64,000 nucleotides of DNA from Alphaproteobacteria bacterium (GTDB lineage: Bacteria > Pseudomonadota > Alphaproteobacteria > Micropepsales > Micropepsaceae): the NCBI GenBank assembly GCA_019241645.1, contig JAFAWQ010000035.1:1-64000 (forward strand), written 5' to 3'. The translations under genes were made by a program, and so were the position numbers. Below the pieces are notes generated by a model. It saw only the letters and a list, made by a program, of their open reading frames with translations, was not told where the DNA came from and ran no database searches. Shown here piece by piece: positions 1 to 64,000 of the stretch. Every line of letters starts with the position of its first letter. The stretch's first letter is position 1.

Positions 1-435
1 GCCACTGTTTATTTGAATGGCACGGGTTTGCAGCTTGGCGCGGTGGCCACCGGGGATATCGCAACCGGCAACAATGCCTACGCAAAGATCCAAGAGCAGA
101 ATGGCTCCGGCATGTTCGAATACGGCGCGCTGTATGTCGGCAACGACGGTGGCGGTTCGTTTTTCCAGCTGGATGAGCCGATCCCCAGCCCTGCCAAACT
201 GACGCTTTCGATGTGTGGCACAGTGGCGACCATGACGGTCAAGAGCTCAGCCGGAAAGCAGAAATACACCTATGACTACGGCACGACATTTCCGACGGGC
301 GGTGGCGCCGGCACTTTCGGTGCCATTGCCGTCGACGATTACAAGAGCACGCCGGGAGGATGCGCAACGGCCGTGGGCGGGAAGCCCATCAGGATGACGC
401 ATTCGACCGCCAGGGATCTTTTGTTGGCGAAGTGA
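1..435 (+). CDS. C-terminal part of an unrecognised, probably exported protein
   Basis: The reading frame is open from the first base of the window, so the start lies upstream; 144 residues are visible. The sequence is rich in Gly, Thr, Ser and alternating hydrophobic residues (for example YGALYVGNDGGG and LTLSMCGTVATMTV), which suggests a beta-sandwich, possibly lectin- or LamG-like, outside the cytoplasm. Two cysteines (in SMCGTV and GGCATA) could form a disulfide. I do not recognise the family. The gene is closed by a strong intrinsic terminator just downstream, so it ends its transcription unit. The function is unknown. Confidence 0.6.
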   Translation, partial: ATVYLNGTGLQLGAVATGDIATGNNAYAKIQEQNGSGMFEYGALYVGNDGGGSFFQLDEPIPSPAKLTLSMCGTVATMTVKSSAGKQKYTYDYGTTFPTGGGAGTFGAIAVDDYKSTPGGCATAVGGKPIRMTHSTARDLLLAK

Positions 436-471
436 TCTGTGACCGCCGCCCGAGCGCGGCATGATCTGAGT

Positions 472-510
472 GACACCCGCGGCGGCGCATGGGCCGCGGG
501 TGTCTTTTTT
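472..510 (+). terminator. Strong rho-independent terminator, lying directly before bolA
   Basis: A 12-bp perfect stem (472-483 with 493-504) encloses a 9-nt loop and is followed by six T residues (505-510). It ends the upstream gene. The bolA start codon lies only 12 bases after the T tract, so the same hairpin sits in the bolA leader and could attenuate bolA. Confidence 0.9.
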
Positions 511-522
511 CTGGAGCCGGTG

Positions 523-804
523 ATGGGCGCCGCCGACATTATTGCGCAGAAGCTTTCGACGGCGTTCACGCCGGCGGAGCTGTCGGTGGACGACGAAAGC
601 GCGCGGCATGCCGGCCATGCCGGAAGCAGGCCTGGCGGCGAAACCCATTTCAACGTGCGGATCGTCGCAAGCGCCTTCGAGGGCCTCTCACGTGTGGAGC
701 GCCAACGGCGCGTCTACGATGCGCTGGCGGAAGAGCTGAAAACGCACATCCATGCCCTTTCGGTCACCGCACTCACGCCAGCCGAAACCTGGAACGAGCG
801 TTGA
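523..804 (+). CDS. bolA: BolA family protein
   Basis: This 93-residue protein has the BolA signature: DES with a following HAGH (residues 24-32), GETHFNVRIVASAF (39-52) and THIHALSVTALTPAEW-like end (74-90). The invariant histidine that in BolA proteins serves as an Fe-S ligand with monothiol glutaredoxins is kept (His77). The usual R-H-R before the recognition helix reads R-Q-R here (Gln61). BolA proteins work in iron-sulfur trafficking and stress or morphology responses in the cytoplasm. I chose ATG 523 because a GGAG lies just before it and the upstream in-frame part encodes the terminator hairpin. It converges with the CorC gene, whose stop codon is adjacent. Confidence 0.9.
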   Translation: MGAADIIAQKLSTAFTPAELSVDDESARHAGHAGSRPGGETHFNVRIVASAFEGLSRVERQRRVYDALAEELKTHIHALSVTALTPAETWNER

Positions 805-2091
805 TCAGCCGGCTGACAGCGCGCCGGGCGCGGGCGGCGGCGTGATCTTCAGCGCGGTGATCTGGTTGCGCTGACGACGCAGAATTTCGAACTTGAAGCC
901 GTAGAACGCAAAGCGCTGGCGCGGTTCCGGAATCGTCCGTGCCTCATGAATGACCAGTCCGGCAATGGTGCTGGCTTCCTCGTCCGGCAGGTTCCAGTCG
1001 AGCTCGCGGTTGAGATCGCGGATCGGCGTCGTTCCGTCCACGATATAAGAACCATCCGCTTGCGGACGAACGCCGCGGCGCACGGTTCGTTCGTGTTCAT
1101 CCGGGATGTCACCGAAAATCTCGTCAAAAATATCGTTGCGGGTGATGAGGCCCTGCAGCGCTCCGTATTCGTCCACCACCAACGCGAAGTGCGAACGCTG
1201 CTCGCGGAACGCCGCCAGCTGTTCTTCAAGGGTGGTTGTATCCGGCACAAACCAGGCAGGAGTCATCAGGGAGAGAATGTCGAACCCTTCCAATGAACCA
1301 TGGCGACGAACGAACTCGCGCAGGACGTCTCGCGTATGGAGAATTCCAACGATGTTTTCTGGCGAGTCGCGCCAGACAGGAACCCGGGCGTGTCGTGCTT
1401 CAAGGAGATCCTCAAAGAGCTCCTGCGGCTCCTGGTTCGCATCGATGGCGAGCACGTTCTTGCGGTGGATCATCACGTCGGCCACTTTGAGTTCCCGCAG
1501 GTCGAGGACGCCGCTCAACATGTCTCGATGTTCACGTTCCACCGCACCCTCGCGATGGTGCACTTCGACCGTGCCGCGGATTTCTTCATGCGGTTCAACC
1601 ACCGGGTCCGATTCGGTCCGTCCGATGCCGACCAACCTGAGAAGCGCCCAGACAATGGCCTGAACCAGGCCGACTACCGGAGCGAGCAGGCCGACGGTCG
1701 GTCGCAGCAGCCAGGCGACGTTGAGGGCGAAGCGATCGGTGCGCGCGATGGCCAGCGTCTTCGGCAGCACCTCCGCGAACACCAGCACGATAATGGTCAC
1801 CAATATGGTGGTGATGACGACGGCGCGCTCGCCCAGGCGCGGTGCCAGGGCTTCCGTCGCCAGAGACGAGATGAGGATATTGAGGAACGTGTTGCCGAGC
1901 AGGATGGCACCGATCATGCGTTCCTTGTCGGCCACCAGCTTGTTGACCTCGCGAGCGGCCCGCGAGCCTTCGCGTTCCAGCTGGTGCATCCTCGCGCGGG
2001 ACACCGCGGTGAGCGCGGTCTCCGAGCCGGAGAAAAATCCGGAAATCGCGACCAGCAAGACGACGGTTAAACCGAGAAAAACGAGTGACAT
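805..2091 (-). CDS. CNNM/CorC-type CBS domain membrane protein (HlyC/CorC family)
   Basis: The 428-residue protein has an N-terminal CNNM transmembrane domain with the GFFSGSETALTAVSRAR motif (residues 18-34) and further hydrophobic segments to about residue 150. Two CBS domains follow (about 190-315, including the VADVMIHR and LVVDEYGALQGLITRNDIF regions), then a CorC_HlyC domain (about 335-420). Relatives are linked to Mg2+/Co2+ efflux or membrane ion homeostasis; the substrate here is not known. I use ATG 2091 because the upstream extension lacks hydrophobic or conserved sequence. It lies 58 bp downstream of aroB on the same strand and may be cotranscribed with aroK-aroB. Confidence 0.88.
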   Translation of the reverse strand: MSLVFLGLTVVLLVAISGFFSGSETALTAVSRARMHQLEREGSRAAREVNKLVADKERMIGAILLGNTFLNILISSLATEALAPRLGERAVVITTILVTIIVLVFAEVLPKTLAIARTDRFALNVAWLLRPTVGLLAPVVGLVQAIVWALLRLVGIGRTESDPVVEPHEEIRGTVEVHHREGAVEREHRDMLSGVLDLRELKVADVMIHRKNVLAIDANQEPQELFEDLLEARHARVPVWRDSPENIVGILHTRDVLREFVRRHGSLEGFDILSLMTPAWFVPDTTTLEEQLAAFREQRSHFALVVDEYGALQGLITRNDIFDEIFGDIPDEHERTVRRGVRPQADGSYIVDGTTPIRDLNRELDWNLPDEEASTIAGLVIHEARTIPEPRQRFAFYGFKFEILRRQRNQITALKITPPPAPGALSAG

Positions 2092-2149
2092 GGTATCCTC
2101 AAAGCGCCGGAAGGGCGCTGCACTATAGACCGGAAACGCGTTCGGCCGG

Positions 2150-3244
2150 CTATTCGGCCAAAACCGCCTTGACCGCGTCGAGCGGGACATCCGCGGAAAC
2201 AAAGGCGTTTCCCAGTCCGCGTGCCAGGACGAACTTCAGCTTGCCGGCGTCAGCTTTCTTGTCGCGCGCCATGAATTCGAGCAGGCGTTCCGGCGGGGGC
2301 CTTTCGCCGCCGAGATCGGTAAGACCCGCAGGCAATCCCGCCTGGCGGAGATGAGCGGCGACCCGCTCTGTTTCCAATCGCGAAACGTGGCCAAGGCGTT
2401 CGGAAAGCCGCAAGGCCAGCACCATGCCGATCGCGACGGCCTCGCCATGCAGCAGCGCGCCCGAATATCCGCTGGCCGCCTCCAGTGCATGGCCGAAGGT
2501 GTGGCCAAGATTGAGCAGGGCCCGTTCGCCGGATTCGCGCTCGTCGCGCGCGACGATTGCAGCCTTCATGCGGCAGCAATGCGCGATCATTTGTGCAAGG
2601 GCGGCGGCATCGCCGGCCAGAGCCGCGCCGCCGTTCGTTTCCAGCCAGTCAAAAAAAGTGACATCGCCGAGCACCGCATACTTCACCACCTCCGCATACC
2701 CGGAAAGCAATTCCCGCGGGGGCAGAGTGGACAGCACCGCTGTATCGGCAAGCACCAGCTTCGGTTGGTGGAAAAGACCGATGAGGTTCTTGCCTTCGCG
2801 CACATCGATGGCGGTCTTTCCGCCTACGGATGAATCGACCTGTGCCAGCAGCGTGGTGGGCATCTGAACGAAGTCGACGCCCCGTTTGAGGATGCCGGCA
2901 GCAAACCCCGCGAGGTCGCCGATCACACCACCGCCCAGCGCCAACACGACGCCGCCGCGCTCCACGCCAAGCCGCAACATCTCGCGGCAGAGGCTTTCGA
3001 GATTGGTGAAGCTTTTTGTCTCCTCGCCCGGCGGAAGGATTATCGGCCGTGAATCGATACCGGCGTCGCGTAGGGCCGCGACCAGCTTCTCCAGATGCAG
3101 GCGCGCGACGTTCTCGTCCGTCACCACTGGCGTCATGCCGCGGCACAGGGGCTTCAGCAGCGGGCCGGGGCGGTCAAGCAAGCCGCCGCCGATATGGATG
3201 TCATAGCCACGCTCGGCCAGCGCCACTCGAACGATTTCGCTCAT
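2150..3244 (-). CDS. aroB: 3-dehydroquinate synthase
   Basis: AroB converts DAHP to 3-dehydroquinate in the second step of the shikimate pathway, using NAD+ and a divalent metal. The 364-residue length is normal. Visible motifs are PPGEETKSF (71-79), the glycine-rich GGGVIGDLAGF (104-114), QVDSSVGGKTAI with Lys143, and the metal-site region NLGHTFGHALE followed by LLHGEAVAIGM. The start ATG overlaps the aroK stop (ATGA), showing translational coupling in an aroK-aroB unit, the usual alphaproteobacterial arrangement. Confidence 0.97.
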   Translation of the reverse strand: MSEIVRVALAERGYDIHIGGGLLDRPGPLLKPLCRGMTPVVTDENVARLHLEKLVAALRDAGIDSRPIILPPGEETKSFTNLESLCREMLRLGVERGGVVLALGGGVIGDLAGFAAGILKRGVDFVQMPTTLLAQVDSSVGGKTAIDVREGKNLIGLFHQPKLVLADTAVLSTLPPRELLSGYAEVVKYAVLGDVTFFDWLETNGGAALAGDAAALAQMIAHCCRMKAAIVARDERESGERALLNLGHTFGHALEAASGYSGALLHGEAVAIGMVLALRLSERLGHVSRLETERVAAHLRQAGLPAGLTDLGGERPPPERLLEFMARDKKADAGKLKFVLARGLGNAFVSADVPLDAVKAVLAE

Positions 3245-3771
3245 CCTAGCATGTCCCGTTCGCGTAGCGCGGCCATGATGCGGCTGACGCTGGCGCCATG
3301 CGGCCCGTCCTCGCCGGTGATGGTAAGATCGGCCTGCGCGTAAATGCCTTTGCGCTGCGTCAGAAGGTTGCTGACGATATCCCGCGCGTTGCCGTTGCGC
3401 AGCAAGGGCCGCGTATCGCGGCGCTCGACCCGCGCCACCAGCACGTCAAGCGGGACGTTGATCCACACGGAAAGCGCGCTCGCCTTTACCTGCTCGCGAA
3501 TATGGTCGTCGATGAAAGCCCCGCCGCCGGTCGCCAGCACATGCGGCGGGTCTGTCAGCAGGCGTGCGATCACCTTGCGCTCGCAATCGCGGAATGCCTC
3601 TTCGCCATAGCGCTCGAAAATCTGATTGATGGTGCAGCCGGCGGCTGCCTCGATCTCGGCATCGGCATCGCGGAACGGCGCTTCCAGTCTGCGCGCCAGC
3701 CGCCGCCCCAGCGAACTTTTGCCGGCGCCCATCATGCCGACCAGCGCGACCGTGCGTTTGAGCGAACCCAT
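3241..3771 (-). CDS. aroK: Shikimate kinase
   Basis: AroK phosphorylates shikimate with ATP. The 176-residue protein has the Walker A motif GMMGAGKS (residues 12-19), the shikimate-binding RDADAEIE segment, the GGGAF loop and a lid arginine region (RRDTRPLL). ATG 3771 was chosen over an in-frame TTG two codons upstream. Its last bases overlap aroB by four bases. Upstream lies a 0.4 kb stretch without a firm gene, which should hold its promoter. Confidence 0.95.
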   Translation of the reverse strand: MGSLKRTVALVGMMGAGKSSLGRRLARRLEAPFRDADAEIEAAAGCTINQIFERYGEEAFRDCERKVIARLLTDPPHVLATGGGAFIDDHIREQVKASALSVWINVPLDVLVARVERRDTRPLLRNGNARDIVSNLLTQRKGIYAQADLTITGEDGPHGASVSRIMAALRERDMLG

Positions 3772-4195
3772 GCGCAAATCGAATACAAGGCCGGGAGACG
3801 CCTGCCAATGCCTGCGATTATCGCCGGCCTGATCCGGATGTCTGCAGCGATTCGTCTAACAGGAACCCGGCCAACAAAAAGGGGAGTGCCCGCGAAAGGG
3901 GAATAGTTGCGTCGTTCCGAACGTCATCGAGCAAGCAGCACTGCGCCATCCTCGACCGTCCATGTCCTCCACACTCATCTTTCGCGTTCCTGACGGCTGG
4001 CATCCGGGCGAGGACAGCGCGATCTTCCTTGCCGACGATGGATTCCGGATCGAAGTTCCTGAAAAATCCTATCGAGAGAACGCCTTCCAGCCATCGTTCG
4101 ATGCGCTGCCGCTCCTCGCCGACGCACACCATCAGGCTGAATAACACGAAAGAGGGTGCTTGCGCCCGGCCCCTCCTTTCCGCCACATACCGCGC
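3772..4195. other. Spacer between aroK and the small membrane protein gene, no firm gene
   Basis: About 420 bases separate two divergent units. A 60-codon frame on the plus strand (3962-4144, starting MSSTLIFRVPDGW) and a competing frame on the minus strand (about 3818-4130) are both open. Neither has a clear ribosome binding site or a family I recognise, and they overlap each other, so at most one is real. The segment must contain the aroK promoter and the promoter for the xerD side. Confidence 0.4.
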
Positions 4196-4366
4196 ATGAA
4201 CAAATATGGCGGCGAAGGCGGCATGGGTTGGACGGCACGGATCGTTTTGGCGATCCTCGGCTTGGTGATTCTGGGAGCCCTGGGCGCCGGGATTTATGGA
4301 AGCACGCTCAAACCGCCGCACCACACCTACACGGTGGTCATCCCGAATTCGCGCTTTCCCGGCTGA
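4196..4366 (+). CDS. Small single-pass membrane protein
   Basis: This 56-residue protein starts at ATG 4196 and has a short Gly-rich N-terminus, one clear transmembrane helix (about residues 12-31, TARIVLAILGLVILGALGAG) and a short hydrophilic tail with paired prolines. It ends 11 bases before the xerD start on the same strand, so it is probably cotranscribed with xerD. The frame overlaps out of phase with a spurious 5' extension of xerD. I know of no function; the positive spacing, hydrophobic pattern and position support a real gene. Confidence 0.6.
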   Translation: MNKYGGEGGMGWTARIVLAILGLVILGALGAGIYGSTLKPPHHTYTVVIPNSRFPG

Positions 4367-4377
4367 GATCGTCAGCC

Positions 4378-5313
4378 GTGGCTGAGCGGGCGCTTCCGGC
4401 CGATGGCGCGGGGCTGATCGAGAATTTTCTCGACATGATGAGCAGCGAGCGCGGCGCCAGTGCCAACACGCTGGCGGCCTATCGGCGCGACCTACTGGAT
4501 TTCGGCGCAAGTCTCGCGCGCGCCGGTCGTACATTCCGCTCCGCGAACGCTGCGGATGTGAAACGGTACGTTGCGTCACTTTCCGGGATGGCGGTGGCGA
4601 CGCAGGCGCGGCGCCTTTCGGCGCTGCGCCAGCTCTTTACGTTTCTGTTCAGTGAAGGCATCCGCAAGGACGATCCGACCAGCACCATCGAGGCACCGCG
4701 TCGCGAGCGGCCGCTGCCGAAAGTGCTGTCGCGCTCCGACATCGAGACGCTCATTGCTGCCGCGCGCGAGGAAGACGATGCAGAGTCGCTTCGCCTGGTC
4801 TGCATTCTGGAGATACTCTACGCCTCGGGTTTGCGGGTTTCCGAACTGGTGAACTTGCCGCTCACAGCCGCGCGCGGCCGCAGTGGCTTCCTGCTGGTGA
4901 TGGGCAAGGGCCAGAAAGAGCGATTGGCGCCGCTCAACAAGTCCGCACGCGTTGCGATCAAAGCGTACTTGAAAGTGCGCGATAACTTCCTTCCGAAAGG
5001 CGTGAAGGAGAGCAAATACCTCTTTCCTTCGCGAAGCACGGAAGGGTATCTCACCCGCCGCCGCCTGCATCAGATGCTGAAGGCGCTGGCGCTGAAAGCG
5101 AACATCGATCCTGGCAAGCTATCGCCGCACGTACTGCGCCACGCCTTCGCCACGCATCTTGTCGAAGGCGGCGCCGACCTGCGCAGCGTCCAAACCTTGC
5201 TGGGCCATGCCGATATCGCGACCACGCAAATTTACACCCATGTGGCCAGCGACCGGCTGCGGGAGGTGATGCTGGCCGCGCATCCGCTGGCAAAGCCCAA
5301 ACGCCGCGCCTGA
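4378..5313 (+). CDS. xerD: Site-specific tyrosine recombinase XerD
   Basis: XerD resolves chromosome dimers at dif together with XerC, under FtsK control. The 311-residue protein has an N-terminal SAM-like core-binding domain (about 11-95) and the catalytic domain with all tyrosine recombinase residues visible: Arg153 (ASGLRVSEL), Lys177, His251 and Arg254 (HVLRHAFATHL), His277 (LLGHADI) and nucleophile Tyr286 (TTQIYTHV). The SPHVLRHAFATHL and ADIATTQIYTHV forms fit XerD better than XerC. I chose GTG 4378 because it gives the normal length and clears the small membrane protein gene just before it. It is followed by accA. Confidence 0.92.
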   Translation: MAERALPADGAGLIENFLDMMSSERGASANTLAAYRRDLLDFGASLARAGRTFRSANAADVKRYVASLSGMAVATQARRLSALRQLFTFLFSEGIRKDDPTSTIEAPRRERPLPKVLSRSDIETLIAAAREEDDAESLRLVCILEILYASGLRVSELVNLPLTAARGRSGFLLVMGKGQKERLAPLNKSARVAIKAYLKVRDNFLPKGVKESKYLFPSRSTEGYLTRRRLHQMLKALALKANIDPGKLSPHVLRHAFATHLVEGGADLRSVQTLLGHADIATTQIYTHVASDRLREVMLAAHPLAKPKRRA

Positions 5314-5387
5314 GCTCGGCCTCGCTCAATTGACAGAGAGAGACCGGATCGCCACCTTCAACCTGACCTGCCGCAACACGACAGACC

Positions 5388-6347
5388 ATGCACAATTATC
5401 TCGAATTTGAACGACCAATAGCCGATCTCGAAGGCAAGATCGTCGAACTGCGCCAGCTTGCGGCGCAGGATCCGTCGATGAAGATCGATGACGAAGTGCG
5501 GCGCTTGCAGGCCCGCGCCGATCAACTGTTGCGGGAAACTTTCTCCAGGCTCACGCCATGGCAAAAGGCGCTTGTGGCGCGGCATCCGGCGCGGCCGCAT
5601 TTCTCCGACTACGCGACCGCCCTGATCGAAGATTTTACGCCGCTCTCCGGCGACCGGCTGTTCGGAGAAGACGAGGCGATCATCACCGGGCTCGGACGGT
5701 TTCGCGGCGAGTCTGTCGCAGTTGTCGGGCAGGAGAAGGGCAGCGACACGCAAGGGCGCATCAAGCACAATTTCGGCATGGCCATGCCGGAGGGCTACCG
5801 CAAGGCGCAGCGGCTGTTCGACCTCGCCGACCGCTTTGACCTGCCGGTTATTTCATTCGTAGACACGCCGGGCGCCTATCCGGGCGTTGGTGCCGAGGAG
5901 CGTGGTCAGGCGGAAGCCATTGCCCGTTCCACGCAGGCCTGTCTCGCGCTGCGGGTCCCCTTCGTCTGCGTCATAACAGGGGAGGGGATGTCCGGGGGTG
6001 CGCTCGGGATCGCGGTGGCCAATCGCGTCTACATGCTGGAGCACTCGATCTATTCGGTCATCTCTCCGGAGGGGTGTGCCTCCATTCTTTGGCGCAGCGC
6101 CGACAAAACGCAGGACGCGGCAGCCGCGCTCAAGATCACCGCGCAGGACCTGTTGAACCTCAAAGTGATCGACGGGATCGTGCCGGAGCCCATGGGTGGC
6201 GCGCATCGCGATCGCCACGCCACGCTGAAGGCCGTTGGTGATACGATCGCAGGCGCGTTGGAAGAGATGCGCGGGCTGCCCCGGGACGCGCTCCGCCGCA
6301 AGCGCCGCGAAAAATACCTCGCGATAGGCCGTGATTTGCCTACTTAG
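5388..6347 (+). CDS. accA: Acetyl-CoA carboxylase carboxyltransferase subunit alpha
   Basis: AccA with AccD transfers the carboxyl group from biotin carrier protein to acetyl-CoA, the first step of fatty acid synthesis. The 319-residue length is typical. It starts with MHNYLEFERPIADLEGKI and shows the crotonase-like core VDTPGAYPGVGAEERGQAEAIA, GEGMSGGALGIAVANRVYMLE and SVISPEGCASILWR. It follows xerD by 74 bp on the same strand and converges on the mliC-like gene. Confidence 0.97.
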   Translation: MHNYLEFERPIADLEGKIVELRQLAAQDPSMKIDDEVRRLQARADQLLRETFSRLTPWQKALVARHPARPHFSDYATALIEDFTPLSGDRLFGEDEAIITGLGRFRGESVAVVGQEKGSDTQGRIKHNFGMAMPEGYRKAQRLFDLADRFDLPVISFVDTPGAYPGVGAEERGQAEAIARSTQACLALRVPFVCVITGEGMSGGALGIAVANRVYMLEHSIYSVISPEGCASILWRSADKTQDAAAALKITAQDLLNLKVIDGIVPEPMGGAHRDRHATLKAVGDTIAGALEEMRGLPRDALRRKRREKYLAIGRDLPT

Positions 6348-6371
6348 TTTTTACCGGACGACGCCGCGACA

Positions 6372-6674
6372 TCAGTGGCTCAACAATACCGCTTTGCAAT
6401 TCTGCAGCGCGACTCCCGTCGTCTCGAAGGTTGCGGTGGCCTGATGTTCCCAGATCGTGGTCGTGCCGTCGCTGTAGCGCGCGCCGGAACCGGACATGGC
6501 GATGGGCAGCCGGAAGGTCTTGCCCTGCGTGTAAACCGTGACGCTTTTTCCATCGGAAGCGTAGTCCGCCACGATCTCCAGATTCAGCGCACAACGGTAT
6601 AGGGCTGATGCCGCGCTCGCCGGCGCGGCCACGGCGGTGCCGATTGCGATAGCGAGCAGGAAAGCCTTTGTCAT
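6372..6674 (-). CDS. MliC-like C-type lysozyme inhibitor domain protein, exported
   Basis: The 100-residue protein has a signal peptide (about residues 1-22, ending ASAAS) and a small beta-barrel domain. The motif SGSGARYSDGTTTIWEHQA resembles the conserved SGARYs...lW region of MliC/PliC lysozyme inhibitors. A cysteine near the start of the mature protein (YRC) and one near the end (QNC) could pair. No lipobox cysteine is visible, so a periplasmic (PliC-like) form is likelier than a lipoprotein. It starts four bases after the yceI stop and is the last gene of the minus-strand run. The family call is by motif only. Confidence 0.7.
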   Translation of the reverse strand: MTKAFLLAIAIGTAVAAPASAASALYRCALNLEIVADYASDGKSVTVYTQGKTFRLPIAMSGSGARYSDGTTTIWEHQATATFETTGVALQNCKAVLLSH

Positions 6675-6678
6675 TGCG

Positions 6679-7347
6679 CTACTTCTGCGGAACTGGCGCC
6701 CTCTTCGCGATGGGACGATTGAACTCCGCCTCGATGGTGAAGTCCACGTCATCGCTGACGCCCATGGTGGTACCGGGCGCGGGAACGCCGAAACCCATAC
6801 CGAAGGCCGAACGCTTGAGCGTTCCATGCGCCGAGAAGCCGATGCGCGAGCCCTTGATGTCATAAGGGTTGGACGCGTAGCCGCCGTTGAAGGTCGCGTC
6901 CCAGCTGACCGGCATGCTGATGCCGTGCAGGCTGAGGTCGCCAGTGATACGCGCGCTGTTCGCGCCGGTTAGCTCGATCTTCGTGGAGCGGAAGGTCATC
7001 AGCGGGAATTTCGCGCTGTCAAACCACTGCGCGCCCTGAATATCGACGGCGAGCTTTGGATCGACGATTTCGATAGAGCGCGGATCGATGGTGGCGGTCA
7101 CGCTGGCCCGCTCGGGGTGCTTGGGATCAAGCGTGAGCGTGGCGTCGAACTTCCGGAACTGCGAGGTGAAGTGGGAGAAGCCGAGATGATTGACCCGGAA
7201 AATCAGGGTCGCATGGGACGGATCAAGTTTGTACTCGCCGGCAGGAATGTCGCCGGCGACAGCCTCAGTGGATTCGCACCAGACAGGCCCCGTTGGCGCA
7301 ACGACCGCCGCGGCCACAAGGAAGCCAACGGCAACGTCTCGGAACAT
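6679..7347 (-). CDS. YceI family periplasmic protein
   Basis: This 222-residue protein has a signal peptide (about 1-24) followed by a YceI lipocalin-like domain. Visible features are the YKLDPSHATLIFRVNHLGFSHF entry strand (split motif around residues 39-60), the VDIQGAQWFDSAKFPLMTFRST segment, and HGISMPVSWDATFN. YceI proteins bind isoprenoid or similar hydrophobic ligands in the periplasm; the ligand here is unknown. It lies 52 bp downstream of the VOC gene and four bases before the MliC-like gene, so both exported proteins may belong to the same transcript. Confidence 0.9.
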   Translation of the reverse strand: MFRDVAVGFLVAAAVVAPTGPVWCESTEAVAGDIPAGEYKLDPSHATLIFRVNHLGFSHFTSQFRKFDATLTLDPKHPERASVTATIDPRSIEIVDPKLAVDIQGAQWFDSAKFPLMTFRSTKIELTGANSARITGDLSLHGISMPVSWDATFNGGYASNPYDIKGSRIGFSAHGTLKRSAFGMGFGVPAPGTTMGVSDDVDFTIEAEFNRPIAKRAPVPQK

Positions 7348-7399
7348 GGTTTTATTCTCCCGGCGGGATGAGTGGCGGCCGCCTGCGATCAGGTCAAAA

Positions 7400-7819
7400 T
7401 CACATCGGCTTTTCGCAATTCAGCATCCAGGGCGTTCCGAAGCGATCGGTCAGCATGCCGAAGCGTTCGGCCCAGAACGTCTCGGCGATCGGCATGGACA
7501 CATTCCCACCCTCGGCAAGGGCCGCGAAAATGCGGTCTGCTTCTTCCGGCTGATCGACGCTGACATTCACGAAATGGCCTTGCGGCTTTTGGTACCGACC
7601 GCTCGGCGCATCCGATCCCATGATCATGGTGTCGCCCGCGGAGAATCGCGCGTGCATCACCATGTTCTTCTGCTCGTCCGTCATCGGCGGCATGCCCTGG
7701 CCCGGAGGCATGTCGCGAAAGGTCATGATCTGCAAATTCTTTCCGCCCAGAACTTTGGCGTAGAATTCGAAAGCCTCGCGGCAGTTGCCATCGAAATTGA
7801 GATAGGGGCTTATCTTCAT
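7400..7819 (-). CDS. VOC superfamily protein, PhnB-like
   Basis: The 139-residue protein starts MKISPYLNFDGNCREAFEFY, the standard opening of PhnB-like vicinal oxygen chelate proteins, and ends with ERFGMLTDRFGTPWMLNCE. Members have paired beta-alpha-beta-beta-beta modules and may be glyoxalase-like enzymes or resistance proteins; several have no known substrate. ATG 7819 has a GGAGAC a few bases upstream. It lies 20 bp downstream of a second VOC gene and 52 bp before yceI in a minus-strand run headed by arsR. Confidence 0.85.
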   Translation of the reverse strand: MKISPYLNFDGNCREAFEFYAKVLGGKNLQIMTFRDMPPGQGMPPMTDEQKNMVMHARFSAGDTMIMGSDAPSGRYQKPQGHFVNVSVDQPEEADRIFAALAEGGNVSMPIAETFWAERFGMLTDRFGTPWMLNCEKPM

Positions 7820-7839
7820 CTTGCGTCTCCTTAGTTTTG

Positions 7840-8334
7840 TCAGGCGCCGTCGTAGGCGCGGTGCAAATCTGCGAGTATGGGCTTGCGCATGTTCATCACC
7901 ACCTTCATTACCCGATCGCGCCGCTCCGGTTCGCTGCTGTTGATCATTCGTTCGAAATCGGCGGCGACGATCTGCCACGAGAGGCCGAACTTGTCCTTCA
8001 GCCAGCCGCAAACATTCGGTTGCCCCCCTTCTGAGAGCTTGTTCCAGTAGTGGTCGATTTCTGCCTGGTCCTTGCAATAGACCATCAGCGAGACGGCTTC
8101 GGTGAATTTGAACTGTGGCCCGCCATTCAGCGCGCCCAGCTTCTGTCCGTCCAGCGTGAAGGTCACGAACATGACAGAATCCGGAGCGCGCCCATGCGTT
8201 TCGATACCCTCCTTGCTGTAGTGCGAGATGGACTCGATTTTCGAATTCGGGAAAATCGAGCAGTAGAAGTTGGCGGCGTCTTCCGCCTCGCTGTCGAACC
8301 ACAAACACGGCGCGATCTTGTTGACGATGGCCAT
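7840..8334 (-). CDS. VOC superfamily protein (3-demethylubiquinone methyltransferase-like, PhnB type)
   Basis: This 164-residue protein opens MAIVNKIAPCLWFDSEAEDA and contains FYCSIFPNSKIESISHYSKEG, LDGQKLGALNGGPQFKFTEAVS and DKFGLSWQIVA, the pattern of the family annotated as 3-dmu-9_3-mt. Despite the family label, these are VOC-fold proteins without methyltransferase motifs. ATG 8334 has a GGAG about eight bases upstream. It is 22 bp downstream of the GST gene and 20 bp upstream of another VOC gene, a tandem pair of related but clearly diverged proteins. Confidence 0.87.
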   Translation of the reverse strand: MAIVNKIAPCLWFDSEAEDAANFYCSIFPNSKIESISHYSKEGIETHGRAPDSVMFVTFTLDGQKLGALNGGPQFKFTEAVSLMVYCKDQAEIDHYWNKLSEGGQPNVCGWLKDKFGLSWQIVAADFERMINSSEPERRDRVMKVVMNMRKPILADLHRAYDGA

Positions 8335-8356
8335 GGGCACTCCTTCTTTGTTTTGA

Positions 8357-9007
8357 CTATGCTGCGGGCGCGTGTTCAGCGTAGGGCGCCATGTTGTCGG
8401 CCAGCGCCTTCTGAAATGCCGGCCGGGCTTCGCAGCGCGCGCGGTATTTGGCGAGGTTCGGCAGCCCATCGAGAACCTCGGAGTCGCGCATGATACGCAA
8501 CACGCTGCTCATCATCAGGTCGCCCGCGGTGAACTGTCCCTCCAGATAGTCGCGTCCGTCCAGCCGTTGCGACAGCTGCTTCAGCCGCGCAACAAGCTGC
8601 TCTCGCGCCGAAGGCTTGCGCAGCTTCGCCCACTCCTCATTCGCGTAGAACGCGTCGAGAAACACGTAATTCGAGACGAATTGCTCGATGGAATTCAGTG
8701 CGGCGAAAATCCATTGGGTCGCGCGCGCCTTGGCCACGGCATCCTTTGGAAGCAGCGCTTCGGATTTCTCGCCGATGTGCAGCACGATCGCGCCGGATTC
8801 AAACAGCACAAGATCGTCCTCTTCGTAGACGGGGACCTGCGCGAAAGGTTGCTTGCCGACGTGACCGGCGGAGAGCCGGTCGGGATGCGCGATAAGATTG
8901 GCGCGATAGGGCAGGCCGGCCTCTTCCAGCGCCCAGCGCACGCGCAGGTCGCGCACCAGACCTTGCGCGAACGGCGGCACCCAGCTGTACGTCGTGATCG
9001 TGATCAT
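8357..9007 (-). CDS. Glutathione S-transferase family protein
   Basis: The 216-residue protein has an N-terminal thioredoxin-fold GST domain (about 1-80; VPPFAQGLVRDLRVRWALEEAGL, then QVPVYEEDDLVLFESGAIVLHI with the cis-proline and the glutathione-binding E-S pair) and an all-helical C-terminal domain (about 90-205) with the N-capping TAGDLMMSSVLR segment. It probably conjugates or reduces electrophiles with glutathione. It lies in the ArsR-headed run between DUF1428 and a VOC gene, which fits a xenobiotic or oxidative stress role. The substrate is unknown. Confidence 0.9.
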   Translation of the reverse strand: MITITTYSWVPPFAQGLVRDLRVRWALEEAGLPYRANLIAHPDRLSAGHVGKQPFAQVPVYEEDDLVLFESGAIVLHIGEKSEALLPKDAVAKARATQWIFAALNSIEQFVSNYVFLDAFYANEEWAKLRKPSAREQLVARLKQLSQRLDGRDYLEGQFTAGDLMMSSVLRIMRDSEVLDGLPNLAKYRARCEARPAFQKALADNMAPYAEHAPAA

Positions 9008-9076
9008 GCATTCACCTCCAACGGCGAGTTGAATTGCGGATTGGCTCCCGGAGCGGAGCGCGCAACGCCGGCGTTT

Positions 9077-9430
9077 CTACTTCTTCAGTTCGACCAGCGG
9101 CTCGAACCCGCCAAAAATCATGCGCTTGCCGTCGAACGGCATGGGTTCCGACATCATGCGCTCGTCGTTGCGCATCTTCTCCATCGCCGCGTCGCGGGTG
9201 GCCTTGTCGGGCCATTCGATCCAGCTGAAGACGACAGTTTCGTCATCCTTGGCCTGTACAGCGCGCTTGAAATCGGTCTGCTTGCCATCCGGCACGTCGT
9301 CGCCCCAGCATTCGACAACGCGGGTTGCGCCGAACTCGATGAAGAACTTGTCCATCCGCCGCGCGTGATCGAGAACTTTCTCCTTGTCCGCGGTGGGTGC
9401 TGCAATCACGAAACCATCGATGTAGCTCAT
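9077..9430 (-). CDS. DUF1428 (YbaA-like) protein
   Basis: This 117-residue protein matches the DUF1428/YbaA pattern nearly throughout: MSYIDGFVIAAPTADKEK, FGATRVVECWGDDVPDGK, KDDETVVFSWIEWPDK and MPFDGKRMIFGGFEPL. The fold is a dimeric alpha-beta barrel-like ferredoxin fold; the biochemical role is not known. It follows the DUF1993 gene by 33 bp and precedes the GST gene by 69 bp on the same strand. In many genomes such proteins sit beside VOC, GST and AHSA1 genes. Confidence 0.88.
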   Translation of the reverse strand: MSYIDGFVIAAPTADKEKVLDHARRMDKFFIEFGATRVVECWGDDVPDGKQTDFKRAVQAKDDETVVFSWIEWPDKATRDAAMEKMRNDERMMSEPMPFDGKRMIFGGFEPLVELKK

Positions 9431-9463
9431 ATTTCCAATCCTTCGATACGATGTTCCTGGGTA

Positions 9464-9997
9464 TCAGCTGCGTTCCTTCACGATATCGCCGGCATGGCTT
9501 AGGTAATCGCGCTTGCTGAGCTCCACGCCGTTGTGCCGCAGGATGTCGTAGGCGGTGACGATGTGGAAATAGAAGTGCGGTATCGCCCAGTCCTTGAGAT
9601 AACGCAGTCCGTCGGCCTCGAGATACATCTTGTCGCGCAAGGTGAAATTGATCTGCCGCGTCTCGGCGCCCTCGAAGGACGATTCCGGCACGCTTTCCAC
9701 GTAGGCGATGGTCTTGGCGATGCGGGCCTTCAACTCGTCGATCGTCTGCTCGTTGTCCTCGAATTTCGGTGGCTCGTTGCCGGTCAGGCGGGCGGCCGCA
9801 CCTTTCGCCATGTCGCAGGCGATCTGAATCTGCTTTGTGAGCGGAAACATGTCCGGCGCAAGCCTGGCGCTTGCTAGGACATTCGGATCGAATTTCTTCG
9901 CCTCGGCATACTCGGCGCCCTTGTCGAGGAGCGCCGACAGCGAGCGCAGCATGGGCACGAACATCTGGCTGGACAATGCATAGAATGGAACAGTCAC
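9464..9997 (-). CDS. DUF1993 family protein
   Basis: The 177-residue protein resembles the DUF1993 family: an opening VPFYALSSQMFVPMLRSLSALLDKG, ARLAPDMFPLTKQIQIACDMAKGAAARLTG, and a closing LPH-type segment IPHFYFHIVTAYDILRHNGVELSKRDYL. It is likely an all-helical DinB-like four-helix bundle protein with unknown substrate. I chose GTG 9997 because a perfect AAGGAGG lies six bases before it, while the upstream extension is not family-like. A 130 bp gap separates it from the AHSA1 gene upstream, so it may have an additional promoter. Confidence 0.85.
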   Translation of the reverse strand: MTVPFYALSSQMFVPMLRSLSALLDKGAEYAEAKKFDPNVLASARLAPDMFPLTKQIQIACDMAKGAAARLTGNEPPKFEDNEQTIDELKARIAKTIAYVESVPESSFEGAETRQINFTLRDKMYLEADGLRYLKDWAIPHFYFHIVTAYDILRHNGVELSKRDYLSHAGDIVKERS

Positions 9998-10127
9998 GGT
10001 GGACCTCCTTTTTTGAGTTTGCGTTACATCGCCATCGGACGGATTTCGCAAGTTCCGCCGCCAAAAATCTCAAGGCACTCTTTCGTGATCGGTACGGTAT
10101 GCGATCTGACGCAGAAATGTGACGGGA

Positions 10128-10643
10128 CTATTGCAGTTTTCCATCAGGGCCAGGCTTCATTCTGTCCAAACCGCCTGCGAGATGTTCCTCCAGCTTGTCG
10201 ATGGTCTGCGACCAGCCGGCCTCCATGCCGTCCAGCATCGGGCCCGCGATTTCGACGAGACCTCTCGCCTGCGCATGCAGGACCATTTCCGTCGTGCCGT
10301 CGCGCTCGATGAAAAGCACGGTCGTCAGCGACTCCAGCAGCGGCTTTCCCGCCTCATCCACCGCGGCGCTGGTGAAGGCGAGGCGCTCAATGGGCGTCAC
10401 CTCGGTGAATTCGCCGGTCATCGGGTGATCGGCCTTGCCGATGAATTTCGCGATCTGTTCGGAGGCGCGCATCACGATGTGAATTCGTCCACCCGGCCGC
10501 GCGTCCCACTCACACACCGGATTGGAAAAGCCGCGCGGTCCCCACCACCGCGCGACATGCGCGGCATCGGTCCAAGCCTTCCAAACCAGCTCGCGCGGTG
10601 CGTCGAAGGTGCGGACGATTTTAACTTCGCGTTCGAGTGCCAT
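10128..10643 (-). CDS. SRPBCC (AHSA1-like) domain protein 1
   Basis: The 171-residue protein is a START-like/AHSA1 domain: REVKIVRTFDAPRELVWKAWTDAAHVARWWGP (split), CEWDARPGGRIHIVMRA, GEFTEVTPIERLAFT and GMEAGWSQTIDKLEEHL. Such proteins have a large hydrophobic cavity and are commonly encoded next to ArsR repressors; the ligand is not known. ATG 10643 replaces an upstream extension with no homology. It lies 25 bp downstream of a second AHSA1 gene that overlaps arsR. Confidence 0.9.
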   Translation of the reverse strand: MALEREVKIVRTFDAPRELVWKAWTDAAHVARWWGPRGFSNPVCEWDARPGGRIHIVMRASEQIAKFIGKADHPMTGEFTEVTPIERLAFTSAAVDEAGKPLLESLTTVLFIERDGTTEMVLHAQARGLVEIAGPMLDGMEAGWSQTIDKLEEHLAGGLDRMKPGPDGKLQ

Positions 10644-10668
10644 GACCCAATCCCCTTCTCGATATTTG

Positions 10669-11136
10669 TTATTGGTGTTGAGAGAGAAAATCCGCGAAAG
10701 CATCCAGCGCGCGGTTCCAGCCGCTGCGATGTCCGTCGCGGGATTGCGTGGTCTCGAAGACGCCCTGCTGCAAGGTCAGCTGCGTCTTGCCCCGCGCAAT
10801 CTCCTCGAAGGTCAGCGTGACAAGGGTTTCGTGGCCACGTGTGCCATCCGGCTGCTCCCAAGCGAAGGTAAAGGAGAGAACTTCCGGTGCCTTGACCTCA
10901 CGATACACGCCGTCCTGCGGCAATTCCTTACCTTCGTAGCGCATGACATTGCGCCATTTGCCGCCCGCGCGCAGGTCGGAGCGCATCGATTTCATGGGAT
11001 GCCCCAATGGCCCATCGAAATGTTTGGCGTGATTGAAGGCAATCCACGCCGACCACACCTGTTCCCGCGGCGCGTCGAAAATGCGTCTGATGGTAAGAAC
11101 GCAATCGTCGGTGGCGGAGCTACTTGTTCCCGGCAT
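10669..11136 (-). CDS. SRPBCC (AHSA1-like) domain protein 2
   Basis: This 155-residue protein shows the same AHSA1 layout: CVLTIRRIFDAPREQVWSAW, HPMKSMRSDLRAGGKWRNVMR, GVYREVKAPEVLSFTFAWE and a C-terminal helix GWNRALDAFADFLSQHQ. The start ATG 11136 lies inside the end of arsR (17-bp overlap), so the two are translationally coupled. This ArsR-AHSA1 pairing is a common bacterial unit in which the AHSA1 protein is thought to handle the inducing compound. That role is inferred, not shown. Confidence 0.9.
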   Translation of the reverse strand: MPGTSSSATDDCVLTIRRIFDAPREQVWSAWIAFNHAKHFDGPLGHPMKSMRSDLRAGGKWRNVMRYEGKELPQDGVYREVKAPEVLSFTFAWEQPDGTRGHETLVTLTFEEIARGKTQLTLQQGVFETTQSRDGHRSGWNRALDAFADFLSQHQ

Positions 11137-11464
11137 CGGTTGACTCCTTCCCTTGAAGCTCGCGCAGATAGGCATCGAGCCGGTCGAAGCGCTCTTCCCA
11201 CATGCGCCGGTTCTGTTCGATCCAGTCGCTGGCGGTCTTCAGCGCCTCGGGCTTCAGCCGGCAGACTCGCTGCTGTGCCCGCTTCTCCCGGACGATGAGG
11301 TCGGCTGTCTCCAGCACCTTAAGATGCCTGGAAATTGCCGGCAGCGAGACATCGAACGGTTTAGCCAGCTCACCGACCGTGGCTTCGCCGAGCGCCAGCC
11401 GCGCCAGGATGGCCCTGCGGATCGTATCAGCCAGAGCGCCGAAGGTGTGATCGAGGCTATGCAT
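11120..11464 (-). CDS. ArsR family transcriptional repressor
   Basis: The 114-residue protein has a winged helix-turn-helix across about residues 8-75: LADTIRRAILARLALGEATV, ELAKPFDVSLPAISRHLKVLETADLIVREK and QQRVCRLKPEAL. There is no ELCVCDL metal-box motif, so sensing of As, Cd or Zn through that site is unlikely; this subgroup usually accompanies AHSA1 proteins. It heads the minus-strand run of ten genes. Its start codon lies inside a perfect 10-bp inverted repeat (11461-11500), the likely autoregulatory operator. Confidence 0.93.
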   Translation of the reverse strand: MHSLDHTFGALADTIRRAILARLALGEATVGELAKPFDVSLPAISRHLKVLETADLIVREKRAQQRVCRLKPEALKTASDWIEQNRRMWEERFDRLDAYLRELQGKESTDAGNK

Positions 11465-11500
11465 TTAACCCATAGATTATATAACTACATGGTTAAATGC
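11461..11500 (-). promoter_or_regulatory. Inverted-repeat operator and promoter of the arsR operon
   Basis: Arms GCATTTAACC (11461-11470) and GGTTAAATGC (11491-11500) are perfect reverse complements separated by 20 bases. Read on the minus strand, the spacer holds a consensus TATAAT (11481-11476). A TTGCAT (11502-11497) lies 15 bases upstream of it. The start codon of arsR (11464-11462) is inside the proximal arm, so the transcript would begin only a few bases before the ATG. An ArsR dimer bound here would block transcription and possibly start-codon access. Confidence 0.7.
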
Positions 11501-11590
11501 AATCGCCCTGCGATCACGATTTGATTCGGGGCCGAATTGATTGACGATGATTCATCCGCTTATGCTCAACCCCGGCATCGGGGGATTACC

Positions 11591-12082
11591 ATGTCCGAAA
11601 CAAGACGAAATTTGTTCAAAACATCGATTTTGTCCGCAATTGGCGTGATATCGATAGCTGCTGTTTTTGGCGGTGCGTTGCATTTTTTACAGTCAAAACG
11701 ATCCCCCGGCGACGATCAGCAGCCCGGACCATATGATGATGATACCTCGCCAATTGTGGGATACTCGACAGACGACAAAACGTGGTATGTATTCAATCCG
11801 GACGGAGCAGGAAAATATCTTGCTCTAAAAACAAAGACTTGGCATGGCACCTACTCCCCATCCCAAGTTCCGTTCGATACCAAGGAATATTTGGCAAGCG
11901 CTAAGCTCGACGAAATAAAAAACGCATTAATAAAGATTGGCCCTTATACCATTACAGTGAGCAACGGCTACGTGACTGACTCTGCTAACTTAAGGCAGAA
12001 CACAAATCACTGGACATTTCCCAGCTGGTTTGGGGACAACTTTGTGAGCGGTCTCGCGTGGAACGAGGTCGGTCGTAAATAG
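11591..12082 (+). CDS. Orphan membrane-anchored protein in AT-rich DNA
   Basis: From ATG 11591 the product is 163 residues: a short basic N-terminus (MSETRRNLFK), one transmembrane helix (about 11-33), a Pro/Asp-rich linker, and a soluble domain of about 120 residues with DDKTWYVFNPDGAGKYLALK and a WTFPSWFGDNFVSG end. The helix is not followed by a clear cleavage site, so an anchored periplasmic domain is likely. Codons are much more AT-rich than in neighbouring genes, which suggests recent acquisition. I recognise no family. It sits alone between arsR and the SOS-controlled dnaE unit. Confidence 0.6.
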   Translation: MSETRRNLFKTSILSAIGVISIAAVFGGALHFLQSKRSPGDDQQPGPYDDDTSPIVGYSTDDKTWYVFNPDGAGKYLALKTKTWHGTYSPSQVPFDTKEYLASAKLDEIKNALIKIGPYTITVSNGYVTDSANLRQNTNHWTFPSWFGDNFVSGLAWNEVGRK

Positions 12083-12141
12083 CCCAATCGGAAAGGTCGA
12101 GCGACGCATGGCTGCTATGCAGCGTGCGCTCTTCCCTTTTT

Positions 12142-12167
12142 GTTCTATTGTAGAACAATAACAGAAC
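12142..12167 (+). promoter_or_regulatory. LexA (SOS) box upstream of the micro-ORF and dnaE
   Basis: GAAC (12153-12156), seven bases and GAAC (12164-12167) form, on the other strand, GTTC-N7-GTTC, the alphaproteobacterial LexA site. A third half-site GTTC (12142-12145) lies with the same seven-base spacing in inverted orientation. The lexA gene in this window has a matching box before it. The site ends 21 bases before the ATG of the 32-codon gene. Confidence 0.75.
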
Positions 12168-12188
12168 ATACGAAACGGGAGAGGAAAT

Positions 12189-12287
12189 ATGGCATGGGTA
12201 CAGGACGTGGTTGCGGGAATTGGCGTGGTGGTGTTCATGGTCTGCTCGTTTGAATTCGCGAGCATCGCGGGGGCGGTGTTCTCCTGA
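12189..12287 (+). CDS. SOS-linked 32-residue single-pass membrane peptide (SidA-like candidate)
   Basis: ATG 12189 follows a GGGAGAGG ribosome binding site and opens a 32-codon frame ending at TGA 12285. The product has a short N-terminus with Trp3 and Asp6, then a hydrophobic helix (about residues 7-30, GVVVFMVCSF in the middle), a typical one-pass inner membrane peptide. It lies directly behind a LexA box and 82 bp before dnaE on the same strand. In Caulobacter the SOS-induced division inhibitor SidA is a 29-residue membrane peptide acting on the divisome (FtsW/FtsN). Size, topology and control agree; sequence homology is not established. Confidence 0.6.
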   Translation: MAWVQDVVAGIGVVVFMVCSFEFASIAGAVFS

Positions 12288-12369
12288 GAAGCTGTGGATG
12301 GGTGAAGCTGCCGCACGGCGGGCGGCCTCTTGGGCGATACTGTCGTTCGGCACCGAACGGAATCGCTGA

Positions 12370-15300
12370 ATGACGTCGCCCCGCAAACCGGCCGGTTTTG
12401 TCCACCTGCGGGTGAAGAGCGCCTATTCGCTGCTAGAAGGCGCCATCCGACCCAGTCAGCTGGCAAAGCTTGCGCTCGAGAACGCGATGCCGGCGGTGGC
12501 GGTCACGGACGTCAACAATCTGTTCGGCGTCTACGAGATTAGCGAGATCCTGGCGAAGGCCGGCGTGCAACCCATTGTCGGATGTCTGTTGGCGGTGGAT
12601 TTCGATCCGCCGCAATTGGGCGGCGCGATGGTGCGGCAGCGCCCGCCAATGCTGCCGCTGCTGGTGAAGGACGACACTGGCTACGGCAATCTGACCAAGC
12701 TGCTGAGCGCGGCCTATCTCGGCGTCGAACCCGGTGACTGGCCGCATGTGACACCGGAAGCGCTGGCAAAGCATGCGGGCGGATTGATCGCACTGACCGG
12801 TGGGCCGGGCGGTCCGCTGAACCGGCTGATCGTGGAAAACCAGGCGGACGCCGCGGAGATGTTGCTGGATCGTTTATCGGCGATGTTCGGCAACCGGCTT
12901 TACGTCGAGGTGCAGCGGCATGGCTTGCCGGAAGAGCGCGCGGCGGAGGGCAAGCTCATCGATGTAGCCTATGCCCGGCGCCTGCCGCTGGTCGCCACCA
13001 ACGACGTGCATTTCGGCGCCGCCGATATGTATGAGGCCCACGACGCGCTGCTTTGTATCGCGGAAGGGACTTTCGTCTCGCAGCAGGACCGCAAGCGCCT
13101 CACCCGTGAGCACCGTTTCAAGACCGCGGAAGAAATGGCGGTGCAGTTCGCCGATCTGCCGGAAGCCATCGAGAATACCATCGAGATCGCAAAGCGCTGC
13201 GCTTTCCGGCCGAAGAAGCGCGCACCCATCCTGCCGAAATTCGTTCCCGAATCCGGCCGCACCCCGGCGGAAGAATTGCGCGTGCAGGCGGAGGAGGGGC
13301 TCACACGCCGTCTCGCCGCGCATGGCCTGCATGCGGACGGACAGGTGTATCGCGATCGGTTGCAATACGAGCTGGATGTCATCATCGGCATGGATTTCCC
13401 TGGCTACTTCCTGATCGTGTCCGATTTCATGAAGTGGACGCGCGCGCACGGCATTCCGGTCGGCGTGCGCGGATCCGGCGCCACCTCGCTGGTCGCCTGG
13501 TCGCTCGACATCACCAACCTCGATCCGATCCGCTTCGGACTTCTGTTCGAGCGCTTCCTCAATCCCGAACGCATCTCGATGCCGGATTTCGATATCGATT
13601 TTTGCCAGGAGCGCCGCGACGAAGTCGTCCGCTATGTGCAGCAGAAATACGGCGAGGACCGCGTGGCGCACATCATCGCGCTGGGTTCGCTGCAGGCGCG
13701 CGCCGCCGTGCGCGATGTCGGCCGCGTGCTGCAGATGCCGCTGGGGCTGGTCGACAAGATCGCCAAGCTCATCCCAAATCCGCCCGGGCGCCACATCACG
13801 CTCGATGACGCCATCGCGGGCGAGCCGCGGCTGCAAGCGTTTCGCGAGCAGGAACCGGCCACCGAGCAGCTGTTCTCGATCGTGTCGAAGATCGAAGGCC
13901 TCTACCGCCACGCCTCCACGCATCCCGCCGGCGTGGTGATCGGAGACCGGCCGCTCGACGAGATCGTGCCGCTTTACCGCGATCCGCGCTCCGAAATGCC
14001 GGTGACGCAGTTCGACTACGCGGACGCGGAAAAAGCGGGCCTGGTGAAGTTCGACTTTCTCGGCCTGAAAACGCTGACCGTCATCGCCAAGGCCGAAGAG
14101 CTGCTGAAGCAGCGCCGCATCGAGCTCGACACCCAGAACATCGATTTCACAGACCGCGCCACCTTCGACATGCTGGCGCGCGGCGAAAGCGTCGGCGTGT
14201 TCCAGCTGGAAGGCGCAGGCATGCGCGACCTGATGCGCAAGATGAAGCCGGACCATATCAACGATCTGGTCGCCCTCGTCGCGCTCTATCGCCCCGGCCC
14301 TATGGATTCAATTCCAAAATACATCGCGGTGAAGAACGGCAAGGAGCCGCCGGAATACCTGCACCCGACACTCGAGCCGATCCTGAAAGAGACCTACGGC
14401 GTCATGACGTATCAGGAAGACGTCATGAACATCGCGCGCGAGCTCGCCGGCTATTCGCTGGGCGAAGCCGATCTGCTTCGCCGCGCTATGGGCAAGAAGA
14501 TTCATTCCGAAATGGTGGTGCATGAAGAGCGCTTCGTGCGCGGTGCGGGCGAGAAGGGAATTCTCAAAGGAATCGCGCTGCAGATTTTCGAGCAGGCGGC
14601 GAAGTTCGCGGGCTACGGGTTCAATAAGGGTCACGCCGCCGCGTATGCGCAGGTGGCGTATCAAACGGCGTATCTGAAAGCGAATTATCCGGTCGAATTT
14701 CTCGCTGCCTCGATGACGCTCGATATCGGCAACACCGACCGGCTGAATGTCTTCCGCCAGGAGGCGCAACGCCTGAGCATTCGCGTGGCGCCGCCCGATA
14801 TCAACCGCTCGGAAGCCCACTTCGCCTGCGATGCGGAAGCCGGAATTATCTACTACGCGCTCGCCGCCGTGAAAGGCGTCGGCAAGCAGGCGATGGAACA
14901 TGTGGTCGAGGTGCGTCGGTTGGGCGGTCCGTTCACCGGTCTTGCCGACTTCGCGGCGCGTGTTGATCCCAAACTGGTCAATCGCCGTGCGTTGGAAAGT
15001 CTGGTGCGCGCCGGCGCCTTCGATGCGCTGAGTGCCAACCGGCGCCGCTTGGTGGAGTCCGCAGACGCCATTCTCAATCACGCTGCTCGCAGCACGCAGG
15101 ATCGCGAAGCGGGGCAGGCGACGCTGTTCGGTGAGTCGAGTTCTGGCGAATACGAGCTGCGGCTCGCGCCGGTCGACGATTGGCTGCCACACGAGCGTTT
15201 GAGCGAAGAGTTTGCCGCTATCGGTTTCTATCTCTCCGGCCACCCGCTGGATGGCTATCAAGCGGCGCTAAAACGGCTCGGCGCCGTGACGTTTGCCGCA

Positions 15301-15804
15301 ATTCAGGAAGATCGCCGCCGCTCCGGTTTCCGCGCGCAGATCGCCGGCACCATCATCCGCAAGCAGGAGCGCCGTGGGCGCAGCGATCAATCTTATGCCT
15401 TTGTCTCGCTGTCGGACACCACCGGCATGTTCGAGGTGATGGTGTTTTCGGAAGTGCTGTCCGCCGCGCGGCCGTTCCTGGAGCCGGGCAAATCTGTGCT
15501 GTTCACGGTGGCGGCGGACTGGATGGATGATGAACTGAAACTCCGCGCCATCGCTGCGCAGGATCTGGACAAGGCGGCGGCCGAAGCGGGCGAGGGGATG
15601 CGCGTCTATCTGGAAGATGAACGCGCTCTGGGGCCGATATCGATGCAGTTGAAGAACGGCGGCAAGGGCATCGTGACCCTTGTGGTGCCGGCGAGCGAAG
15701 GCCGCGAAGTGGAGATCAAGATTCCGCAGCGCCAACAGGTGAACGCCGCCTTGCGCGCCGCCATCAAATCGCTGCCCGGCGTCGCCACCGTGGAGGCCGT
15801 GTGA
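12370..15804 (+). CDS. dnaE: DNA polymerase III subunit alpha (DnaE1)
   Basis: This 1144-residue protein is the replicative polymerase. It has an N-terminal PHP domain (about 10-280), the catalytic palm with the PDFDIDFCQERR motif (about 398-409) and GPMDSIPKYIAVKNG, the RRAMGKK finger element, a helix-hairpin-helix region, and an OB domain (FRAQIAGTIIRKQERRG). The KKRAPILPKF segment and length fit alphaproteobacterial DnaE1 rather than the SOS polymerase DnaE2/ImuC. PHP metal residues are eroded: E. coli-type HLRVHSDYS reads HLRVKSAYS and TDHGN reads TDVNN, so no PHP exonuclease is expected. It lies behind a LexA box and a micro-ORF. Confidence 0.96.
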   Translation: MTSPRKPAGFVHLRVKSAYSLLEGAIRPSQLAKLALENAMPAVAVTDVNNLFGVYEISEILAKAGVQPIVGCLLAVDFDPPQLGGAMVRQRPPMLPLLVKDDTGYGNLTKLLSAAYLGVEPGDWPHVTPEALAKHAGGLIALTGGPGGPLNRLIVENQADAAEMLLDRLSAMFGNRLYVEVQRHGLPEERAAEGKLIDVAYARRLPLVATNDVHFGAADMYEAHDALLCIAEGTFVSQQDRKRLTREHRFKTAEEMAVQFADLPEAIENTIEIAKRCAFRPKKRAPILPKFVPESGRTPAEELRVQAEEGLTRRLAAHGLHADGQVYRDRLQYELDVIIGMDFPGYFLIVSDFMKWTRAHGIPVGVRGSGATSLVAWSLDITNLDPIRFGLLFERFLNPERISMPDFDIDFCQERRDEVVRYVQQKYGEDRVAHIIALGSLQARAAVRDVGRVLQMPLGLVDKIAKLIPNPPGRHITLDDAIAGEPRLQAFREQEPATEQLFSIVSKIEGLYRHASTHPAGVVIGDRPLDEIVPLYRDPRSEMPVTQFDYADAEKAGLVKFDFLGLKTLTVIAKAEELLKQRRIELDTQNIDFTDRATFDMLARGESVGVFQLEGAGMRDLMRKMKPDHINDLVALVALYRPGPMDSIPKYIAVKNGKEPPEYLHPTLEPILKETYGVMTYQEDVMNIARELAGYSLGEADLLRRAMGKKIHSEMVVHEERFVRGAGEKGILKGIALQIFEQAAKFAGYGFNKGHAAAYAQVAYQTAYLKANYPVEFLAASMTLDIGNTDRLNVFRQEAQRLSIRVAPPDINRSEAHFACDAEAGIIYYALAAVKGVGKQAMEHVVEVRRLGGPFTGLADFAARVDPKLVNRRALESLVRAGAFDALSANRRRLVESADAILNHAARSTQDREAGQATLFGESSSGEYELRLAPVDDWLPHERLSEEFAAIGFYLSGHPLDGYQAALKRLGAVTFAAIQEDRRRSGFRAQIAGTIIRKQERRGRSDQSYAFVSLSDTTGMFEVMVFSEVLSAARPFLEPGKSVLFTVAADWMDDELKLRAIAAQDLDKAAAEAGEGMRVYLEDERALGPISMQLKNGGKGIVTLVVPASEGREVEIKIPQRQQVNAALRAAIKSLPGVATVEAV

Positions 15805-15972
15805 TGTGCGCAAAAGTGGTGATAACGACTGCCTAGGAGGCGTGCCAACCACAACATCTAGCGATCAGATTACGGACAAAATCGCGCGGCTCGAAAAACC
15901 TCAAAAACTGCGGTTCAATTCGGCAACAATGTTGCTGGTCACCACGGCCCTTGCACATTGACGCGGCTGGTG

Positions 15973-15995
15973 TTCTGGCTAAACTCTGGCCAGAA
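15973..15995 (+). promoter_or_regulatory. Inverted repeat at the TA operon start
   Basis: TTCTGGC (15973-15979) and GCCAGAA (15989-15995) are reverse complements nine bases apart, and the second arm includes the first base of the toxin start codon. Direct TCTGGC copies also occur within it. Such palindromes at TA promoters usually bind the antitoxin-toxin complex for autoregulation; that role is inferred. Confidence 0.5.
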
Positions 15996-16288
15996 TGCGC
16001 TACGAGATCGTCCTCGCGCCTGAAGCAGTAGAAGACCTTGGGACGCTGAAGGCGAATCTCAGAACCGCGGTTCGCGCCGCACTGGAAACTCATCTGCGGC
16101 ATGAGCCGACGAAAGTGAGCAAAAGCCGGATTAAGCGGTTGAGAACAACGCGGCGGCCGCAATACCGGCTTAGGGTGGACGAGGTTCGTGTGTTCTATGA
16201 TGTTGCGGGCGATACCGTAGAAGTTCTTGCGATCGTCCCCAAATCGGAGGCCGAGGAATGGCTGGCGCAGTGCGGAAAACCAAGTTGA
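15995..16288 (+). CDS. RelE/ParE family toxin
   Basis: The 97-residue protein shows the RelE/ParE fold pattern: MRYEIVLAPEAVEDL with a leading beta strand and helix, then a basic central stretch (SKSRIKRLRTTRRPQYRLRV split across about 50-72), VDEVRVFYDVAGDTVEVLAIV and a C-terminal helix. The arginine-rich strand with QYRLRV and VFYDV is typical of ribosome-dependent mRNA interferases, but I cannot separate RelE from ParE by eye. The gene precedes and overlaps its antitoxin by 31 bp, the reverse of the usual order. There is no strong ribosome binding site because an inverted repeat covers this region. Confidence 0.82.
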   Translation: MRYEIVLAPEAVEDLGTLKANLRTAVRAALETHLRHEPTKVSKSRIKRLRTTRRPQYRLRVDEVRVFYDVAGDTVEVLAIVPKSEAEEWLAQCGKPS

Positions 16289-16527
16289 AGGAAGTGCCTT
16301 TGTCAGAGATGAAGGACGATCTTTCGCGTTTCCTCCGGGAGGCGGAAAAACAGGAAATTGTCATCACCAGACATGGGAAGGCGGCTGGTGTGCTGATCGG
16401 CTTTGAGACGGAGGATGACTGGTTCGATTACCGGCTGGAGCACGATCCCAGATTTCTCGACCGCATCGAGGCGAGTCGCGCGAGCTTGCGCGCTGGCCGC
16501 GGCATCAAGCTCGAAGATGTCGACTGA
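16258..16527 (+). CDS. Phd/YefM family antitoxin
   Basis: This 89-residue protein has the Phd/YefM N-terminal DNA-binding pattern: KEVPLSEMKDDLSRFLREAE followed by EIVITRHGKAAGVLIGFETEDD, then a helical acidic tail (DYRLEHDPRFLDRIEASRAS, GRGIKLEDVD) that would wrap the toxin. It starts inside the toxin gene, so expression is translationally coupled. Together the two form a type II toxin-antitoxin module between dnaE and an aminotransferase gene, a position that looks like an insertion into conserved dnaE-rpsB neighbourhood. Confidence 0.85.
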   Translation: MAGAVRKTKLKEVPLSEMKDDLSRFLREAEKQEIVITRHGKAAGVLIGFETEDDWFDYRLEHDPRFLDRIEASRASLRAGRGIKLEDVD

Positions 16528-16605
16528 AAGAGCGGGGATTAGCGAGTGACGACCAATCGCGATCGTAGGTACGCAAAGGTTGCCCGGGTTCTTCTGGATG
16601 CATAG

Positions 16606-16749
16606 ATGAACAACGTGTCCATTTCGGACGCGCAGGTTGCTACCGAAACCGGGCTCAACGAAGCAACAGTTCAGTACTGCAGGATTGAGTACGATGAAAT
16701 TCGCGAAGTCCTGCGATCAAGCGGATGGAGGCCTAAGTCGAACGGTTAA
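16606..16749 (+). CDS. Small open frame with helix-turn-helix-like sequence, possibly a gene remnant
   Basis: A 47-codon frame runs from ATG 16606 to TAA 16747 on the same strand as the TA pair. The segment ISDAQVATETGLNEATVQYCR resembles a helix-turn-helix, and the rest is charged (EYDEIREVLRSSGWRP). There is no clear ribosome binding site. It could be a short DNA-binding protein, the remains of a regulator, or chance. It ends six bases before the convergent aminotransferase gene. Confidence 0.3.
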   Translation: MNNVSISDAQVATETGLNEATVQYCRIEYDEIREVLRSSGWRPKSNG

Positions 16750-16754
16750 CAGAC

Positions 16755-17963
16755 CTAAAGCGCGGCAACAGCGGCGCTGAGGCGTTCGAGGCCGGTTTGC
16801 AGGCGCTCCGGATTCTGCGCGAAGCAGATGCGGATGTAGGAATCCGACGCTGTATCTTCCGGCGGCGCGAAGGCGGAGCCGGGCGCCACGCCCACCCGCG
16901 CATTGCGCACAAGATCGCAGGCAAAACCGAAGCTGTCCCGCATGCCGTCGACATGCAGGAATCCATAGAAGGCGCCCTGCGGCGGCATCCAGCGGATCCG
17001 GTTCTGCGAATCCACGAAGCGTCGGGTGATCTCATATCCCTCGCGGCAGCGCTCCAGCAGGAACGAACGGAACGCATCGCCCTGCGATGAGAGCGCGGCT
17101 ACCGCCCCCCACTGCGCGAAGGTGGTGGCGCCGGTGTTGTTCGACATCGCCAGCACGCTCATTTGTTCTGCGATGTATGCAGGATGCGCCAGCCAGCCTA
17201 TGCGCCAGCCCGTCATCGCCCACGGCTTGGAGAAGCTGTTGACGACGAACACGGCATCGTCAGGCTCGGCCACCTGCAGGAACGACGGCGCATGCGGTGC
17301 GCCGTCATAAACCAGTGTGCCGTAAACCTCGTCACTGATGATGGCGATGCCCCGTGGCCGGCAGAATTCGAGCGCGGCGCGCTGCTCTTCCGGCGACATG
17401 ATCCAGCCGGTTGGGTTGCCGGGCGAGGCGATAAAGATCGCCTTGGTGCGCGCATCGCAGGTGTCAAACAGCTTGTCGAGATCGAGCCGCCAGCGCAGCG
17501 CAGTCCAATCCTCTTGCAGGCGGCAAAACTTCACATCGGCGCCGGTGATCTGCGCGGCCTGGAAGATGTTGGGCCACACCGGCGAGACGCACACCACATT
17601 GTCGCCGGCTTCGATCACGCATTGCAGCGCCTCGATCACGGCGAGCATGGCGGCGCCCGGGACCGTGATGCGATCGAGCGAGATCTCGGCGTTCAAGGTA
17701 CGCCGATGGAAGTCCCGGATAGCTTCCCGCAGCGGAGCGATCCCACGCGGGTGGGTGTAGAAAGTGAAGCCGTCATCCAGCGCCTTCTTGGCGGCGTTGC
17801 AGATGAAATCCGGCGTCTTGAGATCGGTCTCGCCGAACCAAAGCGGCAGCAGGTCCGGCTCGCCGAGGGCCAGCATGGCCACCTTGGCGATGCCATTGGG
17901 CTCAAGATCGAGGATGGCGGGCCGAACGGGCGAGAGTCTACGAGGGATGGCGTCCATAAACAT
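16755..17963 (-). CDS. Pyridoxal phosphate-dependent class I/II aminotransferase
   Basis: The 402-residue protein has fold-type I aminotransferase features: LWFGETDLKTPDFICNAA (substrate entry), YTHPRGIAPLREAI, SPGNPTG (180-186), ISDEVYG (Asp211, Tyr214), and the PLP Schiff-base lysine Lys246 in NSFSKPWAMTGWRIGW, with the terminal IRICFA arginine. It belongs to the aspartate aminotransferase-like family; the amino acid substrate cannot be read from sequence. I use ATG 17963; ATG 17957 is an alternative, and neither has a strong ribosome binding site. It is divergent from rpsB. Confidence 0.9.
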   Translation of the reverse strand: MFMDAIPRRLSPVRPAILDLEPNGIAKVAMLALGEPDLLPLWFGETDLKTPDFICNAAKKALDDGFTFYTHPRGIAPLREAIRDFHRRTLNAEISLDRITVPGAAMLAVIEALQCVIEAGDNVVCVSPVWPNIFQAAQITGADVKFCRLQEDWTALRWRLDLDKLFDTCDARTKAIFIASPGNPTGWIMSPEEQRAALEFCRPRGIAIISDEVYGTLVYDGAPHAPSFLQVAEPDDAVFVVNSFSKPWAMTGWRIGWLAHPAYIAEQMSVLAMSNNTGATTFAQWGAVAALSSQGDAFRSFLLERCREGYEITRRFVDSQNRIRWMPPQGAFYGFLHVDGMRDSFGFACDLVRNARVGVAPGSAFAPPEDTASDSYIRICFAQNPERLQTGLERLSAAVAAL

Positions 17964-17980
17964 GGCTTTCGGGCAGCGGC

Positions 17981-18009
17981 TTGCGCCGGTCAAGCCACGC
18001 CCCTATAAC
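17981..18009 (+). promoter_or_regulatory. Candidate rpsB promoter
   Basis: TTGCGC (17981-17986) and TATAAC (18004-18009) are separated by 17 bases. This would give an rpsB leader of about 110 bases that contains a hairpin at 18041-18057. The -35 matches the consensus only in its first three bases, so the call is tentative. Confidence 0.4.
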
Positions 18010-18040
18010 ACCCGCCATTCCGCACGCGCAGGTGGGCCTG

Positions 18041-18057
18041 CGGGGCGAGTTGCCCCG
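18041..18057 (+). promoter_or_regulatory. Hairpin in the rpsB leader
   Basis: CGGGGC (18041-18046) pairs with GCCCCG (18052-18057) around a five-base loop. No T tract follows, so it is not a terminator. It may be part of an S2-responsive leader, since rpsB operons are often autoregulated by S2, but the sequence alone does not prove this. Confidence 0.35.
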
Positions 18058-18128
18058 GGTCCGTCCGGTGTTTCTGCAAAGAGACCACACCCGCGCGTCA
18101 GGCTAACCGGAGAAGGAGACGTTCTCGT

Positions 18129-18920
18129 ATGGCATTGCCAGAATTTTCCATGCGCCAGCTGTTGGAGTCCGGCGCGCATTTCGGCCATCGCACGCAGCGC
18201 TGGAACCCGAAGATGGCGCCGTTCATCTATGGGTCGCGCAACGACATTCATATCATCGACCTCACCCAGACGGTGCCGCTGCTGCACCAGGCCCTCGTAG
18301 CTCTTCGCGAAGCGGCAGCCGGGGGCGGACGCATTCTTTTCGTGGGCACCAAGCGTCAGGCGTCGGAGCCGGTCGCCGCAGCGGCGAAGCGGTGCGCGCA
18401 GTACTACGTGAACCACCGCTGGCTCGGCGGCACTCTGACGAACTGGCAGACGATCTCCAACTCCATCAAACGCATGCGCAGCATCGAAGAGACGCTCACC
18501 TCCGCTCAGACTTCGGGCCTGAAGAAGAAAGAGCTTCTCGGCCTCTTGCGCGAGCGGGACAAGCTGGAGCGCTCGCTGGGCGGCATCAAGGAGATGGGCG
18601 GCCTGCCCAACATGCTGTTCGTGATCGACACGAACAAGGAGGAGATCGCGGTTTCCGAGGCGCGCAAGCTCGGCATTCCGGTTACGGCAATCCTCGATTC
18701 CAATTCGGATCCGGACGGCATCGCCTATCCTATTCCGGGCAATGACGATGCGGCGCGGGCACTGGCGCTTTACTGCGATCTCGCGGCGCGCGCCATCATC
18801 GACGGGCTTTCGGCGGGCCAGATCGCTTCGGGCGAAGATGTTGGCGAGGCCGAGGTCCTCCCGGACCTCACTCCGGCTCCAGCGCCCGAGGCATCGGAAG
18901 CTGCCGCTGCACCAGCATAA
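18129..18920 (+). CDS. rpsB: 30S ribosomal protein S2
   Basis: S2 is an essential small-subunit protein that helps bind S1. The 263-residue protein starts [29 protein letters not shown] (split) and contains [48 protein letters not shown] and [17 protein letters not shown]. The Ala/Pro-rich acidic tail (about 240-263) is a common alphaproteobacterial extension. A GGAGAAGGAGA lies before the start. It heads the long rpsB-tsf-pyrH-frr-uppS-cdsA-dxr-rseP-bamA series, 12 bp before tsf. Confidence 0.98.
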
Positions 18921-18932
18921 GGAACGCACGAT

Positions 18933-19868
18933 ATGCCGACTGTGACCGCGAGCTTGGTGAAGGACCTGCGCGACAAAACCGGCGCGGGCATGATGGATTG
19001 CAAGGCGGCGCTCGCCGAAACGAATGGGGACATGGAAGCCGCCATCGATTGGCTGCGCAAGAAGGGCATCTCCAAGGCGGCGAAGAAGGCCAGCCGGGTG
19101 GCGGCGGAAGGACTGATCGGCGTGGCGGCGCGTGCCAACGCCGGCGCGCTGGTGGAAGTGAATTCCGAAACCGACTTCGTCGCCCGGAACGACGAGTTCA
19201 AGGAGTTCGTGAAGGAAGCGAGCCAACTCGGGCTTGAAGCGGAAGGCGATGTTGAGAAGTTGCTGGCCGCCAACATGAAAAGCGGCAGCTCCGTCGATGC
19301 GGTGCTGAAGGAACTGATCGCAAAGATCGGCGAGAACATGAGCGTGCGCCGCGCGACCGCCCTTGCGGTATCCCCGGGTGTGGTTGCGACCTATGTCCAC
19401 AATGCGGCTTCGCCGGAACTCGGCAAGATCGGCGTGCTGGTGGGCCTGAAGTCCACCGCCGATCAGGCGAAGCTCGCGCAGCTCGGCCGGCAGATCGCCA
19501 TGCATGTGGCGGCGGCCGCGCCGCTGGCGCTTACGCCGGAACATCTTCCGCAGGATCTGGTCGAGCGCGAGCGCGATATTCAGCGTGACCTTGCGCGCCA
19601 GTCCGGCAAGCCGGAGAACGTCATCGAGAAGATGATGGAGGGGCGCATGCGCAAATACTACGAGGACACCGTGCTGGTGGCGCAAAAGTATCTCGGCCCC
19701 GGCGCGGAGGGCGATGTGACCGTCGGCAAGCTGGTGGAGAACGCCTCGAAAGAACTCGGCGCTCCCGTCGAACTCATCGGCTTCGTCCGGTACGCTGTCG
19801 GCGAAGGTATTGACAAAGGCCCGACCGGCGACTTCGCGGACGAGGTGAAGCAGATGGCCGGGCACTAG
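18933..19868 (+). CDS. tsf: Elongation factor Ts
   Basis: EF-Ts recycles EF-Tu from GDP to GTP form. The 311-residue protein has the UBA-like N-terminus with [20 protein letters not shown], the IDWLRKKGI helix, [10 protein letters not shown] (the EF-Tu contact core), and C-terminal dimer and coiled-coil parts ([34 protein letters not shown]). An AAGGA sits before ATG 18933. It follows rpsB by 12 bp and precedes pyrH by 10 bp, consistent with one operon. Confidence 0.98.
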
Positions 19869-19878
19869 GCCGCGACAG

Positions 19879-20607
19879 ATGGCCAAGGATGCGCCGAGTT
19901 ACTCCCGCGTTCTGCTGAAGATTTCCGGCGAAGCGCTGATGGGCGCGCAACCCTTCGGCATCGACATCGAAATCGTCGAGCGGATTTCGGCGGATGTCGC
20001 GGATGCGGTACGCGGCGGCACGCAGATGTGCCTGGTCATCGGTGGCGGCAATATCTTTCGCGGGCTGGCCGGTGCTGCCAAAGGCATCGAGCGGGCCACG
20101 GCCGATTACATGGGTATGCTCGCCACCGTCATGAACGCGCTTGCGGTACAGGCGGTGCTGGAACGCATCGGCATTCCGACCCGCGTGCAGTCCGCCATCC
20201 CCATGGATTCGGTCTGCGAGCCTTACATCCGCCGCCGCGCCATCCGGCACATGGAGAAGGGCCGGGTGGTGATTTTCGCTGCCGGCACCGGCAACCCGTT
20301 CTTCACAACAGACACGGCCGCGGCCCTGCGGGCCGTCGAAATGAACTGCGAGGCGATGCTGAAGGGGACGCAGGTGGATGGCGTCTATAGCGCCGATCCC
20401 AAGCTCGATGCCGCCGCCGAACGCTTCGAAAGCTTGAGCTACCATGATGTCTTGGCCCGCGATCTTAAGGTGATGGATGCATCGGCCGTCAGCCTGGCCC
20501 GCGAGAACCGTATTCCCATCATCGTCTTCTCGATTCATGATCGGGGGGCCCTGCCGGCCGTCTTGAGTGGCAAGGGCCGTTGCACGATCATCGAAGAGCG
20601 CCTCTAG
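19879..20607 (+). CDS. pyrH: UMP kinase
   Basis: PyrH converts UMP to UDP and is allosterically controlled by GTP and UTP. The 242-residue protein shows [64 protein letters not shown], and [11 protein letters not shown]. It lies in the standard tsf-pyrH-frr order, ten bases after tsf, with frr starting nine bases after its stop. Confidence 0.98.
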
Positions 20608-20616
20608 GGGTTGACC

Positions 20617-21171
20617 ATGGACTACAGCAGGGAAGACCTGAATCGCCGGATGAACGGCGCCGTATCGGCTTTGAAGGCGGAACTTGCGGGATTGCGGACG
20701 GGCCGGGCGAGCCCGCACCTGCTCGATCCAGTAAAGGTCGAGGCCTATGGCAGCCCCATGCCGATCAGCCAGGTGGGGACGGTAAGCATTCCCGAGCCGC
20801 GGCTCATTACGGTGCAGGTCTGGGACAAGGGGCTGGTCAAGGCGGCGGATAAGGCCATCCGCGATGCCGGACTTGGCCTGAATCCGCAGGTCGACGGCCA
20901 GCTGTTGCGCATTCCGATCCCCGAACTCAACGAAGAGCGGCGCAAGGAGTTGGTAAAGCTTGCGCACAAATATGCGGAGCAGGGCAAGGTTGCTGTCCGC
21001 AATATCCGGCGCGACGGCATGGAAGCCCTCAAAAAGGCGGAAAAGGACCACAAGATCAGCCAGGATGAGCATCACAAGCAGGGCGACGAGCTTCAGAAGC
21101 TGACTGACTTTCACATCAAGGATATCGACGAGGCGCTCCACGCGAAGGAGCACGAGGTCATGCAGGTTTGA
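20617..21171 (+). CDS. frr: Ribosome recycling factor
   Basis: RRF splits post-termination ribosomes with EF-G. The 184-residue protein has the expected L-shaped RRF pattern: [92 protein letters not shown] (split), and EDHK-like hinge [12 protein letters not shown] chose ATG 20617; a TTG two codons upstream is an alternative. It follows pyrH directly and precedes uppS. Confidence 0.97.
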
Positions 21172-21197
21172 GCTGGAGGCTCGCGGGACGAATTGGA

Positions 21198-21938
21198 ATG
21201 CCTAGAAGCGACGCCTCGATTGCGAACCTGCCGCGCCACGTCGCGATCATCATGGACGGCAACGGCCGCTGGGCCCGGAAACGCCATCTCCCTCGCGCGG
21301 CTGGGCACGTGAGCGGTGTTTCAACGGTGCGGGCCGTGGTCCGCGCCGCCATCGATATCCGGCTGGAGAATTTGACCCTCTATGCGTTTTCTTCCGAGAA
21401 CTGGAAGCGGCCGGCGCTCGAAATAAATCACCTGATGGGCCTGTTCCGCTCCTATTTTCGCGAAGATATCGAGGAATTGGTTCGCCGCAATGTGCGTATG
21501 CGGATTATTGGGAGCCGGAGGCGCGCGGCCCCCGACATCCTGGCCATGATTGAGGACGGCGAGGCGCGCACGGCGGGGAACGACGGCCTCAATCTTACAT
21601 TCGCGTTCGATTATGGCGCGCAGGAAGAGATTGCTGCGGCGGCGCGGGAGTTGGCGGAGGCCGCCGTGCGCGGTGAGCTTGATCCTACCGCCATCACGAC
21701 CAGTCTGTTTGCCACGCACCTTTCCACGGGTGAGCTGCCCGAACCCGATCTTGTCATCCGGACCGGCGGCGAGCGGCGCCTGAGCAATTTTTTGCTGTGG
21801 CAGTCCGCCTATGCGGAGCTCGTCTTTGCCGAGACGCTGTGGCCAGACTTCTCGCGCAACGAGTTTCTCGATGCCCTGAACGCGTTCGCCCGGCGCGAGC
21901 GGCGGTTTGGTGCGGTCGAGCCGGAAGCGGCAGCGTGA
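21198..21938 (+). CDS. uppS: Isoprenyl transferase (undecaprenyl diphosphate synthase)
   Basis: UppS makes the C55 lipid carrier for peptidoglycan and LPS synthesis by adding isopentenyl units to farnesyl diphosphate. The 246-residue protein has the catalytic HVAIIMDGNGRWA with Asp20, LTLYAFSSENWKRP, LNLTFAFDYGAQEEI, PEPDLVIRTGGERRLSNFLLW (split) and WPDF near the end. In-frame TTG 21168 would add ten unlikely residues, so ATG 21198 is preferred. Its stop overlaps the cdsA GTG start by four bases. Confidence 0.95.
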   Translation: MPRSDASIANLPRHVAIIMDGNGRWARKRHLPRAAGHVSGVSTVRAVVRAAIDIRLENLTLYAFSSENWKRPALEINHLMGLFRSYFREDIEELVRRNVRMRIIGSRRRAAPDILAMIEDGEARTAGNDGLNLTFAFDYGAQEEIAAAARELAEAAVRGELDPTAITTSLFATHLSTGELPEPDLVIRTGGERRLSNFLLWQSAYAELVFAETLWPDFSRNEFLDALNAFARRERRFGAVEPEAAA

Positions 21939-22840
21939 GCGACGTCTCTCCAACGGTGCCGCCGGCGATGCTGAACGGGTCAGCGGCGGACACGAAGTTT
22001 GACCGCAAATTCCACGTCAATGCCGATTGGATTACCCGTCCGCTGTTCGGCTTTGCGCTCGCGGGCATAGCCGTCGCTGCGACCGTCCGCGGTGGATTTG
22101 TTTTCGCGGTCTTCCTGTCATTGGGCTGCACGGCGGCCGCGCGCGAATGGCATCGCCTGTTTGCAAAGTCGCGCTATCTGCTGCCTGCAATTATTACATG
22201 GTGCGCGCTGTGGGCGGCGATGTTGTGGCAGGTTCGAACGGTGCCGCCGTGGCTCGATTCCGCTTATGTGCCTCTCGCGATTGTATTCATGGGAACCGCC
22301 TGCAATCTGCTCATTGGATTCGTGCGGCGAAATTCGCCGCTGGCTCACGCGGCCGGGCCAATCTACATTGCCATACCAGCCTTATCGCTTTTGATGGTCC
22401 GGCAATCCACGGTTCATGCGCTCTGGGTCGTGGTGCTATTCTTCCTCGCGGTCTGGTCTACAGATACCGGCGCGCTGTTCATCGGAAAGCTCATCGGCGG
22501 CCCAAAGCTCGCACCGCGGCTGTCGCCGAAAAAGACTTGGGCGGGCGCGATCGGCGGGTTGGCGGCGGCAGGGCTCGTTTGCGGCGGATTGACATTCCTG
22601 CTGCATGGAGCAGTGGTGATTGCGGTCCTTTTTGGCGCCATTCTCTCGGTGGTCGGGCAGGCCGGCGACCTCTTCGAGTCGTTGATCAAAAGACGGACAG
22701 GATGCAAGGACAGCGGTGGATTGATCCCGGGCCACGGGGGCGTGCTTGATCGCATCGACTCAATGCTGTTTGCGGCCCCCGTCGCGGCGCTGCTTGTGCT
22801 GTGGTTGAGTTTCAATCCTGTGGCGAGCGCATCGCCGTGA
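21935..22840 (+). CDS. cdsA: Phosphatidate cytidylyltransferase
   Basis: CdsA makes CDP-diacylglycerol from phosphatidate and CTP in the inner membrane. The 301-residue protein has about eight hydrophobic segments and the CDS signature near the C-terminus: LSPKKTWAGAIGG, GDLFESLIKRRTGCKDSGGL and PGHGGVLDRIDSM. The GTG at 21935 overlaps the uppS stop as GTGA, and the gene overlaps dxr in the same way at its 3' end. The region upstream of this start in the same frame lies inside uppS and is not hydrophobic. Confidence 0.93.
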   Translation: MSDVSPTVPPAMLNGSAADTKFDRKFHVNADWITRPLFGFALAGIAVAATVRGGFVFAVFLSLGCTAAAREWHRLFAKSRYLLPAIITWCALWAAMLWQVRTVPPWLDSAYVPLAIVFMGTACNLLIGFVRRNSPLAHAAGPIYIAIPALSLLMVRQSTVHALWVVVLFFLAVWSTDTGALFIGKLIGGPKLAPRLSPKKTWAGAIGGLAAAGLVCGGLTFLLHGAVVIAVLFGAILSVVGQAGDLFESLIKRRTGCKDSGGLIPGHGGVLDRIDSMLFAAPVAALLVLWLSFNPVASASP

Positions 22841-24042
22841 ACCTGTCCGATCTCCAGGATGCGTTGTGGCGCCGCGTTACAATTCTGGGCAGCACCGGCT
22901 CAATCGGCACCAGCACGCTAAGCGTGATCGGACATGCGCGGAAGGAGTTCGATCCGGCGGCTTTCCCGATTGAGGCGCTGACGGCGCAAAGCAACGTCGA
23001 GGGTCTGGCCGCGCAGGCGAAAGCCTTTCGTCCCAAACTCGCGGTGATCGGTGACGAGAGGCTCTACGGCCGGTTGCACGATCTCCTTGCCGGAGAGGGC
23101 ATAGAAATTGCCGCCGGCCCGCAAAGCGTGATCCAGGCTGCCGCGCGCGGCGCCGAGGTCACGATGGTCGCCATCGTCGGCGCGGCCGGTCTGGAGCCGG
23201 CGCTCGCCGCTGTCGCGCGAGGTGGACTGATCGCGCTGGCCAACAAGGAATGCATTGTTGCCGCGGGCCACGTTTTCCGCGACGCGGTGAAGCGCTCGCA
23301 TGCAACAGTCATCCCGGTCGATTCCGAACACAACGCGGCATTTCAGGTTCTTGATTTCGACCAGTTTCACAGCGTGGAGCGGGTTACGCTGACCGCATCC
23401 GGCGGTCCGTTCCGCGATTGGTCGAAAGAGCGCATGGCGCGCGCTACGCCCGAACAGGCCGTGGCACATCCGAACTGGTCGATGGGGGCAAAGATTTCCG
23501 TCGACAGCGCCACACTGATGAACAAGGGCCTGGAACTGATCGAGGCCCATCACCTGTTTGACCTGCCGGCCGATCGTCTGGATGCCGTCGTGCATCCGCA
23601 GTCCATCATCCATTGCCTGGTCAGTTATGCGGACGGCTCGACGCTGGCGCATCTTTCAGCGCCGGACATGCGCACGCCGATTGCGGTAGCGCTGGGATGG
23701 CCCCGGCGTATCGGATCGCCATCGCAGCGACTGGATCTCGCGGCTGCCGGCGCCCTTACCTTTCAGGAAGCGGATCGCGACAGGTTTCCCTGTCTGGCGC
23801 TGGCGGAGTCCTGTCTGCGCGCCGGAGGGATGGCGCCGACGGTCCTTAACGCCGCGAACGAAGTTGCGGTCCATGCGTTTCTTGGCGGCCGCATTGGTTT
23901 TGCCGATATCTGTCCTGTGGTCGGAGATTGCGTCGAGGCCATGGACGGCCGAGCAATCAGCACCAATCTGGACGCCGTTCTTGCCATCGATGGGGAGGCG
24001 CGGGAGATTGCCGGTCAGGCAATCCTGCGGTTGGCCGCCTAG
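22837..24042 (+). CDS. dxr: 1-deoxy-D-xylulose 5-phosphate reductoisomerase
   Basis: Dxr converts DXP to MEP with NADPH in the non-mevalonate isoprenoid pathway. The 401-residue protein has the nucleotide-binding GSTGSIG (18-24), LANKECIVAAG, PVDSEHNAAFQ (metal and substrate contacts), LTASGGPFRDW, HPNWSMGAKISVDSATLMNKGLE (split) and a C-terminal NAANEVAVHAFL. The GTG at 22837 overlaps the cdsA stop (GTGA), showing coupled translation in uppS-cdsA-dxr, with rseP 15 bp downstream. Confidence 0.96.
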   Translation: MNLSDLQDALWRRVTILGSTGSIGTSTLSVIGHARKEFDPAAFPIEALTAQSNVEGLAAQAKAFRPKLAVIGDERLYGRLHDLLAGEGIEIAAGPQSVIQAAARGAEVTMVAIVGAAGLEPALAAVARGGLIALANKECIVAAGHVFRDAVKRSHATVIPVDSEHNAAFQVLDFDQFHSVERVTLTASGGPFRDWSKERMARATPEQAVAHPNWSMGAKISVDSATLMNKGLELIEAHHLFDLPADRLDAVVHPQSIIHCLVSYADGSTLAHLSAPDMRTPIAVALGWPRRIGSPSQRLDLAAAGALTFQEADRDRFPCLALAESCLRAGGMAPTVLNAANEVAVHAFLGGRIGFADICPVVGDCVEAMDGRAISTNLDAVLAIDGEAREIAGQAILRLAA

Positions 24043-24057
24043 GAGTAGGAAAGCAAG

Positions 24058-25212
24058 ATGCTTGACATTCTGCATGGGTTCTTTGGGTGGCTTCCAGTCG
24101 GCTTGCCGGCGTTTCTCTTCGTCATCACGGTTGTCGTGTTCTTCCATGAGCTTGGGCATTTCACCGTTGCGCGTCTCTGCGGCGTGAAGGTTGAGGCCTT
24201 CTCCATCGGCTTCGGCCCCGCGCTGGTGAAGTGGCGCGACCGGCGGGGGACGCTTTGGAAGATTTCCTGCATTCCCCTCGGCGGCTACGTGAAATTCTTC
24301 GGCGATATGGATGCCTCGAGCGCACCCGACCACGCCGGGATGAACGCGATGACGGAGGAGGAGCGGCGAGATGCCTTCCCGTTCAAGCCGCTTTATCAGC
24401 GTGTACTGGTGGTGCTTGCGGGGCCGGTGGCCAATTTCATTCTGGCGATCGCGATCTTTGCGGCCGTATTCATGACCGCGGGCAAGCCCGAGCTTTCCGA
24501 TCATGCAATCCCCTCTCGCATCGGCACGGTTACGCCACACAGCCCCGCAGCCGCTGCGGGGCTAAGGCCTGGGGATGTCGTGCGTTCCGTGAACGGGCAT
24601 CCTGTGAGCCGGTTCGACCAGCTGCAGAAGGCAATTCGGGCAAGCCACGGAAAGACACTGGAAGCGCTGATCGAGCGCAAGGGCGCGCCGGTGATCATCC
24701 ACGTTACGCCGGCGTGGATCGACATTTCGGACATGTACGGCAGCAAGACAAAGCTGTTCGGCGTCGGCATCTCGCCATACATCGATCCGGCGCTCGTTTC
24801 GACGGTGAGGCTGGGACCGCTTCAGGCCATTGGGGCGGCCGGAACGCAGACTTGGTTCATTGTCGACACGACGCTCACCTATATGTGGCGCATTGTCAGC
24901 GGCCGGTCGGACACGAACCAGCTCAGCGGCCCTGTGGGCATTGCCCGGATATCGCAGAAAGCGGCTTCGCAGGGCTTTCTGAACCTTATCGGTCTGGCAG
25001 CTCTCATTTCTGTAAGCATCGGACTCATCAATCTTTTTCCGATTCCCATCCTCGACGGGGGCCATCTTCTATACTATGCCTTCGAGGCGGTGTTGGGCCG
25101 GCCGCTGGGAGCGCGGGCCCAGGAATTGGGATTTCGGCTGGGGTTGGCGGTTGTGCTAGGCCTGTTCGTGCTGGCGACCTGGAATGATCTCGTCCGGCCG
25201 AGTCTGTTCTGA
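24058..25212 (+). CDS. rseP: Site-2 intramembrane zinc metalloprotease RseP (MmpA)
   Basis: RseP cleaves transmembrane substrates such as anti-sigma factors inside the inner membrane. The 384-residue protein has the zinc motif HELGH (30-34), four transmembrane segments, one PDZ domain in the middle (SPAAAAGLRPGDVVRSVNGHPV), and the LDG motif (FPIPILDGGHLLYY) supplying the third zinc ligand. In Caulobacter the homolog MmpA cleaves PodJ; the substrate here is unknown. It precedes bamA as is typical, which links envelope stress proteolysis with outer membrane assembly. Confidence 0.95.
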   Translation: MLDILHGFFGWLPVGLPAFLFVITVVVFFHELGHFTVARLCGVKVEAFSIGFGPALVKWRDRRGTLWKISCIPLGGYVKFFGDMDASSAPDHAGMNAMTEEERRDAFPFKPLYQRVLVVLAGPVANFILAIAIFAAVFMTAGKPELSDHAIPSRIGTVTPHSPAAAAGLRPGDVVRSVNGHPVSRFDQLQKAIRASHGKTLEALIERKGAPVIIHVTPAWIDISDMYGSKTKLFGVGISPYIDPALVSTVRLGPLQAIGAAGTQTWFIVDTTLTYMWRIVSGRSDTNQLSGPVGIARISQKAASQGFLNLIGLAALISVSIGLINLFPIPILDGGHLLYYAFEAVLGRPLGARAQELGFRLGLAVVLGLFVLATWNDLVRPSLF

Positions 25213-25262
25213 AACCTGAAGCCGGCGTGCCCGTCTGGACGCGCCGAACTCTGAACGAGCGA

Positions 25263-27662
25263 ATGAGCCTGATCGCTTTTCCCTTCGCCCGAAACGGACG
25301 CGCGACCGCGGCAATTGCCTCGGCAGCACTGCTTTCGTCCGCGGCGCAGGCAGTAGCGCAGGATCAAGCTCCGGCAACCGCAAACCCTGCTCCGGAGCCT
25401 GCGGCCGAGGCCGCACCGCGGCCGGCGGGTCCACCAGTGCGTGACATTCGCGTTCGCGGTACCCAGCGCATCGAGCCGGGAACGGTGCTGTCGTACATCT
25501 CCATCAGGCCCGGAGATTCGTATGACGAGCAGGCTGTCGACCGTTCGTTAAAGGCACTGTTCGCAACTGGCCTCTTCGCCGATGTGAAGATCAACTGGGA
25601 TGGCTCGGTCCTCACCATCAACGTGGTGGAAAACCCGATCATCAACCGCGTGGTCTTCGAGGGTGAAAGCAAGGTTTCGGAAAAGGACCTCACCAAGGAA
25701 GTGCAGCTGAAGCCGCGCATGGTGTTTACCCGCGCCAAAGTGCAGGCAGACGTCAGCCGCATTGTCGAGTTGTACAGGCGCAACGGCAAATTCGCGGCAA
25801 CCGTGGACCCGCAGATCATTCAGCGGCCGCAGAACCGCGTCGACCTCATCTTTTCCATCAACGAGGGTCCCACCACCGGCGTGGCGCGCATCTCATTCAT
25901 CGGAAACAAGGTGTTCGACGACGGCACGCTCAAGGCCGAGGTCGCGACGGAAGAATCGGCGTGGTGGAAGTTTCTTTCGAACAACGACAATTACGATCCC
26001 GATCGGCTGACCTTCGATCGCGAGCAGCTGCGGCGCTTCTATTTGAAGAACGGATACGCCGATTTCCACGTGGTCTCGGCGGTCGCCGAACTGTCGCCGG
26101 ACCGGCGGGATTTCTTCATCACCTTCACGGTGGACGAGGGGCCGCTCTACACCTTTGGCAAGGTCGTCATCAATTCGAAGATTCGTGAGCTCTACCCCGC
26201 GAGTTTGCGGCCCATCGTGCCGATCGTATCGGGCAGGCGATACAATGCCGAGCTCATCGACAAATCCATCGATGCATTGACCAACGCAGCGGGAACGAAG
26301 GGCTTTGCGTTCGCCGAAATTCACCCGCGTATCGCACGCAATCGGGCCAAGCGCACGATCGATGTCGTCTTCGATATCGACCAGGGTCCGCGGGTCTATG
26401 TCGAGAAGATCAACATCACGGGAAACACCCGGACCCTGGACAAGGTCATCCGCCGCGAGTTCAGGCTGGTGGAAGGCGATGCCTTCAATCGGGTGCTTGT
26501 CGACCGTTCCCGCACCCGCATCCGGTCGCTGGGCTTCTTCAAGGATGTGGACATCAAGCCCGCGCAGGGATCGCAGCCGGATCGCACGGTCCTCAATGTT
26601 AACGTTACCGAACAGTCGACCGGCGAGCTGCAGCTGGGCGTCGGTTATTCCTCGACAAGTTCCTTCGTGGGACAGTTCAGTTACACGGAGCGCAATTTGT
26701 TTGGCCGCGCGCAGTATTTGCGGGCCAGCGTGTCGGCGTCCAGCATCAGCAAGGAAGCCGTCCTCAGCTTCACTGAGCCGTATTTCATGGACCGGCCGCT
26801 GGCGGCGGGCTTCGACATCTACAAGATCATTACCACGTTCGATCAGGCCGATTACGAGAGCGACACGGACGCTATTGCATTGCGTCTTGGCTTTCCGACG
26901 TCTGAATTCGGCAGCGTGGGGCTGCGCTATACGTACCGGATCGACAGCATCACGCCGTTTTCCAATGCGCCGACGGCCGTCAAGCTTGCGGCGGGCACGG
27001 AAAGCACTTCGTCCATCGGCTATACCTACGCCTACAACACGCTGGACGACCCCATTAGGCCCCGGCGCGGGCTGACCTTCCAGTTCTCGCAGGATTTTGC
27101 CGGTTTCGGCGGCAGCCTGAAATATCTGCGCACACAAGCCACTTTCAGCTATCGCCGCCCGGTGTTGTGGGATGATTTCGTCGCCACGTTTACGACCCAC
27201 GCCGGGTATATCACCGGCTATGGCGGCCAGGATGTTCGCCTGAACGAGCGCTTCTTCGAGGGTGGCGATACCTTCCGGGGATTCCAGATCGCCGGCATCG
27301 GGCCAAGGGAACTTCACGTGCGCCGGGAATCGGCGTTGGGCGGCGAGGCCTTCGCAATCGGCACCCTCGATCTCCGGCTGCCCGACTTCCTCCCCGCCGA
27401 TTACGGCATCAGCGCGTCCTTGTTTACAGACTTCGGGACCTTGGGCCATATTGCCAACCAACCCGGCCTGCAGAGCTGCGGACGCGTTAACCGGTTCACT
27501 CCTTGCATTGTGGACGATATGGCGTTTCGCGCGTCCGCTGGTATTGCCATTAACTGGAAATCGCCGTTTGGCCCGGTGGAAGTCGATATCGCCGTGCCGT
27601 ACGTCAAGCAGGATTACGACAAGAGCCAAGTCATTCGTTTCAGCGCAGGAACAGGATTGTAA
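25263..27662 (+). CDS. bamA: Outer membrane protein assembly factor BamA
   Basis: BamA inserts beta-barrel proteins into the outer membrane. From ATG 25263 the product is 799 residues: a signal peptide (about 1-33, ending QAVAQ), an Ala/Pro-rich linker, five POTRA domains (about 60-440, beginning VRDIRVRGTQRIEPGTVLSY), and an Omp85 barrel with the conserved loop 6 region (FFEGGDTFRGFQIAGIGPRE; the motif usually reads VRGF/LRGY, here FRGF) and a C-terminal phenylalanine-containing strand. It follows rseP by 50 bp and precedes skp by two bases. Confidence 0.95.
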   Translation: MSLIAFPFARNGRATAAIASAALLSSAAQAVAQDQAPATANPAPEPAAEAAPRPAGPPVRDIRVRGTQRIEPGTVLSYISIRPGDSYDEQAVDRSLKALFATGLFADVKINWDGSVLTINVVENPIINRVVFEGESKVSEKDLTKEVQLKPRMVFTRAKVQADVSRIVELYRRNGKFAATVDPQIIQRPQNRVDLIFSINEGPTTGVARISFIGNKVFDDGTLKAEVATEESAWWKFLSNNDNYDPDRLTFDREQLRRFYLKNGYADFHVVSAVAELSPDRRDFFITFTVDEGPLYTFGKVVINSKIRELYPASLRPIVPIVSGRRYNAELIDKSIDALTNAAGTKGFAFAEIHPRIARNRAKRTIDVVFDIDQGPRVYVEKINITGNTRTLDKVIRREFRLVEGDAFNRVLVDRSRTRIRSLGFFKDVDIKPAQGSQPDRTVLNVNVTEQSTGELQLGVGYSSTSSFVGQFSYTERNLFGRAQYLRASVSASSISKEAVLSFTEPYFMDRPLAAGFDIYKIITTFDQADYESDTDAIALRLGFPTSEFGSVGLRYTYRIDSITPFSNAPTAVKLAAGTESTSSIGYTYAYNTLDDPIRPRRGLTFQFSQDFAGFGGSLKYLRTQATFSYRRPVLWDDFVATFTTHAGYITGYGGQDVRLNERFFEGGDTFRGFQIAGIGPRELHVRRESALGGEAFAIGTLDLRLPDFLPADYGISASLFTDFGTLGHIANQPGLQSCGRVNRFTPCIVDDMAFRASAGIAINWKSPFGPVEVDIAVPYVKQDYDKSQVIRFSAGTGL

Positions 27663-27664
27663 AC

Positions 27665-28324
27665 ATGACCCAGACCATTATTGCCCGCGTCATAGCGGGA
27701 TTTGTCGCCGTTCTGTTGGCGGGAAGCATTTCCGCCGTCGCGCAACCGAAGCCCCCCGCGCCTCCAAAGCCAGGCGCGGCGGCACCGATGGGTGCCGTGC
27801 CCATTCCAAAAATCGTTGTGATCGATCGTAACGTGATCATCCGGCTTTCCAAGGCCGGGCAGGACATCGTGCGCCAGGCGAATGGCTACATGCAGAGTGC
27901 GCAGACCCAGTTTCGTGCCGAGGGGCTGGCGCTGCAGAAGGAAAGCAAATCGCTGCAGCAGCAGATCGCAATCCTGGCGCCGGACGTCAAAGCGAAGAAG
28001 ATTCGCGATTTTCAGGGAAAGCAGGCCGCGTTTGAACGAAAGGTCGGGGCCCGCCAAGGGTTGATCCAGGGCGGCGTGTACAAGGCGCGCCAGCAAATGG
28101 AACAGGCGCTCGGGCCCATACTGCAGGGAATCATGCAGGAGCGCGGCGCCAATTTGTTGCTTGATCGCAATTCCGTGGTGCTCGGAACGGTGAACGTGGA
28201 TATCACGTCTGTGGCGATCCAGCGGCTGAACCAGAAATTGCCATCGGTGAAAGTGGATCTCGTCGCGTTGCCGGCCAACGTCCAGGCGCAACTCGCACAG
28301 CAGCAACAGGCGGCGCGTCGCTGA
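27665..28324 (+). CDS. skp: OmpH/Skp family periplasmic chaperone
   Basis: Skp holds unfolded outer membrane proteins on their way to BamA. The 219-residue protein has a signal peptide (about 1-26, ending SAVAQ), a Pro/Ala-rich linker, a short strand IPKIVVIDRNVIIRLSKAG and long charged helices with heptad-like pattern (about 70-165, QKESKSLQQQIAIL), then a closing strand with a tail rich in Gln. It is longer than E. coli Skp because of the proline-rich linker and tail. The position directly after bamA and before lpxD is standard. Confidence 0.88.
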   Translation: MTQTIIARVIAGFVAVLLAGSISAVAQPKPPAPPKPGAAAPMGAVPIPKIVVIDRNVIIRLSKAGQDIVRQANGYMQSAQTQFRAEGLALQKESKSLQQQIAILAPDVKAKKIRDFQGKQAAFERKVGARQGLIQGGVYKARQQMEQALGPILQGIMQERGANLLLDRNSVVLGTVNVDITSVAIQRLNQKLPSVKVDLVALPANVQAQLAQQQQAARR

Positions 28325-28342
28325 CAATGGCGCCACCACGCC

Positions 28343-29362
28343 GTGGCTGATCCCCGCTTCTTTACGAATCGCGGCCCGTTTCGGCTTTCGCAAATCTGCT
28401 CCCGGCTGGGGGTAGACGTTCCGAGCGAGGCCGACGCCAACCGGGTTGTGGCCGATATTGCAACCATCGAGAGCGCCGGATCAGATCATCTGGTTTTCTG
28501 CGACAGTCGCGCGCGGGCAAAGCATCTCGCCGGGTGCACTGCCGGTCTTGTGCTGGGCGAAGCGAGCCTCGCCGGGTTGCTTCCTGCTTCCATGCCGGTT
28601 CTCTACGTTCCATCGGCAATCGCCGCTTTTGTCGCAATCGCCGAACTCTTCTATCCGGAGCACGGTCAAATCGAGTGGGACGACCCCGCCATTAGTCCGC
28701 AGGCGATTCTCGGAGAAAGCGTGCGCATTGCGCCCGGCGCCACCGTGGCGGCTCGCGCTGAAATCGGCGATCGAACGCGTATTGGTCCAAACGCCGTGAT
28801 CGGTCCGGGCGTTGCCATCGGACACGATTGCGATATTGGAAGCAATGTCAGCGTCACGCATGCCTATTTGGGCGATGAGGTCCAGATTCTCCCCGGCGCT
28901 CATATCGGACAACCGGGTTTCGGCTTTGCCGCGGGCGCAGCCGGTCATGCCAAGGTGCCGCAACTCGGTCGTGTCATCGTGCAGGACCGGGTCGAAATTG
29001 GCTCTGGCACGACGATCGATCGCGGCGCCCTGGGCGATACGGTCATCGGGGAAGGAAGCAAGATCGATAACCTCGTTCAGATCGGGCACAACTGCATTAT
29101 CGGACGGCATTGTGTGATCGTTGGACAGGCGGGGCTGTCGGGCAGCTGTGAACTGGGAGATTTCGTGGTGCTGGGCGGTCAGGTCGGGCTGGCCGATCAC
29201 GTGCGAATAGGCGACAGGGCGAGACTTGCTGCTCGGGGGGCCGTGGCGCCGGGTGAATTGCCGGGCGGCCAGGACTATGGTGGCGCACCCGCGATTCCCG
29301 TAAGGGAATGGCGGCGGCAGATGGCCGCGTTCGCAATGTTGGGGCGCCGTAAACGGAATTGA
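28343..29362 (+). CDS. lpxD: UDP-3-O-acylglucosamine N-acyltransferase
   Basis: LpxD adds the second acyl chain in lipid A synthesis. The 339-residue protein starts at GTG 28343 and has an N-terminal uridine-binding domain (about 1-100) followed by a left-handed beta-helix of hexapeptide repeats ([20 protein letters not shown]). The catalytic histidine region reads [12 protein letters not shown]. The C-terminal helix ends with [13 protein letters not shown]. It is followed after one base by fabZ, in the standard lpxD-fabZ-lpxA order. Confidence 0.96.
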
Positions 29363-29363
29363 G

Positions 29364-29858
29364 ATGCGCAAGGCGTCCGAACCTGAGCTTGGTGTGGATG
29401 AGATCAAGCGGCTGCTGCCGCACCGCGCGCCATTCCTGTTCCTCGAAAGGCTGACGGACATCGTTCCGGGCGAAAGCGCGGTCGGGCACAAGGCGGTTTC
29501 GTTCAACGAACCCCATTTTCAGGGGCACTTTCCGGACTTTCCCGTCATGCCCGGCGTGCTGATCGTGGAAGCTCTCGCCCAAACGGCTGGCGCTCTGGTC
29601 ATGCACACACTGAACCTGGCCGACAGCAACCGGCTGGTCTATTTCATGTCCATTGACCGGGCGCGCTTCAGGCGGCCCGTGCGCCCCGGCGACGTGCTGC
29701 GCATGCCGGTCAAGGCGTTGCGCAAGCGAGGCCCTGTCTGGCGCTTTGCAGGCGAGGCCTATGTTGGCGATACACTCTGCACCGAAGCGGAATACAGCGC
29801 GATGATCGCGGAGAACGGAAAGCCCGGAAATGGCGATTCATCCGACAGCGATCGTTGA
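29364..29858 (+). CDS. fabZ: 3-hydroxyacyl-ACP dehydratase FabZ
   Basis: FabZ dehydrates beta-hydroxyacyl-ACP in fatty acid elongation and competes with lipid A enzymes for hydroxyacyl-ACP. The 164-residue protein has the hotdog-fold active site: NEPHFQGHFPDFPVMPGVLI with His55 and Glu69, preceded by LLPHRAPFLFLERL. Its 3' end overlaps the lpxA start by 29 bp in another frame, so both are translated from the same message. Confidence 0.97.
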   Translation: MRKASEPELGVDEIKRLLPHRAPFLFLERLTDIVPGESAVGHKAVSFNEPHFQGHFPDFPVMPGVLIVEALAQTAGALVMHTLNLADSNRLVYFMSIDRARFRRPVRPGDVLRMPVKALRKRGPVWRFAGEAYVGDTLCTEAEYSAMIAENGKPGNGDSSDSDR

Positions 29859-30645
29859 AGACGGCGTCGAGCTTTCGGACAGCGTCGAGATCGGACCGTT
29901 CTGTATCGTCGAGTCCGGCGCGCGCCTTGGCGCCGGTGTTCGGTTGCTTTCGCATGTGGTGATACGCGGGAACACCGAGCTTGGCGAGAGAACGGTGGTG
30001 CATCCGCAGTCTGTGCTGGGCGGCGATGCCCAGATACGGAAGGCCTCCGCGCCCGAGGCGAGGCTCGTCATCGGCGCGGACAATGTTCTACGCGAAGCGG
30101 TCAGTATCAGCGCGGGCAGCCAGAAAGGCGCAGGTCTGACGCAGATCGGGGATCGCAACTACTTCATGGCCTTCAGCCATGTCGGCCATGATTGCGACAT
30201 CGGCAGCGATATCACCTTGTCGAACGGTGTGCAGATCGGCGGTCATGTGGAAATCGCCAACGGCGTCATCATGGGGGGGCTCGCGGCTGTGCAGCAGTTC
30301 TCGCGGATTGGCCAATACGCGTTTGTGAGCGGTTTGTCCGGCGTGAGCGCGGACATCATCCCCTACGGGATGGCGCTGGGGTTGCATTCGCGTCTCGGCG
30401 GATTGAATCTGATCGGCTTGCGGCGTCGCAAGGTTCCACGCGCCAACATTCATGCACTCCGCGCTGCTTTCCGCGCCATCTTTCAGGAGAGGGAGGGCAG
30501 TCTGCAGGAGCGGGCGCAGAAAGCGGCAGGCAGTTGGCCCGATGTGCCGGAGGTGCAAGACATCACCTCTTTTATCCTGAAGGATGCGAAGCGTCCGATC
30601 GCGCCGGCGCGCTCGCGCGCTGACGTGGGAAACGAGAACGCATGA
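29830..30645 (+). CDS. lpxA: UDP-N-acetylglucosamine O-acyltransferase
   Basis: LpxA carries out the first step of lipid A synthesis, acylating UDP-GlcNAc at O-3. The 271-residue protein has hexapeptide repeats from the first residue (IHPTAIVEDGVELSDSVEIG), the catalytic His120 in FSHVGHDCDIG, the NGVQIGGHVEIANGVIMGG core and an alpha-helical C-terminus with LNLIGLRRRKVPR. It starts inside fabZ and its stop overlaps the lpxI start (ATGA). Confidence 0.97.
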   Translation: MAIHPTAIVEDGVELSDSVEIGPFCIVESGARLGAGVRLLSHVVIRGNTELGERTVVHPQSVLGGDAQIRKASAPEARLVIGADNVLREAVSISAGSQKGAGLTQIGDRNYFMAFSHVGHDCDIGSDITLSNGVQIGGHVEIANGVIMGGLAAVQQFSRIGQYAFVSGLSGVSADIIPYGMALGLHSRLGGLNLIGLRRRKVPRANIHALRAAFRAIFQEREGSLQERAQKAAGSWPDVPEVQDITSFILKDAKRPIAPARSRADVGNENA

Positions 30646-31478
30646 CCGGTCTCGGTATTATCGCCGGCGGGGGGGAGTTGCCGGTCGCGGTTGCACAATC
30701 CGCGAGCGAGAGCGGCCGATCCATATTTATCCTTTCGCTGAACGATCTTGCGGACGACCGGCTGGCGAAATTCCCGCACGAAAAGGCATCGCCGGGCGAG
30801 GCTGGCCGCATCTTGTCCTTGTTTCGGCAGCACGGCTGTAGCGACATTGTTTTGGTCGGCAAGGTCGCGCGACCGAAATGGAACGAACTGAAGTTCGATG
30901 CCACCGCGGTGCGAAAGTTGCCAAAGGTGATGTCCGCGGCGCTGAAGGGCGATGATGCGCTTCTGCGAAGTTTTGTGGACATCCTGGAAGGCGAGGGCTT
31001 TCGCGTTGTCGGCGTGGCAGAGGCGGCGCCCGGCCTGCTTGCCCCCGTTGGTGCCGTGGGAAAACACCGTCCATCGCCACGGGATGAAGCGGATATCAAA
31101 CGGGGGATCGAGGTCGTCCGCACGCTTGGCGCATGCGATGTGGGGCAGGCGGTGGTGGTCTGCGAAGGCCTGGTGCTGGCAGTCGAAGCGGCCGAAGGAA
31201 CCGACGCCATGATTGCCCGCATTGCCGGCCTGTCCGAAACAATTCGCGGCACTGCGGAGAAGCCGAGAGGCGTGCTGATAAAAGCGCGCAAATCCACGCA
31301 GGACGGCCGGACTGATCTACCGGTCGTTGGCCCCGATACAGTCAAGAATGTGCTTGCTGTTGGACTGGCTGGCATCGCGGTCGAAGCTGGCTCCTCGCTT
31401 GTGGTCAACAGGCAGGCCGTTGTCGAGCGAGCCGACGGCGCAGGGCTTTTCCTGTTCGGCTTTTCACCCACCGCATAG
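30642..31478 (+). CDS. lpxI: UDP-2,3-diacylglucosamine pyrophosphatase LpxI
   Basis: LpxI hydrolyses UDP-2,3-diacylglucosamine to lipid X and is the alphaproteobacterial substitute for LpxH. The 278-residue protein opens GLGIIAGGGELPVAVAQSA and contains LFRQHGCSDIVLVGKVARP, DDALLRSFVDILEGEGF, and a C-terminal LPVVGPDTVKNVLAVGLAGIAVEAG region (split) typical of the family. It is translationally coupled to lpxA and precedes lpxB by six bases. Confidence 0.94.
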   Translation: MTGLGIIAGGGELPVAVAQSASESGRSIFILSLNDLADDRLAKFPHEKASPGEAGRILSLFRQHGCSDIVLVGKVARPKWNELKFDATAVRKLPKVMSAALKGDDALLRSFVDILEGEGFRVVGVAEAAPGLLAPVGAVGKHRPSPRDEADIKRGIEVVRTLGACDVGQAVVVCEGLVLAVEAAEGTDAMIARIAGLSETIRGTAEKPRGVLIKARKSTQDGRTDLPVVGPDTVKNVLAVGLAGIAVEAGSSLVVNRQAVVERADGAGLFLFGFSPTA

Positions 31479-31484
31479 CGAAGC

Positions 31485-32669
31485 ATGTCAGATGACAGCC
31501 CAACGCTAAGGTTCATGCTCGTTTGCGGCGAGCCTTCCGGCGATCAGCTCGGCGCGCAGCTTATGTCGGCGCTGAAGGAACTCACCGAAGATAAGGTGAC
31601 ATTTACTGGCGTTGGCGGACCGGCCATGGCTACGCATGGCCTGAAGACTCTGTTCCCCGTCGATGTCACGTCGCTGATGGGCATTGGCGCCATCGCCACA
31701 CATCTTCCAGATATTCTACGTCGCATTCGCATTGCCGCGGATTTTGCGCTGGCAACGCAGCCGGATGCGCTCGTATGCATCGACAGCCCTGAATTCACGC
31801 ACCGTATCGCCCAGCGCGTGCGGCAGCGCGATCCGGCCATACCAATAGTCAACTACGTGGCTCCGCAAGTGTGGGCGAGCCGGCAATATCGGGCCCGCAA
31901 GATGGGGCAATACGTCGATCTGGTGCTCGCGTTGCTGCCGTTCGAGACGAAGTTCTTTGAGACCCACGGATTGCACGCGCGCTTCGTTGGGCATCCGGTG
32001 GTGGAGCGTGCAGCGCGCATTGCCGGCGGCGAGGCGTTGCGGAAGAGGCTGGGTATCGCGCCGTCGGCTCCACTCCTTGCGCTTCTGCCCGGAAGCAGAA
32101 AGGGCGAAGTACATCGGCTGCTTCCGGTTTTCCGCGAAACGGTCGCCGCGGTCAGGGCCGAAATCACGGACCTTGTCTGCGTCCTGCCGACGGTACCGCT
32201 CGTCACAAAACTGGTGCACGAGATGACGTTGCAATGGCCGGCGCCGCTTCACATCCTGGAAAACGAAGCCGACAAGTTCGCCGCGTTCGGAACCGCCGAT
32301 GTAGCGCTGGTGGCATCCGGCACGGTAACCAGCGAGTTGGCCCTGGCCGGCGTGCCTATGGCAGTGGCCTACCGGGTTGGTTGGCTCACTTCTGTTATCG
32401 CGCGGAGAATCGTGCGGGTGCCGCACGTCACGCTGGTCAATCTGCTTCTTGAACGCGAAGCGGTGCCGGAATTTCTGCTGGAGCGTTGCCGGGCGGACCT
32501 GCTGGCACCCTGTCTCGTGCGGCTGTTCCGCGACGAGGACTACCGGTCAAAACAGAAGCACGATCTGCGCGAAGCCATGCACATGCTTGGCGTAAACGAT
32601 GAGGCTCCGAGCAAACGCGCGGCCCGCGCGCTACTGGAGTTCGTGCGCGAGCGGCGTGTCGCTGGCTAG
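31485..32669 (+). CDS. lpxB: Lipid-A-disaccharide synthase
   Basis: LpxB joins UDP-2,3-diacylglucosamine and lipid X into the lipid A disaccharide at the inner membrane. The 394-residue protein is a GT-B glycosyltransferase with [14 protein letters not shown] near the start, [51 protein letters not shown], and [20 protein letters not shown] near the end. It closes the lipid A gene run and converges on gltA with a four-base overlap of the 3' ends. Confidence 0.97.
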
Positions 32670-33973
32670 CGCTGGTTGAGTGGCAGGTAGTCGCGCCGGC
32701 TGGCACCGGTGTAGAGCTGCCGCGGGCGGCCGATCTTGAGCTCAGGATCTTCCAGCATCTCTTTCCACTGCGCGATCCATCCGACCGTGCGTGCCAAAGC
32801 GAAGAGCGCCGTGAACATGCTGGTGGGGAAGCCGAGCGCCTTCAGCGTGATGCCAGAGTAGAAATCGATATTAGGATAAAGTTTCTTGTCTATGAAATAC
32901 TCGTCCTGCAGAGCGATGCGCTCCAGTTCCATCGCGACCTTGAGAAGCGGGTCGTCATGCACGCCGAGTTCATCCAGCACAGCGTGACATTGCTGTTGCA
33001 TGGCTTTCGCGCGCGGATCGTAGTTTTTGTACACGCGGTGACCGAAACCCATCAGCCGGAACGGATCGTCCTTGTCCTTGGCGCGCCGGATGTATTCGGG
33101 AATGTGATCGACCGAGCCGATCTCTTCGAGCATCCTCAGCGCCGCTTCATTGGCGCCACCATGTGCCGGTCCCCAAAGGCAGGCGATGCCCGCGGCGATG
33201 CAGGCGAACGGATTGGCGCCGGACGATCCGGCCAGTCGAACAGTGGATGTCGATGCATTCTGCTCGTGATCGGCGTGCAGGATGAAGATGGTGTCGAGCG
33301 CCTTCGCCAGCACCGGGTTGACCTTGTAATCCTCGGCCGGCACCGCAAAGGTCATGCGCAGGAAGTTTTCCGTATAGCCGAGATGGTTCAACGGATACAC
33401 GAAAGGCTGCCCGATCGAGTATTTGTAGGCCATGGCCGCAAGCGTGGGGATTTTGGCGATCAGGCGATGGCTGGCGATCTCGCGCTGATGCGGATCGTTG
33501 ATATCGGTGGAGTCGTGGTAGAATGCAGAGAGCGCGCCCACAACGCCGCACATGATGGCCATGGGGTGCGCATCGCGCCGGAATCCATGAAAGAAGGATG
33601 CAAGCTGTTCATGCACCATGGTGTGGTGCGTAATGGCCTTGTGAAAGCGCTGCATCTCCGCTTTCTCGGGCAAGTTGCCGTATAGCAGCAGGAAGCAGAC
33701 CTCGAGGAAGTTCGAGTGCTCCGCCAGGTCGTCGATGGAGTAGCCACGATACAAAAGAATGCCGCGATCGCCGTCGATGAAGGTGATGTCGCTTTCGCAG
33801 CTGGCGGTGGAGGTGAAGCCGGGATCGTAGGTGAAGAGGTCCGATTCGCCGTAGAGTTTTCGGATATCAACGACGTTCGGGCCCTCGGTACCGGCCAGGA
33901 CGGGCAGTTCGAAGCTCTTGTTCTGGTACATGAGCGTCGCGGAGCCGGCGGCGACAGCCTTATTCGGGTTCAT
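32666..33973 (-). CDS. gltA: Citrate synthase
   Basis: GltA condenses acetyl-CoA and oxaloacetate in the TCA cycle. The 435-residue protein is the long, hexameric Gram-negative type: [39 protein letters not shown] (catalytic His region), [15 protein letters not shown], and [15 protein letters not shown]. Position between lpxB and gltX is conserved in alphaproteobacteria. Its message ends in the lpxB 3' end, with no visible terminator. Confidence 0.97.
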
Positions 33974-34046
33974 CCGATGTCCTTCTCCGGCTGGGCGCCG
34001 GATTGCTGCACTGCAACATCATAGGCCTAAGTCCCAGCTTCCGTCA

Positions 34047-35474
34047 TTAATTTTTTGTATTCGCAGCCGCACGCGCCCCTAGTCGGGACAGGGCTTCTTT
34101 CTGGCCAAGCGCCACGAGGACGTCGAAGACCGGTGGCGATGTGGTCCGGCCCGTCAGAGCAGCCCGAAGCGGCTGTGCAACCTGTCCCAACTTCATGCCA
34201 GCGCCCTCAGCGAAGGCCCGGGCGGCCGTTTCGAGGCCTTTGGCAGTCCATTCTTGGACCGCCAGTTGCGGCACGAGCTTGGCGAGAACCGTGCCGCCGC
34301 CCTCCGCAAGGATTTTTGCGGCTTCCGGCGTCAGCTCCGGCGCGCCTTCGCGAAAGAGAAAGTCAGCCCCATCAGCGAGTTCTACGAGGGTCTTCGCTCG
34401 TTCCCTTAAGGCCGGCATCAGCAGGAGCAGGCGCGATCTGGCGACGTCATCGAGGATGACCGCTGGCTGCCGGCGGCCCAGGAGAGCCGTCACTTCTTGC
34501 ACCATCGTCTCATCGCCCGTCGCGCGAATGTAGTGCGCGTTCAGATTGTCCAATTTCTTGAAATCGAACCGGGCGGGACTGCGCCCGATGTTCTCCAGAT
34601 TGAACCAGCCGATCGCCTGCTCGGTGCTGATCGTCTCGTCGTCGCCGTGGCTCCAGCCAAGGCGCAGGAGATAGTTGCGCATTGCTTCGGGCAGGTAGCC
34701 CATTTCCCGATAGGCATCGACGGCCAAAGCGCCATGCCGCTTGGATAGTTTGGCCCCGTCCGGTCCGTGAATCAGGGGCAGATGACCATAGACAGGCACG
34801 GGCCAATCCATCGCCTGGATCAACTGAAGCTGACGCGCGGCATTGTTGAGGTGGTCGTCTCCCCGGATGATGTGCGTAATGTCCATGTCGAAATCGTCGA
34901 CCACCACGGCAAGCATGTAGGTCGGCGTGCCGTCCGAGCGCAGCAGGATCATGTCGTCCAGATTTTCGTTGGCGAACCGGACGTCGCCCTGGACAAGATC
35001 ATGCACAATTGTTTCGCCTGATTGCTGCGCTTTCAGCCGAATGACAAACGGCGCTTCGGCAGGTGCTTCCGATGGATCGCGGTCACGCCAGCGTCCATCG
35101 TAGCGCATGGGTTTGCCTTCAGCGCGCTGGCGCGCGCGCATTTCCTCGAGCTCCTGCGCCGTCGCATAGCAACGATAGGCTTTGCCCTCTGCCAGCAATT
35201 GTTCGGCAATCGCCTGATGCCGCCTGGCGCGCGCGAATTGATACAGCGGCTCGCCGTCCCAGTTCAGCCCCAGCCAGTTCAGTCCGTCCAGAATTGCGGC
35301 AATGGCCTCGGGCGTGGAGCGCTGGCGATCGGTATCTTCAATACGCAGGAGGAACTTGCCGCCGGTGTGCCTGGCGTAGAGCCAGTTGAACAAGGCCGTG
35401 CGGGCACCCCCGATATGCAGAAAACCCGTTGGGGAGGGCGCAAAGCGCAGGACAGGCTGGCCAGTTTGAGTCAT
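34047..35474 (-). CDS. gltX: Glutamyl-tRNA synthetase
   Basis: This 475-residue class I synthetase charges tRNA-Glu (and possibly tRNA-Gln, which GatCAB in this window would then amidate). It starts [20 protein letters not shown] with the HIGG signature at residues 20-23 and has the KMSKS-like KLSKRHG loop, DRQRST and the C-terminal anticodon-binding helical domain. ATG 35474 gives the normal start; an upstream in-frame extension lies over comEC. It is divergent from comEC and precedes gltA. Confidence 0.95.
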
Positions 35475-35546
35475 ACTGCCGTCCTTCGGTCCGGCCTGCG
35501 TATTGGGCTTGCAGTGATTTGCGAGGCTTCTAGCAAACCGGTTTCC

Positions 35547-37745
35547 GTGGCGATAGGTCCGCTTTCCTCCCCCCGTCAAATCGCTTCCGGCACAACGGCC
35601 GGTGCGGGAGCCGCGCCGCCGGCCCTGCGAGTGGCCTCGGTATTCGGCTGGTTATCGCAAAGCGTCCTGGCCGAGCGGGATCGGTGGCCGCTTTGGCTTC
35701 CGGTCGCACTGGGAGCCGGTATCGGACTCTATTTTTCGCTTTACTTCGAGCCCACGCCGCTTTTCGCGGCAGCGCTGGGCATTTCGGGCCTGTTGCTTGG
35801 CATCGCGGCAATCGGCACGGAAACGCCGCTCCCCAAAGCCGCGCAAGCTTTGCTTGCGGCGGCGCTGATCGGTTTTGCGCTGGCCAAGTATCGGACCGAC
35901 TCCGTTGCCGCTCCCATTCTCGCGCACCGAACTTTCAGCGTCGTTGAGGGACACATCACGAGCCTTGAGCTGCACGGCAAGGGTGTGCGTGCGCTCCTGG
36001 ACGTGGAACAGGCGTCGCGGTTGAGCTTGAATGGCTATCCCAAAGCGGCGCGCATCTTCATTCGCAGCGGCGGCGGAGCGCTCGTACCCGGTGACAGAAT
36101 CCGCGTTCGCGCGGTTCTGTTACCGCCGCCTGAGCCAGCCGCTCCGGGAGCCTATGATTTTGGCCGCTCGGCCTTTTTTCAGCAGATTGGGGCGGTGGGA
36201 TTCGCGTATGGCAAACCGCAACTGCTTCTTCCTGAGCATATCGGTCTGGGAGATCGCATTCGGATTGGGATACAGGGGCTTCGCTGGCGAATATCCAATC
36301 GCATCCGCTCCGCATTGCCTGGCAGCACCGGATCGATTGCAGCATCGCTGATCACGGGCGACCGCGGCGGAATTTCCGACGACGATCAGACAGCCCTGCG
36401 CGATGCCGGTCTTGCGCATGTGCTGGCCATCTCGGGCCTGAACATGGCCCTTGTCGGCCTGGGATTGTTCTGGGCGGTGCGGGCTTTCCTTGCACTGTTT
36501 CCAGGGCTCGCATTGACGCAACCGATCAAGAAATGGGCAGCCGTGCTCGCGCTGTGCAGTACGGCGTTCTACCTGCTGATTAGCGGCGCGTCGGCGCCGG
36601 CGGTTCGCGCGTTTCTGATGCTCGCGACCATGCTGCTCGCGATACTGATCGACAGGCCGGCGTTATCGATGCGCTCGGTTGCCTTGGCCGCGGTCATACT
36701 GCTCCTCTTTCAGCCGGAGTCGTTGATCGATCCGGGATTTCAGATGTCGTTTGCCGCCGTGGCGAGTCTCATCGCGGTTGCGGAGTGGGAGCGCAGTCGT
36801 CAATCGGCCGAAACGGCCACCACCTCGTGGGCAAAAATCCGCAAATACATACGCGGCGGCGCCGTGACGAGCCTTGTTGGCAGCCTCGCGACGGCGCCAT
36901 TCGCGATCTATCACTTCGACAGGGCCACGCACTACGCCATCCTGGGCAACCTGGCGGCGATGCCGGTGATCGGCTTCGTGATCATGCCGGCCGCGGCGGT
37001 TTCCGTGATGCTCATGCCGTTCGGGCTAGAAGCCTATCCGCTGCACATCATGGGATGGGGCATCGATGCCATGCTTGCCATCGGCCGGCGCGTGTCGGCA
37101 TTGCCCGGGGCTGTTTCCGTGATCCCCGCCTGGCCGATGTCTGTCCTGCTTCTCCTCACAGCCGCAGGTCTATGGATGATTGTTTGGCGTGGCCGATTAC
37201 GCTGGCTTGCGATCGTTCCGCTGGTCGTTGCGGGCGGGCTGCTCGCTGGACTGCGTGCTCCTGATATTTTGGTGGCGCGCGATGGAAAAACCGTCGCATT
37301 CCGCAACGCACAGCAGCGAATGGTCTTTGTGCAGAAACCATCGGATGAATTTTCGGCGACTGAGTGGCTCAAGCGCGACGGCGATGCGTTGGTTCCCGCG
37401 AATGCAATTGCAGGACCTGGCGATCACATTGGCTGCGATAGCTCGGGCTGCGTGGTTCGCCTGCCGTCGGGATCGATGCTCGCTGTCGCCAGCCGGCAGG
37501 ACGCTTTGGACGAAGACTGCGCGACGGCTAACGTCGTGGTCAGCGCAATTCCCACGCGCGGCCGCTGCGCGCGGGCGCGATTCGTCATTGACCGTTTCGA
37601 TGTCAGCCGCAATGGCGCGTACGCCGTCTCGCTCCATGACGGCATCCACGTCGAAACCACGCGCCAGCGCCGCGGCGAGCGGCCCTGGAGCACGACCGCG
37701 CCGCGCCGTCAGTATCGCCGAATCAATCCGACCAGCTTGCCCTGA
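35547..37745 (+). CDS. comEC: ComEC/Rec2 family DNA uptake membrane protein
   Basis: ComEC forms the inner membrane channel for transformation DNA. From GTG 35547 the product is 732 residues: N-terminal hydrophobic helices (about 45-115), a DUF4131 domain, then the competence domain with the hallmark [37 protein letters not shown] (split; about 265-305) and several further helices, and a C-terminal soluble domain. No beta-lactamase-like HxHxDH motif is visible, common for alphaproteobacteria. GTG 35514 is an alternative start. Its 3' end overlaps lexA by 37 bp. Confidence 0.85.
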
Positions 37746-38449
37746 ACGCGCACCCGGTCGGCACCGTAGAGCCGTGTTTCGTAGGCAGGATTGGCGGCTT
37801 CCAGCGCAATCGAATCGCCGCGGCGGCGCAGGCGCTTGAGTGTTGCTTCCTGCCCGTCCACCAGGGCCACAATGATTTCGCCGGTATTCGCCGTGTCAGC
37901 CTGCTGGATGATCACCGTGTCGCCGTCCAGAATGCCAGCGTTGATCATCGAATCGCCGGCAACTTCGAGGGCGTAGTGGTCCCCGCGGCCTAGCATGCTT
38001 GCCGGCACCGGCACCTCGGCCACCTTGTTCTGTAGCGCCTCGATCGGTGTGCCGGCCGCGATTCGCCCCAGCACGGCGACATTGGACGCGCCATCCGCGT
38101 CGGCGCGGCGCGGGCTGCCTGCGATCCGGGTATCGGCCGCAACCCGGCCATCGCCACGTGGCACCCGGGCTGGCGATGTGTGCAGGCGTTGCGCCTGCGT
38201 TCGGCTCGTCGCCGGTCGCAAGGTGTCCGCGAGATTCTCCGGGAGTTTCACGACTTCCAGTGCGCGGGCCCGCTTCTGCAGCCGCTTGATGAAGCCGCGT
38301 TCTTCCAGCGCCGTGATCAGCCGGTGAATGCCTGATTTGGATTTCAAATCGAGCGCATCCTTCATTTCATCGAAGGAGGGGGGGATGCCCGTCTCCCGGA
38401 CCCGCTCGTGGATGAACATGAGAAGCTCGTATTGCTTCTTGGTCAGCAT
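37709..38449 (-). CDS. lexA: SOS repressor LexA
   Basis: LexA represses SOS genes and self-cleaves when RecA is activated. The 246-residue protein has an N-terminal winged helix (about 1-70; [21 protein letters not shown]), an unusually long linker (about 75-125), the cleavage site Ala132-Gly133, and the catalytic dyad Ser167 (GDSMI) and Lys205 (ATLKRL). ATG 38449 is preferred over an upstream TTG. A GTTC-N7-GTTC box lies about 50 bases before the start. The 3' end overlaps that of comEC. Confidence 0.96.
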
Positions 38450-38500
38450 AGGGGAAACTCCGTTTAGCGCAGCCGAACAAAGCTGCAACAGTCCGCAATT

Positions 38501-38515
38501 GTTCTACTAAGGTTC
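38501..38515 (-). promoter_or_regulatory. LexA box of lexA
   Basis: GTTC (38501-38504), seven bases and GTTC (38512-38515) match the alphaproteobacterial LexA site. It lies 52-66 bases before the lexA ATG, so lexA is autoregulated. The site is also 38 bases downstream of the trpC 3' end, separating the two units. Confidence 0.85.
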
Positions 38516-38553
38516 TGGAGGATGTCAAGCCCTTGATTTGATGTCACCGGGTT

Positions 38554-39366
38554 CTACGCCGGAGAGGCCGTCCCGAGCTCGCCGTGGACCAGTGCCCGGG
38601 TGGCGGCGGCGACATCGGTTTGCCGCATGAGGCTTTCGCCGACCAGAAAGGTCGTGACCTCAACCTGCGAGAGACGATCCAGATCCGCGCGAGACGAAAG
38701 CCCGCTTTCTGCGACCACCAGAACGTCGGAAGGAATTGTGGGGGCCAGTCTCATCGTCACGTTCAGATCGGTCTGGAACGTTCGCAGGTCGCGATTGTTA
38801 ATGCCGACCATGACCGCACCAAGTCGCAGCGCGCGATCCAGCTCCGTCCCTTCATGGATTTCCACCAGCGCGTCCATGCCGTACGCCTTTGCCGCGTCAG
38901 CCAGTTCGAGCGCCGCTGCGTCTCCAACCATTGCCATGATGATGAGGATGCAGTCGGCGCCGAAGGCCCGCGCTTCCGCAACCTGATACGGATCGAGCAT
39001 GAAATCCTTGCGCAATATTGGAAGCTCCACCGTGCGCCGCACCAGCGGGATGTAGGCGAGATCGCCCTGAAAAGACGGGCTATCCGTCAACACCGAAAGG
39101 CAGGCGGCGCCACCCTGCGCGTAGGCTCGCGCAAGCGCTGCTGGCTCGAAGTCGCGCCGGATGATTCCTTTCGAAGGGCTCGCCTTTTTTATCTCGGCAA
39201 TCAGGCCGATTTCGCCGCGCGCGCGCCTTTCGCGCAGTGCCTGAGCAAACCCGCGTGCTGGTCCCAAATTTTTGATCCGGGATTCCAGTTCCGCAAGCGG
39301 CATACGCGCCTTGGCGGCGGCAATCTCCTCGCGCTTGTAGGCGGCGATCTTGTCGAGAATCGTCAT
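38554..39366 (-). CDS. trpC: Indole-3-glycerol phosphate synthase
   Basis: TrpC closes the indole ring in tryptophan synthesis. The 270-residue TIM-barrel protein shows [59 protein letters not shown] (with the conserved lysine), [28 protein letters not shown] and [12 protein letters not shown]. The start overlaps the trpD stop by four bases (ATGA). The order trpG-trpD-trpC is standard; moaC/moeA, often found next in alphaproteobacteria, are absent here. Confidence 0.97.
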
Positions 39367-40391
39367 GCCGAAGCCTGGCAGGAAAACTGCGCCACGGCCG
39401 CAAGGACGTTGCGAGCGCCACCGGAGTCGATGGCTTCCGCTGCCACGTTTGCGCCGTCCTTCAGATCGCGCGCTTTCTCCGCCACAATCAGGGCCGCCGC
39501 CGCATTCAGCAGCACGATATCGCGGAACGGTGAGGTCGTTCCGGACAGCAACGCACGGATGGCGTGCGCGTTCTCGCTCGCATCTCCGCCACGCAGCGCC
39601 GCGGCAGGCGCGCGGGGCAGGGCAGCGTCTTCGGGCGTGATCTCGCGGCGTTCAACAGTGCCGCGCGACAATACCGCCACGTCCGTCGGCGCCGAGAGCG
39701 AGATCTCGTCCATGCCGTCCGTGCTGTGCACAATCCAGGCGGCATCTGCACCAAGTTCGCGAAGGACGGCGGCAACGGTATCGATCCACTCCGCTGAGAA
39801 CACACCGATCAACTGCCGCCGGACTTTCGCCGGATTGGCCAGCGGGCCGATCAGATTGAAGATCGTGCGGAAGCCCAGCTCCCGCCGTACGGCCGCAACG
39901 TGCTTCATCGCCGGGTGATATTGCGGCGCGAACAGAAAGCAGAAATTGTGTTCCGCCAGGCATGCTTCGGCCTGCTCTGGCGCAAGATCGATGCGGATGC
40001 CCAGCGCTTCCAGGACATCGGCGGCGCCGGTTTGCGAGGAAGCGCTGCGGTTGCCATGCTTCGCCACCGGCACGCCGCACGCAGCGACCACGAACGACAC
40101 GGCGGTCGACACGTTCAGCGTCGCCAGGCCGTCGCCACCGGTGCCGCACACATCGATGGCGTTGGTCGGTGCGTGAATGCTTCGCATGGCGCCGCGCATG
40201 GCGCGCACGGCACCGGTGATTTCCTCGACCGTGGGCTTTCGCAGCGCAAGCGCAGTCAGAAAGGCAGCGATGCGCGCTTCACTCACTTCGCCGCGCATGA
40301 GGCTGGCGAAGGCCTCCGCGGCTTCGGCGCCATCCAGTGTTTCGCCACGGGCAACCCGCTTCAGCGCATCCGTGAACCCTCCGGCGCTCAT
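39363..40391 (-). CDS. trpD: Anthranilate phosphoribosyltransferase
   Basis: TrpD transfers phosphoribosyl to anthranilate. The 342-residue protein has the conserved [21 protein letters not shown] (split; PRPP-binding glycine loop), [39 protein letters not shown] and [11 protein letters not shown] chose ATG 40391 because it overlaps the trpG stop and gives normal length; a longer open frame upstream only mirrors trpG. It overlaps trpC by four bases. Confidence 0.96.
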
Positions 40392-40978
40392 GCAGAGACG
40401 CGCGCGAACTCGTCGGCGATGGTGAGGAAATTGCGCAGCAGCGCGTGCCCGTGCTGGGAGGCAATGCTCTCGGGATGAAATTGCACCCCGTGCACTGGAT
40501 GCTCGTGGTGCATCACGCCCATGATGACGCCGTCGGCGGTCGTGGCTGTCACTTGAAGCGATAACGGCACGCTGTCCGGCGCGATGGTGAGAGAATGGTA
40601 GCGCGTCGCCTCGAAGTCCTGTTCGAGATTGCGAAACACGCTCTTGCCGTTGTGATGGATGCGGCTGACCTTGCCGTGCATCGGCTCCGGCGCGCGCACG
40701 ATGCGGCCGCCATAGACCTGGCCGATTGCCTGATGCCCGAGGCACACGCCGAGGATCGGGATAGCGGCACCGGCGGCGCGCACAAGATCGAGGCAGATAC
40801 CGGCTTCGTTCGGCGTGCAGGGCCCGGGCGAAAGCACGATGCCGCGCGGGCGCATGGCGAGCGCGCGCTCGACCGTGATCTGATCGTTGCGGCACACCTC
40901 AACCTCGGCCCCCAACTCTCCCAGATAGTGGAAGAGGTTGAAGGTGAAGCTGTCATAATTGTCGATCAGCAGCAGCAT
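40388..40978 (-). CDS. trpG: Anthranilate synthase component II (glutamine amidotransferase)
   Basis: TrpG supplies ammonia from glutamine to TrpE. The 196-residue class I amidotransferase has LLIDNYDSFTFNLFHYLGE, the SPGPCTPNEAG oxyanion region, the nucleophile cysteine in LGVCLGHQAIG, and the His-Glu pair in VQFHPESIAS. It is coupled to trpD. Unlike the usual layout, trpE is 5 kb away, separated by the XRE/TolB gene, the HAF gene and the pirin gene. It lies 53 bp downstream of the XRE/TolB gene on the same strand. Confidence 0.95.
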   Translation of the reverse strand: MLLLIDNYDSFTFNLFHYLGELGAEVEVCRNDQITVERALAMRPRGIVLSPGPCTPNEAGICLDLVRAAGAAIPILGVCLGHQAIGQVYGGRIVRAPEPMHGKVSRIHHNGKSVFRNLEQDFEATRYHSLTIAPDSVPLSLQVTATTADGVIMGVMHHEHPVHGVQFHPESIASQHGHALLRNFLTIADEFARVSA

Positions 40979-41031
40979 TGTGAGACCTTTTACGGATGAT
41001 AACCGCGTGGCGGCCGGCTAGCCATATTCCA

Positions 41032-42915
41032 TCAGTGAAATGTTTCCGACGTCAGCTCAGCGGCGATGCGATCGTGATACTTTTGCCAGTCCCGCAGAAG
41101 CGGCCTCTGCCAAAGAGCTAGCCAGCGCCGATCCTGCAACAATGTCGTCTGGGTCCCCGCGTCGTAACGAATCCATATCAGGCCCTGGTCGCGGAGATTG
41201 TACGCTACCGAAAACAATTTCATCGCGGCATTCAAATCGCCCGCGCGCGCATAGAGCAGTCCGAGACGGGCATCGCCGATTTTGTCTCCATCCATGCGAT
41301 GAAGTAACTCCAGGGCCTGTGCGGTCCTGTGTTCACCGATAGCTATCTCGATTTCACAGGCAGTGGGCACCCATGGAAATTGAGGGCTGGGCAAGGCGGC
41401 GATCACCTTCGCGTAGTGGCGCGCTTCGCTGATTTTCCCGGAAGCCGCAGTCATCTGGCACATATTGTAGAGGCCCCCCAGATGGTTGGGCTGGATATCC
41501 AGAGCCCCCCGTGCGGTTGCAATAGCTTCGTTCAGCCGGCCGACATGCCATTTCGCCATCGCGAGGTTGTTCCAATAGGAAAAGGCAAGCGGGTCGAGTT
41601 CGACCGCTTCGCGGCGCGCTTCCAGTGCCAGTTTTGGAAAACCCATGTATTGATAGAAGAAGCCAATGCCGTTGTAGTAATTCCCGGTGCGTTTTGGCTG
41701 CGCCAGAAGTTGTCGGCCGGCCCGATACACTACAGGCCAGTTCCAAAGTCCGATGGAAAGCTCGATCTGGGTATCCAGAGCGTCCTGATTGCCGGGCTCC
41801 AGTTGCAGCGCCTTGGAAACCATCCTCTGTGCTTCGGCGAGCAGGGCGAGGTCGTCCCGCGCCGTCAGGTGCAACAGATGGGCGCGCATGGCATAGGCGG
41901 CGGCGAAGTTGGGCTCGCGCTGGAGCACGCTCTTCAGCAGTTCGCCGGCGCGTTTGAACCCGGACACGGTGCGCTGGCGGAAGAAATATTGCGCTTGCAG
42001 GTAATCACGGTACGCTTCCGGCGAGATGCGGGGCGCCGGGCGTGTTCGAACCAGCTTCTGCGAAAGCGCGGCAACGATGGCGCCCGCGATCTTGTCCTGC
42101 ACGGCGAGGATGTCGTCGAGCTTGCGGTCGTAGCGCGCCGACCAGAGGTGGAAACCGCTTTGCGCATCGATGAGCTGCGCCACGATGCGAAGGCGATCAC
42201 CTTGCTGGCGGACGCTGCCTTCCAGCACCGTGCGCACGTTCAGCTTCCTCGCGATCTCGCCAATGCCGGTGTGCGTTCCCTTAAAGGCGAAGGAGGAGGT
42301 TCGCGCCGCCACCCGCAGATTCGGGGTGTTGGCGAGATCATTGAGAATTTCCTCGGAGATGCCGTCTCCTAGATACTCTTTCGAGGGATCGCCGCTCATG
42401 TTGATGAATGGCATCACCGCCACCGATGCGGGGGAAGGCGGTGTGTGGTCTGTCGCGGTGTGCGATGAAGACCGGTGCCACGCCAGCCACGCCGCGACCA
42501 GGCAGAGGAGCAGGATCGCACCGGCCGTTGCAGCGAACAAGGTCGGTCGCGATGCTGTCGGGCGGCGTGGAGGCACGTGCTTGGTTGGCCCGTCCGCCTG
42601 TGTCCGCGGTGTTGGCGCGGCCGGCAGCGAGGCCGGGGCCCCCGATATGGAGATGCCCAGCGCCGCCTCGAATTCCGCCCGCGGCGCCGTCCAGACCGTC
42701 ATGTTGAAACCGGGCCGGGCATTCGCGATGAGCGAACTGATACGGGCCAGATTGTAACTGGACGGGGCCACCTGTCCGGACATCCAGCGGCTGACCACCG
42801 ACTTGTCCACGCTGAGCGCTGCGGAAAGCTGTGAACGGCTCATATTGATCGCGTTCAACGCCAACGCCAGCCGGGCGCCGAATTCTTCCGGTTCCGAAAT
42901 CAATTCTTGCGTCAC
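41032..42915 (-). CDS. Membrane-anchored XRE-type regulator with TolB-like and TPR domains
   Basis: The product of about 627 residues has an N-terminal Cro/CI helix-turn-helix (about 13-65; MSRSQLSAALSVDKSVVSRW), a Pro/Ala-rich linker, one transmembrane helix (about 126-147), a TolB-N-like domain (about 164-290; VAVMPFINMSGDPSKEYLGD and LNVRTVLEGSVRQQGDRLRI) and a C-terminal array of TPR-like helices (about 310-560). The layout parallels CadC-type one-component membrane regulators but with an XRE DNA-binding domain. The start is GTG 42915 or TTG 42918. It is divergent from the exported HAF protein gene, a likely target. Ligand unknown. Confidence 0.8.
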   Translation of the reverse strand: MTQELISEPEEFGARLALALNAINMSRSQLSAALSVDKSVVSRWMSGQVAPSSYNLARISSLIANARPGFNMTVWTAPRAEFEAALGISISGAPASLPAAPTPRTQADGPTKHVPPRRPTASRPTLFAATAGAILLLCLVAAWLAWHRSSSHTATDHTPPSPASVAVMPFINMSGDPSKEYLGDGISEEILNDLANTPNLRVAARTSSFAFKGTHTGIGEIARKLNVRTVLEGSVRQQGDRLRIVAQLIDAQSGFHLWSARYDRKLDDILAVQDKIAGAIVAALSQKLVRTRPAPRISPEAYRDYLQAQYFFRQRTVSGFKRAGELLKSVLQREPNFAAAYAMRAHLLHLTARDDLALLAEAQRMVSKALQLEPGNQDALDTQIELSIGLWNWPVVYRAGRQLLAQPKRTGNYYNGIGFFYQYMGFPKLALEARREAVELDPLAFSYWNNLAMAKWHVGRLNEAIATARGALDIQPNHLGGLYNMCQMTAASGKISEARHYAKVIAALPSPQFPWVPTACEIEIAIGEHRTAQALELLHRMDGDKIGDARLGLLYARAGDLNAAMKLFSVAYNLRDQGLIWIRYDAGTQTTLLQDRRWLALWQRPLLRDWQKYHDRIAAELTSETFH

Positions 42916-43095
42916 CAAAGCCCCATCGGCGCCGCGCCGATCTCAAATATCCGGAGTTTTCCTGGGCTATGCAACAAGATGCAACCGGACCTCACGACGT
43001 TGTCCCTTATTGTCATCACGCTCCTTCTGCCCCGTTCTGGCCGCCCCGCCCATGCTTCGCCCTCAACTGCAAACCTTGGCAACTGGAGGGCCAAA

Positions 43096-44313
43096 ATGAG
43101 CAACACCACGAAATCAACTTTTGCATTCGTGCTGCTGGGCAGCACATTGACACTGCTTCCCATGGGCGCCATGGCAAGGCCGAACCTCATCCACCAAGGA
43201 TCCAGGCATTCGCTGCTGCTGCGTTTCGGCGAACACAGGGCCGAGCGAGAGGCATTCAGTCTGCACAAACAGGACGCAAAACCCGCCGCGCATCGCCCCG
43301 TTCACCCGGGTGCCGATTACACCATTATCGACCATCCCGATGGCGATCCGGCGTATCGAACGAGGGTGTTCGGCATCAACGAGGATGGCGTTGTGTCCGG
43401 CCAGTATGTGAGCAAGGATGACGGCACGTTCCACGCGTTCCTGCGCATGCCCGATGGCAGCTATCCCGCGGACCTGGACATTCACATTGGCAACAACGAC
43501 ACCTTCGTCGGGCTGCTGAACGACAAGAATGAAGTCTTCGGCTCCTACATCGATAACGATACGGGCTTGGAGCAGCCGTGGGTGCGCACCAAGGATGGCG
43601 CCGTGACACCCATCGCGGTGCCGGACGGCACCGGCGGGGGCTTCGGCCAATTCATCAACAACAAGGGAGTGCTGGCCGGCGATTATTTCGACGACAATGG
43701 CGCCTTCCATTGCTTCACCCGCACCCGAGAGGGCAGCATCACCGAGTTACCCGATGCGGAGAATGCCGGCGCGGGTCCCGATCAAGGCTCGCAGTGTATC
43801 GGCATAAACAACAAGGGCGACCTTGCCGGCGGCATCGTGGACAGCAACGACAACGCCACCGGTTTCGTGCGCCAGGACGGCAGTTACGAGGAATTCCAGG
43901 CGCCTGGCGCCGGCATGGGCCCTGGTCAGGGCACAACCGCGGCGGAGATCGACGACAAGGGTTGGGTTGTCGGCCAAGTGATCGATGCGAACGGCGTGAT
44001 GCATGGCTTCATTCGCGATCCGTTTAAGAATTACACAATTGTCGACGCGCCGGATGCGGGAACATCTCCGGGCCAGGGCACCGTCGCTGTCGAGCATCGC
44101 GAAGCGGGATGGGGCATCGGCGAGTACATCGATTCAAACGACGTCTCGCATGGCTACTACCGGAAGAATAATGGCAAGATCGTTGAATTCGATCCGCCGG
44201 GTGTGGGTGACGCCGGCACCTATTTTGTCATTTCGAGCAACAAGGCCCACCGGATTGTGGGAGCCTTCAGGGACGAGAACGCCGTCCGTCACGGCTTCAT
44301 TCGCAATCCGTGA
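43096..44313 (+). CDS. Exported HAF-repeat (beta-propeller-like) protein
   Basis: From ATG 43096, preceded by GGAGGG, the product has 405 residues: a signal peptide (about 1-28, ending GAMA) and seven or so repeats of about 45 residues with motifs such as GINEDGVVSGQYVSKDDGTFHAFL (split), INNKGVLAGDYFDDNGAFHCF and INNKGDLAGGIVDSNDNATGF. These HAF-type repeats occur in secreted proteins of unknown role. A second possible start, ATG 42979, also begins with a signal-like sequence but has no such ribosome binding site. A terminator follows directly. It is divergent from the XRE/TolB gene. Confidence 0.8.
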   Translation: MSNTTKSTFAFVLLGSTLTLLPMGAMARPNLIHQGSRHSLLLRFGEHRAEREAFSLHKQDAKPAAHRPVHPGADYTIIDHPDGDPAYRTRVFGINEDGVVSGQYVSKDDGTFHAFLRMPDGSYPADLDIHIGNNDTFVGLLNDKNEVFGSYIDNDTGLEQPWVRTKDGAVTPIAVPDGTGGGFGQFINNKGVLAGDYFDDNGAFHCFTRTREGSITELPDAENAGAGPDQGSQCIGINNKGDLAGGIVDSNDNATGFVRQDGSYEEFQAPGAGMGPGQGTTAAEIDDKGWVVGQVIDANGVMHGFIRDPFKNYTIVDAPDAGTSPGQGTVAVEHREAGWGIGEYIDSNDVSHGYYRKNNGKIVEFDPPGVGDAGTYFVISSNKAHRIVGAFRDENAVRHGFIRNP

Positions 44314-44320
44314 TCTGTGG

Positions 44321-44359
44321 GGGCGGCCGCGATGTTGTCGCGCGCCGCCCTTCTTTTTT
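44321..44359 (+). terminator. Rho-independent terminator of the HAF gene
   Basis: GGGCGGC (44321-44327) pairs with GCCGCCC (44344-44350), extended inward by CGCGA/TCGCG, and is followed by a T-rich tail to 44359. It starts eight bases after the stop codon. Confidence 0.85.
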
Positions 44360-44368
44360 CGAGAAGGC

Positions 44369-44533
44369 GTGTGTTGCCTCGTGGGGCCGAACCCGGCTCC
44401 AGCGGGACCGGAGTCCCTGGAGGCGGCACACGCCGACCGTATCCGCTTTGTCGAGCAAGACTCGCGGTTGGCGCGCGTTCATGAGCAGGCGAAGGATTAT
44501 GAAGAGCTCATCAGCTCGGGCCTTGTCATCTAG
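44369..44533 (+). CDS. Short open frame, possible remnant
   Basis: A frame starting at GTG 44369 (or GTG 44381) encodes about 54 residues ending ADRIRFVEQDSRLARVHEQA and a KDYEELISSGLVI tail. The acidic, helical character looks protein-like, but there is no good ribosome binding site, it starts ten bases after a terminator, and I recognise no family. It could be the end of a degraded gene. Confidence 0.25.
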   Translation: MCCLVGPNPAPAGPESLEAAHADRIRFVEQDSRLARVHEQAKDYEELISSGLVI

Positions 44534-44539
44534 ACCGGT

Positions 44540-45024
44540 TCTCCATTTTGATCCGCAGACGGAGAAAAATGACTCCATGGAATCAGCGGCTTAAAAAATT
44601 TTTCGGCTCGCGCGTCTACCACCGGCCTAGGTGGGTGTATAATGCCCGGTCATGACACGTGAAGCGGACAATTTGTGGAATTGCGGTTTGGCGGAGAGGC
44701 CGGCCATTCGCCCCCATGCAGCATCGGCAACGGCCGCGCGGACTCTCCGCGCCGAATTGCTCAGAGTCGTGATTTCAAATGCTGCCGCAGTGCAGCGGAC
44801 ACAACATCTTGTGTTTCTCAGAACAGGAGGGGGGCCCACCTCGATTTTTTTGCCAAACAAAACGAACAATTCTTCGTTCGCCGCGCGCAAATTTCAGCCA
44901 AGCAAAACAAACAATTCCGTTGCTGAGGGAAGGGGGTTCGCGATGATCCGTAAAAGCAATGATCAAGCCGTTGTGCGAACACAGCGATCGCTGCCCAGGG
45001 CCTTGGGCGTTAGAAGGATGAACG
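44540..45024. other. Poorly explained AT-richer spacer before the pirin gene
   Basis: This stretch holds a consensus TATAAT (44638-44643) with an ATG nine bases behind it (44652) opening a 126-codon frame to 45032, which would be leaderless and overlaps the pirin start. The frame has no recognised domain. Two near-identical 21-base copies (44853-44873 and 44897-44917, two mismatches) lie 44 bases apart. The segment may be a leader, a small RNA, or an orphan gene. Confidence 0.35.
44853..44917 (+). repeat. Imperfect direct repeat, two 21-bp copies
   Basis: The copies at 44853-44873 and 44897-44917 share the pattern GCCAARCAAAACRAACAATTC (R = A or G), differing at two bases. Start-to-start distance is 44 bases. 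They lie in the AT-richer spacer upstream of the pirin gene. Confidence 0.6.
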
Positions 45025-45915
45025 ATGCTTGAGTTGGTGATCGATCAGCGGCGCAAGGATCTCGGCGGCTTCGAAGTCGGCCGGGTGCTGCCGTATGGGC
45101 CGCGCCGGATGGTCGGCCCGTTCATCTTCTTCGATCACATGGGCCCGGTGAATTTGCCAGCCGGCATTTCGCGCAAGGTGGACGTGCGGCCGCATCCGCA
45201 TATTGGGCTTTCCACGGTGACATACCTGTTCGAAGGCGAGATCATGCACCGCGACAGCGTCGGCTCCGAGCAGGCGATCCGGCCCGCGGAAGTGAACTGG
45301 ATGATCGCCGGCCGCGGCATCACGCACTCCGAACGCTTCGAGAGGGCACGCATGGAAGGCGGGCCTCTGCACGGGATTCAGTCGTGGGTCGCATTGCCGG
45401 ACGCCAGTGAGGAAACCGAACCCAGCTTCGCGCACCACCCTCAGGACGATCTGCCGCTGCTGCAGGATGCTGGAATCAAAATTCGCATCATCGCCGGAAA
45501 GGCGTTCGGCAAAGAGGCAAGGGTGAAAACCCATTCGCCGATTTTTTACGCGCACGCTGAACTGAAGGCCGGTACCGTGTTGGAGCTACCAGACGATTAC
45601 AGCGAACGCGCTGCTTACGTGGTGTCAGGTATTCTGTCTACGGACGATCAGGAATTGAGCCCCGGGCATATGTTGGTGTTCGCGCCTGGTCCCGGCGTCG
45701 TTCGTGCTGTCACCGACGCGTGCGTAATGCTGCTGGGAGGCGAGCCGGTCGGCCCGCGCTTCATAGAATGGAATTTCGTCTCCTCATCCCAGGAGCGGAT
45801 CGCGCAGGCGAAGGCGGATTGGCGCGCCGGGCGCATGAAGCTGCCCGATCTCGATCATGACGAATTCATTCCGCTGCCGCCCGATCCGGTGCCGCCGCCC
45901 AACCCGATGTCCTAG
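45025..45915 (+). CDS. Pirin family protein
   Basis: This 296-residue bicupin has the pirin N-terminal metal site: VRPHPHIGLSTVTYLFEGEI with two histidines (His58 and His60 region) and ITHSE, then HGIQSWVALP. The C-terminal cupin holds HMLVFAPGPGVV. Pirins bind iron or act as quercetinases or redox-linked regulators; the role here cannot be read. It converges on trpE. A GAAGGATG lies upstream of ATG 45025. Confidence 0.92.
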   Translation: MLELVIDQRRKDLGGFEVGRVLPYGPRRMVGPFIFFDHMGPVNLPAGISRKVDVRPHPHIGLSTVTYLFEGEIMHRDSVGSEQAIRPAEVNWMIAGRGITHSERFERARMEGGPLHGIQSWVALPDASEETEPSFAHHPQDDLPLLQDAGIKIRIIAGKAFGKEARVKTHSPIFYAHAELKAGTVLELPDDYSERAAYVVSGILSTDDQELSPGHMLVFAPGPGVVRAVTDACVMLLGGEPVGPRFIEWNFVSSSQERIAQAKADWRAGRMKLPDLDHDEFIPLPPDPVPPPNPMS

Positions 45916-45923
45916 GACGGTTG

Positions 45924-47432
45924 CTATGCGGTGTTCATCGCGGCCTGCCGCTCGGCTTCCTCCGCTGCCGCGAACAGCGCCTTGGCCTTGTTGACCGTCT
46001 CCTGATACTCCGCAGCCGGATCGCTGTCCGCCACAACACCGCCGCCGGCCTGTACATACATCGTGCCGTCTTTCAACAACGCGGTGCGAAGGACGATGCA
46101 GGTATCCATCGAGCCATCGGCAGCGAAGTACCCGACCGCGCCGGCATAGGCGGCTCCTCGCTTTTCTGTCTCGAACTCGTCGATGATTTCCATGGCGCGA
46201 ATTTTCGGGGCGCCGGAAAGCGTGCCGGCCGGCAAACCCGCCGCCAGCGCATCGATCGCATCCAGTCCATCGCGCTGTTCGCCTTCCACGTTGGAAACCA
46301 GATGCATCACGTGGCTGTAGCGTTCGATGAAGAAACTGTCTGTGACGCGAACGGAGTTGGTCCTGGAGACCCGGCCCACGTCGTTTCGTCCAAGGTCGAG
46401 CAGCATGAGGTGCTCGGCCCGCTCCTTTGGATCGCGCATCAGTTCGTCGGCAAGTGCTGCATCTTCAGTCGGTGTGCGGCCGCGCGGCCGCGTACCGGCG
46501 ATGGGCCGTATGGTCACGGTGCCATCCCGCAATCGCACCAGAATTTCCGGGCTGGAACCGACAAGCGCGAACTCGGGAAAGGCGAGGCAGTAAAGGAACG
46601 GCGAAGGGTTCAACCGCCGCAGCGCGCGATAAAGATCGAGCGGCGGAAGCCGGAAGGTGCGTCGAAAGCGCTGGCTCGGTACGACCTGAAAGATGTCGCC
46701 AGCGCGAATGTATTCTTTCGCCCGCTCCACAATGGAGAGATAATCGGCGCGGCTGATGTTCGATTGCACTGCGGAGTCGTCCTTGTGCCAGTCGGGTCGT
46801 CGCGACGAGGCCGGCAGCGGACCTCGAATTTGCTGGACGGCATGGGTGAGCCTTTCGCAGGCATCGGCGTATGCCATCCCCGCCGCGATGGCTGCGTCCG
46901 GCCAAACCGGCGTCACGACGATGATTTCGTCGCGCACGTTGTCGAATATGACAACCACGGTGGGCCGAACGAGGATTGCGTCGGGCAGGTTCAAGGTGTC
47001 CGGCGGCGGATCGGGCAGGCGCTCGACCAGCCGCACGATGTCGTAGCCAAGGTAGCCGAAAAGCCCGACCGTCATCGGAGGCAAGTCCGGCGGCAGCTTC
47101 ATCCGGTTTCCATCTAACACATCACGCAACGACGACAGTGCTGGTTTATCGACCGGCGCGAACGCGTCAGCGCCGCCGCGCTTGCTGATCTCCGCCTTGC
47201 CATCGCGGCAGCGCCAGATGAGGTCGGGCTCGATGCCGATGACGGAATAGCGTCCGCGTGTCTGGCCGCCCTGGACGCTTTCCAGAAGAAAGCAGTTGGT
47301 TCGTTGCTCGCTGAGTTTCAGGAATATGGAAACAGGTGTTTCCAGATCTCCGATCAGGCGCGCATAGACCGCTTGCGGTTCGCCGGAATAATGGAGCCGG
47401 GCGAATGTCGCAAAGTCCGGCTCGATGCGCAT
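45924..47432 (-). CDS. trpE: Anthranilate synthase component I
   Basis: TrpE makes anthranilate from chorismate, with ammonia from TrpG. The 502-residue protein has the tryptophan feedback pocket (LLESVQGGQTRGRYSVIG) and catalytic motifs FQVVPSQRFRR, PSPFLYCLAF, IAGTRPRGRT, LMLLDLGRNDVGRV, HLVSNVEGEQRDGLDA, and GAPKIRAMEIIDE. Its start lies one base after the ppiD stop, so it is in operon with ppiD and has no room for a trp attenuator in front. The trpGDC genes lie 5 kb further along. Confidence 0.96.
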   Translation of the reverse strand: MRIEPDFATFARLHYSGEPQAVYARLIGDLETPVSIFLKLSEQRTNCFLLESVQGGQTRGRYSVIGIEPDLIWRCRDGKAEISKRGGADAFAPVDKPALSSLRDVLDGNRMKLPPDLPPMTVGLFGYLGYDIVRLVERLPDPPPDTLNLPDAILVRPTVVVIFDNVRDEIIVVTPVWPDAAIAAGMAYADACERLTHAVQQIRGPLPASSRRPDWHKDDSAVQSNISRADYLSIVERAKEYIRAGDIFQVVPSQRFRRTFRLPPLDLYRALRRLNPSPFLYCLAFPEFALVGSSPEILVRLRDGTVTIRPIAGTRPRGRTPTEDAALADELMRDPKERAEHLMLLDLGRNDVGRVSRTNSVRVTDSFFIERYSHVMHLVSNVEGEQRDGLDAIDALAAGLPAGTLSGAPKIRAMEIIDEFETEKRGAAYAGAVGYFAADGSMDTCIVLRTALLKDGTMYVQAGGGVVADSDPAAEYQETVNKAKALFAAAEEAERQAAMNTA

Positions 47433-47433
47433 G

Positions 47434-49320
47434 TCACGAGTTTTCGCCGGTCAGGCGGTCCACCGTCTTCTGCTCGATTGAAACGCCGGCTTTGCTTCGC
47501 GCCGCGGCCGCTACCGCGCCGGCGATATCCTGACCGGCCGATGTTCCCACTTGCCCCGCGAACCGCCGCAAGCCGGAGCCGCGCAGAACGAATGCCGGCG
47601 GATGCTGGACGGCGGTCACGAGTGCCACGATGTAGGCCGAATGGTCGCTCGTCGGCCCGTAAACGGCCTTGCCGGCAGGGACCGAGAAGACTTTGGTCAC
47701 GAGAGGTAACGGCAGGGGGCCAGGAAGGGGCCTTTTTGGCTGCGGCCGCCGCAACGGACCGCTGGACTGCACGGTGACTCCAACGCTGGCGGCGGCTGCT
47801 TTCAGACTCCCCTGAGCCGACGCCATTTCGGAGATGCTCTTGGCTTTGGCCTCCAACTGACGCAACTGCCGTTCCTTTTGCCACGCGGCTGTTGCTTCAG
47901 CACGGACGGTTTCGAGCGATTTCAGTTTTGGCGGGCGGACGCCGACGACCTTTATCACGTAGCTGGTGCCCGATTTTGCGGAGAAGGGATCGCCTTCTTC
48001 GCCAACTTCAGCCTTGAACACTTGGGCAAGCAATTCCGGATCGGAAGGTATTCGTGCCTTGCCGCCCTCCGGCGTGTTGCCGTGTGCGTCGACAGCCGCG
48101 AGGTTCGCGACATGCATGCCGACCGAGGCCGCGGCCTTCGCGATGTCCTGCCCTCGGCTGTTCGCGTCGATGTATTGATTGGCAATATCGCCGATTTTCG
48201 CTGTTGCAAGCTGATCGGCGATTTTCTTGCGCAATTCCTCCTTCACCTCTTCGAAGGAACGGCTGGTCCCGGGTGTAATGTTGACGACATGGATCAGCGC
48301 GAAACCGACCGGTGCCTTCAGGGGCGCAGTGACGCCATCCTTCGCCAAGGCGAATACGGCCACACCCCGCTCCCCAAGATCGGCTTTGGTAAGGTCGCCC
48401 AGCTCAATATCCGCCGGGTTCAGGCCGCGCGCTCTGGCAAGATCGGAGAACGAGCTGCCGCTGTCTATTTTGAGGCGCGCGGCTTTGGCGCTGGGGAGAT
48501 CGGGATAGGTGATCTGCTCGAGTTGCCGCTTTTCCGGCACAACATATTTCGCCTTGTCGAATTCATACGCCTGCTTCATCTGGACATCCGAGACCGTTAT
48601 CTTGCTCGCAACATCGGACGGCGCAATCCAGGCATACGTGACCTGCCGATACTCTGGCGTGCTGAATCGGCTCACATGCGCTTTCAAATACGCATTCAGT
48701 TCGGCGTCGCTCGGCGCCGGGACTATTCCCGCCGCTGTGACGGGTATCACCATGTAGTCCGCGGCACGCGCCTCGTTCAGATAGTTGAAGAATGCGCGCG
48801 CATATCCTGGAGGCATTTGCAGTCCGCTGCCGGCGGCGCCGAGGAACTGCTCCCGCTCCAGAACGCCGCGCATGTACTCGATGAACCCCTCCTCAGTGAA
48901 TCCCGCCTGATCGATCAGCCGCTGGAACGTGTTGTGATCGAACGTCCCTAATGGCCCGATGAAGTTCTGCATCGCGCGAATGCGCGCGGAGACTGTGTCA
49001 TCGGTGGCCATGATGCCGTAGCGGTTAAGATAGGTGTTCAGTGCGGCTTCGTTGATCAGTCCATCGAGAACCTGTTGTCCGTATGCTCGCGCTGCCGCCG
49101 GTTTGATCGGGCCCTGCTGGGCTGCGGCTCGCGTCAGGTTCCGATAGTCCCGTTGGAAAAGCTCGATTGGAATCTTTTCGCCGCCGACCGTGGCGACGGA
49201 CGTGTCCGAGCTGCCGCGAAAAATATCGGCGATACCCCATACGCCGAAGCTGAGCGCCAGCAGCCCCAGGAAAAGCGAGCTGACCCACGACTTCGTATAT
49301 TTTCGCATCTGCTGGAGCAT
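47434..49320 (-). CDS. ppiD: PpiD-like peptidylprolyl isomerase (SurA N-terminal domain protein)
   Basis: The 628-residue protein is an inner membrane-anchored periplasmic chaperone. It has one N-terminal transmembrane helix (about 13-33, SSLFLGLLALSFGVWGIADI), a SurA_N-like helical chaperone region (about 35-200), a parvulin-type PPIase domain (about 250-375; QLEQITYPDLPSAKAARLK and VGFALIHVVNI) and a long C-terminal part. It probably assists folding of exported proteins leaving the Sec translocon. It is followed immediately by trpE, the common alphaproteobacterial pairing. It is divergent from tpiA with a small gene between. Confidence 0.9.
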   Translation of the reverse strand: MLQQMRKYTKSWVSSLFLGLLALSFGVWGIADIFRGSSDTSVATVGGEKIPIELFQRDYRNLTRAAAQQGPIKPAAARAYGQQVLDGLINEAALNTYLNRYGIMATDDTVSARIRAMQNFIGPLGTFDHNTFQRLIDQAGFTEEGFIEYMRGVLEREQFLGAAGSGLQMPPGYARAFFNYLNEARAADYMVIPVTAAGIVPAPSDAELNAYLKAHVSRFSTPEYRQVTYAWIAPSDVASKITVSDVQMKQAYEFDKAKYVVPEKRQLEQITYPDLPSAKAARLKIDSGSSFSDLARARGLNPADIELGDLTKADLGERGVAVFALAKDGVTAPLKAPVGFALIHVVNITPGTSRSFEEVKEELRKKIADQLATAKIGDIANQYIDANSRGQDIAKAAASVGMHVANLAAVDAHGNTPEGGKARIPSDPELLAQVFKAEVGEEGDPFSAKSGTSYVIKVVGVRPPKLKSLETVRAEATAAWQKERQLRQLEAKAKSISEMASAQGSLKAAAASVGVTVQSSGPLRRPQPKRPLPGPLPLPLVTKVFSVPAGKAVYGPTSDHSAYIVALVTAVQHPPAFVLRGSGLRRFAGQVGTSAGQDIAGAVAAAARSKAGVSIEQKTVDRLTGENS

Positions 49321-49417
49321 TTAAGGCCTATTCGTCTAGAAAGGGGCGAAGGATAGGAATTGGACCGGCAGAGGCAAACGGTCCAGCGCCGCAGTTGTCG
49401 CAGACCCGGCGATCACG

Positions 49418-49750
49418 CTACGCCGTGGGAAGCTGAAGCGACCTCGATTGCCAATAGAAGCGGTACGCGGGAAGCTTGGTCAGCCCCGGCTCCTCCTGGG
49501 CTTCTTCTTTCTTTGGGCGCAACTGCAGGACACGGGCTTCAGGGTTCTCCATGCGGACTCCCTCCACCATCCGGGTATGACCGGAAGACAAGTCACATTC
49601 GCTAAGCCCAGCCCACTTTCGCTCCCAGGCTGATCGGCGTTCGGCATTCATGGCATGGACCCAGACATTCCGAGAGGCCCAAAATTCCTCAACGACCGCA
49701 GCCCGTTCCAAGGCAGTCGAAGGTCCACTCTGGTTGCTAAATGTGTACAT
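49418..49750 (-). CDS. Hypothetical protein, 110 residues
   Basis: From ATG 49750 the product has a helical, Trp-rich central part (STALERAAVVEEFWASRNVW, NAERRSAWERKWAGLSE) and a Glu-rich tail before a short basic end. A TTG upstream would add 17 residues. There is no strong ribosome binding site and I recognise no family. The opposite strand has a competing frame of poor quality. It lies in the 580 bp between ppiD and tpiA; the rest of that gap shows nothing definite. Confidence 0.4.
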   Translation of the reverse strand: MYTFSNQSGPSTALERAAVVEEFWASRNVWVHAMNAERRSAWERKWAGLSECDLSSGHTRMVEGVRMENPEARVLQLRPKKEEAQEEPGLTKLPAYRFYWQSRSLQLPTA

Positions 49751-49899
49751 GCCCGAGTCCCGCCTTGGCACAATATTATGTCCTTGAGTCAGGGGATTCA
49801 ACAGGTTCTTGAGTGCGGCCCTTGAAGGCCTCGGCAGCTGACTTGCGGAGATAGCGCCTTCGATGACATGTCGGCCGGGCGATTCTGGGGTTAAAGCGG

Positions 49900-50655
49900 G
49901 TGAGGCAGCTAATTGCGGGTAACTGGAAAATGAATGGCCTTTCCGCGGCGCTCGCCGAAATCGAGGCTATCTGCGAAATTACTTCTGCCAATCCTCCCAA
50001 TGCCGACATCCTTGTCTGCCCGCCAGTGACCTTGCTGCACCGGGCCGTCCAGATCGCTGCCGGACGGATCGCTATCGGTGCGCAAGACTGCCATCCCGAC
50101 CCAAGTGGCGCATTCACGGGAGATATCAGCGCAGAAATGCTACGGGATGCCGGGGCAACCGCGGTGATCGTGGGTCATTCCGAACGGCGCCAATTCCATG
50201 GCGAGGACAATGCGGCGGTTGCCGCCAAGGCACTCGCCGGCTGGCGCGCCGGGCTGATGACAATCATCTGTGTGGGCGAGACAGAGGAAGATCGACTTTG
50301 CGCCGGACATCTTGGCGTATGCCAGAGTCAACTCGCTGGCAGCGTGCCCGCCGGCGGGACCGCTGCGAACACGGTCGTCGCGTACGAGCCGGTTTGGGCC
50401 ATTGGCACAGGAAAGACGCCTGTTGCTTCCGAGATTGCAGAGATGCATGCCCACATTCGCGGCTGTCTTTCGACAGGGTTGGGAAGTGCCGGGGCGGATA
50501 TTCGAATTCTATATGGCGGTTCTGTGAAACCATCCAACGCGCGTCAGATACTTGCCTTGCCGGAAGTGGGTGGCGCATTGGTAGGGGGAGCCAGTCTAAA
50601 GGCAACTGATTTCCAGGCGATCTTTTCCGCTGCGCATGCGGCTCACGAACTGTGA
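49900..50655 (+). CDS. tpiA: Triosephosphate isomerase
   Basis: TpiA interconverts dihydroxyacetone phosphate and glyceraldehyde 3-phosphate. The 251-residue TIM barrel starts at GTG 49900 ([14 protein letters not shown], catalytic Lys10), with the catalytic histidine in [10 protein letters not shown], the catalytic glutamate in [13 protein letters not shown], the phosphate loop, and [12 protein letters not shown]. It is followed by an exported protein gene and then secG and pyrG; in many alphaproteobacteria tpiA-secG-pyrG are adjacent, so the exported protein gene is an insertion. Confidence 0.97.
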
Positions 50656-50804
50656 AGACAGCAACGAGCACCTGTCATTTGGTTCCAGGTCGGCGCCGTT
50701 CATAATTCTCGGGCAATGGCCGATGCTATTGCTCATCGCGAATGACAGCGGTAGTGATTCGTTCTTCAGCTTGTCGTAGGGGCTGCAATCACAGGGAGGA
50801 CTAA

Positions 50805-51488
50805 ATGATCAAGACAACACTAGCCGTTTTGGCCGTTTCGGCGTTCGCCGCGACGGGAACATTTGCGGCGAACAACAATATCGGTGCCACGGTAAGCAAG
50901 GACAAATCGATCACGTCGGTGGCGCATGGATCCGCCACATATACGGCATCGCGGGCACATGATCCAAAAAAAGCAAAGGCGATCTTCAGCAATATCGGCG
51001 TGAAATATCCGAAGGGGCTGTACTTCTGCTGTTACGGTAACACGATCTCCGGCGCTTCGAGTGTCATCGCCCAGCAGAACTGGGTGGCAATGCAGTTCAC
51101 GCCGTCGGCGGATGCCACGGTGGGTGAAGTCGATGCCGCCGTCGGATATGTCACCGGAACGAACTTGGTCGATGTAGGGCTTTACGATGATGCCAGCGGT
51201 GTTCCAGGCAAAAAGCTCGCTTCCGGCAAGGCTACGGGTTTGGGAGTCTTTGGAGCGTGCTGTGACCTCGCTGTGCTCAACGTTAAGGGCGGCGTAGATG
51301 TCAAGGGAGGCACTCCTTATTGGGTAGTGGTCAGCACTGACAAAAAGGGTGATGACACCTGGGCGGCATGGAACTTCAACTCCACCGATCAGATCGATCC
51401 GGTTCCAATCGCAGTCAATCAAGGATCCGGCTGGGTTGCAGTCGGCAGCTCGGTTCCTGCGCCTTCTTTCGCTGTATACGCCCAGTAA
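50805..51488 (+). CDS. Exported protein with choice-of-anchor-like beta domain
   Basis: The 227-residue protein starts after a clear GGGAGGA, has a signal peptide (about 1-22, ending GTFAA), and a Gly/Val/Thr-rich beta domain with AVGYVTGTNLVDVGLYDDAS and GGTPYWVVVSTDKKGDDTWA. The layout resembles carbohydrate-binding or choice-of-anchor R-type secreted proteins. Two cysteine pairs (YFCCYG, GACCDL) are unusual and may form disulfides. There is no visible anchor, such as a C-terminal helix. It is closed by a strong terminator, so it is a monocistronic gene inserted between tpiA and secG. Confidence 0.65.
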   Translation: MIKTTLAVLAVSAFAATGTFAANNNIGATVSKDKSITSVAHGSATYTASRAHDPKKAKAIFSNIGVKYPKGLYFCCYGNTISGASSVIAQQNWVAMQFTPSADATVGEVDAAVGYVTGTNLVDVGLYDDASGVPGKKLASGKATGLGVFGACCDLAVLNVKGGVDVKGGTPYWVVVSTDKKGDDTWAAWNFNSTDQIDPVPIAVNQGSGWVAVGSSVPAPSFAVYAQ

Positions 51489-51502
51489 TCTAAATCATGC
51501 GG

Positions 51503-51539
51503 GTATGGCCGGGCAGAGCTTGTCCGGCCATACACTTTT
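51503..51539 (+). terminator. Rho-independent terminator of the exported protein gene
   Basis: GTATGGCCGG (51503-51512) and CCGGCCATAC (51524-51533) form a perfect 10-bp stem with an 11-base loop, followed by ACTTTTC. It starts 14 bases after the stop codon. Confidence 0.85.
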
Positions 51540-51600
51540 CGGGGGCGCAATTTGCGTCTTCCCGCAGAAATGACTAAGTGAGGCGCGAATTGGAGCGCCC

Positions 51601-51957
51601 ATGCAGAATATCCTCATTATCTTCCAGCTATTTGTCTCCATTGCTCTGGTCGGCGCTGTGCTCTTGCAGCGCTCGGAAGGCGGAGCTCTTGGCATGGGAG
51701 GCAGCGGTTCTGGCTTAGGGGGACTTTTCAGCGCACGGGGAGCTGCAGACACGCTTACCCGCACGACCGCCATCCTCGCGGCGCTATTTTTTTTAACCAG
51801 CCTGGCTTTGACTTTGTTGGCGCTTCACAGCCGTCCGCAGTCACGCTCGATTCTCGATCAGCAAGCTTCACCCGGGAGAATCCAGCCGCTGACCTTGCCG
51901 CATCCATCGACCTCGCCCGCCAAGCCTGCTCCGCAGAAGGTGCCTGCGCCCCACTGA
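51601..51957 (+). CDS. secG: Preprotein translocase subunit SecG
   Basis: SecG is a small subunit of the SecYEG inner membrane channel. The 118-residue protein has two transmembrane helices (about 3-22 and 54-75) with the conserved loop LLQRSEGGALGMGGSGSGLGGLFSARGAADTLTRTT (split; about 24-59). A Pro/Ser-rich tail follows, as is frequent in alphaproteobacteria. It precedes pyrG by 99 bp. Confidence 0.95.
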   Translation: MQNILIIFQLFVSIALVGAVLLQRSEGGALGMGGSGSGLGGLFSARGAADTLTRTTAILAALFFLTSLALTLLALHSRPQSRSILDQQASPGRIQPLTLPHPSTSPAKPAPQKVPAPH

Positions 51958-52056
51958 TTGTGTCTTCTGGCGAGCCTGGTCGACAAAGTGAATAGGGTGG
52001 AAAGTTTCGATCTTTACTCTTGAGTGGCACCGCACTCTCCGTCATGTTGGCCTTCC

Positions 52057-53685
52057 ATGGCGCGGTTGATCTTTATCACCGGCGGCGTGGTCTCTTCCCT
52101 GGGAAAAGGACTTGCGTCAGCCGCATTGGGTGCGCTTTTGCAGGCTCGCGGATATCGCGTGCGCCTGCGGAAGCTCGATCCTTATCTCAACGTTGATCCT
52201 GGCACGATGTCCCCGTTCCAGCACGGTGAAGTCTACGTCACCGACGACGGCGCGGAAACAGATCTTGATCTGGGGCACTATGAGCGGTTCACCGGTGTTC
52301 CCTCTGCGCAGTCCGATAACGTCACCTCGGGTCGAATTTACCAGCGCGTGATCGAAAGAGAGCGTCGCGGCGAATATCTGGGCCGTACCGTTCAGGTGAT
52401 TCCGCATGTCACGGACCTGATCAAGGAATTTGTGATTGCCGGGACCGATGACATCGACTTCCTGCTCTGTGAAATCGGAGGCACTGTTGGTGACATCGAA
52501 GGGTTGCCGTTTTTTGAAGCCATTCGACAGCTCGGCAATGATCTCGGCCACCGAAATACCTGCTTCGTTCACCTGACCCTGGTTCCCTACATCGAGACGG
52601 CGGGTGAACTTAAGACGAAACCCACCCAGCATTCGGTCAAGGAGCTGCGCAGCATCGGCATTCAGCCGGATATTCTGCTGTGCCGCTCACATTACCCGAT
52701 ACCGGAGGAGGATCGCCGCAAGATCGCGCTCTTCTGCAACGTATCTCCAGCCTGCGTGATCCCCGGCCTCGATCTTTCGACCATTTACGAGGCGCCGATG
52801 CGGTTTCACGAGCAAGGACTCGATACGCAGGTGCTAAAAACCTTTGGGATCGATGACGCCCCGCTGCCGGATCTTTCCCATTGGCAATGGGTGGTGGAGA
52901 GGGTCAAGAACCCGGAAGGCGAAGTGAAAATCGCCGTGGTCGGCAAGTACATGCAGGTAAAGGACTCCTACAAGTCGTTGTCGGAGGCGCTTACCCATGG
53001 CGGAATCGCGAACAATGTCCAGGTGCATATGGAGTGGATCGACAGCGAAATATTCGAACGGGACGACGCGGCATCGTTTCTGGAGGATGTTGACGGGATT
53101 CTCGTACCGGGCGGCTTCGGCGAACGAGGCACGGAAGGCAAAATTCGCGCGGTGAGATTTGCGCGCGAGCACAACGTGCCGTTTTTCGGAATTTGTTATG
53201 GCCTCCATATGGCGGTCATCGAAGGCGCGCGCGATCTTGCCGGGTTGGAAGGTGCCGGCACAACGGAGAACGGGCATCCGCGTCATCCCGTCATTGCGCT
53301 CATGACAGAGTGGACCAAAGGAAACCAGCTTGAAGTACGACAAGAGGGCGGCGGTCTGGGGGGTACGATGAGACTGGGACAGTATCCTGCTGTCCTGGCG
53401 ACCGGAAGTCGCGTCGCGGAAATCTATGGAGGCTTAGAGATCGTGGAGCGTCACCGGCACCGTTACGAAGTTAATGTGGGTTATCTCCGCCAGCTGGCGG
53501 AGCACGGATTTGTTGTGTCCGGCTGGTCGCCCGACGGCCGTTTGCCCGAAATCATGGAGATTTCCGATCATCCTTGGTTTATCGGCGTCCAGTTTCACCC
53601 CGAGCTCAAGTCCCGCCCCTTCCTCCCTCATCCGCTGTTCGCATCGTTCATCGCCGCGGCCGTTCGCCAGAGCCGCTTGGTGTGA
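52057..53685 (+). CDS. pyrG: CTP synthase
   Basis: PyrG aminates UTP to CTP with glutamine and ATP. The 542-residue protein has the synthase domain starting [20 protein letters not shown] and [23 protein letters not shown] (split), GGTVGDIEG, and a C-terminal glutaminase domain with the nucleophile cysteine in [14 protein letters not shown] and a [11 protein letters not shown] end. ATG 52057 is family-like; an in-frame upstream ATG at 52024 region adds 11 unsupported residues. It is downstream of secG. Confidence 0.97.
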
Positions 53686-53845
53686 ACGCGGGGCAAATTT
53701 CAGCCGATCGGAATGGACAACCATCAATTGCAGCGAAAGCGATCGTTTGCCAAGGGAGACAGAAATCTGCAAAGAATCTGCCACTATTGGTTGTAATATT
53801 CATTTGCAGGAGTAGTCTTCCGCCCGCCGAGACCTGAATCGCCCC

Positions 53846-54067
53846 ATGGCCATACAAACCGCTCCGTCCGCCCTCAGCAGCTCCCCACGGGAACCAATCC
53901 TTACCCCATCGGAAATGGCAGCCTACTCGCTCGACATGTTGCTTGCTCTCCGGAGTATGGCGGACCAGAGCGGGCATCGCCATCTGGCAGAGCTTCTGGA
54001 AGTAGCCGCCGCCGAGGCGGAACGGATCGTCAAGGTAACGCAAAAACGCGCCCCTTTACGAAAGTGA
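53846..54067 (+). CDS. Small hypothetical protein, 73 residues
   Basis: The protein is a Ser/Pro-rich start (about 1-20) followed by helical sequence: SEMAAYSLDMLLALRSMADQ and HRHLAELLEVAAAEAERIVK. It looks like a soluble two-helix protein. There is no strong ribosome binding site. Its end overlaps the convergent dprA 3' end by 12 bp. I recognise no family, but the pattern and codon use fit a real gene. Confidence 0.55.
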   Translation: MAIQTAPSALSSSPREPILTPSEMAAYSLDMLLALRSMADQSGHRHLAELLEVAAAEAERIVKVTQKRAPLRK

Positions 54068-55162
54068 CGCCCGGTTACCTGGATGCCGCCTGATCCGGCC
54101 GGCAAGCTCAAGCTCCAACAATGCGGTCAGGACAGCGTTCGCCGGCAACTCGCATTGCCGGATCAGCTCATCGATGTTGATCGCGGTGGGCGCGAGCAGT
54201 TCCAGAAGGGTATCACGGATCAGATTCCGGTCTACGCCCGACTCCGGGCGGAGGGTCTGTGTATCCATGCTGGGTGAAGTTGGCTCACTAAACGCCCGAT
54301 GCAGGATCGGTTTCAAGGTCTGGAATACATCGTCAGCCGTTTCCGTGAGCACTGCGCCTTCTCTGATCAGCCGGTTGGTGCCCCTTGCGCGAGCATCCAG
54401 CGGGGAGCCTGGAACGGCAAAGACCTCCCGGCCTTGTTCCAGCGCATAGTTCGCAGTGATCAAGGACCCCGATCCCTCAGCTGCCTCGACAACGATAACT
54501 CCGCGGGAGAGGCCCGAGATAATGCGATTTCGTCGTGGAAAATGGCGAGCCTGTGGGGACTCTCCCATCGGCATTTCGGATACCAGAACACCGTCTTCGC
54601 GGAGACGGCCGTACAGCGCCTTGTTTTCGTTCGGATACACAACGTCCACTCCGCCCGCGAGGACCGCACACGTTCCGGTCGGCAGTGCCGCTTCGTGCGC
54701 GGCCGCATCAATGCCGCGCGCCATTCCGGAGACAATTACCAAGTCCGCCTTACCAAGCTCCGTCGCGAGTTGGGCTGCAAACTTCCGCCCGAGCGCCGAC
54801 GCATTTCGTGCTCCCACAATGGCAATCATTTCGGCAGACAGAAGCGTTGGCTTGCCCAGAACCGCTATAACGGGCGGCGGCGGATCGAGAGCCGCCAATC
54901 CGTTGGGGAAACCGTCTTCGCAAGATGCGATGAATGTGCCGCCCAACGCCGCCAACGCGGCGATTTCACGCTCCGCCTCGGCAACTGAAGGTATGAGGAT
55001 ACCGCTTCCTCCGCCGCGCCTGACAAGCAGGGGAACCGCATCGAGCGCGGCGGCAGCCGAACCGAAGCGCGCCAGCAACGCCGCGAAAGTAACCGGACCG
55101 ACATTCGATGTCCGCGCAAGGCGTAGCCAGTCCAATTTCTGACGTGGGGAAAGGATTGTCAT
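54056..55162 (-). CDS. dprA: DNA processing protein DprA
   Basis: DprA loads RecA on incoming single-stranded DNA in transformation. The 368-residue protein has the Rossmann-like core with IVGARNASALGRKFAAQLA, VSGMARGIDAAAHEAAL, VLAGGVDVVYPNENKAL, FPRRNRIISGLSRGVIVVEA, and GSLITANYALEQGREVFAVPG (split), plus a C-terminal winged helix (about 300-365). Together with comEC in this window it indicates at least part of a natural transformation system. It is coupled to plsY upstream. Confidence 0.95.
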   Translation of the reverse strand: MTILSPRQKLDWLRLARTSNVGPVTFAALLARFGSAAAALDAVPLLVRRGGGSGILIPSVAEAEREIAALAALGGTFIASCEDGFPNGLAALDPPPPVIAVLGKPTLLSAEMIAIVGARNASALGRKFAAQLATELGKADLVIVSGMARGIDAAAHEAALPTGTCAVLAGGVDVVYPNENKALYGRLREDGVLVSEMPMGESPQARHFPRRNRIISGLSRGVIVVEAAEGSGSLITANYALEQGREVFAVPGSPLDARARGTNRLIREGAVLTETADDVFQTLKPILHRAFSEPTSPSMDTQTLRPESGVDRNLIRDTLLELLAPTAINIDELIRQCELPANAVLTALLELELAGRIRRHPGNRASLS

Positions 55163-55785
55163 CTGTTTGGAACTGAGCGTTCTTGCCCGATCCGCGGCTC
55201 ATTCCCATTCACCAGGCGTACGATGTTGGCGCGATGCGTAAGAAAGATCATTAGCGCGAGGCAGGCCGTTGCGAACGCGAATGCCGGATAACCAGCCAGA
55301 AGGAAGTAGACCGGGGTTGCGGCGGCGGCGACCAATGCCGAAAACGAGGAAATCCTCAGGGTAGCTGCCACGACCAACCATGTCGCAGCGGTCAGTAAAC
55401 CGACGCGCCAATCGAATGCCGCTACAATGCCCAGGAAAGTCGCAACGCCTTTTCCGCCATTGAATTTCAGCCAAACGGGAAACACATGGCCCAGGAAGGC
55501 GCCGACACCGGCGGCAACCGCAGCTTCCATCCCATATCGCTGTGCGACGGCGGCCGCGACGGCGCCCTTGGCGGCGTCGCAAAACAACGTGGCGACGGCC
55601 GCCCCGCGTTTCCCTGTCCGCAGGACATTAGTTGCCCCAATATTACCCGAGCCTATCCTGCGCACGTCTCCAGCGCCGGCCAGCCAGCTGAAGATCAGTC
55701 CGAACGGAACAGAGCCGAGCATGTAGCCAACCGCCAAGGCCATCAGGACGATTGTTCCATGTCCCCCCCAGTCCACGTCATTCAC
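55159..55785 (-). CDS. plsY: Glycerol-3-phosphate acyltransferase PlsY
   Basis: PlsY acylates glycerol-3-phosphate using acyl-phosphate in the inner membrane, starting phospholipid synthesis. The 208-residue protein has five to seven hydrophobic segments and the motifs GSVPFGLI, RRIGSGNIGATNVLRTGKRG and GHVFPVWLKFNGGKGVATFLG (split). It starts at GTG 55785 and overlaps the end of pyrB by eight bases and the start of dprA by four, so pyrB-plsY-dprA form one unit. A pyrC gene, usual between pyrB and plsY in this class, is missing. Confidence 0.93.
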   Translation of the reverse strand: MNDVDWGGHGTIVLMALAVGYMLGSVPFGLIFSWLAGAGDVRRIGSGNIGATNVLRTGKRGAAVATLFCDAAKGAVAAAVAQRYGMEAAVAAGVGAFLGHVFPVWLKFNGGKGVATFLGIVAAFDWRVGLLTAATWLVVAATLRISSFSALVAAAATPVYFLLAGYPAFAFATACLALMIFLTHRANIVRLVNGNEPRIGQERSVPNR

Positions 55786-56950
55786 CCGGCGACTGTAGGA
55801 TCTCGTGGTCGCAGTAGAGGCAGCGCGGCCGTTCCGGCTTTATGGCAAGGCGTTCCCGGTGGACGCGGCCTTCGACGTGGCTGATGCAGTTGAAATTCGA
55901 GCACAAGGTACCGCTCTTATGCAGGGTCGAGCGAGCGGTTGCGCGGAACCCGCCCACGAACCGTTCGAGCGACCCGCCCGCTCCGTGATTCAATAGCAAC
56001 GAAATCAACGCCATTCGAATTGGCACGCCATAGGAGGCTTGGCGAAAATAGGCCGCGCGTGGATCGCTGTCGAAGGCAGGATCCAACTCTCCCGCGCGGG
56101 GCAGAGCATGCATGACGAGGCTCTGCCGAAAGCATGGCGCCGCGACGAGTTCGCGGTTCACGACAGGATAGTGGCGCTTTGTGTCCGTCCATCGTTCCTT
56201 TTGAAATCGCGTAAGGTACAGAACGTCGATCGCACTGTTCACGACGGCATCGTTGAGGCCATATACCTTGGTCACGCCGTCGGGAAGGTTGCCGCCAAGG
56301 TTCAGCGGCGCATAGTCAAACTCGCCATGCAGCCGGTGCTCGACAGACCCAGGCAGTTCCATGCCGGGAGCCGGCATGAGAAGAAGGTTCGCGCCGAACC
56401 GGGCCAATGCATAGGCGAGAGAATGGATCGTGCGGCTGTTCTTCAGGTCACCAAACAGCGCCACATTGAGATTTTGGAGCGCACCTTTTTCCCGCTGTAT
56501 CGTAAAAAGGTCGCACAGCGCCTGGGTCGGATGCTCGTGCGCTCCGTCGCCGCCATTGATAACCGGCACCGTAGAATATTGCGCCGCCAGCCGTGCCGCA
56601 CCTTCGAGGGGGTGCCGCAGAACAATGACGTCCGCGTAGGCAGACACGATGCGCGCTGTGTCGGCCAGGGTCTCGCCCTTGGCGGTTGAACTCGCCGCGG
56701 GATCGGCACTGGAGATCACCTTCCCCCCGAGCCGGCACATGGCGCTCTCGAATGATAGCCGCGTTCGAGTGCTGGGTTCGTAAAACACCGTCGCCATCAC
56801 GGCGCCAGCGCATGCGTCTACGCTCCGGCCGATTCGGGCAGGCAGGTCTCTATCGCCCAGATCCTCCAGGAAGTCTTCTGCCAACAAAAAAATGCGCTCG
56901 ATCTCTTCATTTGTGAGATCGTTGATCGAGGTAAGATGCCGCAGCGCCAT
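55778..56950 (-). CDS. pyrB: Aspartate carbamoyltransferase with C-terminal PyrI-type zinc ribbon
   Basis: PyrB makes carbamoyl-aspartate in pyrimidine synthesis. At 390 residues it is about 70 longer than usual. The catalytic core (about 1-322) has EPSTRTRLSFESAM (58-71), INGGDGAHEHPTQALCDLFT (131-150) and HALPRAGELD. The extra C-terminus (about 345-382) reads LCSNFNCISHVE and RCLYC, giving Cys350, Cys355, Cys377 and Cys380, the spacing and sequence of the zinc domain of the PyrI regulatory chain (E. coli has a C-x4-C-ISHAE element). The PyrI nucleotide-binding domain is absent. It heads pyrB-plsY-dprA. Confidence 0.92.
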   Translation of the reverse strand: MALRHLTSINDLTNEEIERIFLLAEDFLEDLGDRDLPARIGRSVDACAGAVMATVFYEPSTRTRLSFESAMCRLGGKVISSADPAASSTAKGETLADTARIVSAYADVIVLRHPLEGAARLAAQYSTVPVINGGDGAHEHPTQALCDLFTIQREKGALQNLNVALFGDLKNSRTIHSLAYALARFGANLLLMPAPGMELPGSVEHRLHGEFDYAPLNLGGNLPDGVTKVYGLNDAVVNSAIDVLYLTRFQKERWTDTKRHYPVVNRELVAAPCFRQSLVMHALPRAGELDPAFDSDPRAAYFRQASYGVPIRMALISLLLNHGAGGSLERFVGGFRATARSTLHKSGTLCSNFNCISHVEGRVHRERLAIKPERPRCLYCDHEILQSPGE

Positions 56951-56975
56951 TGAAGGCCACGCTTATAAAGAGAGG

Positions 56976-57449
56976 CTATTTGGGCAGCAAGTTACGTAGC
57001 GCGTCTAGAGCGCCCTGAAGAATGTAAGCCGCGGCCACCTTGTCAACGGCGGCGGCGCGCCTCTTACGCGTGGCATCCGCTGCGATCATGTCGCGCTGGA
57101 CGGCAGCTGTGGAAAGGCGCTCGTCCCAAAGTGCGACCGGCAACGTAGAATATGACAAAAAATTGCGGGCAAAGGCACGTGCGGATTGAGCGGACGGGCC
57201 ATCGCTTCCATCCATGTTGAGCGGCAACCCGATTACCAGCCCGCCGACGCATTCTCTTGCAACAATCCCTTCGATCTTCGCGGCGTCTATGCCGAACTTA
57301 TCCCTCTTCAGTGTTTCGTATGGCGTGGCCACGTTGAGCGTCGTATCGGAGAGCGCCAGGCCAATCGTCTTCTGGCCCAAATCAAGCCCCAACAGCCGTT
57401 GGCCGGGCTGGATCCTCCTGGAGAGGTCGCAGAGCAAGACGGTGCTCAA
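56976..57449 (-). CDS. ruvX: Holliday junction resolvase-like protein RuvX (YqgF)
   Basis: This 157-residue RNase H-fold protein matches RuvX/Yqg[18 protein letters not shown] with Asp23 as a likely metal ligand, [29 protein letters not shown] and [15 protein letters not shown] (final Asp). These proteins are linked to 16S rRNA 5' processing and, less surely, recombination. The frame starts at TTG 57449, with no ATG or GTG nearby, so the start is uncertain. It is divergent from the gatCAB genes and adjacent to pyrB. Confidence 0.9.
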
Positions 57450-57455
57450 GAGCGG

Positions 57456-57551
57456 GTGCCTATCTTGTTTGCCTGCATTACGGCGCTCGCGCTGCTGTCG
57501 CTTGCCATTGCGCTGTCCGGATTGCTAGCAAGCCCTGAATCCTACCAGTGA
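57456..57551 (+). CDS. Possible 31-residue hydrophobic peptide before gatC
   Basis: GTG 57456 opens a 31-codon frame, with stop TGA 57549, whose product is nearly all hydrophobic ([20 protein letters not shown]) with a polar end. It could be a one-pass membrane peptide. It lies between divergent ruvX and gatC and ends just before the gatC ATG. There is no strong ribosome binding site. The frame could also be chance. Confidence 0.3.
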
Positions 57552-57556
57552 AAACA

Positions 57557-57844
57557 ATGTCCGTCGACAAAACTACCGTTGGCCGTATTGCCAAATTGGC
57601 GCGAATCGCCCTGCCGGATGAGCAGGTTGAATCCATGATGGGGGAACTTAACGGCATCCTGGGCTGGATCGAGCAACTCCATGAAGTGGATATCGATGGC
57701 GTGGAACCAATGACCAGCGTCGTGGCCCAAAAACTGAAGATGCGCGACGATGTGGTGACCGCCGGTGGCGACGCTGCCGCCATCGTCGCCAATGCTCCCC
57801 AAACGGAGGACGATTTTTTCGTGGTACCCAAGGTGGTCGAGTAG
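57557..57844 (+). CDS. gatC: Aspartyl/glutamyl-tRNA amidotransferase subunit C
   Basis: GatC tethers GatA and GatB in the complex that makes Gln-tRNA-Gln or Asn-tRNA-Asn. The 95-residue protein matches the family: [60 protein letters not shown] and a closing [15 protein letters not shown] 57557 is preferred over GTG 57548. It is followed after two bases by a GNAT gene rather than directly by gatA. Confidence 0.96.
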
Positions 57845-57846
57845 CC

Positions 57847-58317
57847 ATGGCGGTCACCATCGGCATTGAAAGCCCTCTGGAAAAGGAAATCGAAAATCTG
57901 ATCGGTGAACTGAACGCGACGCTGCATGCGCTCACGCCACCGGAGCACTGCTATCACCTGACCGTTCAGCAGCTGGCCGGCTTAAATACCACTTTCTTTG
58001 TGGCCCGCGACAATGGAGTGGCTGTCGCCTGCGGGGCGCTTGTGCGGCACCACGCCGGGGTGGGCGAGATCAAGCGGATGTATACCCGCCCCGAATATCA
58101 GGGTCGCGGTATCGGTGGGCGCGTCGTCGGCGAAATTGAAAAACTTGCGCGTTCAGAAAGCTTACGCGAACTGGTGTTGGAGACAGGCGACCGCCATCCA
58201 GCCGCGTGGCGCGTATACGAACGAGCCGGATTTGGCCGCTGTGGTCCAGTGCTGGATTATCGGGCGTCGAGCTGGTCGGTATTCTATGCGAAGCCGCTTT
58301 TGGCGGACGCGGCATGA
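57847..58317 (+). CDS. GNAT family N-acetyltransferase
   Basis: The 156-residue protein has a GNAT fold: [20 protein letters not shown] (strands 2-4), the acetyl-CoA loop [20 protein letters not shown] (motif A, Q-x-x-G-x-G), and [20 protein letters not shown]. The acceptor is unknown. It begins two bases after gatC and its stop overlaps the gatA ATG (ATGA), so it is fully embedded in the gatCAB operon. This placement hints at a role tied to translation or amino acid supply, but that is inference. Confidence 0.9.
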
Positions 58318-59795
58318 GCGAACTCACACACCTAACCTTGGCGGATGCGCGCGATATGTTGCGTGCCAAGAAAGTGTCTTCATCAGAATTGACGCGGGCA
58401 TTCGTCGCTGCCATGGAGCGCGCGCGGATGCTCAATGCGTTTGTAACGGAAACGCGGGATCGCGCGCTGGAAATGGCGAAAGCATCCGACGAGCGAATCT
58501 GGCGAGGCGACGCGCGTCCGTTGGAAGGCTTGCCGGTCGCAATCAAAGACCTGTTTTGCACCAAAGGCGTTCGCACCACCGCGGGCAGCCGCATTCTCGG
58601 GAATTTTATCCCGCCGTACGAATCGACGGTTTCGCAGAACCTCTGGGATGCTGGCGCAGTGATGCTTGGCAAGACCAATATGGACGAGTTCGCCATGGGC
58701 TCGTCCAATGAGACGAGCTATTTCAAGCCAGCCATCAATCCGTGGCGCGCGCGCGATTCCAATGAGAATTTGGTTCCCGGGGGATCTTCCGGGGGTTCTG
58801 CCGCGGCTGTGGCAGCAAGTCTCTGCCTTGGAGCGACCGGAACCGATACGGGCGGGTCCATCCGTCAACCCGCGGCGCTTTCCGGCATAGTCGGCGTGAA
58901 ACCCACTTACGGCCGCTGTTCACGCTGGGGGATCGTCGCCTTTGCTTCTTCACTGGATCAGGCCGGACCGATGACACGCACGGTGCGCGATGCGGCGATA
59001 ATGCTGAGCCATATGGCCAGCGTGGATGAGAAAGACTCCACCAGCGTCGACATGCCCGTGCCCGATTACGAAGATGGTCTGGAAGGTGGTGTGAGCGGTC
59101 TGCGTATCGGAATCCCGAAGGAATACCGGCTCCAAGGCGCCCCGCCCGAAATCGATGCACTGTGGCAGCAGGGGGCGTATTGGCTGAGAGCACAAGGGGC
59201 GGAGATCGTCGATGTTTCCCTGCCGCATACGAAGTACGCTCTGCCCGCGTATTACATCGTCGCCCCTGCTGAGGCCTCGTCCAATCTCGCGCGCTACGAT
59301 GGCGTGCGATACGGACATCGCGCAGAAGGCAGCCACGATCTCGTCGATCTATACGAGCACAGCCGGTCTCAGGGATTCGGCGCCGAGGTAAAGCGGCGGG
59401 TACTCATCGGCACTTATGTACTGTCGGCTGGCTACTATGACGCCTACTACACCCGGGCCCAGAAGGTTCGGACGCTCATCAAGCGAGATTTCGAGCGGGC
59501 TTGGGAGAAATGCGATGCGCTGCTAACCCCTGCCACTCCGGGCCCTGCGTTCCCTGTCGGCCGAAAGAGCAACGATCCAGTCTCGATGTACCTCAACGAC
59601 GTGTTCACGGTGACCGTAAATCTTGCGGGCTTACCGGCGATTTCGGTACCTGTCGGCTTAACAGAGAATGGTCTGCCGCTTGGCCTTCAGGTAATCGGTA
59701 AAACGTTTGATGAAGCCACCGCCTTGCGCGTTGGCCGCTCTATTGAGTTGGCTGCGAATTTCACCGACCGGCCTCGATCTTGGTGGATGGCATGA
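58314..59795 (+). CDS. gatA: Aspartyl/glutamyl-tRNA amidotransferase subunit A
   Basis: GatA is the glutaminase subunit. The 493-residue amidase has the Ser-cisSer-Lys triad visible: Lys78 in VAIKDLF, Ser158 in [12 protein letters not shown], and Ser182 in [15 protein letters not shown] 58314 overlaps the GNAT stop and begins [16 protein letters not shown], the usual opening. Its stop overlaps the gatB ATG. The presence of gatCAB implies that Gln-tRNA-Gln and/or Asn-tRNA-Asn are made by transamidation. Confidence 0.97.
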
Positions 59796-61267
59796 GCGAA
59801 CGAGCGTCGAAATACATAAGGGGCGCCACCGGAGATTGGGAAATCGTCGTCGGCATGGAGGTGCATGCCCAGGTTCTTTCGAACGCAAAGCTATTTTCCG
59901 GAGCGGCCACGGTGTTCGGAGCCGAACCAAACTCACAGGTTAGTTTTGTAGACGCGGGGATGCCGGGCATGTTGCCGGTCATCAACCGTAAATGCGTGGA
60001 GCAGGCGATCCGCACCGGTTTGGGACTAAAGGCGAAGATCAACCGGCGATCGGTGTTTGACCGGAAGAACTATTTCTATCCCGATTTGCCCGCCGGATAT
60101 CAGATCAGCCAGTACAAGCAGCCGATTGTCGGAGAGGGTGAAGTCACCATCGACTTGAGGGGTGGTGAAACCCGGCGCGTCGGCATCGAGCGCTTGCACC
60201 TCGAGCAGGACGCCGGCAAGAGCCTGCACGACCAGCATCCCGACTATTCTTATGTCGACCTCAATCGGGCGGGCGTGGCGCTGATGGAGATTGTCACAAA
60301 GCCGGACATGCGCGGCAGCGAGGAGGCAGCCGCCTTCCTGCGTAAGCTTCGCAGCATCGTGCGCTATCTTGGAACTTGCGACGGCAACATGGATGAGGGC
60401 TCCATGCGTGCGGATGTGAATGTGTCAGTGCGCCGGCCTGGAGAACCCCTTGGCACCCGTTGCGAGATCAAGAACGTGAATTCGATGCGGTTCATCGTTC
60501 AGGCGGTGGAATACGAGGCGCGGCGGCAGGTGGATATTCTGGAATCGGGCGGCACCATCCGCCAGGAGACCCGCCTCTTCGACTCCCGTGCCGGTGAAAC
60601 GCGATCTATGCGCTCGAAAGAAGAGGCGCATGACTATCGCTACTTCCCCGACCCGGATCTGCTGCCTCTGGAGCTCGACGAAGCATGGATTGAGGATATC
60701 GCCAGTTCATTGCCGGAATTGCCGGACGAAAAGAAAACGCGCTTCATGGAAATCGGGCTTTCCGCTTACGATGCGGCAGTGCTGGTCGGCGAGAAGGAAA
60801 CGGCCGACTACTTCGAAGCCATGGTGACAGAGGGCGCTGAACCGAAAGCCGCAGCCAACTGGCTGAACAACGAAGTTTTCGGACGCCTCAACAAGGCGGG
60901 ACTATCGGTTGTGACCAGCCCGGTCTCGCCATCCCAGAACGCGGCGATCCTGCAACTGCTGTCCGACAATGTGATCAGCGGAAAGATCGCGAAGGACCTG
61001 CTCGATATCGTCTGGAGCGAAGGCGGCGATCCGCGCGCACATGTTGACGCAAAAGGTATGCGCCAAGTGACCGACACATCGATGATCGAGCGCGCTGTCG
61101 ACGCCGTGATTGCGGCCAACCCGGATAAAGCGGAACGGGTAAAAACGAAACCGAAGCTAGCGGGATGGCTTGTCGGTCAGGTGATGAAAGAGACCGGTGG
61201 AAAAGCAAATCCACAGGCCGTGAACGACGTGCTCAGGACGCGGCTGGGAATCACTCACGAAGGGTGA
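59792..61267 (+). CDS. gatB: Aspartyl/glutamyl-tRNA amidotransferase subunit B
   Basis: GatB phosphorylates the misacylated tRNA and receives ammonia from GatA. The 491-residue protein has [88 protein letters not shown] (all kinase-cradle elements) and a helical YqeY-like C-terminal tail. The start ATG overlaps the gatA stop by four bases, closing a four-gene operon gatC-GNAT-gatA-gatB. Confidence 0.97.
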
Positions 61268-61280
61268 TTCGCACATTTTC
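61248..61280 (+). terminator. Possible terminator at the gatB 3' end
   Basis: GAATCAC (61248-61254) pairs with GTGATTC (61264-61270) around a nine-base loop; a short TTTT lies at 61276-61279. The stem overlaps the gatB stop codon and is short, so termination would be weak. Confidence 0.35.
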
Positions 61281-61499
61281 AAGCGCTTGACGGTCCGGCC
61301 AATTTGGCGCAGCCAGTTTCGTCATTGTACGGATAAATGCTTACTTTATAGCAAAATACTAGGTTTTCGCATGTTTTCGCCAATCGAGATTGGCGTGCAT
61401 TCCTAGCGGTATTGCATCGTTAAGAAAAATTCTTCCATATTGTCAGCGTTTTGGGGGGTGTGAGTCGCACCGCCTCAAACACAAGAGGAGTCGTTTCAC

Positions 61500-61658
61500 A
61501 TGCCAATGACATCAAAGAAGAGAAAAAGCGGCGGCGCCAAGCGCAAGACAACGCGCAAAGCGGCATCCGCACGGGGCGCTGCGCGCAAGACAACCGGTCG
61601 CAAGACTGCGAAGCGGAAGACCGCGAAGCGGAAGTCTTCCCGCAAGGCAAGCGCCTAG
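61500..61658 (+). CDS. Small lysine/arginine-rich histone H1-like protein
   Basis: ATG 61500, nine bases after an AAGAGGAG, opens a 52-codon frame ending at TAG 61656. Nearly half the residues are Lys or Arg, the rest mostly Ala, Thr, Ser and Gly, with repeating elements such as TAKRKTAKRKSSRKAS. This is the composition of histone H1-like C-terminal tails that bind DNA nonspecifically. It is too basic to be chance and has a good ribosome binding site. It probably acts as a nucleoid or stress protein; no direct evidence for the role. Confidence 0.75.
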   Translation: MPMTSKKRKSGGAKRKTTRKAASARGAARKTTGRKTAKRKTAKRKSSRKASA

Positions 61659-61971
61659 CCGTAATTTGTGGCGAAAGCCGCAGCTGTTCCGATCCGGCGT
61701 ATTCGGTATCTGGAGCAGCTGCGGCTCAGCCGCGCCTTTACATTAAGCTTAATTTTCCTTTCATATTTTGGATGATCGCGTTCCACTCAGGGGAATTTCC
61801 GACCTTGTCACTACACCATCGCGATTTGGACATTCTCTCGCCGCAAGTGTTGCATTCCTGCCGCCGCCTATTAACCCTGCCTTAGTTTTTCCACGATCAC
61901 ATCAGCGCGCCACAGGAATGGGCTTGGGGCAAAAGAGGGAGCGGCCGTGGATCGGCCGACGGGGGATTACG
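61659..61971. other. Spacer after the histone-like gene with a long hairpin
   Basis: The main structure is an inverted repeat: 61676-61690 pairs with 61712-61726 over 15 positions with one mismatch (core AGCCGCAGCTG/CAGCTGCGGCT). The 21-base loop could form a smaller stem. An AT-rich stretch with TTAAGCTTAA follows at about 61745. No gene is evident before the Sel1 gene at 61972, whose promoter should lie in this segment. Confidence 0.5.
61676..61726 (+). terminator. Long stem-loop behind the histone-like gene
   Basis: The 15-position stem described for this spacer has only one mismatch and starts 18 bases after the stop codon. It lacks an immediate T run, so it may stabilise the 3' end of the short mRNA or terminate inefficiently rather than act as a classic terminator. 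Confidence 0.45.
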
Positions 61972-62253
61972 ATGGCGTGCATCGATATTGACGCGCTGAC
62001 ACAGTTCGAGAACGACGCGCGTAAAGGGCGCCCGGATGCGCTGTACAATCTGGGGCTGGCTTATTCGACCGGGCAGGGCGTGAGCGTGGACTACATCGCA
62101 GCCCACAAATGGTTCAACCTCGCGGCCATGAAGGGCAGCGAGATCGCCAAAAGCTGGCGAGCGCAAATATCTGCGGAAATGAGCTCGGGCCAGATCGCAG
62201 AAGCGCAACGCCAAGCTCGCGAATTTCTGTCTTCCTGCCGGGTCGCTGCCTGA
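61972..62253 (+). CDS. Sel1-repeat (TPR-like) protein, 93 residues
   Basis: The protein contains one complete Sel1 repeat (about 22-58): DALYNLGLAYSTGQGVSVDY and IAAHKWFNLAAMKGSEIA, then a helical end (SSGQIAEAQRQAREFLSSCR). ATG 61972 follows a GGGGGATTAC. No signal peptide is visible. Sel1 proteins mediate protein contacts; the partner is unknown. It converges on the transglycosylase gene, with three bases between the stop codons. Confidence 0.85.
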   Translation: MACIDIDALTQFENDARKGRPDALYNLGLAYSTGQGVSVDYIAAHKWFNLAAMKGSEIAKSWRAQISAEMSSGQIAEAQRQAREFLSSCRVAA

Positions 62254-62256
62254 AAT

Positions 62257-64000
62257 CTACCGTCCGGCGACCGATTCCGGTGCATTGCCTTCGGATCGGG
62301 GCGCGGGGCTGATAGCGGGCAGAGGGCGCACATCCGGCGAACGGGGGCGATACAGGTCGGCGAGAATTCGCAAGGGTTCGTCTCGACCGGAAATCCGATT
62401 TCGATAGACCTGCATGTTTTCCAGCACCCGCTGCACGTAGTTGCGTGTCTCCGCAAAGGGGATTTCCTCAATCCAATCCAGTGGGTCGACCACCGGGCTG
62501 CGTGGATCCCCATAGAGGCCAATCCATTTGGTTACGTTTCCGCGACCGGCGTTGTACGCGGCTGCGGTAAGCAAATAGGATCCTCCATAGCTGGCAAGAT
62601 TTTCGGCCATCTCCACCATTCCAAGTTTCATGTTGTAGGCAGGATCGCTGAGAAGCTGGTTCGGCAGGTATGCAATCCCGGCCCTTCCGGCGTTGCGCCT
62701 GGCTGAGTCTGGCATCAGCTGCATCAGGCCGCGGGCGCCCGCGCCGCTGATTGCTGCCGGATCGAACTCCGTCTCTTGCCGGATGATGGCAAGCACGAAA
62801 GCCTGCTCGGGCGCGTACCCCGGTCCGGAATACCCGGGCACCGGAAGGACCGGGTGGGAATAGGCGAGGAAGTGCATGTTCCGATATGCGGCGTTTTTCG
62901 CGACACGGATGCCGACGTCCGGAAATCCCATGCCGGCCAGATCGGACGCCAACAGCTTCGCGTGTTTGGCCTCGGGATGGGTTTCCACGTCGTAGGTGGC
63001 AAACACCCGCAGAAAAGCCACGAGTCCCAGGTCGCCTAAGGCGTGCATGACGTGCGTAAGATCGCGAGCTTGGTAGTGGGCCAGTTCTGCGGGCGTCGCA
63101 TCCGCTGCGGTTTCCGGCACGTGCAGCCTGGCAGCAGGATCGAGCTTCGCCAGCGCGAGTTCTCCATAGAAAGTTTGGGGAGATTGTGCGGCGGCGCGAT
63201 AATCCTCGCGGGCTTGCGCGTACTGTCCGGCCGCTTCGCTTGCACGGCCCGCCCAATAGTAGCCGCGCGATCTGCTGATCGGGCGCGTGACGTTGCCGGC
63301 TAAGGCAACGAAATGCGTGTGCGCCTCGCGCGGGTTGCGCAGAAAACGCAGATCCAGCCACCCGGCAAGGAACTGGGCTTCCGCGTATTCAGTGCCAGCG
63401 GACAGACCGCTATATGCGATCAGCGAGTGGGCTGTCGTGAAGGACCGGTTTTGGATCGCCTGCCGTGCCGCGCCGCTAACAGCTCCCCATGCGCGTTCCG
63501 GGTCTATCGCCGCCAAATCTCGCATGGGCGCGCGCGACAAGAACGACAGAAGGGTCGCAGTATCACTGCGCTTCCGTGCAAGCTCGAAACGGTCCCACAT
63601 CAGAACGGGGTCGTATTGTTGGTTGCCGGGCAGCGTGGGAATAAGGCGCAAACCCTCATTAACATCTCGCGCCAGTGCCAGACGCGCCGCGGCCACGGCC
63701 TGCGCATCCGAAGGCAGTCGAGGCATCTCTCGCTGCGCTGCGCTGAGTTGTCCCTGGAACATGAGGCGGTTGAAGCGCGCCCGCTCGGAGTCGGGCGTCA
63801 GGATATCCGCGTGCCGGCGCAAGATTTCGGATTCCTGATCAAGTTCGAAGTCGCCCGCGCGCCATGCGTCGCGGACGAGGCTCGCGCCCTTCGTCGCCTG
63901 CCCCGTGGCGATATAGGCCTCTCCCAGCCGCACCTTGCCGATGGCAGAAACAGCATCACGCCCCTGAAAGAACGCCAGGACCGTTTGCGGAGACAGATGC
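62257..64000 (-). CDS. Soluble lytic murein transglycosylase (Slt70-like), 5' end beyond the window
   Basis: The frame stays open to the window end, so the N-terminus is missing; about 580 residues are visible. The upstream part is helical, TPR-like superhelix (as in the U-domain of Slt70). The C-terminal catalytic domain has the glutamate in LAIIRQETEFDPAAISGAGA, GLMQLMPDSARRNAG, LSDPAYNMKLGMVEMAENL (split) and YNAGRGNVTKWI, typical of family 1 transglycosylases. A Pro/Ser-rich tail closes the protein. It cleaves peptidoglycan to 1,6-anhydro products in the periplasm. It converges on the Sel1 gene. Confidence 0.92.
   Translation of the reverse strand, partial: HLSPQTVLAFFQGRDAVSAIGKVRLGEAYIATGQATKGASLVRDAWRAGDFELDQESEILRRHADILTPDSERARFNRLMFQGQLSAAQREMPRLPSDAQAVAAARLALARDVNEGLRLIPTLPGNQQYDPVLMWDRFELARKRSDTATLLSFLSRAPMRDLAAIDPERAWGAVSGAARQAIQNRSFTTAHSLIAYSGLSAGTEYAEAQFLAGWLDLRFLRNPREAHTHFVALAGNVTRPISRSRGYYWAGRASEAAGQYAQAREDYRAAAQSPQTFYGELALAKLDPAARLHVPETAADATPAELAHYQARDLTHVMHALGDLGLVAFLRVFATYDVETHPEAKHAKLLASDLAGMGFPDVGIRVAKNAAYRNMHFLAYSHPVLPVPGYSGPGYAPEQAFVLAIIRQETEFDPAAISGAGARGLMQLMPDSARRNAGRAGIAYLPNQLLSDPAYNMKLGMVEMAENLASYGGSYLLTAAAYNAGRGNVTKWIGLYGDPRSPVVDPLDWIEEIPFAETRNYVQRVLENMQVYRNRISGRDEPLRILADLYRPRSPDVRPLPAISPAPRSEGNAPESVAGR

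Follow-up and report, generated by a model that had tools for sequence, protein, structure and literature searches.

The closest described counterpart of the gene reported here is SidA of Caulobacter crescentus, a 29-aa inner-membrane protein whose gene is induced once LexA is cleaved and which blocks division and interacts with FtsW; Caulobacter cells deleted for lexA filament because of sidA (PMC4211646, PMC12700426). Alleles of ftsW that confer resistance to SidA are known, and a low-confidence prediction places the binding of SidA at TM7 of FtsW (PMC13396833). C. crescentus also encodes DidA, a small one-helix division inhibitor that is likewise induced by DNA damage (PMC4211646). YneA from Bacillus, SosA from Staphylococcus, and ChiZ from Mycobacterium are damage-induced small membrane proteins too, which act at FtsW or are predicted to bind it (PMC13396833). 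The SOS-induced division inhibitor of Escherichia coli, SulA, instead disrupts FtsZ polymerization (PMC4211646); it is not known to be a 30-residue membrane peptide. We found no description of sidA counterparts outside Caulobacter in the open-access literature searched (most subscription papers fell outside its scope), and the means by which most alphaproteobacteria arrest division upon DNA damage are not settled in that literature. The dnaE gene, for its part, is cited as SOS regulated in Caulobacter and was recovered in multi-chromosome alphaproteobacteria by a comparative study (PMC3323433).

The window analyzed here, i.e., the whole stretch of 64,000 nt, contains a 32-codon ORF (positions 12189 to 12287, plus strand) that compares with these systems as follows. 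Like SidA, its product is about 30 aa long with a single hydrophobic helix, and the gene has a LexA box upstream and precedes dnaE1 on the same strand. It is unlike SidA in falling outside the SidA sequence model (NCBIfam NF033228), and neither an interaction with FtsW nor a phenotype has been shown for it. The N termini also differ, with SidA starting M-[VI]-R-x-A-R-[ED] and the peptides of the window's genus starting M-x-W-x-[KQ]-D. DidA shares with the window peptide its small size, single helix, and role as a damage-induced inhibitor, the last of these only proposed for the window peptide, but it is 71 aa long, SOS independent, and DriD driven, whereas the window peptide has 32 residues and a LexA box. 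YneA, SosA, and ChiZ come from other phyla and have other extramembrane parts, and with SulA the window peptide would share only the proposed SOS-induced inhibition of division.

The locus upstream of dnaE1 and its conservation in the genus

The predicted LexA box GTTCTGTTATTGTTC lies at positions 12153 to 12167 on the minus strand and has the form GTTC-N7-GTTC; it is supported by the sequence and by its retention across the loci of the genus. A third half-site (12142 to 12145, GTTC on the plus strand) is found at the same 11-base spacing but is inverted relative to the other two (12153 to 12156 and 12164 to 12167), and the minus strand as a whole reads GTTC-N7-GTTC-N7-GAAC. The ATG of the ORF follows the box after a gap of 21 nt that includes a ribosome-binding site, GGGAGAGG (12177 to 12184, plus strand). 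An earlier note, made from the sequence alone, had described these half-sites with their spacing, the ORF, the ribosome-binding site, and the distances between them, and all of these proved correct; the spacing of the third half-site held as well, although its inverted orientation had gone unmentioned.

The box on its own was rejected as evidence, as it occurs at chance frequency in both the window and the genome: two exact matches to GTTC-N7-GTTC were observed in the window against 1.91 expected, and the genome as a whole has 74 matches, compared with 65 for a reversed control pattern. It is informative because of its location and of its being kept, not because a pattern of 4 plus 4 bases is rare. 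The window holds just one further exact box (38501 to 38515, plus strand), which precedes by 51 nt the gene for the presumed repressor, lexA (37709 to 38449, minus strand; TIGR00498, 169.6 bits versus a cutoff of 110.95). No sigma-70-like promoter was found by a consensus scan.

The product of the ORF, MAWVQDVVAGIGVVVFMVCSFEFASIAGAVFS (32 aa), has a best 15-residue Kyte-Doolittle mean of 2.66. It is atypical within its genus in that a glutamine replaces the lysine of the W-x-K-D motif and a glutamate occurs within the helix. A Pfam scan of 10 peptides returned no family above its cutoff, and the window peptide gave only a weak, subthreshold match to an NCBIfam phage holin model (14.4 bits versus a cutoff of 100). 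The ORF is in all likelihood a real SOS-type gene for a small membrane protein that has apparently been overlooked, as judged from its size and the absence of a family model; its insertion into the membrane is inferred.

Downstream, after 82 nt, lies the gene for the DNA polymerase III alpha subunit (12370 to 15804, plus strand). It is the replicative dnaE1 and not the mutagenic dnaE2: its product scores 1,376 bits against the DnaE1 model NF004226 (cutoff, 1,002), whereas the error-prone DnaE model NF004225 gives 632 bits on the same protein, under its cutoff of 939. A second DnaE copy is encoded elsewhere in the genome, on contig C52.

The peptide matches 34 of the 36 other genomes of the same genus at an E value of ≤1, and the two genomes without a match are incomplete assemblies (74% and 67% complete), giving 35 genomes with the peptide when that of the window is included. 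Thirty of these were examined as loci, the window's among them, and every one of them keeps its ORF intact at 30 to 35 aa, with an exact LexA box within 200 nt upstream of it and with dnaE1 downstream, directly in 26 and beyond one or two short ORFs in 4. The calls of dnaE1 were made by motif in 24 loci, by inspection in 2, and past the inserted ORFs in the remaining 4. The genus consensus, drawn from 26 peptides, is M-x-W-x-K-D-A-x-A-G.

The reading frame of the peptide is under purifying selection in the genus. Over all pairs, pN/pS is 0.50 in this frame, compared with values of 1.00 and 1.47 for the remaining two, and stop codons occur in frame +1 in 25/30 loci and in frame +2 in 3/30. The comparison of synonymous with nonsynonymous changes had been put forward in the earlier note as a possible refutation; once run, it showed the frame to be kept. 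Among the 15 closest pairs, dN/dS ranges from 0.06 to 1.13, with a few close pairs near or above 1, and the constraint is therefore real yet not strong everywhere. The search also covered one further genus of this family, represented by a single genome, in which the profile of the window's genus had no match, and four weak peptide matches at the level of the class were left out of the counts.

The address of SidA in other alphaproteobacteria

The SidA model NF033228 has 29 positions and a cutoff of 35 bits. It matched a peptide encoded upstream of dnaE1 in one family of our survey (f63) with an E value of 3.5e-4 and 20.5 bits, and when it was run over 119 genomes of that family, 93 were matched at an E value of ≤0.01, 71 of them above the cutoff. 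Of 14 named control genomes, only that of Caulobacter vibrioides was matched at the same E value, for which reason we take f63 to be the Caulobacteraceae. We examined 37 of 59 SidA-model loci, excluding 3 that were truncated by contig ends and counting one duplicated pair once. In all 33 distinct loci, a dnaE1 start motif occurs 40 to 346 nt after the SidA ORF, and an exact box is present within 200 nt in 22 and absent in 11; one SidA-model locus (L213) shows the box together with dnaE. Box, peptide, and dnaE1 are all present on named contigs of Phenylobacterium and Brevundimonas, and in named Caulobacter contigs and Brevundimonas diminuta an exact box is lacking but the peptide and dnaE1 are there. 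In Caulobacter, sidA is CCNA_02004 (PMC10769358), dnaE1 is listed in a table as CC1926 (PMC1839093), and CCNA_02005 is a nucleoside hydrolase (PMC3667746); that sidA and dnaE1 are neighbors in C. crescentus itself is an inference from this gene numbering. The window gene thus shares the address of SidA, directly before dnaE1, and the result on the position of SidA is new here.

A relationship in sequence is harder to establish. Searches with NF033228 retrieved no match in the window's genome at an E value of ≤10, none above the cutoff in any of 61 genomes, and none in the two window-genus peptides that were scanned. Direct comparison of the genus profile with the SidA profile gave a probability of 3.5% and a score of 12.7, which were equaled by 5/60 and 3/60 shuffles. 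When both were instead aligned by means of hhalign with a profile of intermediates, comprising all 40 distinct position-defined peptides with ATG starts, untrimmed (an earlier run had used 29 hand-picked and partly trimmed ones), the genus profile reached a probability of 90% (score, 27.6) and the SidA profile reached 96% (score, 35.0). Neither value was equaled in any of 100 shuffles under either of two schemes, one shuffling columns and the other keeping the N-terminal and helix segments apart. Homology to SidA is thus a model-based prediction, supported through intermediate families and not directly, the direct comparison being at noise level. The earlier note had stated that homology to SidA was not shown, which remains true of the direct comparison, with the intermediates now adding indirect support. 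The traits shared across families are few: around residues 5 to 7 there is usually an acidic residue, in many cases as part of a [KR]-[DE] pair, and it is soon followed by alanine and then by the helix, often with a late tryptophan.

The distribution of the arrangement was surveyed in two sets of dnaE1 loci. The first set contained 107 loci from 79 families (27 plus 80 fetched regions), which are part of the 232 of 250 genomes with a match. A box of either orientation lies within 900 nt in 21 of these loci. The form GAAC-N7-GAAC accounts for 15, spanning 11 families, and all 15 have a small hydrophobic ORF after the box; a further family (f121, three genomes) was added through the search with the genus profile. 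The GTTC-oriented boxes, found 49 to 79 nt before the DnaE match in 6/107 loci, were treated as chance occurrences. No small hydrophobic ORF was seen in the four of these that were inspected for one, the other two (L124 and L126) having been checked only for ORFs with the W motif.

The second set was made up of named dnaE1 loci, the 80 top-ranking ones among no fewer than 592 candidates; for 2 of the 80, less than 600 nt of upstream sequence was available. A box within 600 nt was found in 32 of the 80, and a hydrophobic ORF (20 to 65 aa, starting 10 to 120 nt after the box) followed in 32/32. The corresponding frequencies in controls were 111/925 at matched positions in loci without a box, 115/1,600 in shuffled DNA, and 3/32 at random places on the opposite strand. 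The two sets share 3 genomes and together give 184 distinct loci; a GAAC-N7-GAAC box lies within 600 nt in 47 of them, and at least 45 of these 47, counting ATG starts only, have a small hydrophobic ORF after the box. This is the outcome of the comparison across alphaproteobacteria that the earlier note had proposed.

A family HMM recognized peptides in 47/47 loci with a box, in 5/140 loci without one, and in no antisense ORF. Because its training overlapped the tested loci, being done partly on the same peptides, the search was repeated out of sample with an HMM whose training left out the named loci; this HMM recovered 18/28 box loci, 1/42 no-box loci, and no antisense ORF. As 10 of the 28 box loci were missed, the sequence similarity across families is evidently weak. 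The five no-box loci matched by the first HMM include those of B. diminuta, two Caulobacter records, and Neorhizobium. Most dnaE1 loci beyond the window's genus lack both the box and the peptide, and 135/187 loci had no GAAC box and no HMM match; the module is therefore widespread but far from universal. Records with the module come from Rhizobium, Sinorhizobium, Neorhizobium, Bradyrhizobium, Tardiphaga, Methylobacterium, Methylorubrum, Stappia, Aureimonas, Ancylobacter, Maricaulis, and Sneathiella, among others.

Searches of the class with the genus's own sequence features reached less far. The genus profile (A1) matched 12 of 385 genomes and left 373 without a match; the matches kept were those in four genomes (G000, G025, G031, and G061) and in the three genomes of f121, and five others (L035, L036, L039, L040, and L041) were dropped for want of a box. 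The combined pattern of a box and W-x-K-D was present in 14 of 385 genomes, against 10 for its reversed control. It was confirmed in frame in three genomes of the window's genus (G025, G031, and G061) and in three of family f82 (G118, G232, and G324). The frame check, which left out six loci (L043, L044, L045, L053, L054, and L055), was failed by L042; L052 is a true locus, but its W-x-K-D match falls outside its frame.

Proposed role and alternative readings

We consider it likely, with a probability of roughly 0.77 for the joint reading, that the ORF is a real gene and a divergent positional counterpart of sidA, that it is repressed by LexA, and that its product exerts a SidA-like hold on the late divisome. 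What is shown is that the gene is conserved and under purifying selection, has the box, and occupies the same address as SidA; the function is inferred, with the window gene most likely acting as SidA does because of its address, control, size, and topology. In the proposed mechanism, LexA bound at 12153 to 12167 would repress the peptide gene, and upon DNA damage RecA would trigger LexA cleavage, whereupon the peptide would be made, probably along with DnaE1, whose gene runs in the same direction. The peptide would then enter the inner membrane as a single helix and, like SidA, keep FtsW/FtsI/FtsN inactive until repair is complete. In the absence of expression or phenotype data, it is inferred that LexA binds, that the gene is induced and cotranscribed with dnaE1, and that the peptide enters the membrane, targets the divisome, and arrests division. 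The earlier note's proposal of a SidA-like candidate is accordingly supported as regards size, topology, predicted LexA control, and position, and the inhibition of division stays inferred.

The alternative that survives best, although we think it unlikely, is that of a shifted job, in which a LexA-controlled membrane protein at the address of sidA has a target other than FtsW, such as FtsN, RodA, or the proton gradient. In its favor, there is no match to the SidA model, and the sequence changes very fast from one family to the next, with topology and control unchanged. Against it, the address, size, control, and the layout of a [KR][DE] pair followed by the helix are held in common with SidA via the intermediates, and the genome does encode two FtsW/RodA-family proteins, both of which score below the ftsW cutoff.

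Somewhat less can be said for a leader peptide or upstream ORF, the translation of which would tune dnaE1 without any action in trans. Such a reading would fit the short distance of 82 nt to dnaE1, the shared direction of the two, the lack of a terminator-like site in the interval, and the retention of this position in several families. However, it is the amino acid sequence that is under purifying selection, and the hydrophobic helix is kept across families. Moreover, a hairpin after the peptide's stop codon is not consistent across the genus (mean z, −0.99; below −2 in only 5/30 loci), other ORFs intervene between the peptide and dnaE1 in 4/30 genus loci, and the gene at the same address in Caulobacteraceae matches the model of SidA, an FtsW-interacting inhibitor of division (PMC4211646). 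A hairpin or attenuator between the peptide and dnaE1 was likewise unsupported by the hairpin and terminator scans. Since neither a terminator-like site nor a consistent hairpin was found, the co-induction of dnaE1, which the earlier note had also suggested, is plausible, but it is inferred without expression data.

A chance ORF, with the box serving dnaE1 alone, is all but excluded, for although a single box of 4 plus 4 bases is common by chance and dnaE has previously been listed as SOS regulated in Caulobacter (PMC3323433), the peptide is conserved in 34/36 genus genomes under purifying selection, and a hydrophobic ORF follows the box in 32/32 named box loci versus 12% or less in controls.

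Returning to the SidA-like reading, a bolder form of it, which we likewise favor as a joint proposition, holds that the LexA box, one-helix peptide, and dnaE1 form an old alphaproteobacterial module, that this is a widespread division-arrest system, and that the LexA site tabled for dnaE is really that of the peptide. We propose that the site credited to dnaE in print may primarily belong to a hidden peptide gene. Were the bolder form true, the SidA checkpoint would not be a specialty of Caulobacter, and damage would couple the arrest of division to the supply of the replicative polymerase. The fixed address (box, tiny membrane peptide, and dnaE1) permits a positional search where a sequence search fails, and it points to candidate genes in hosts that are amenable to experiments, among them Sinorhizobium, Bradyrhizobium, and Methylobacterium. 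The rapidly diverging natural variants are also on offer for mapping how a 30-residue helix might jam the divisome.

Genomic context of the box and of dnaE1

Outside the window, the genome has 72 exact boxes, of which we examined 20, mostly those with AT-rich spacers. Four of the 20 precede recognizable SOS-type genes. Three of these are ssb, uvrA, and a radical-SAM DNA repair gene (TIGR03916); the fourth is an ORF some 3 kb ahead of the second dnaE that looks like imuA, and NCBIfam returned no match for it. The ssb product passed its cutoff; for uvrA and the radical-SAM gene, short N-terminal pieces were scanned, and the scores fell below the respective cutoffs. An exact box is hence found in this genome before lexA, ssb, uvrA, and the radical-SAM repair gene as well as before the peptide gene. 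The 300 nt upstream of recA (G000:C47:107859-108824) contain no exact box, only a site with one mismatch.

Two further motifs flank the peptide gene. A conserved element, TTGTTCTTG, occurs 11 to 24 nt upstream of the box in 26/30 genus loci, and the window carries an altered version of it; it is probably part of the promoter. After the peptide, the DnaA-box-like core TGTGGATG (12293 to 12300, plus strand) is conserved in position within the genus, with the motif TGTGGA[TC]R occurring within 80 nt after the stop codon in 27/30 genus loci versus 16/3,000 shuffles. It may indicate that dnaE1 is under an additional control linked to DnaA, this function being inferred.

In the four genus loci in which dnaE1 does not directly follow the peptide (L010, L014, L027, and L028), the intervening ORF or ORFs are about 150 aa each and open like ...ELxAALGxSxSAWPxIxSGLEE.... 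In the window, about 22 kb separate dnaE1 from lexA, the Caulobacter counterparts of which are CC1926 and CC1902.
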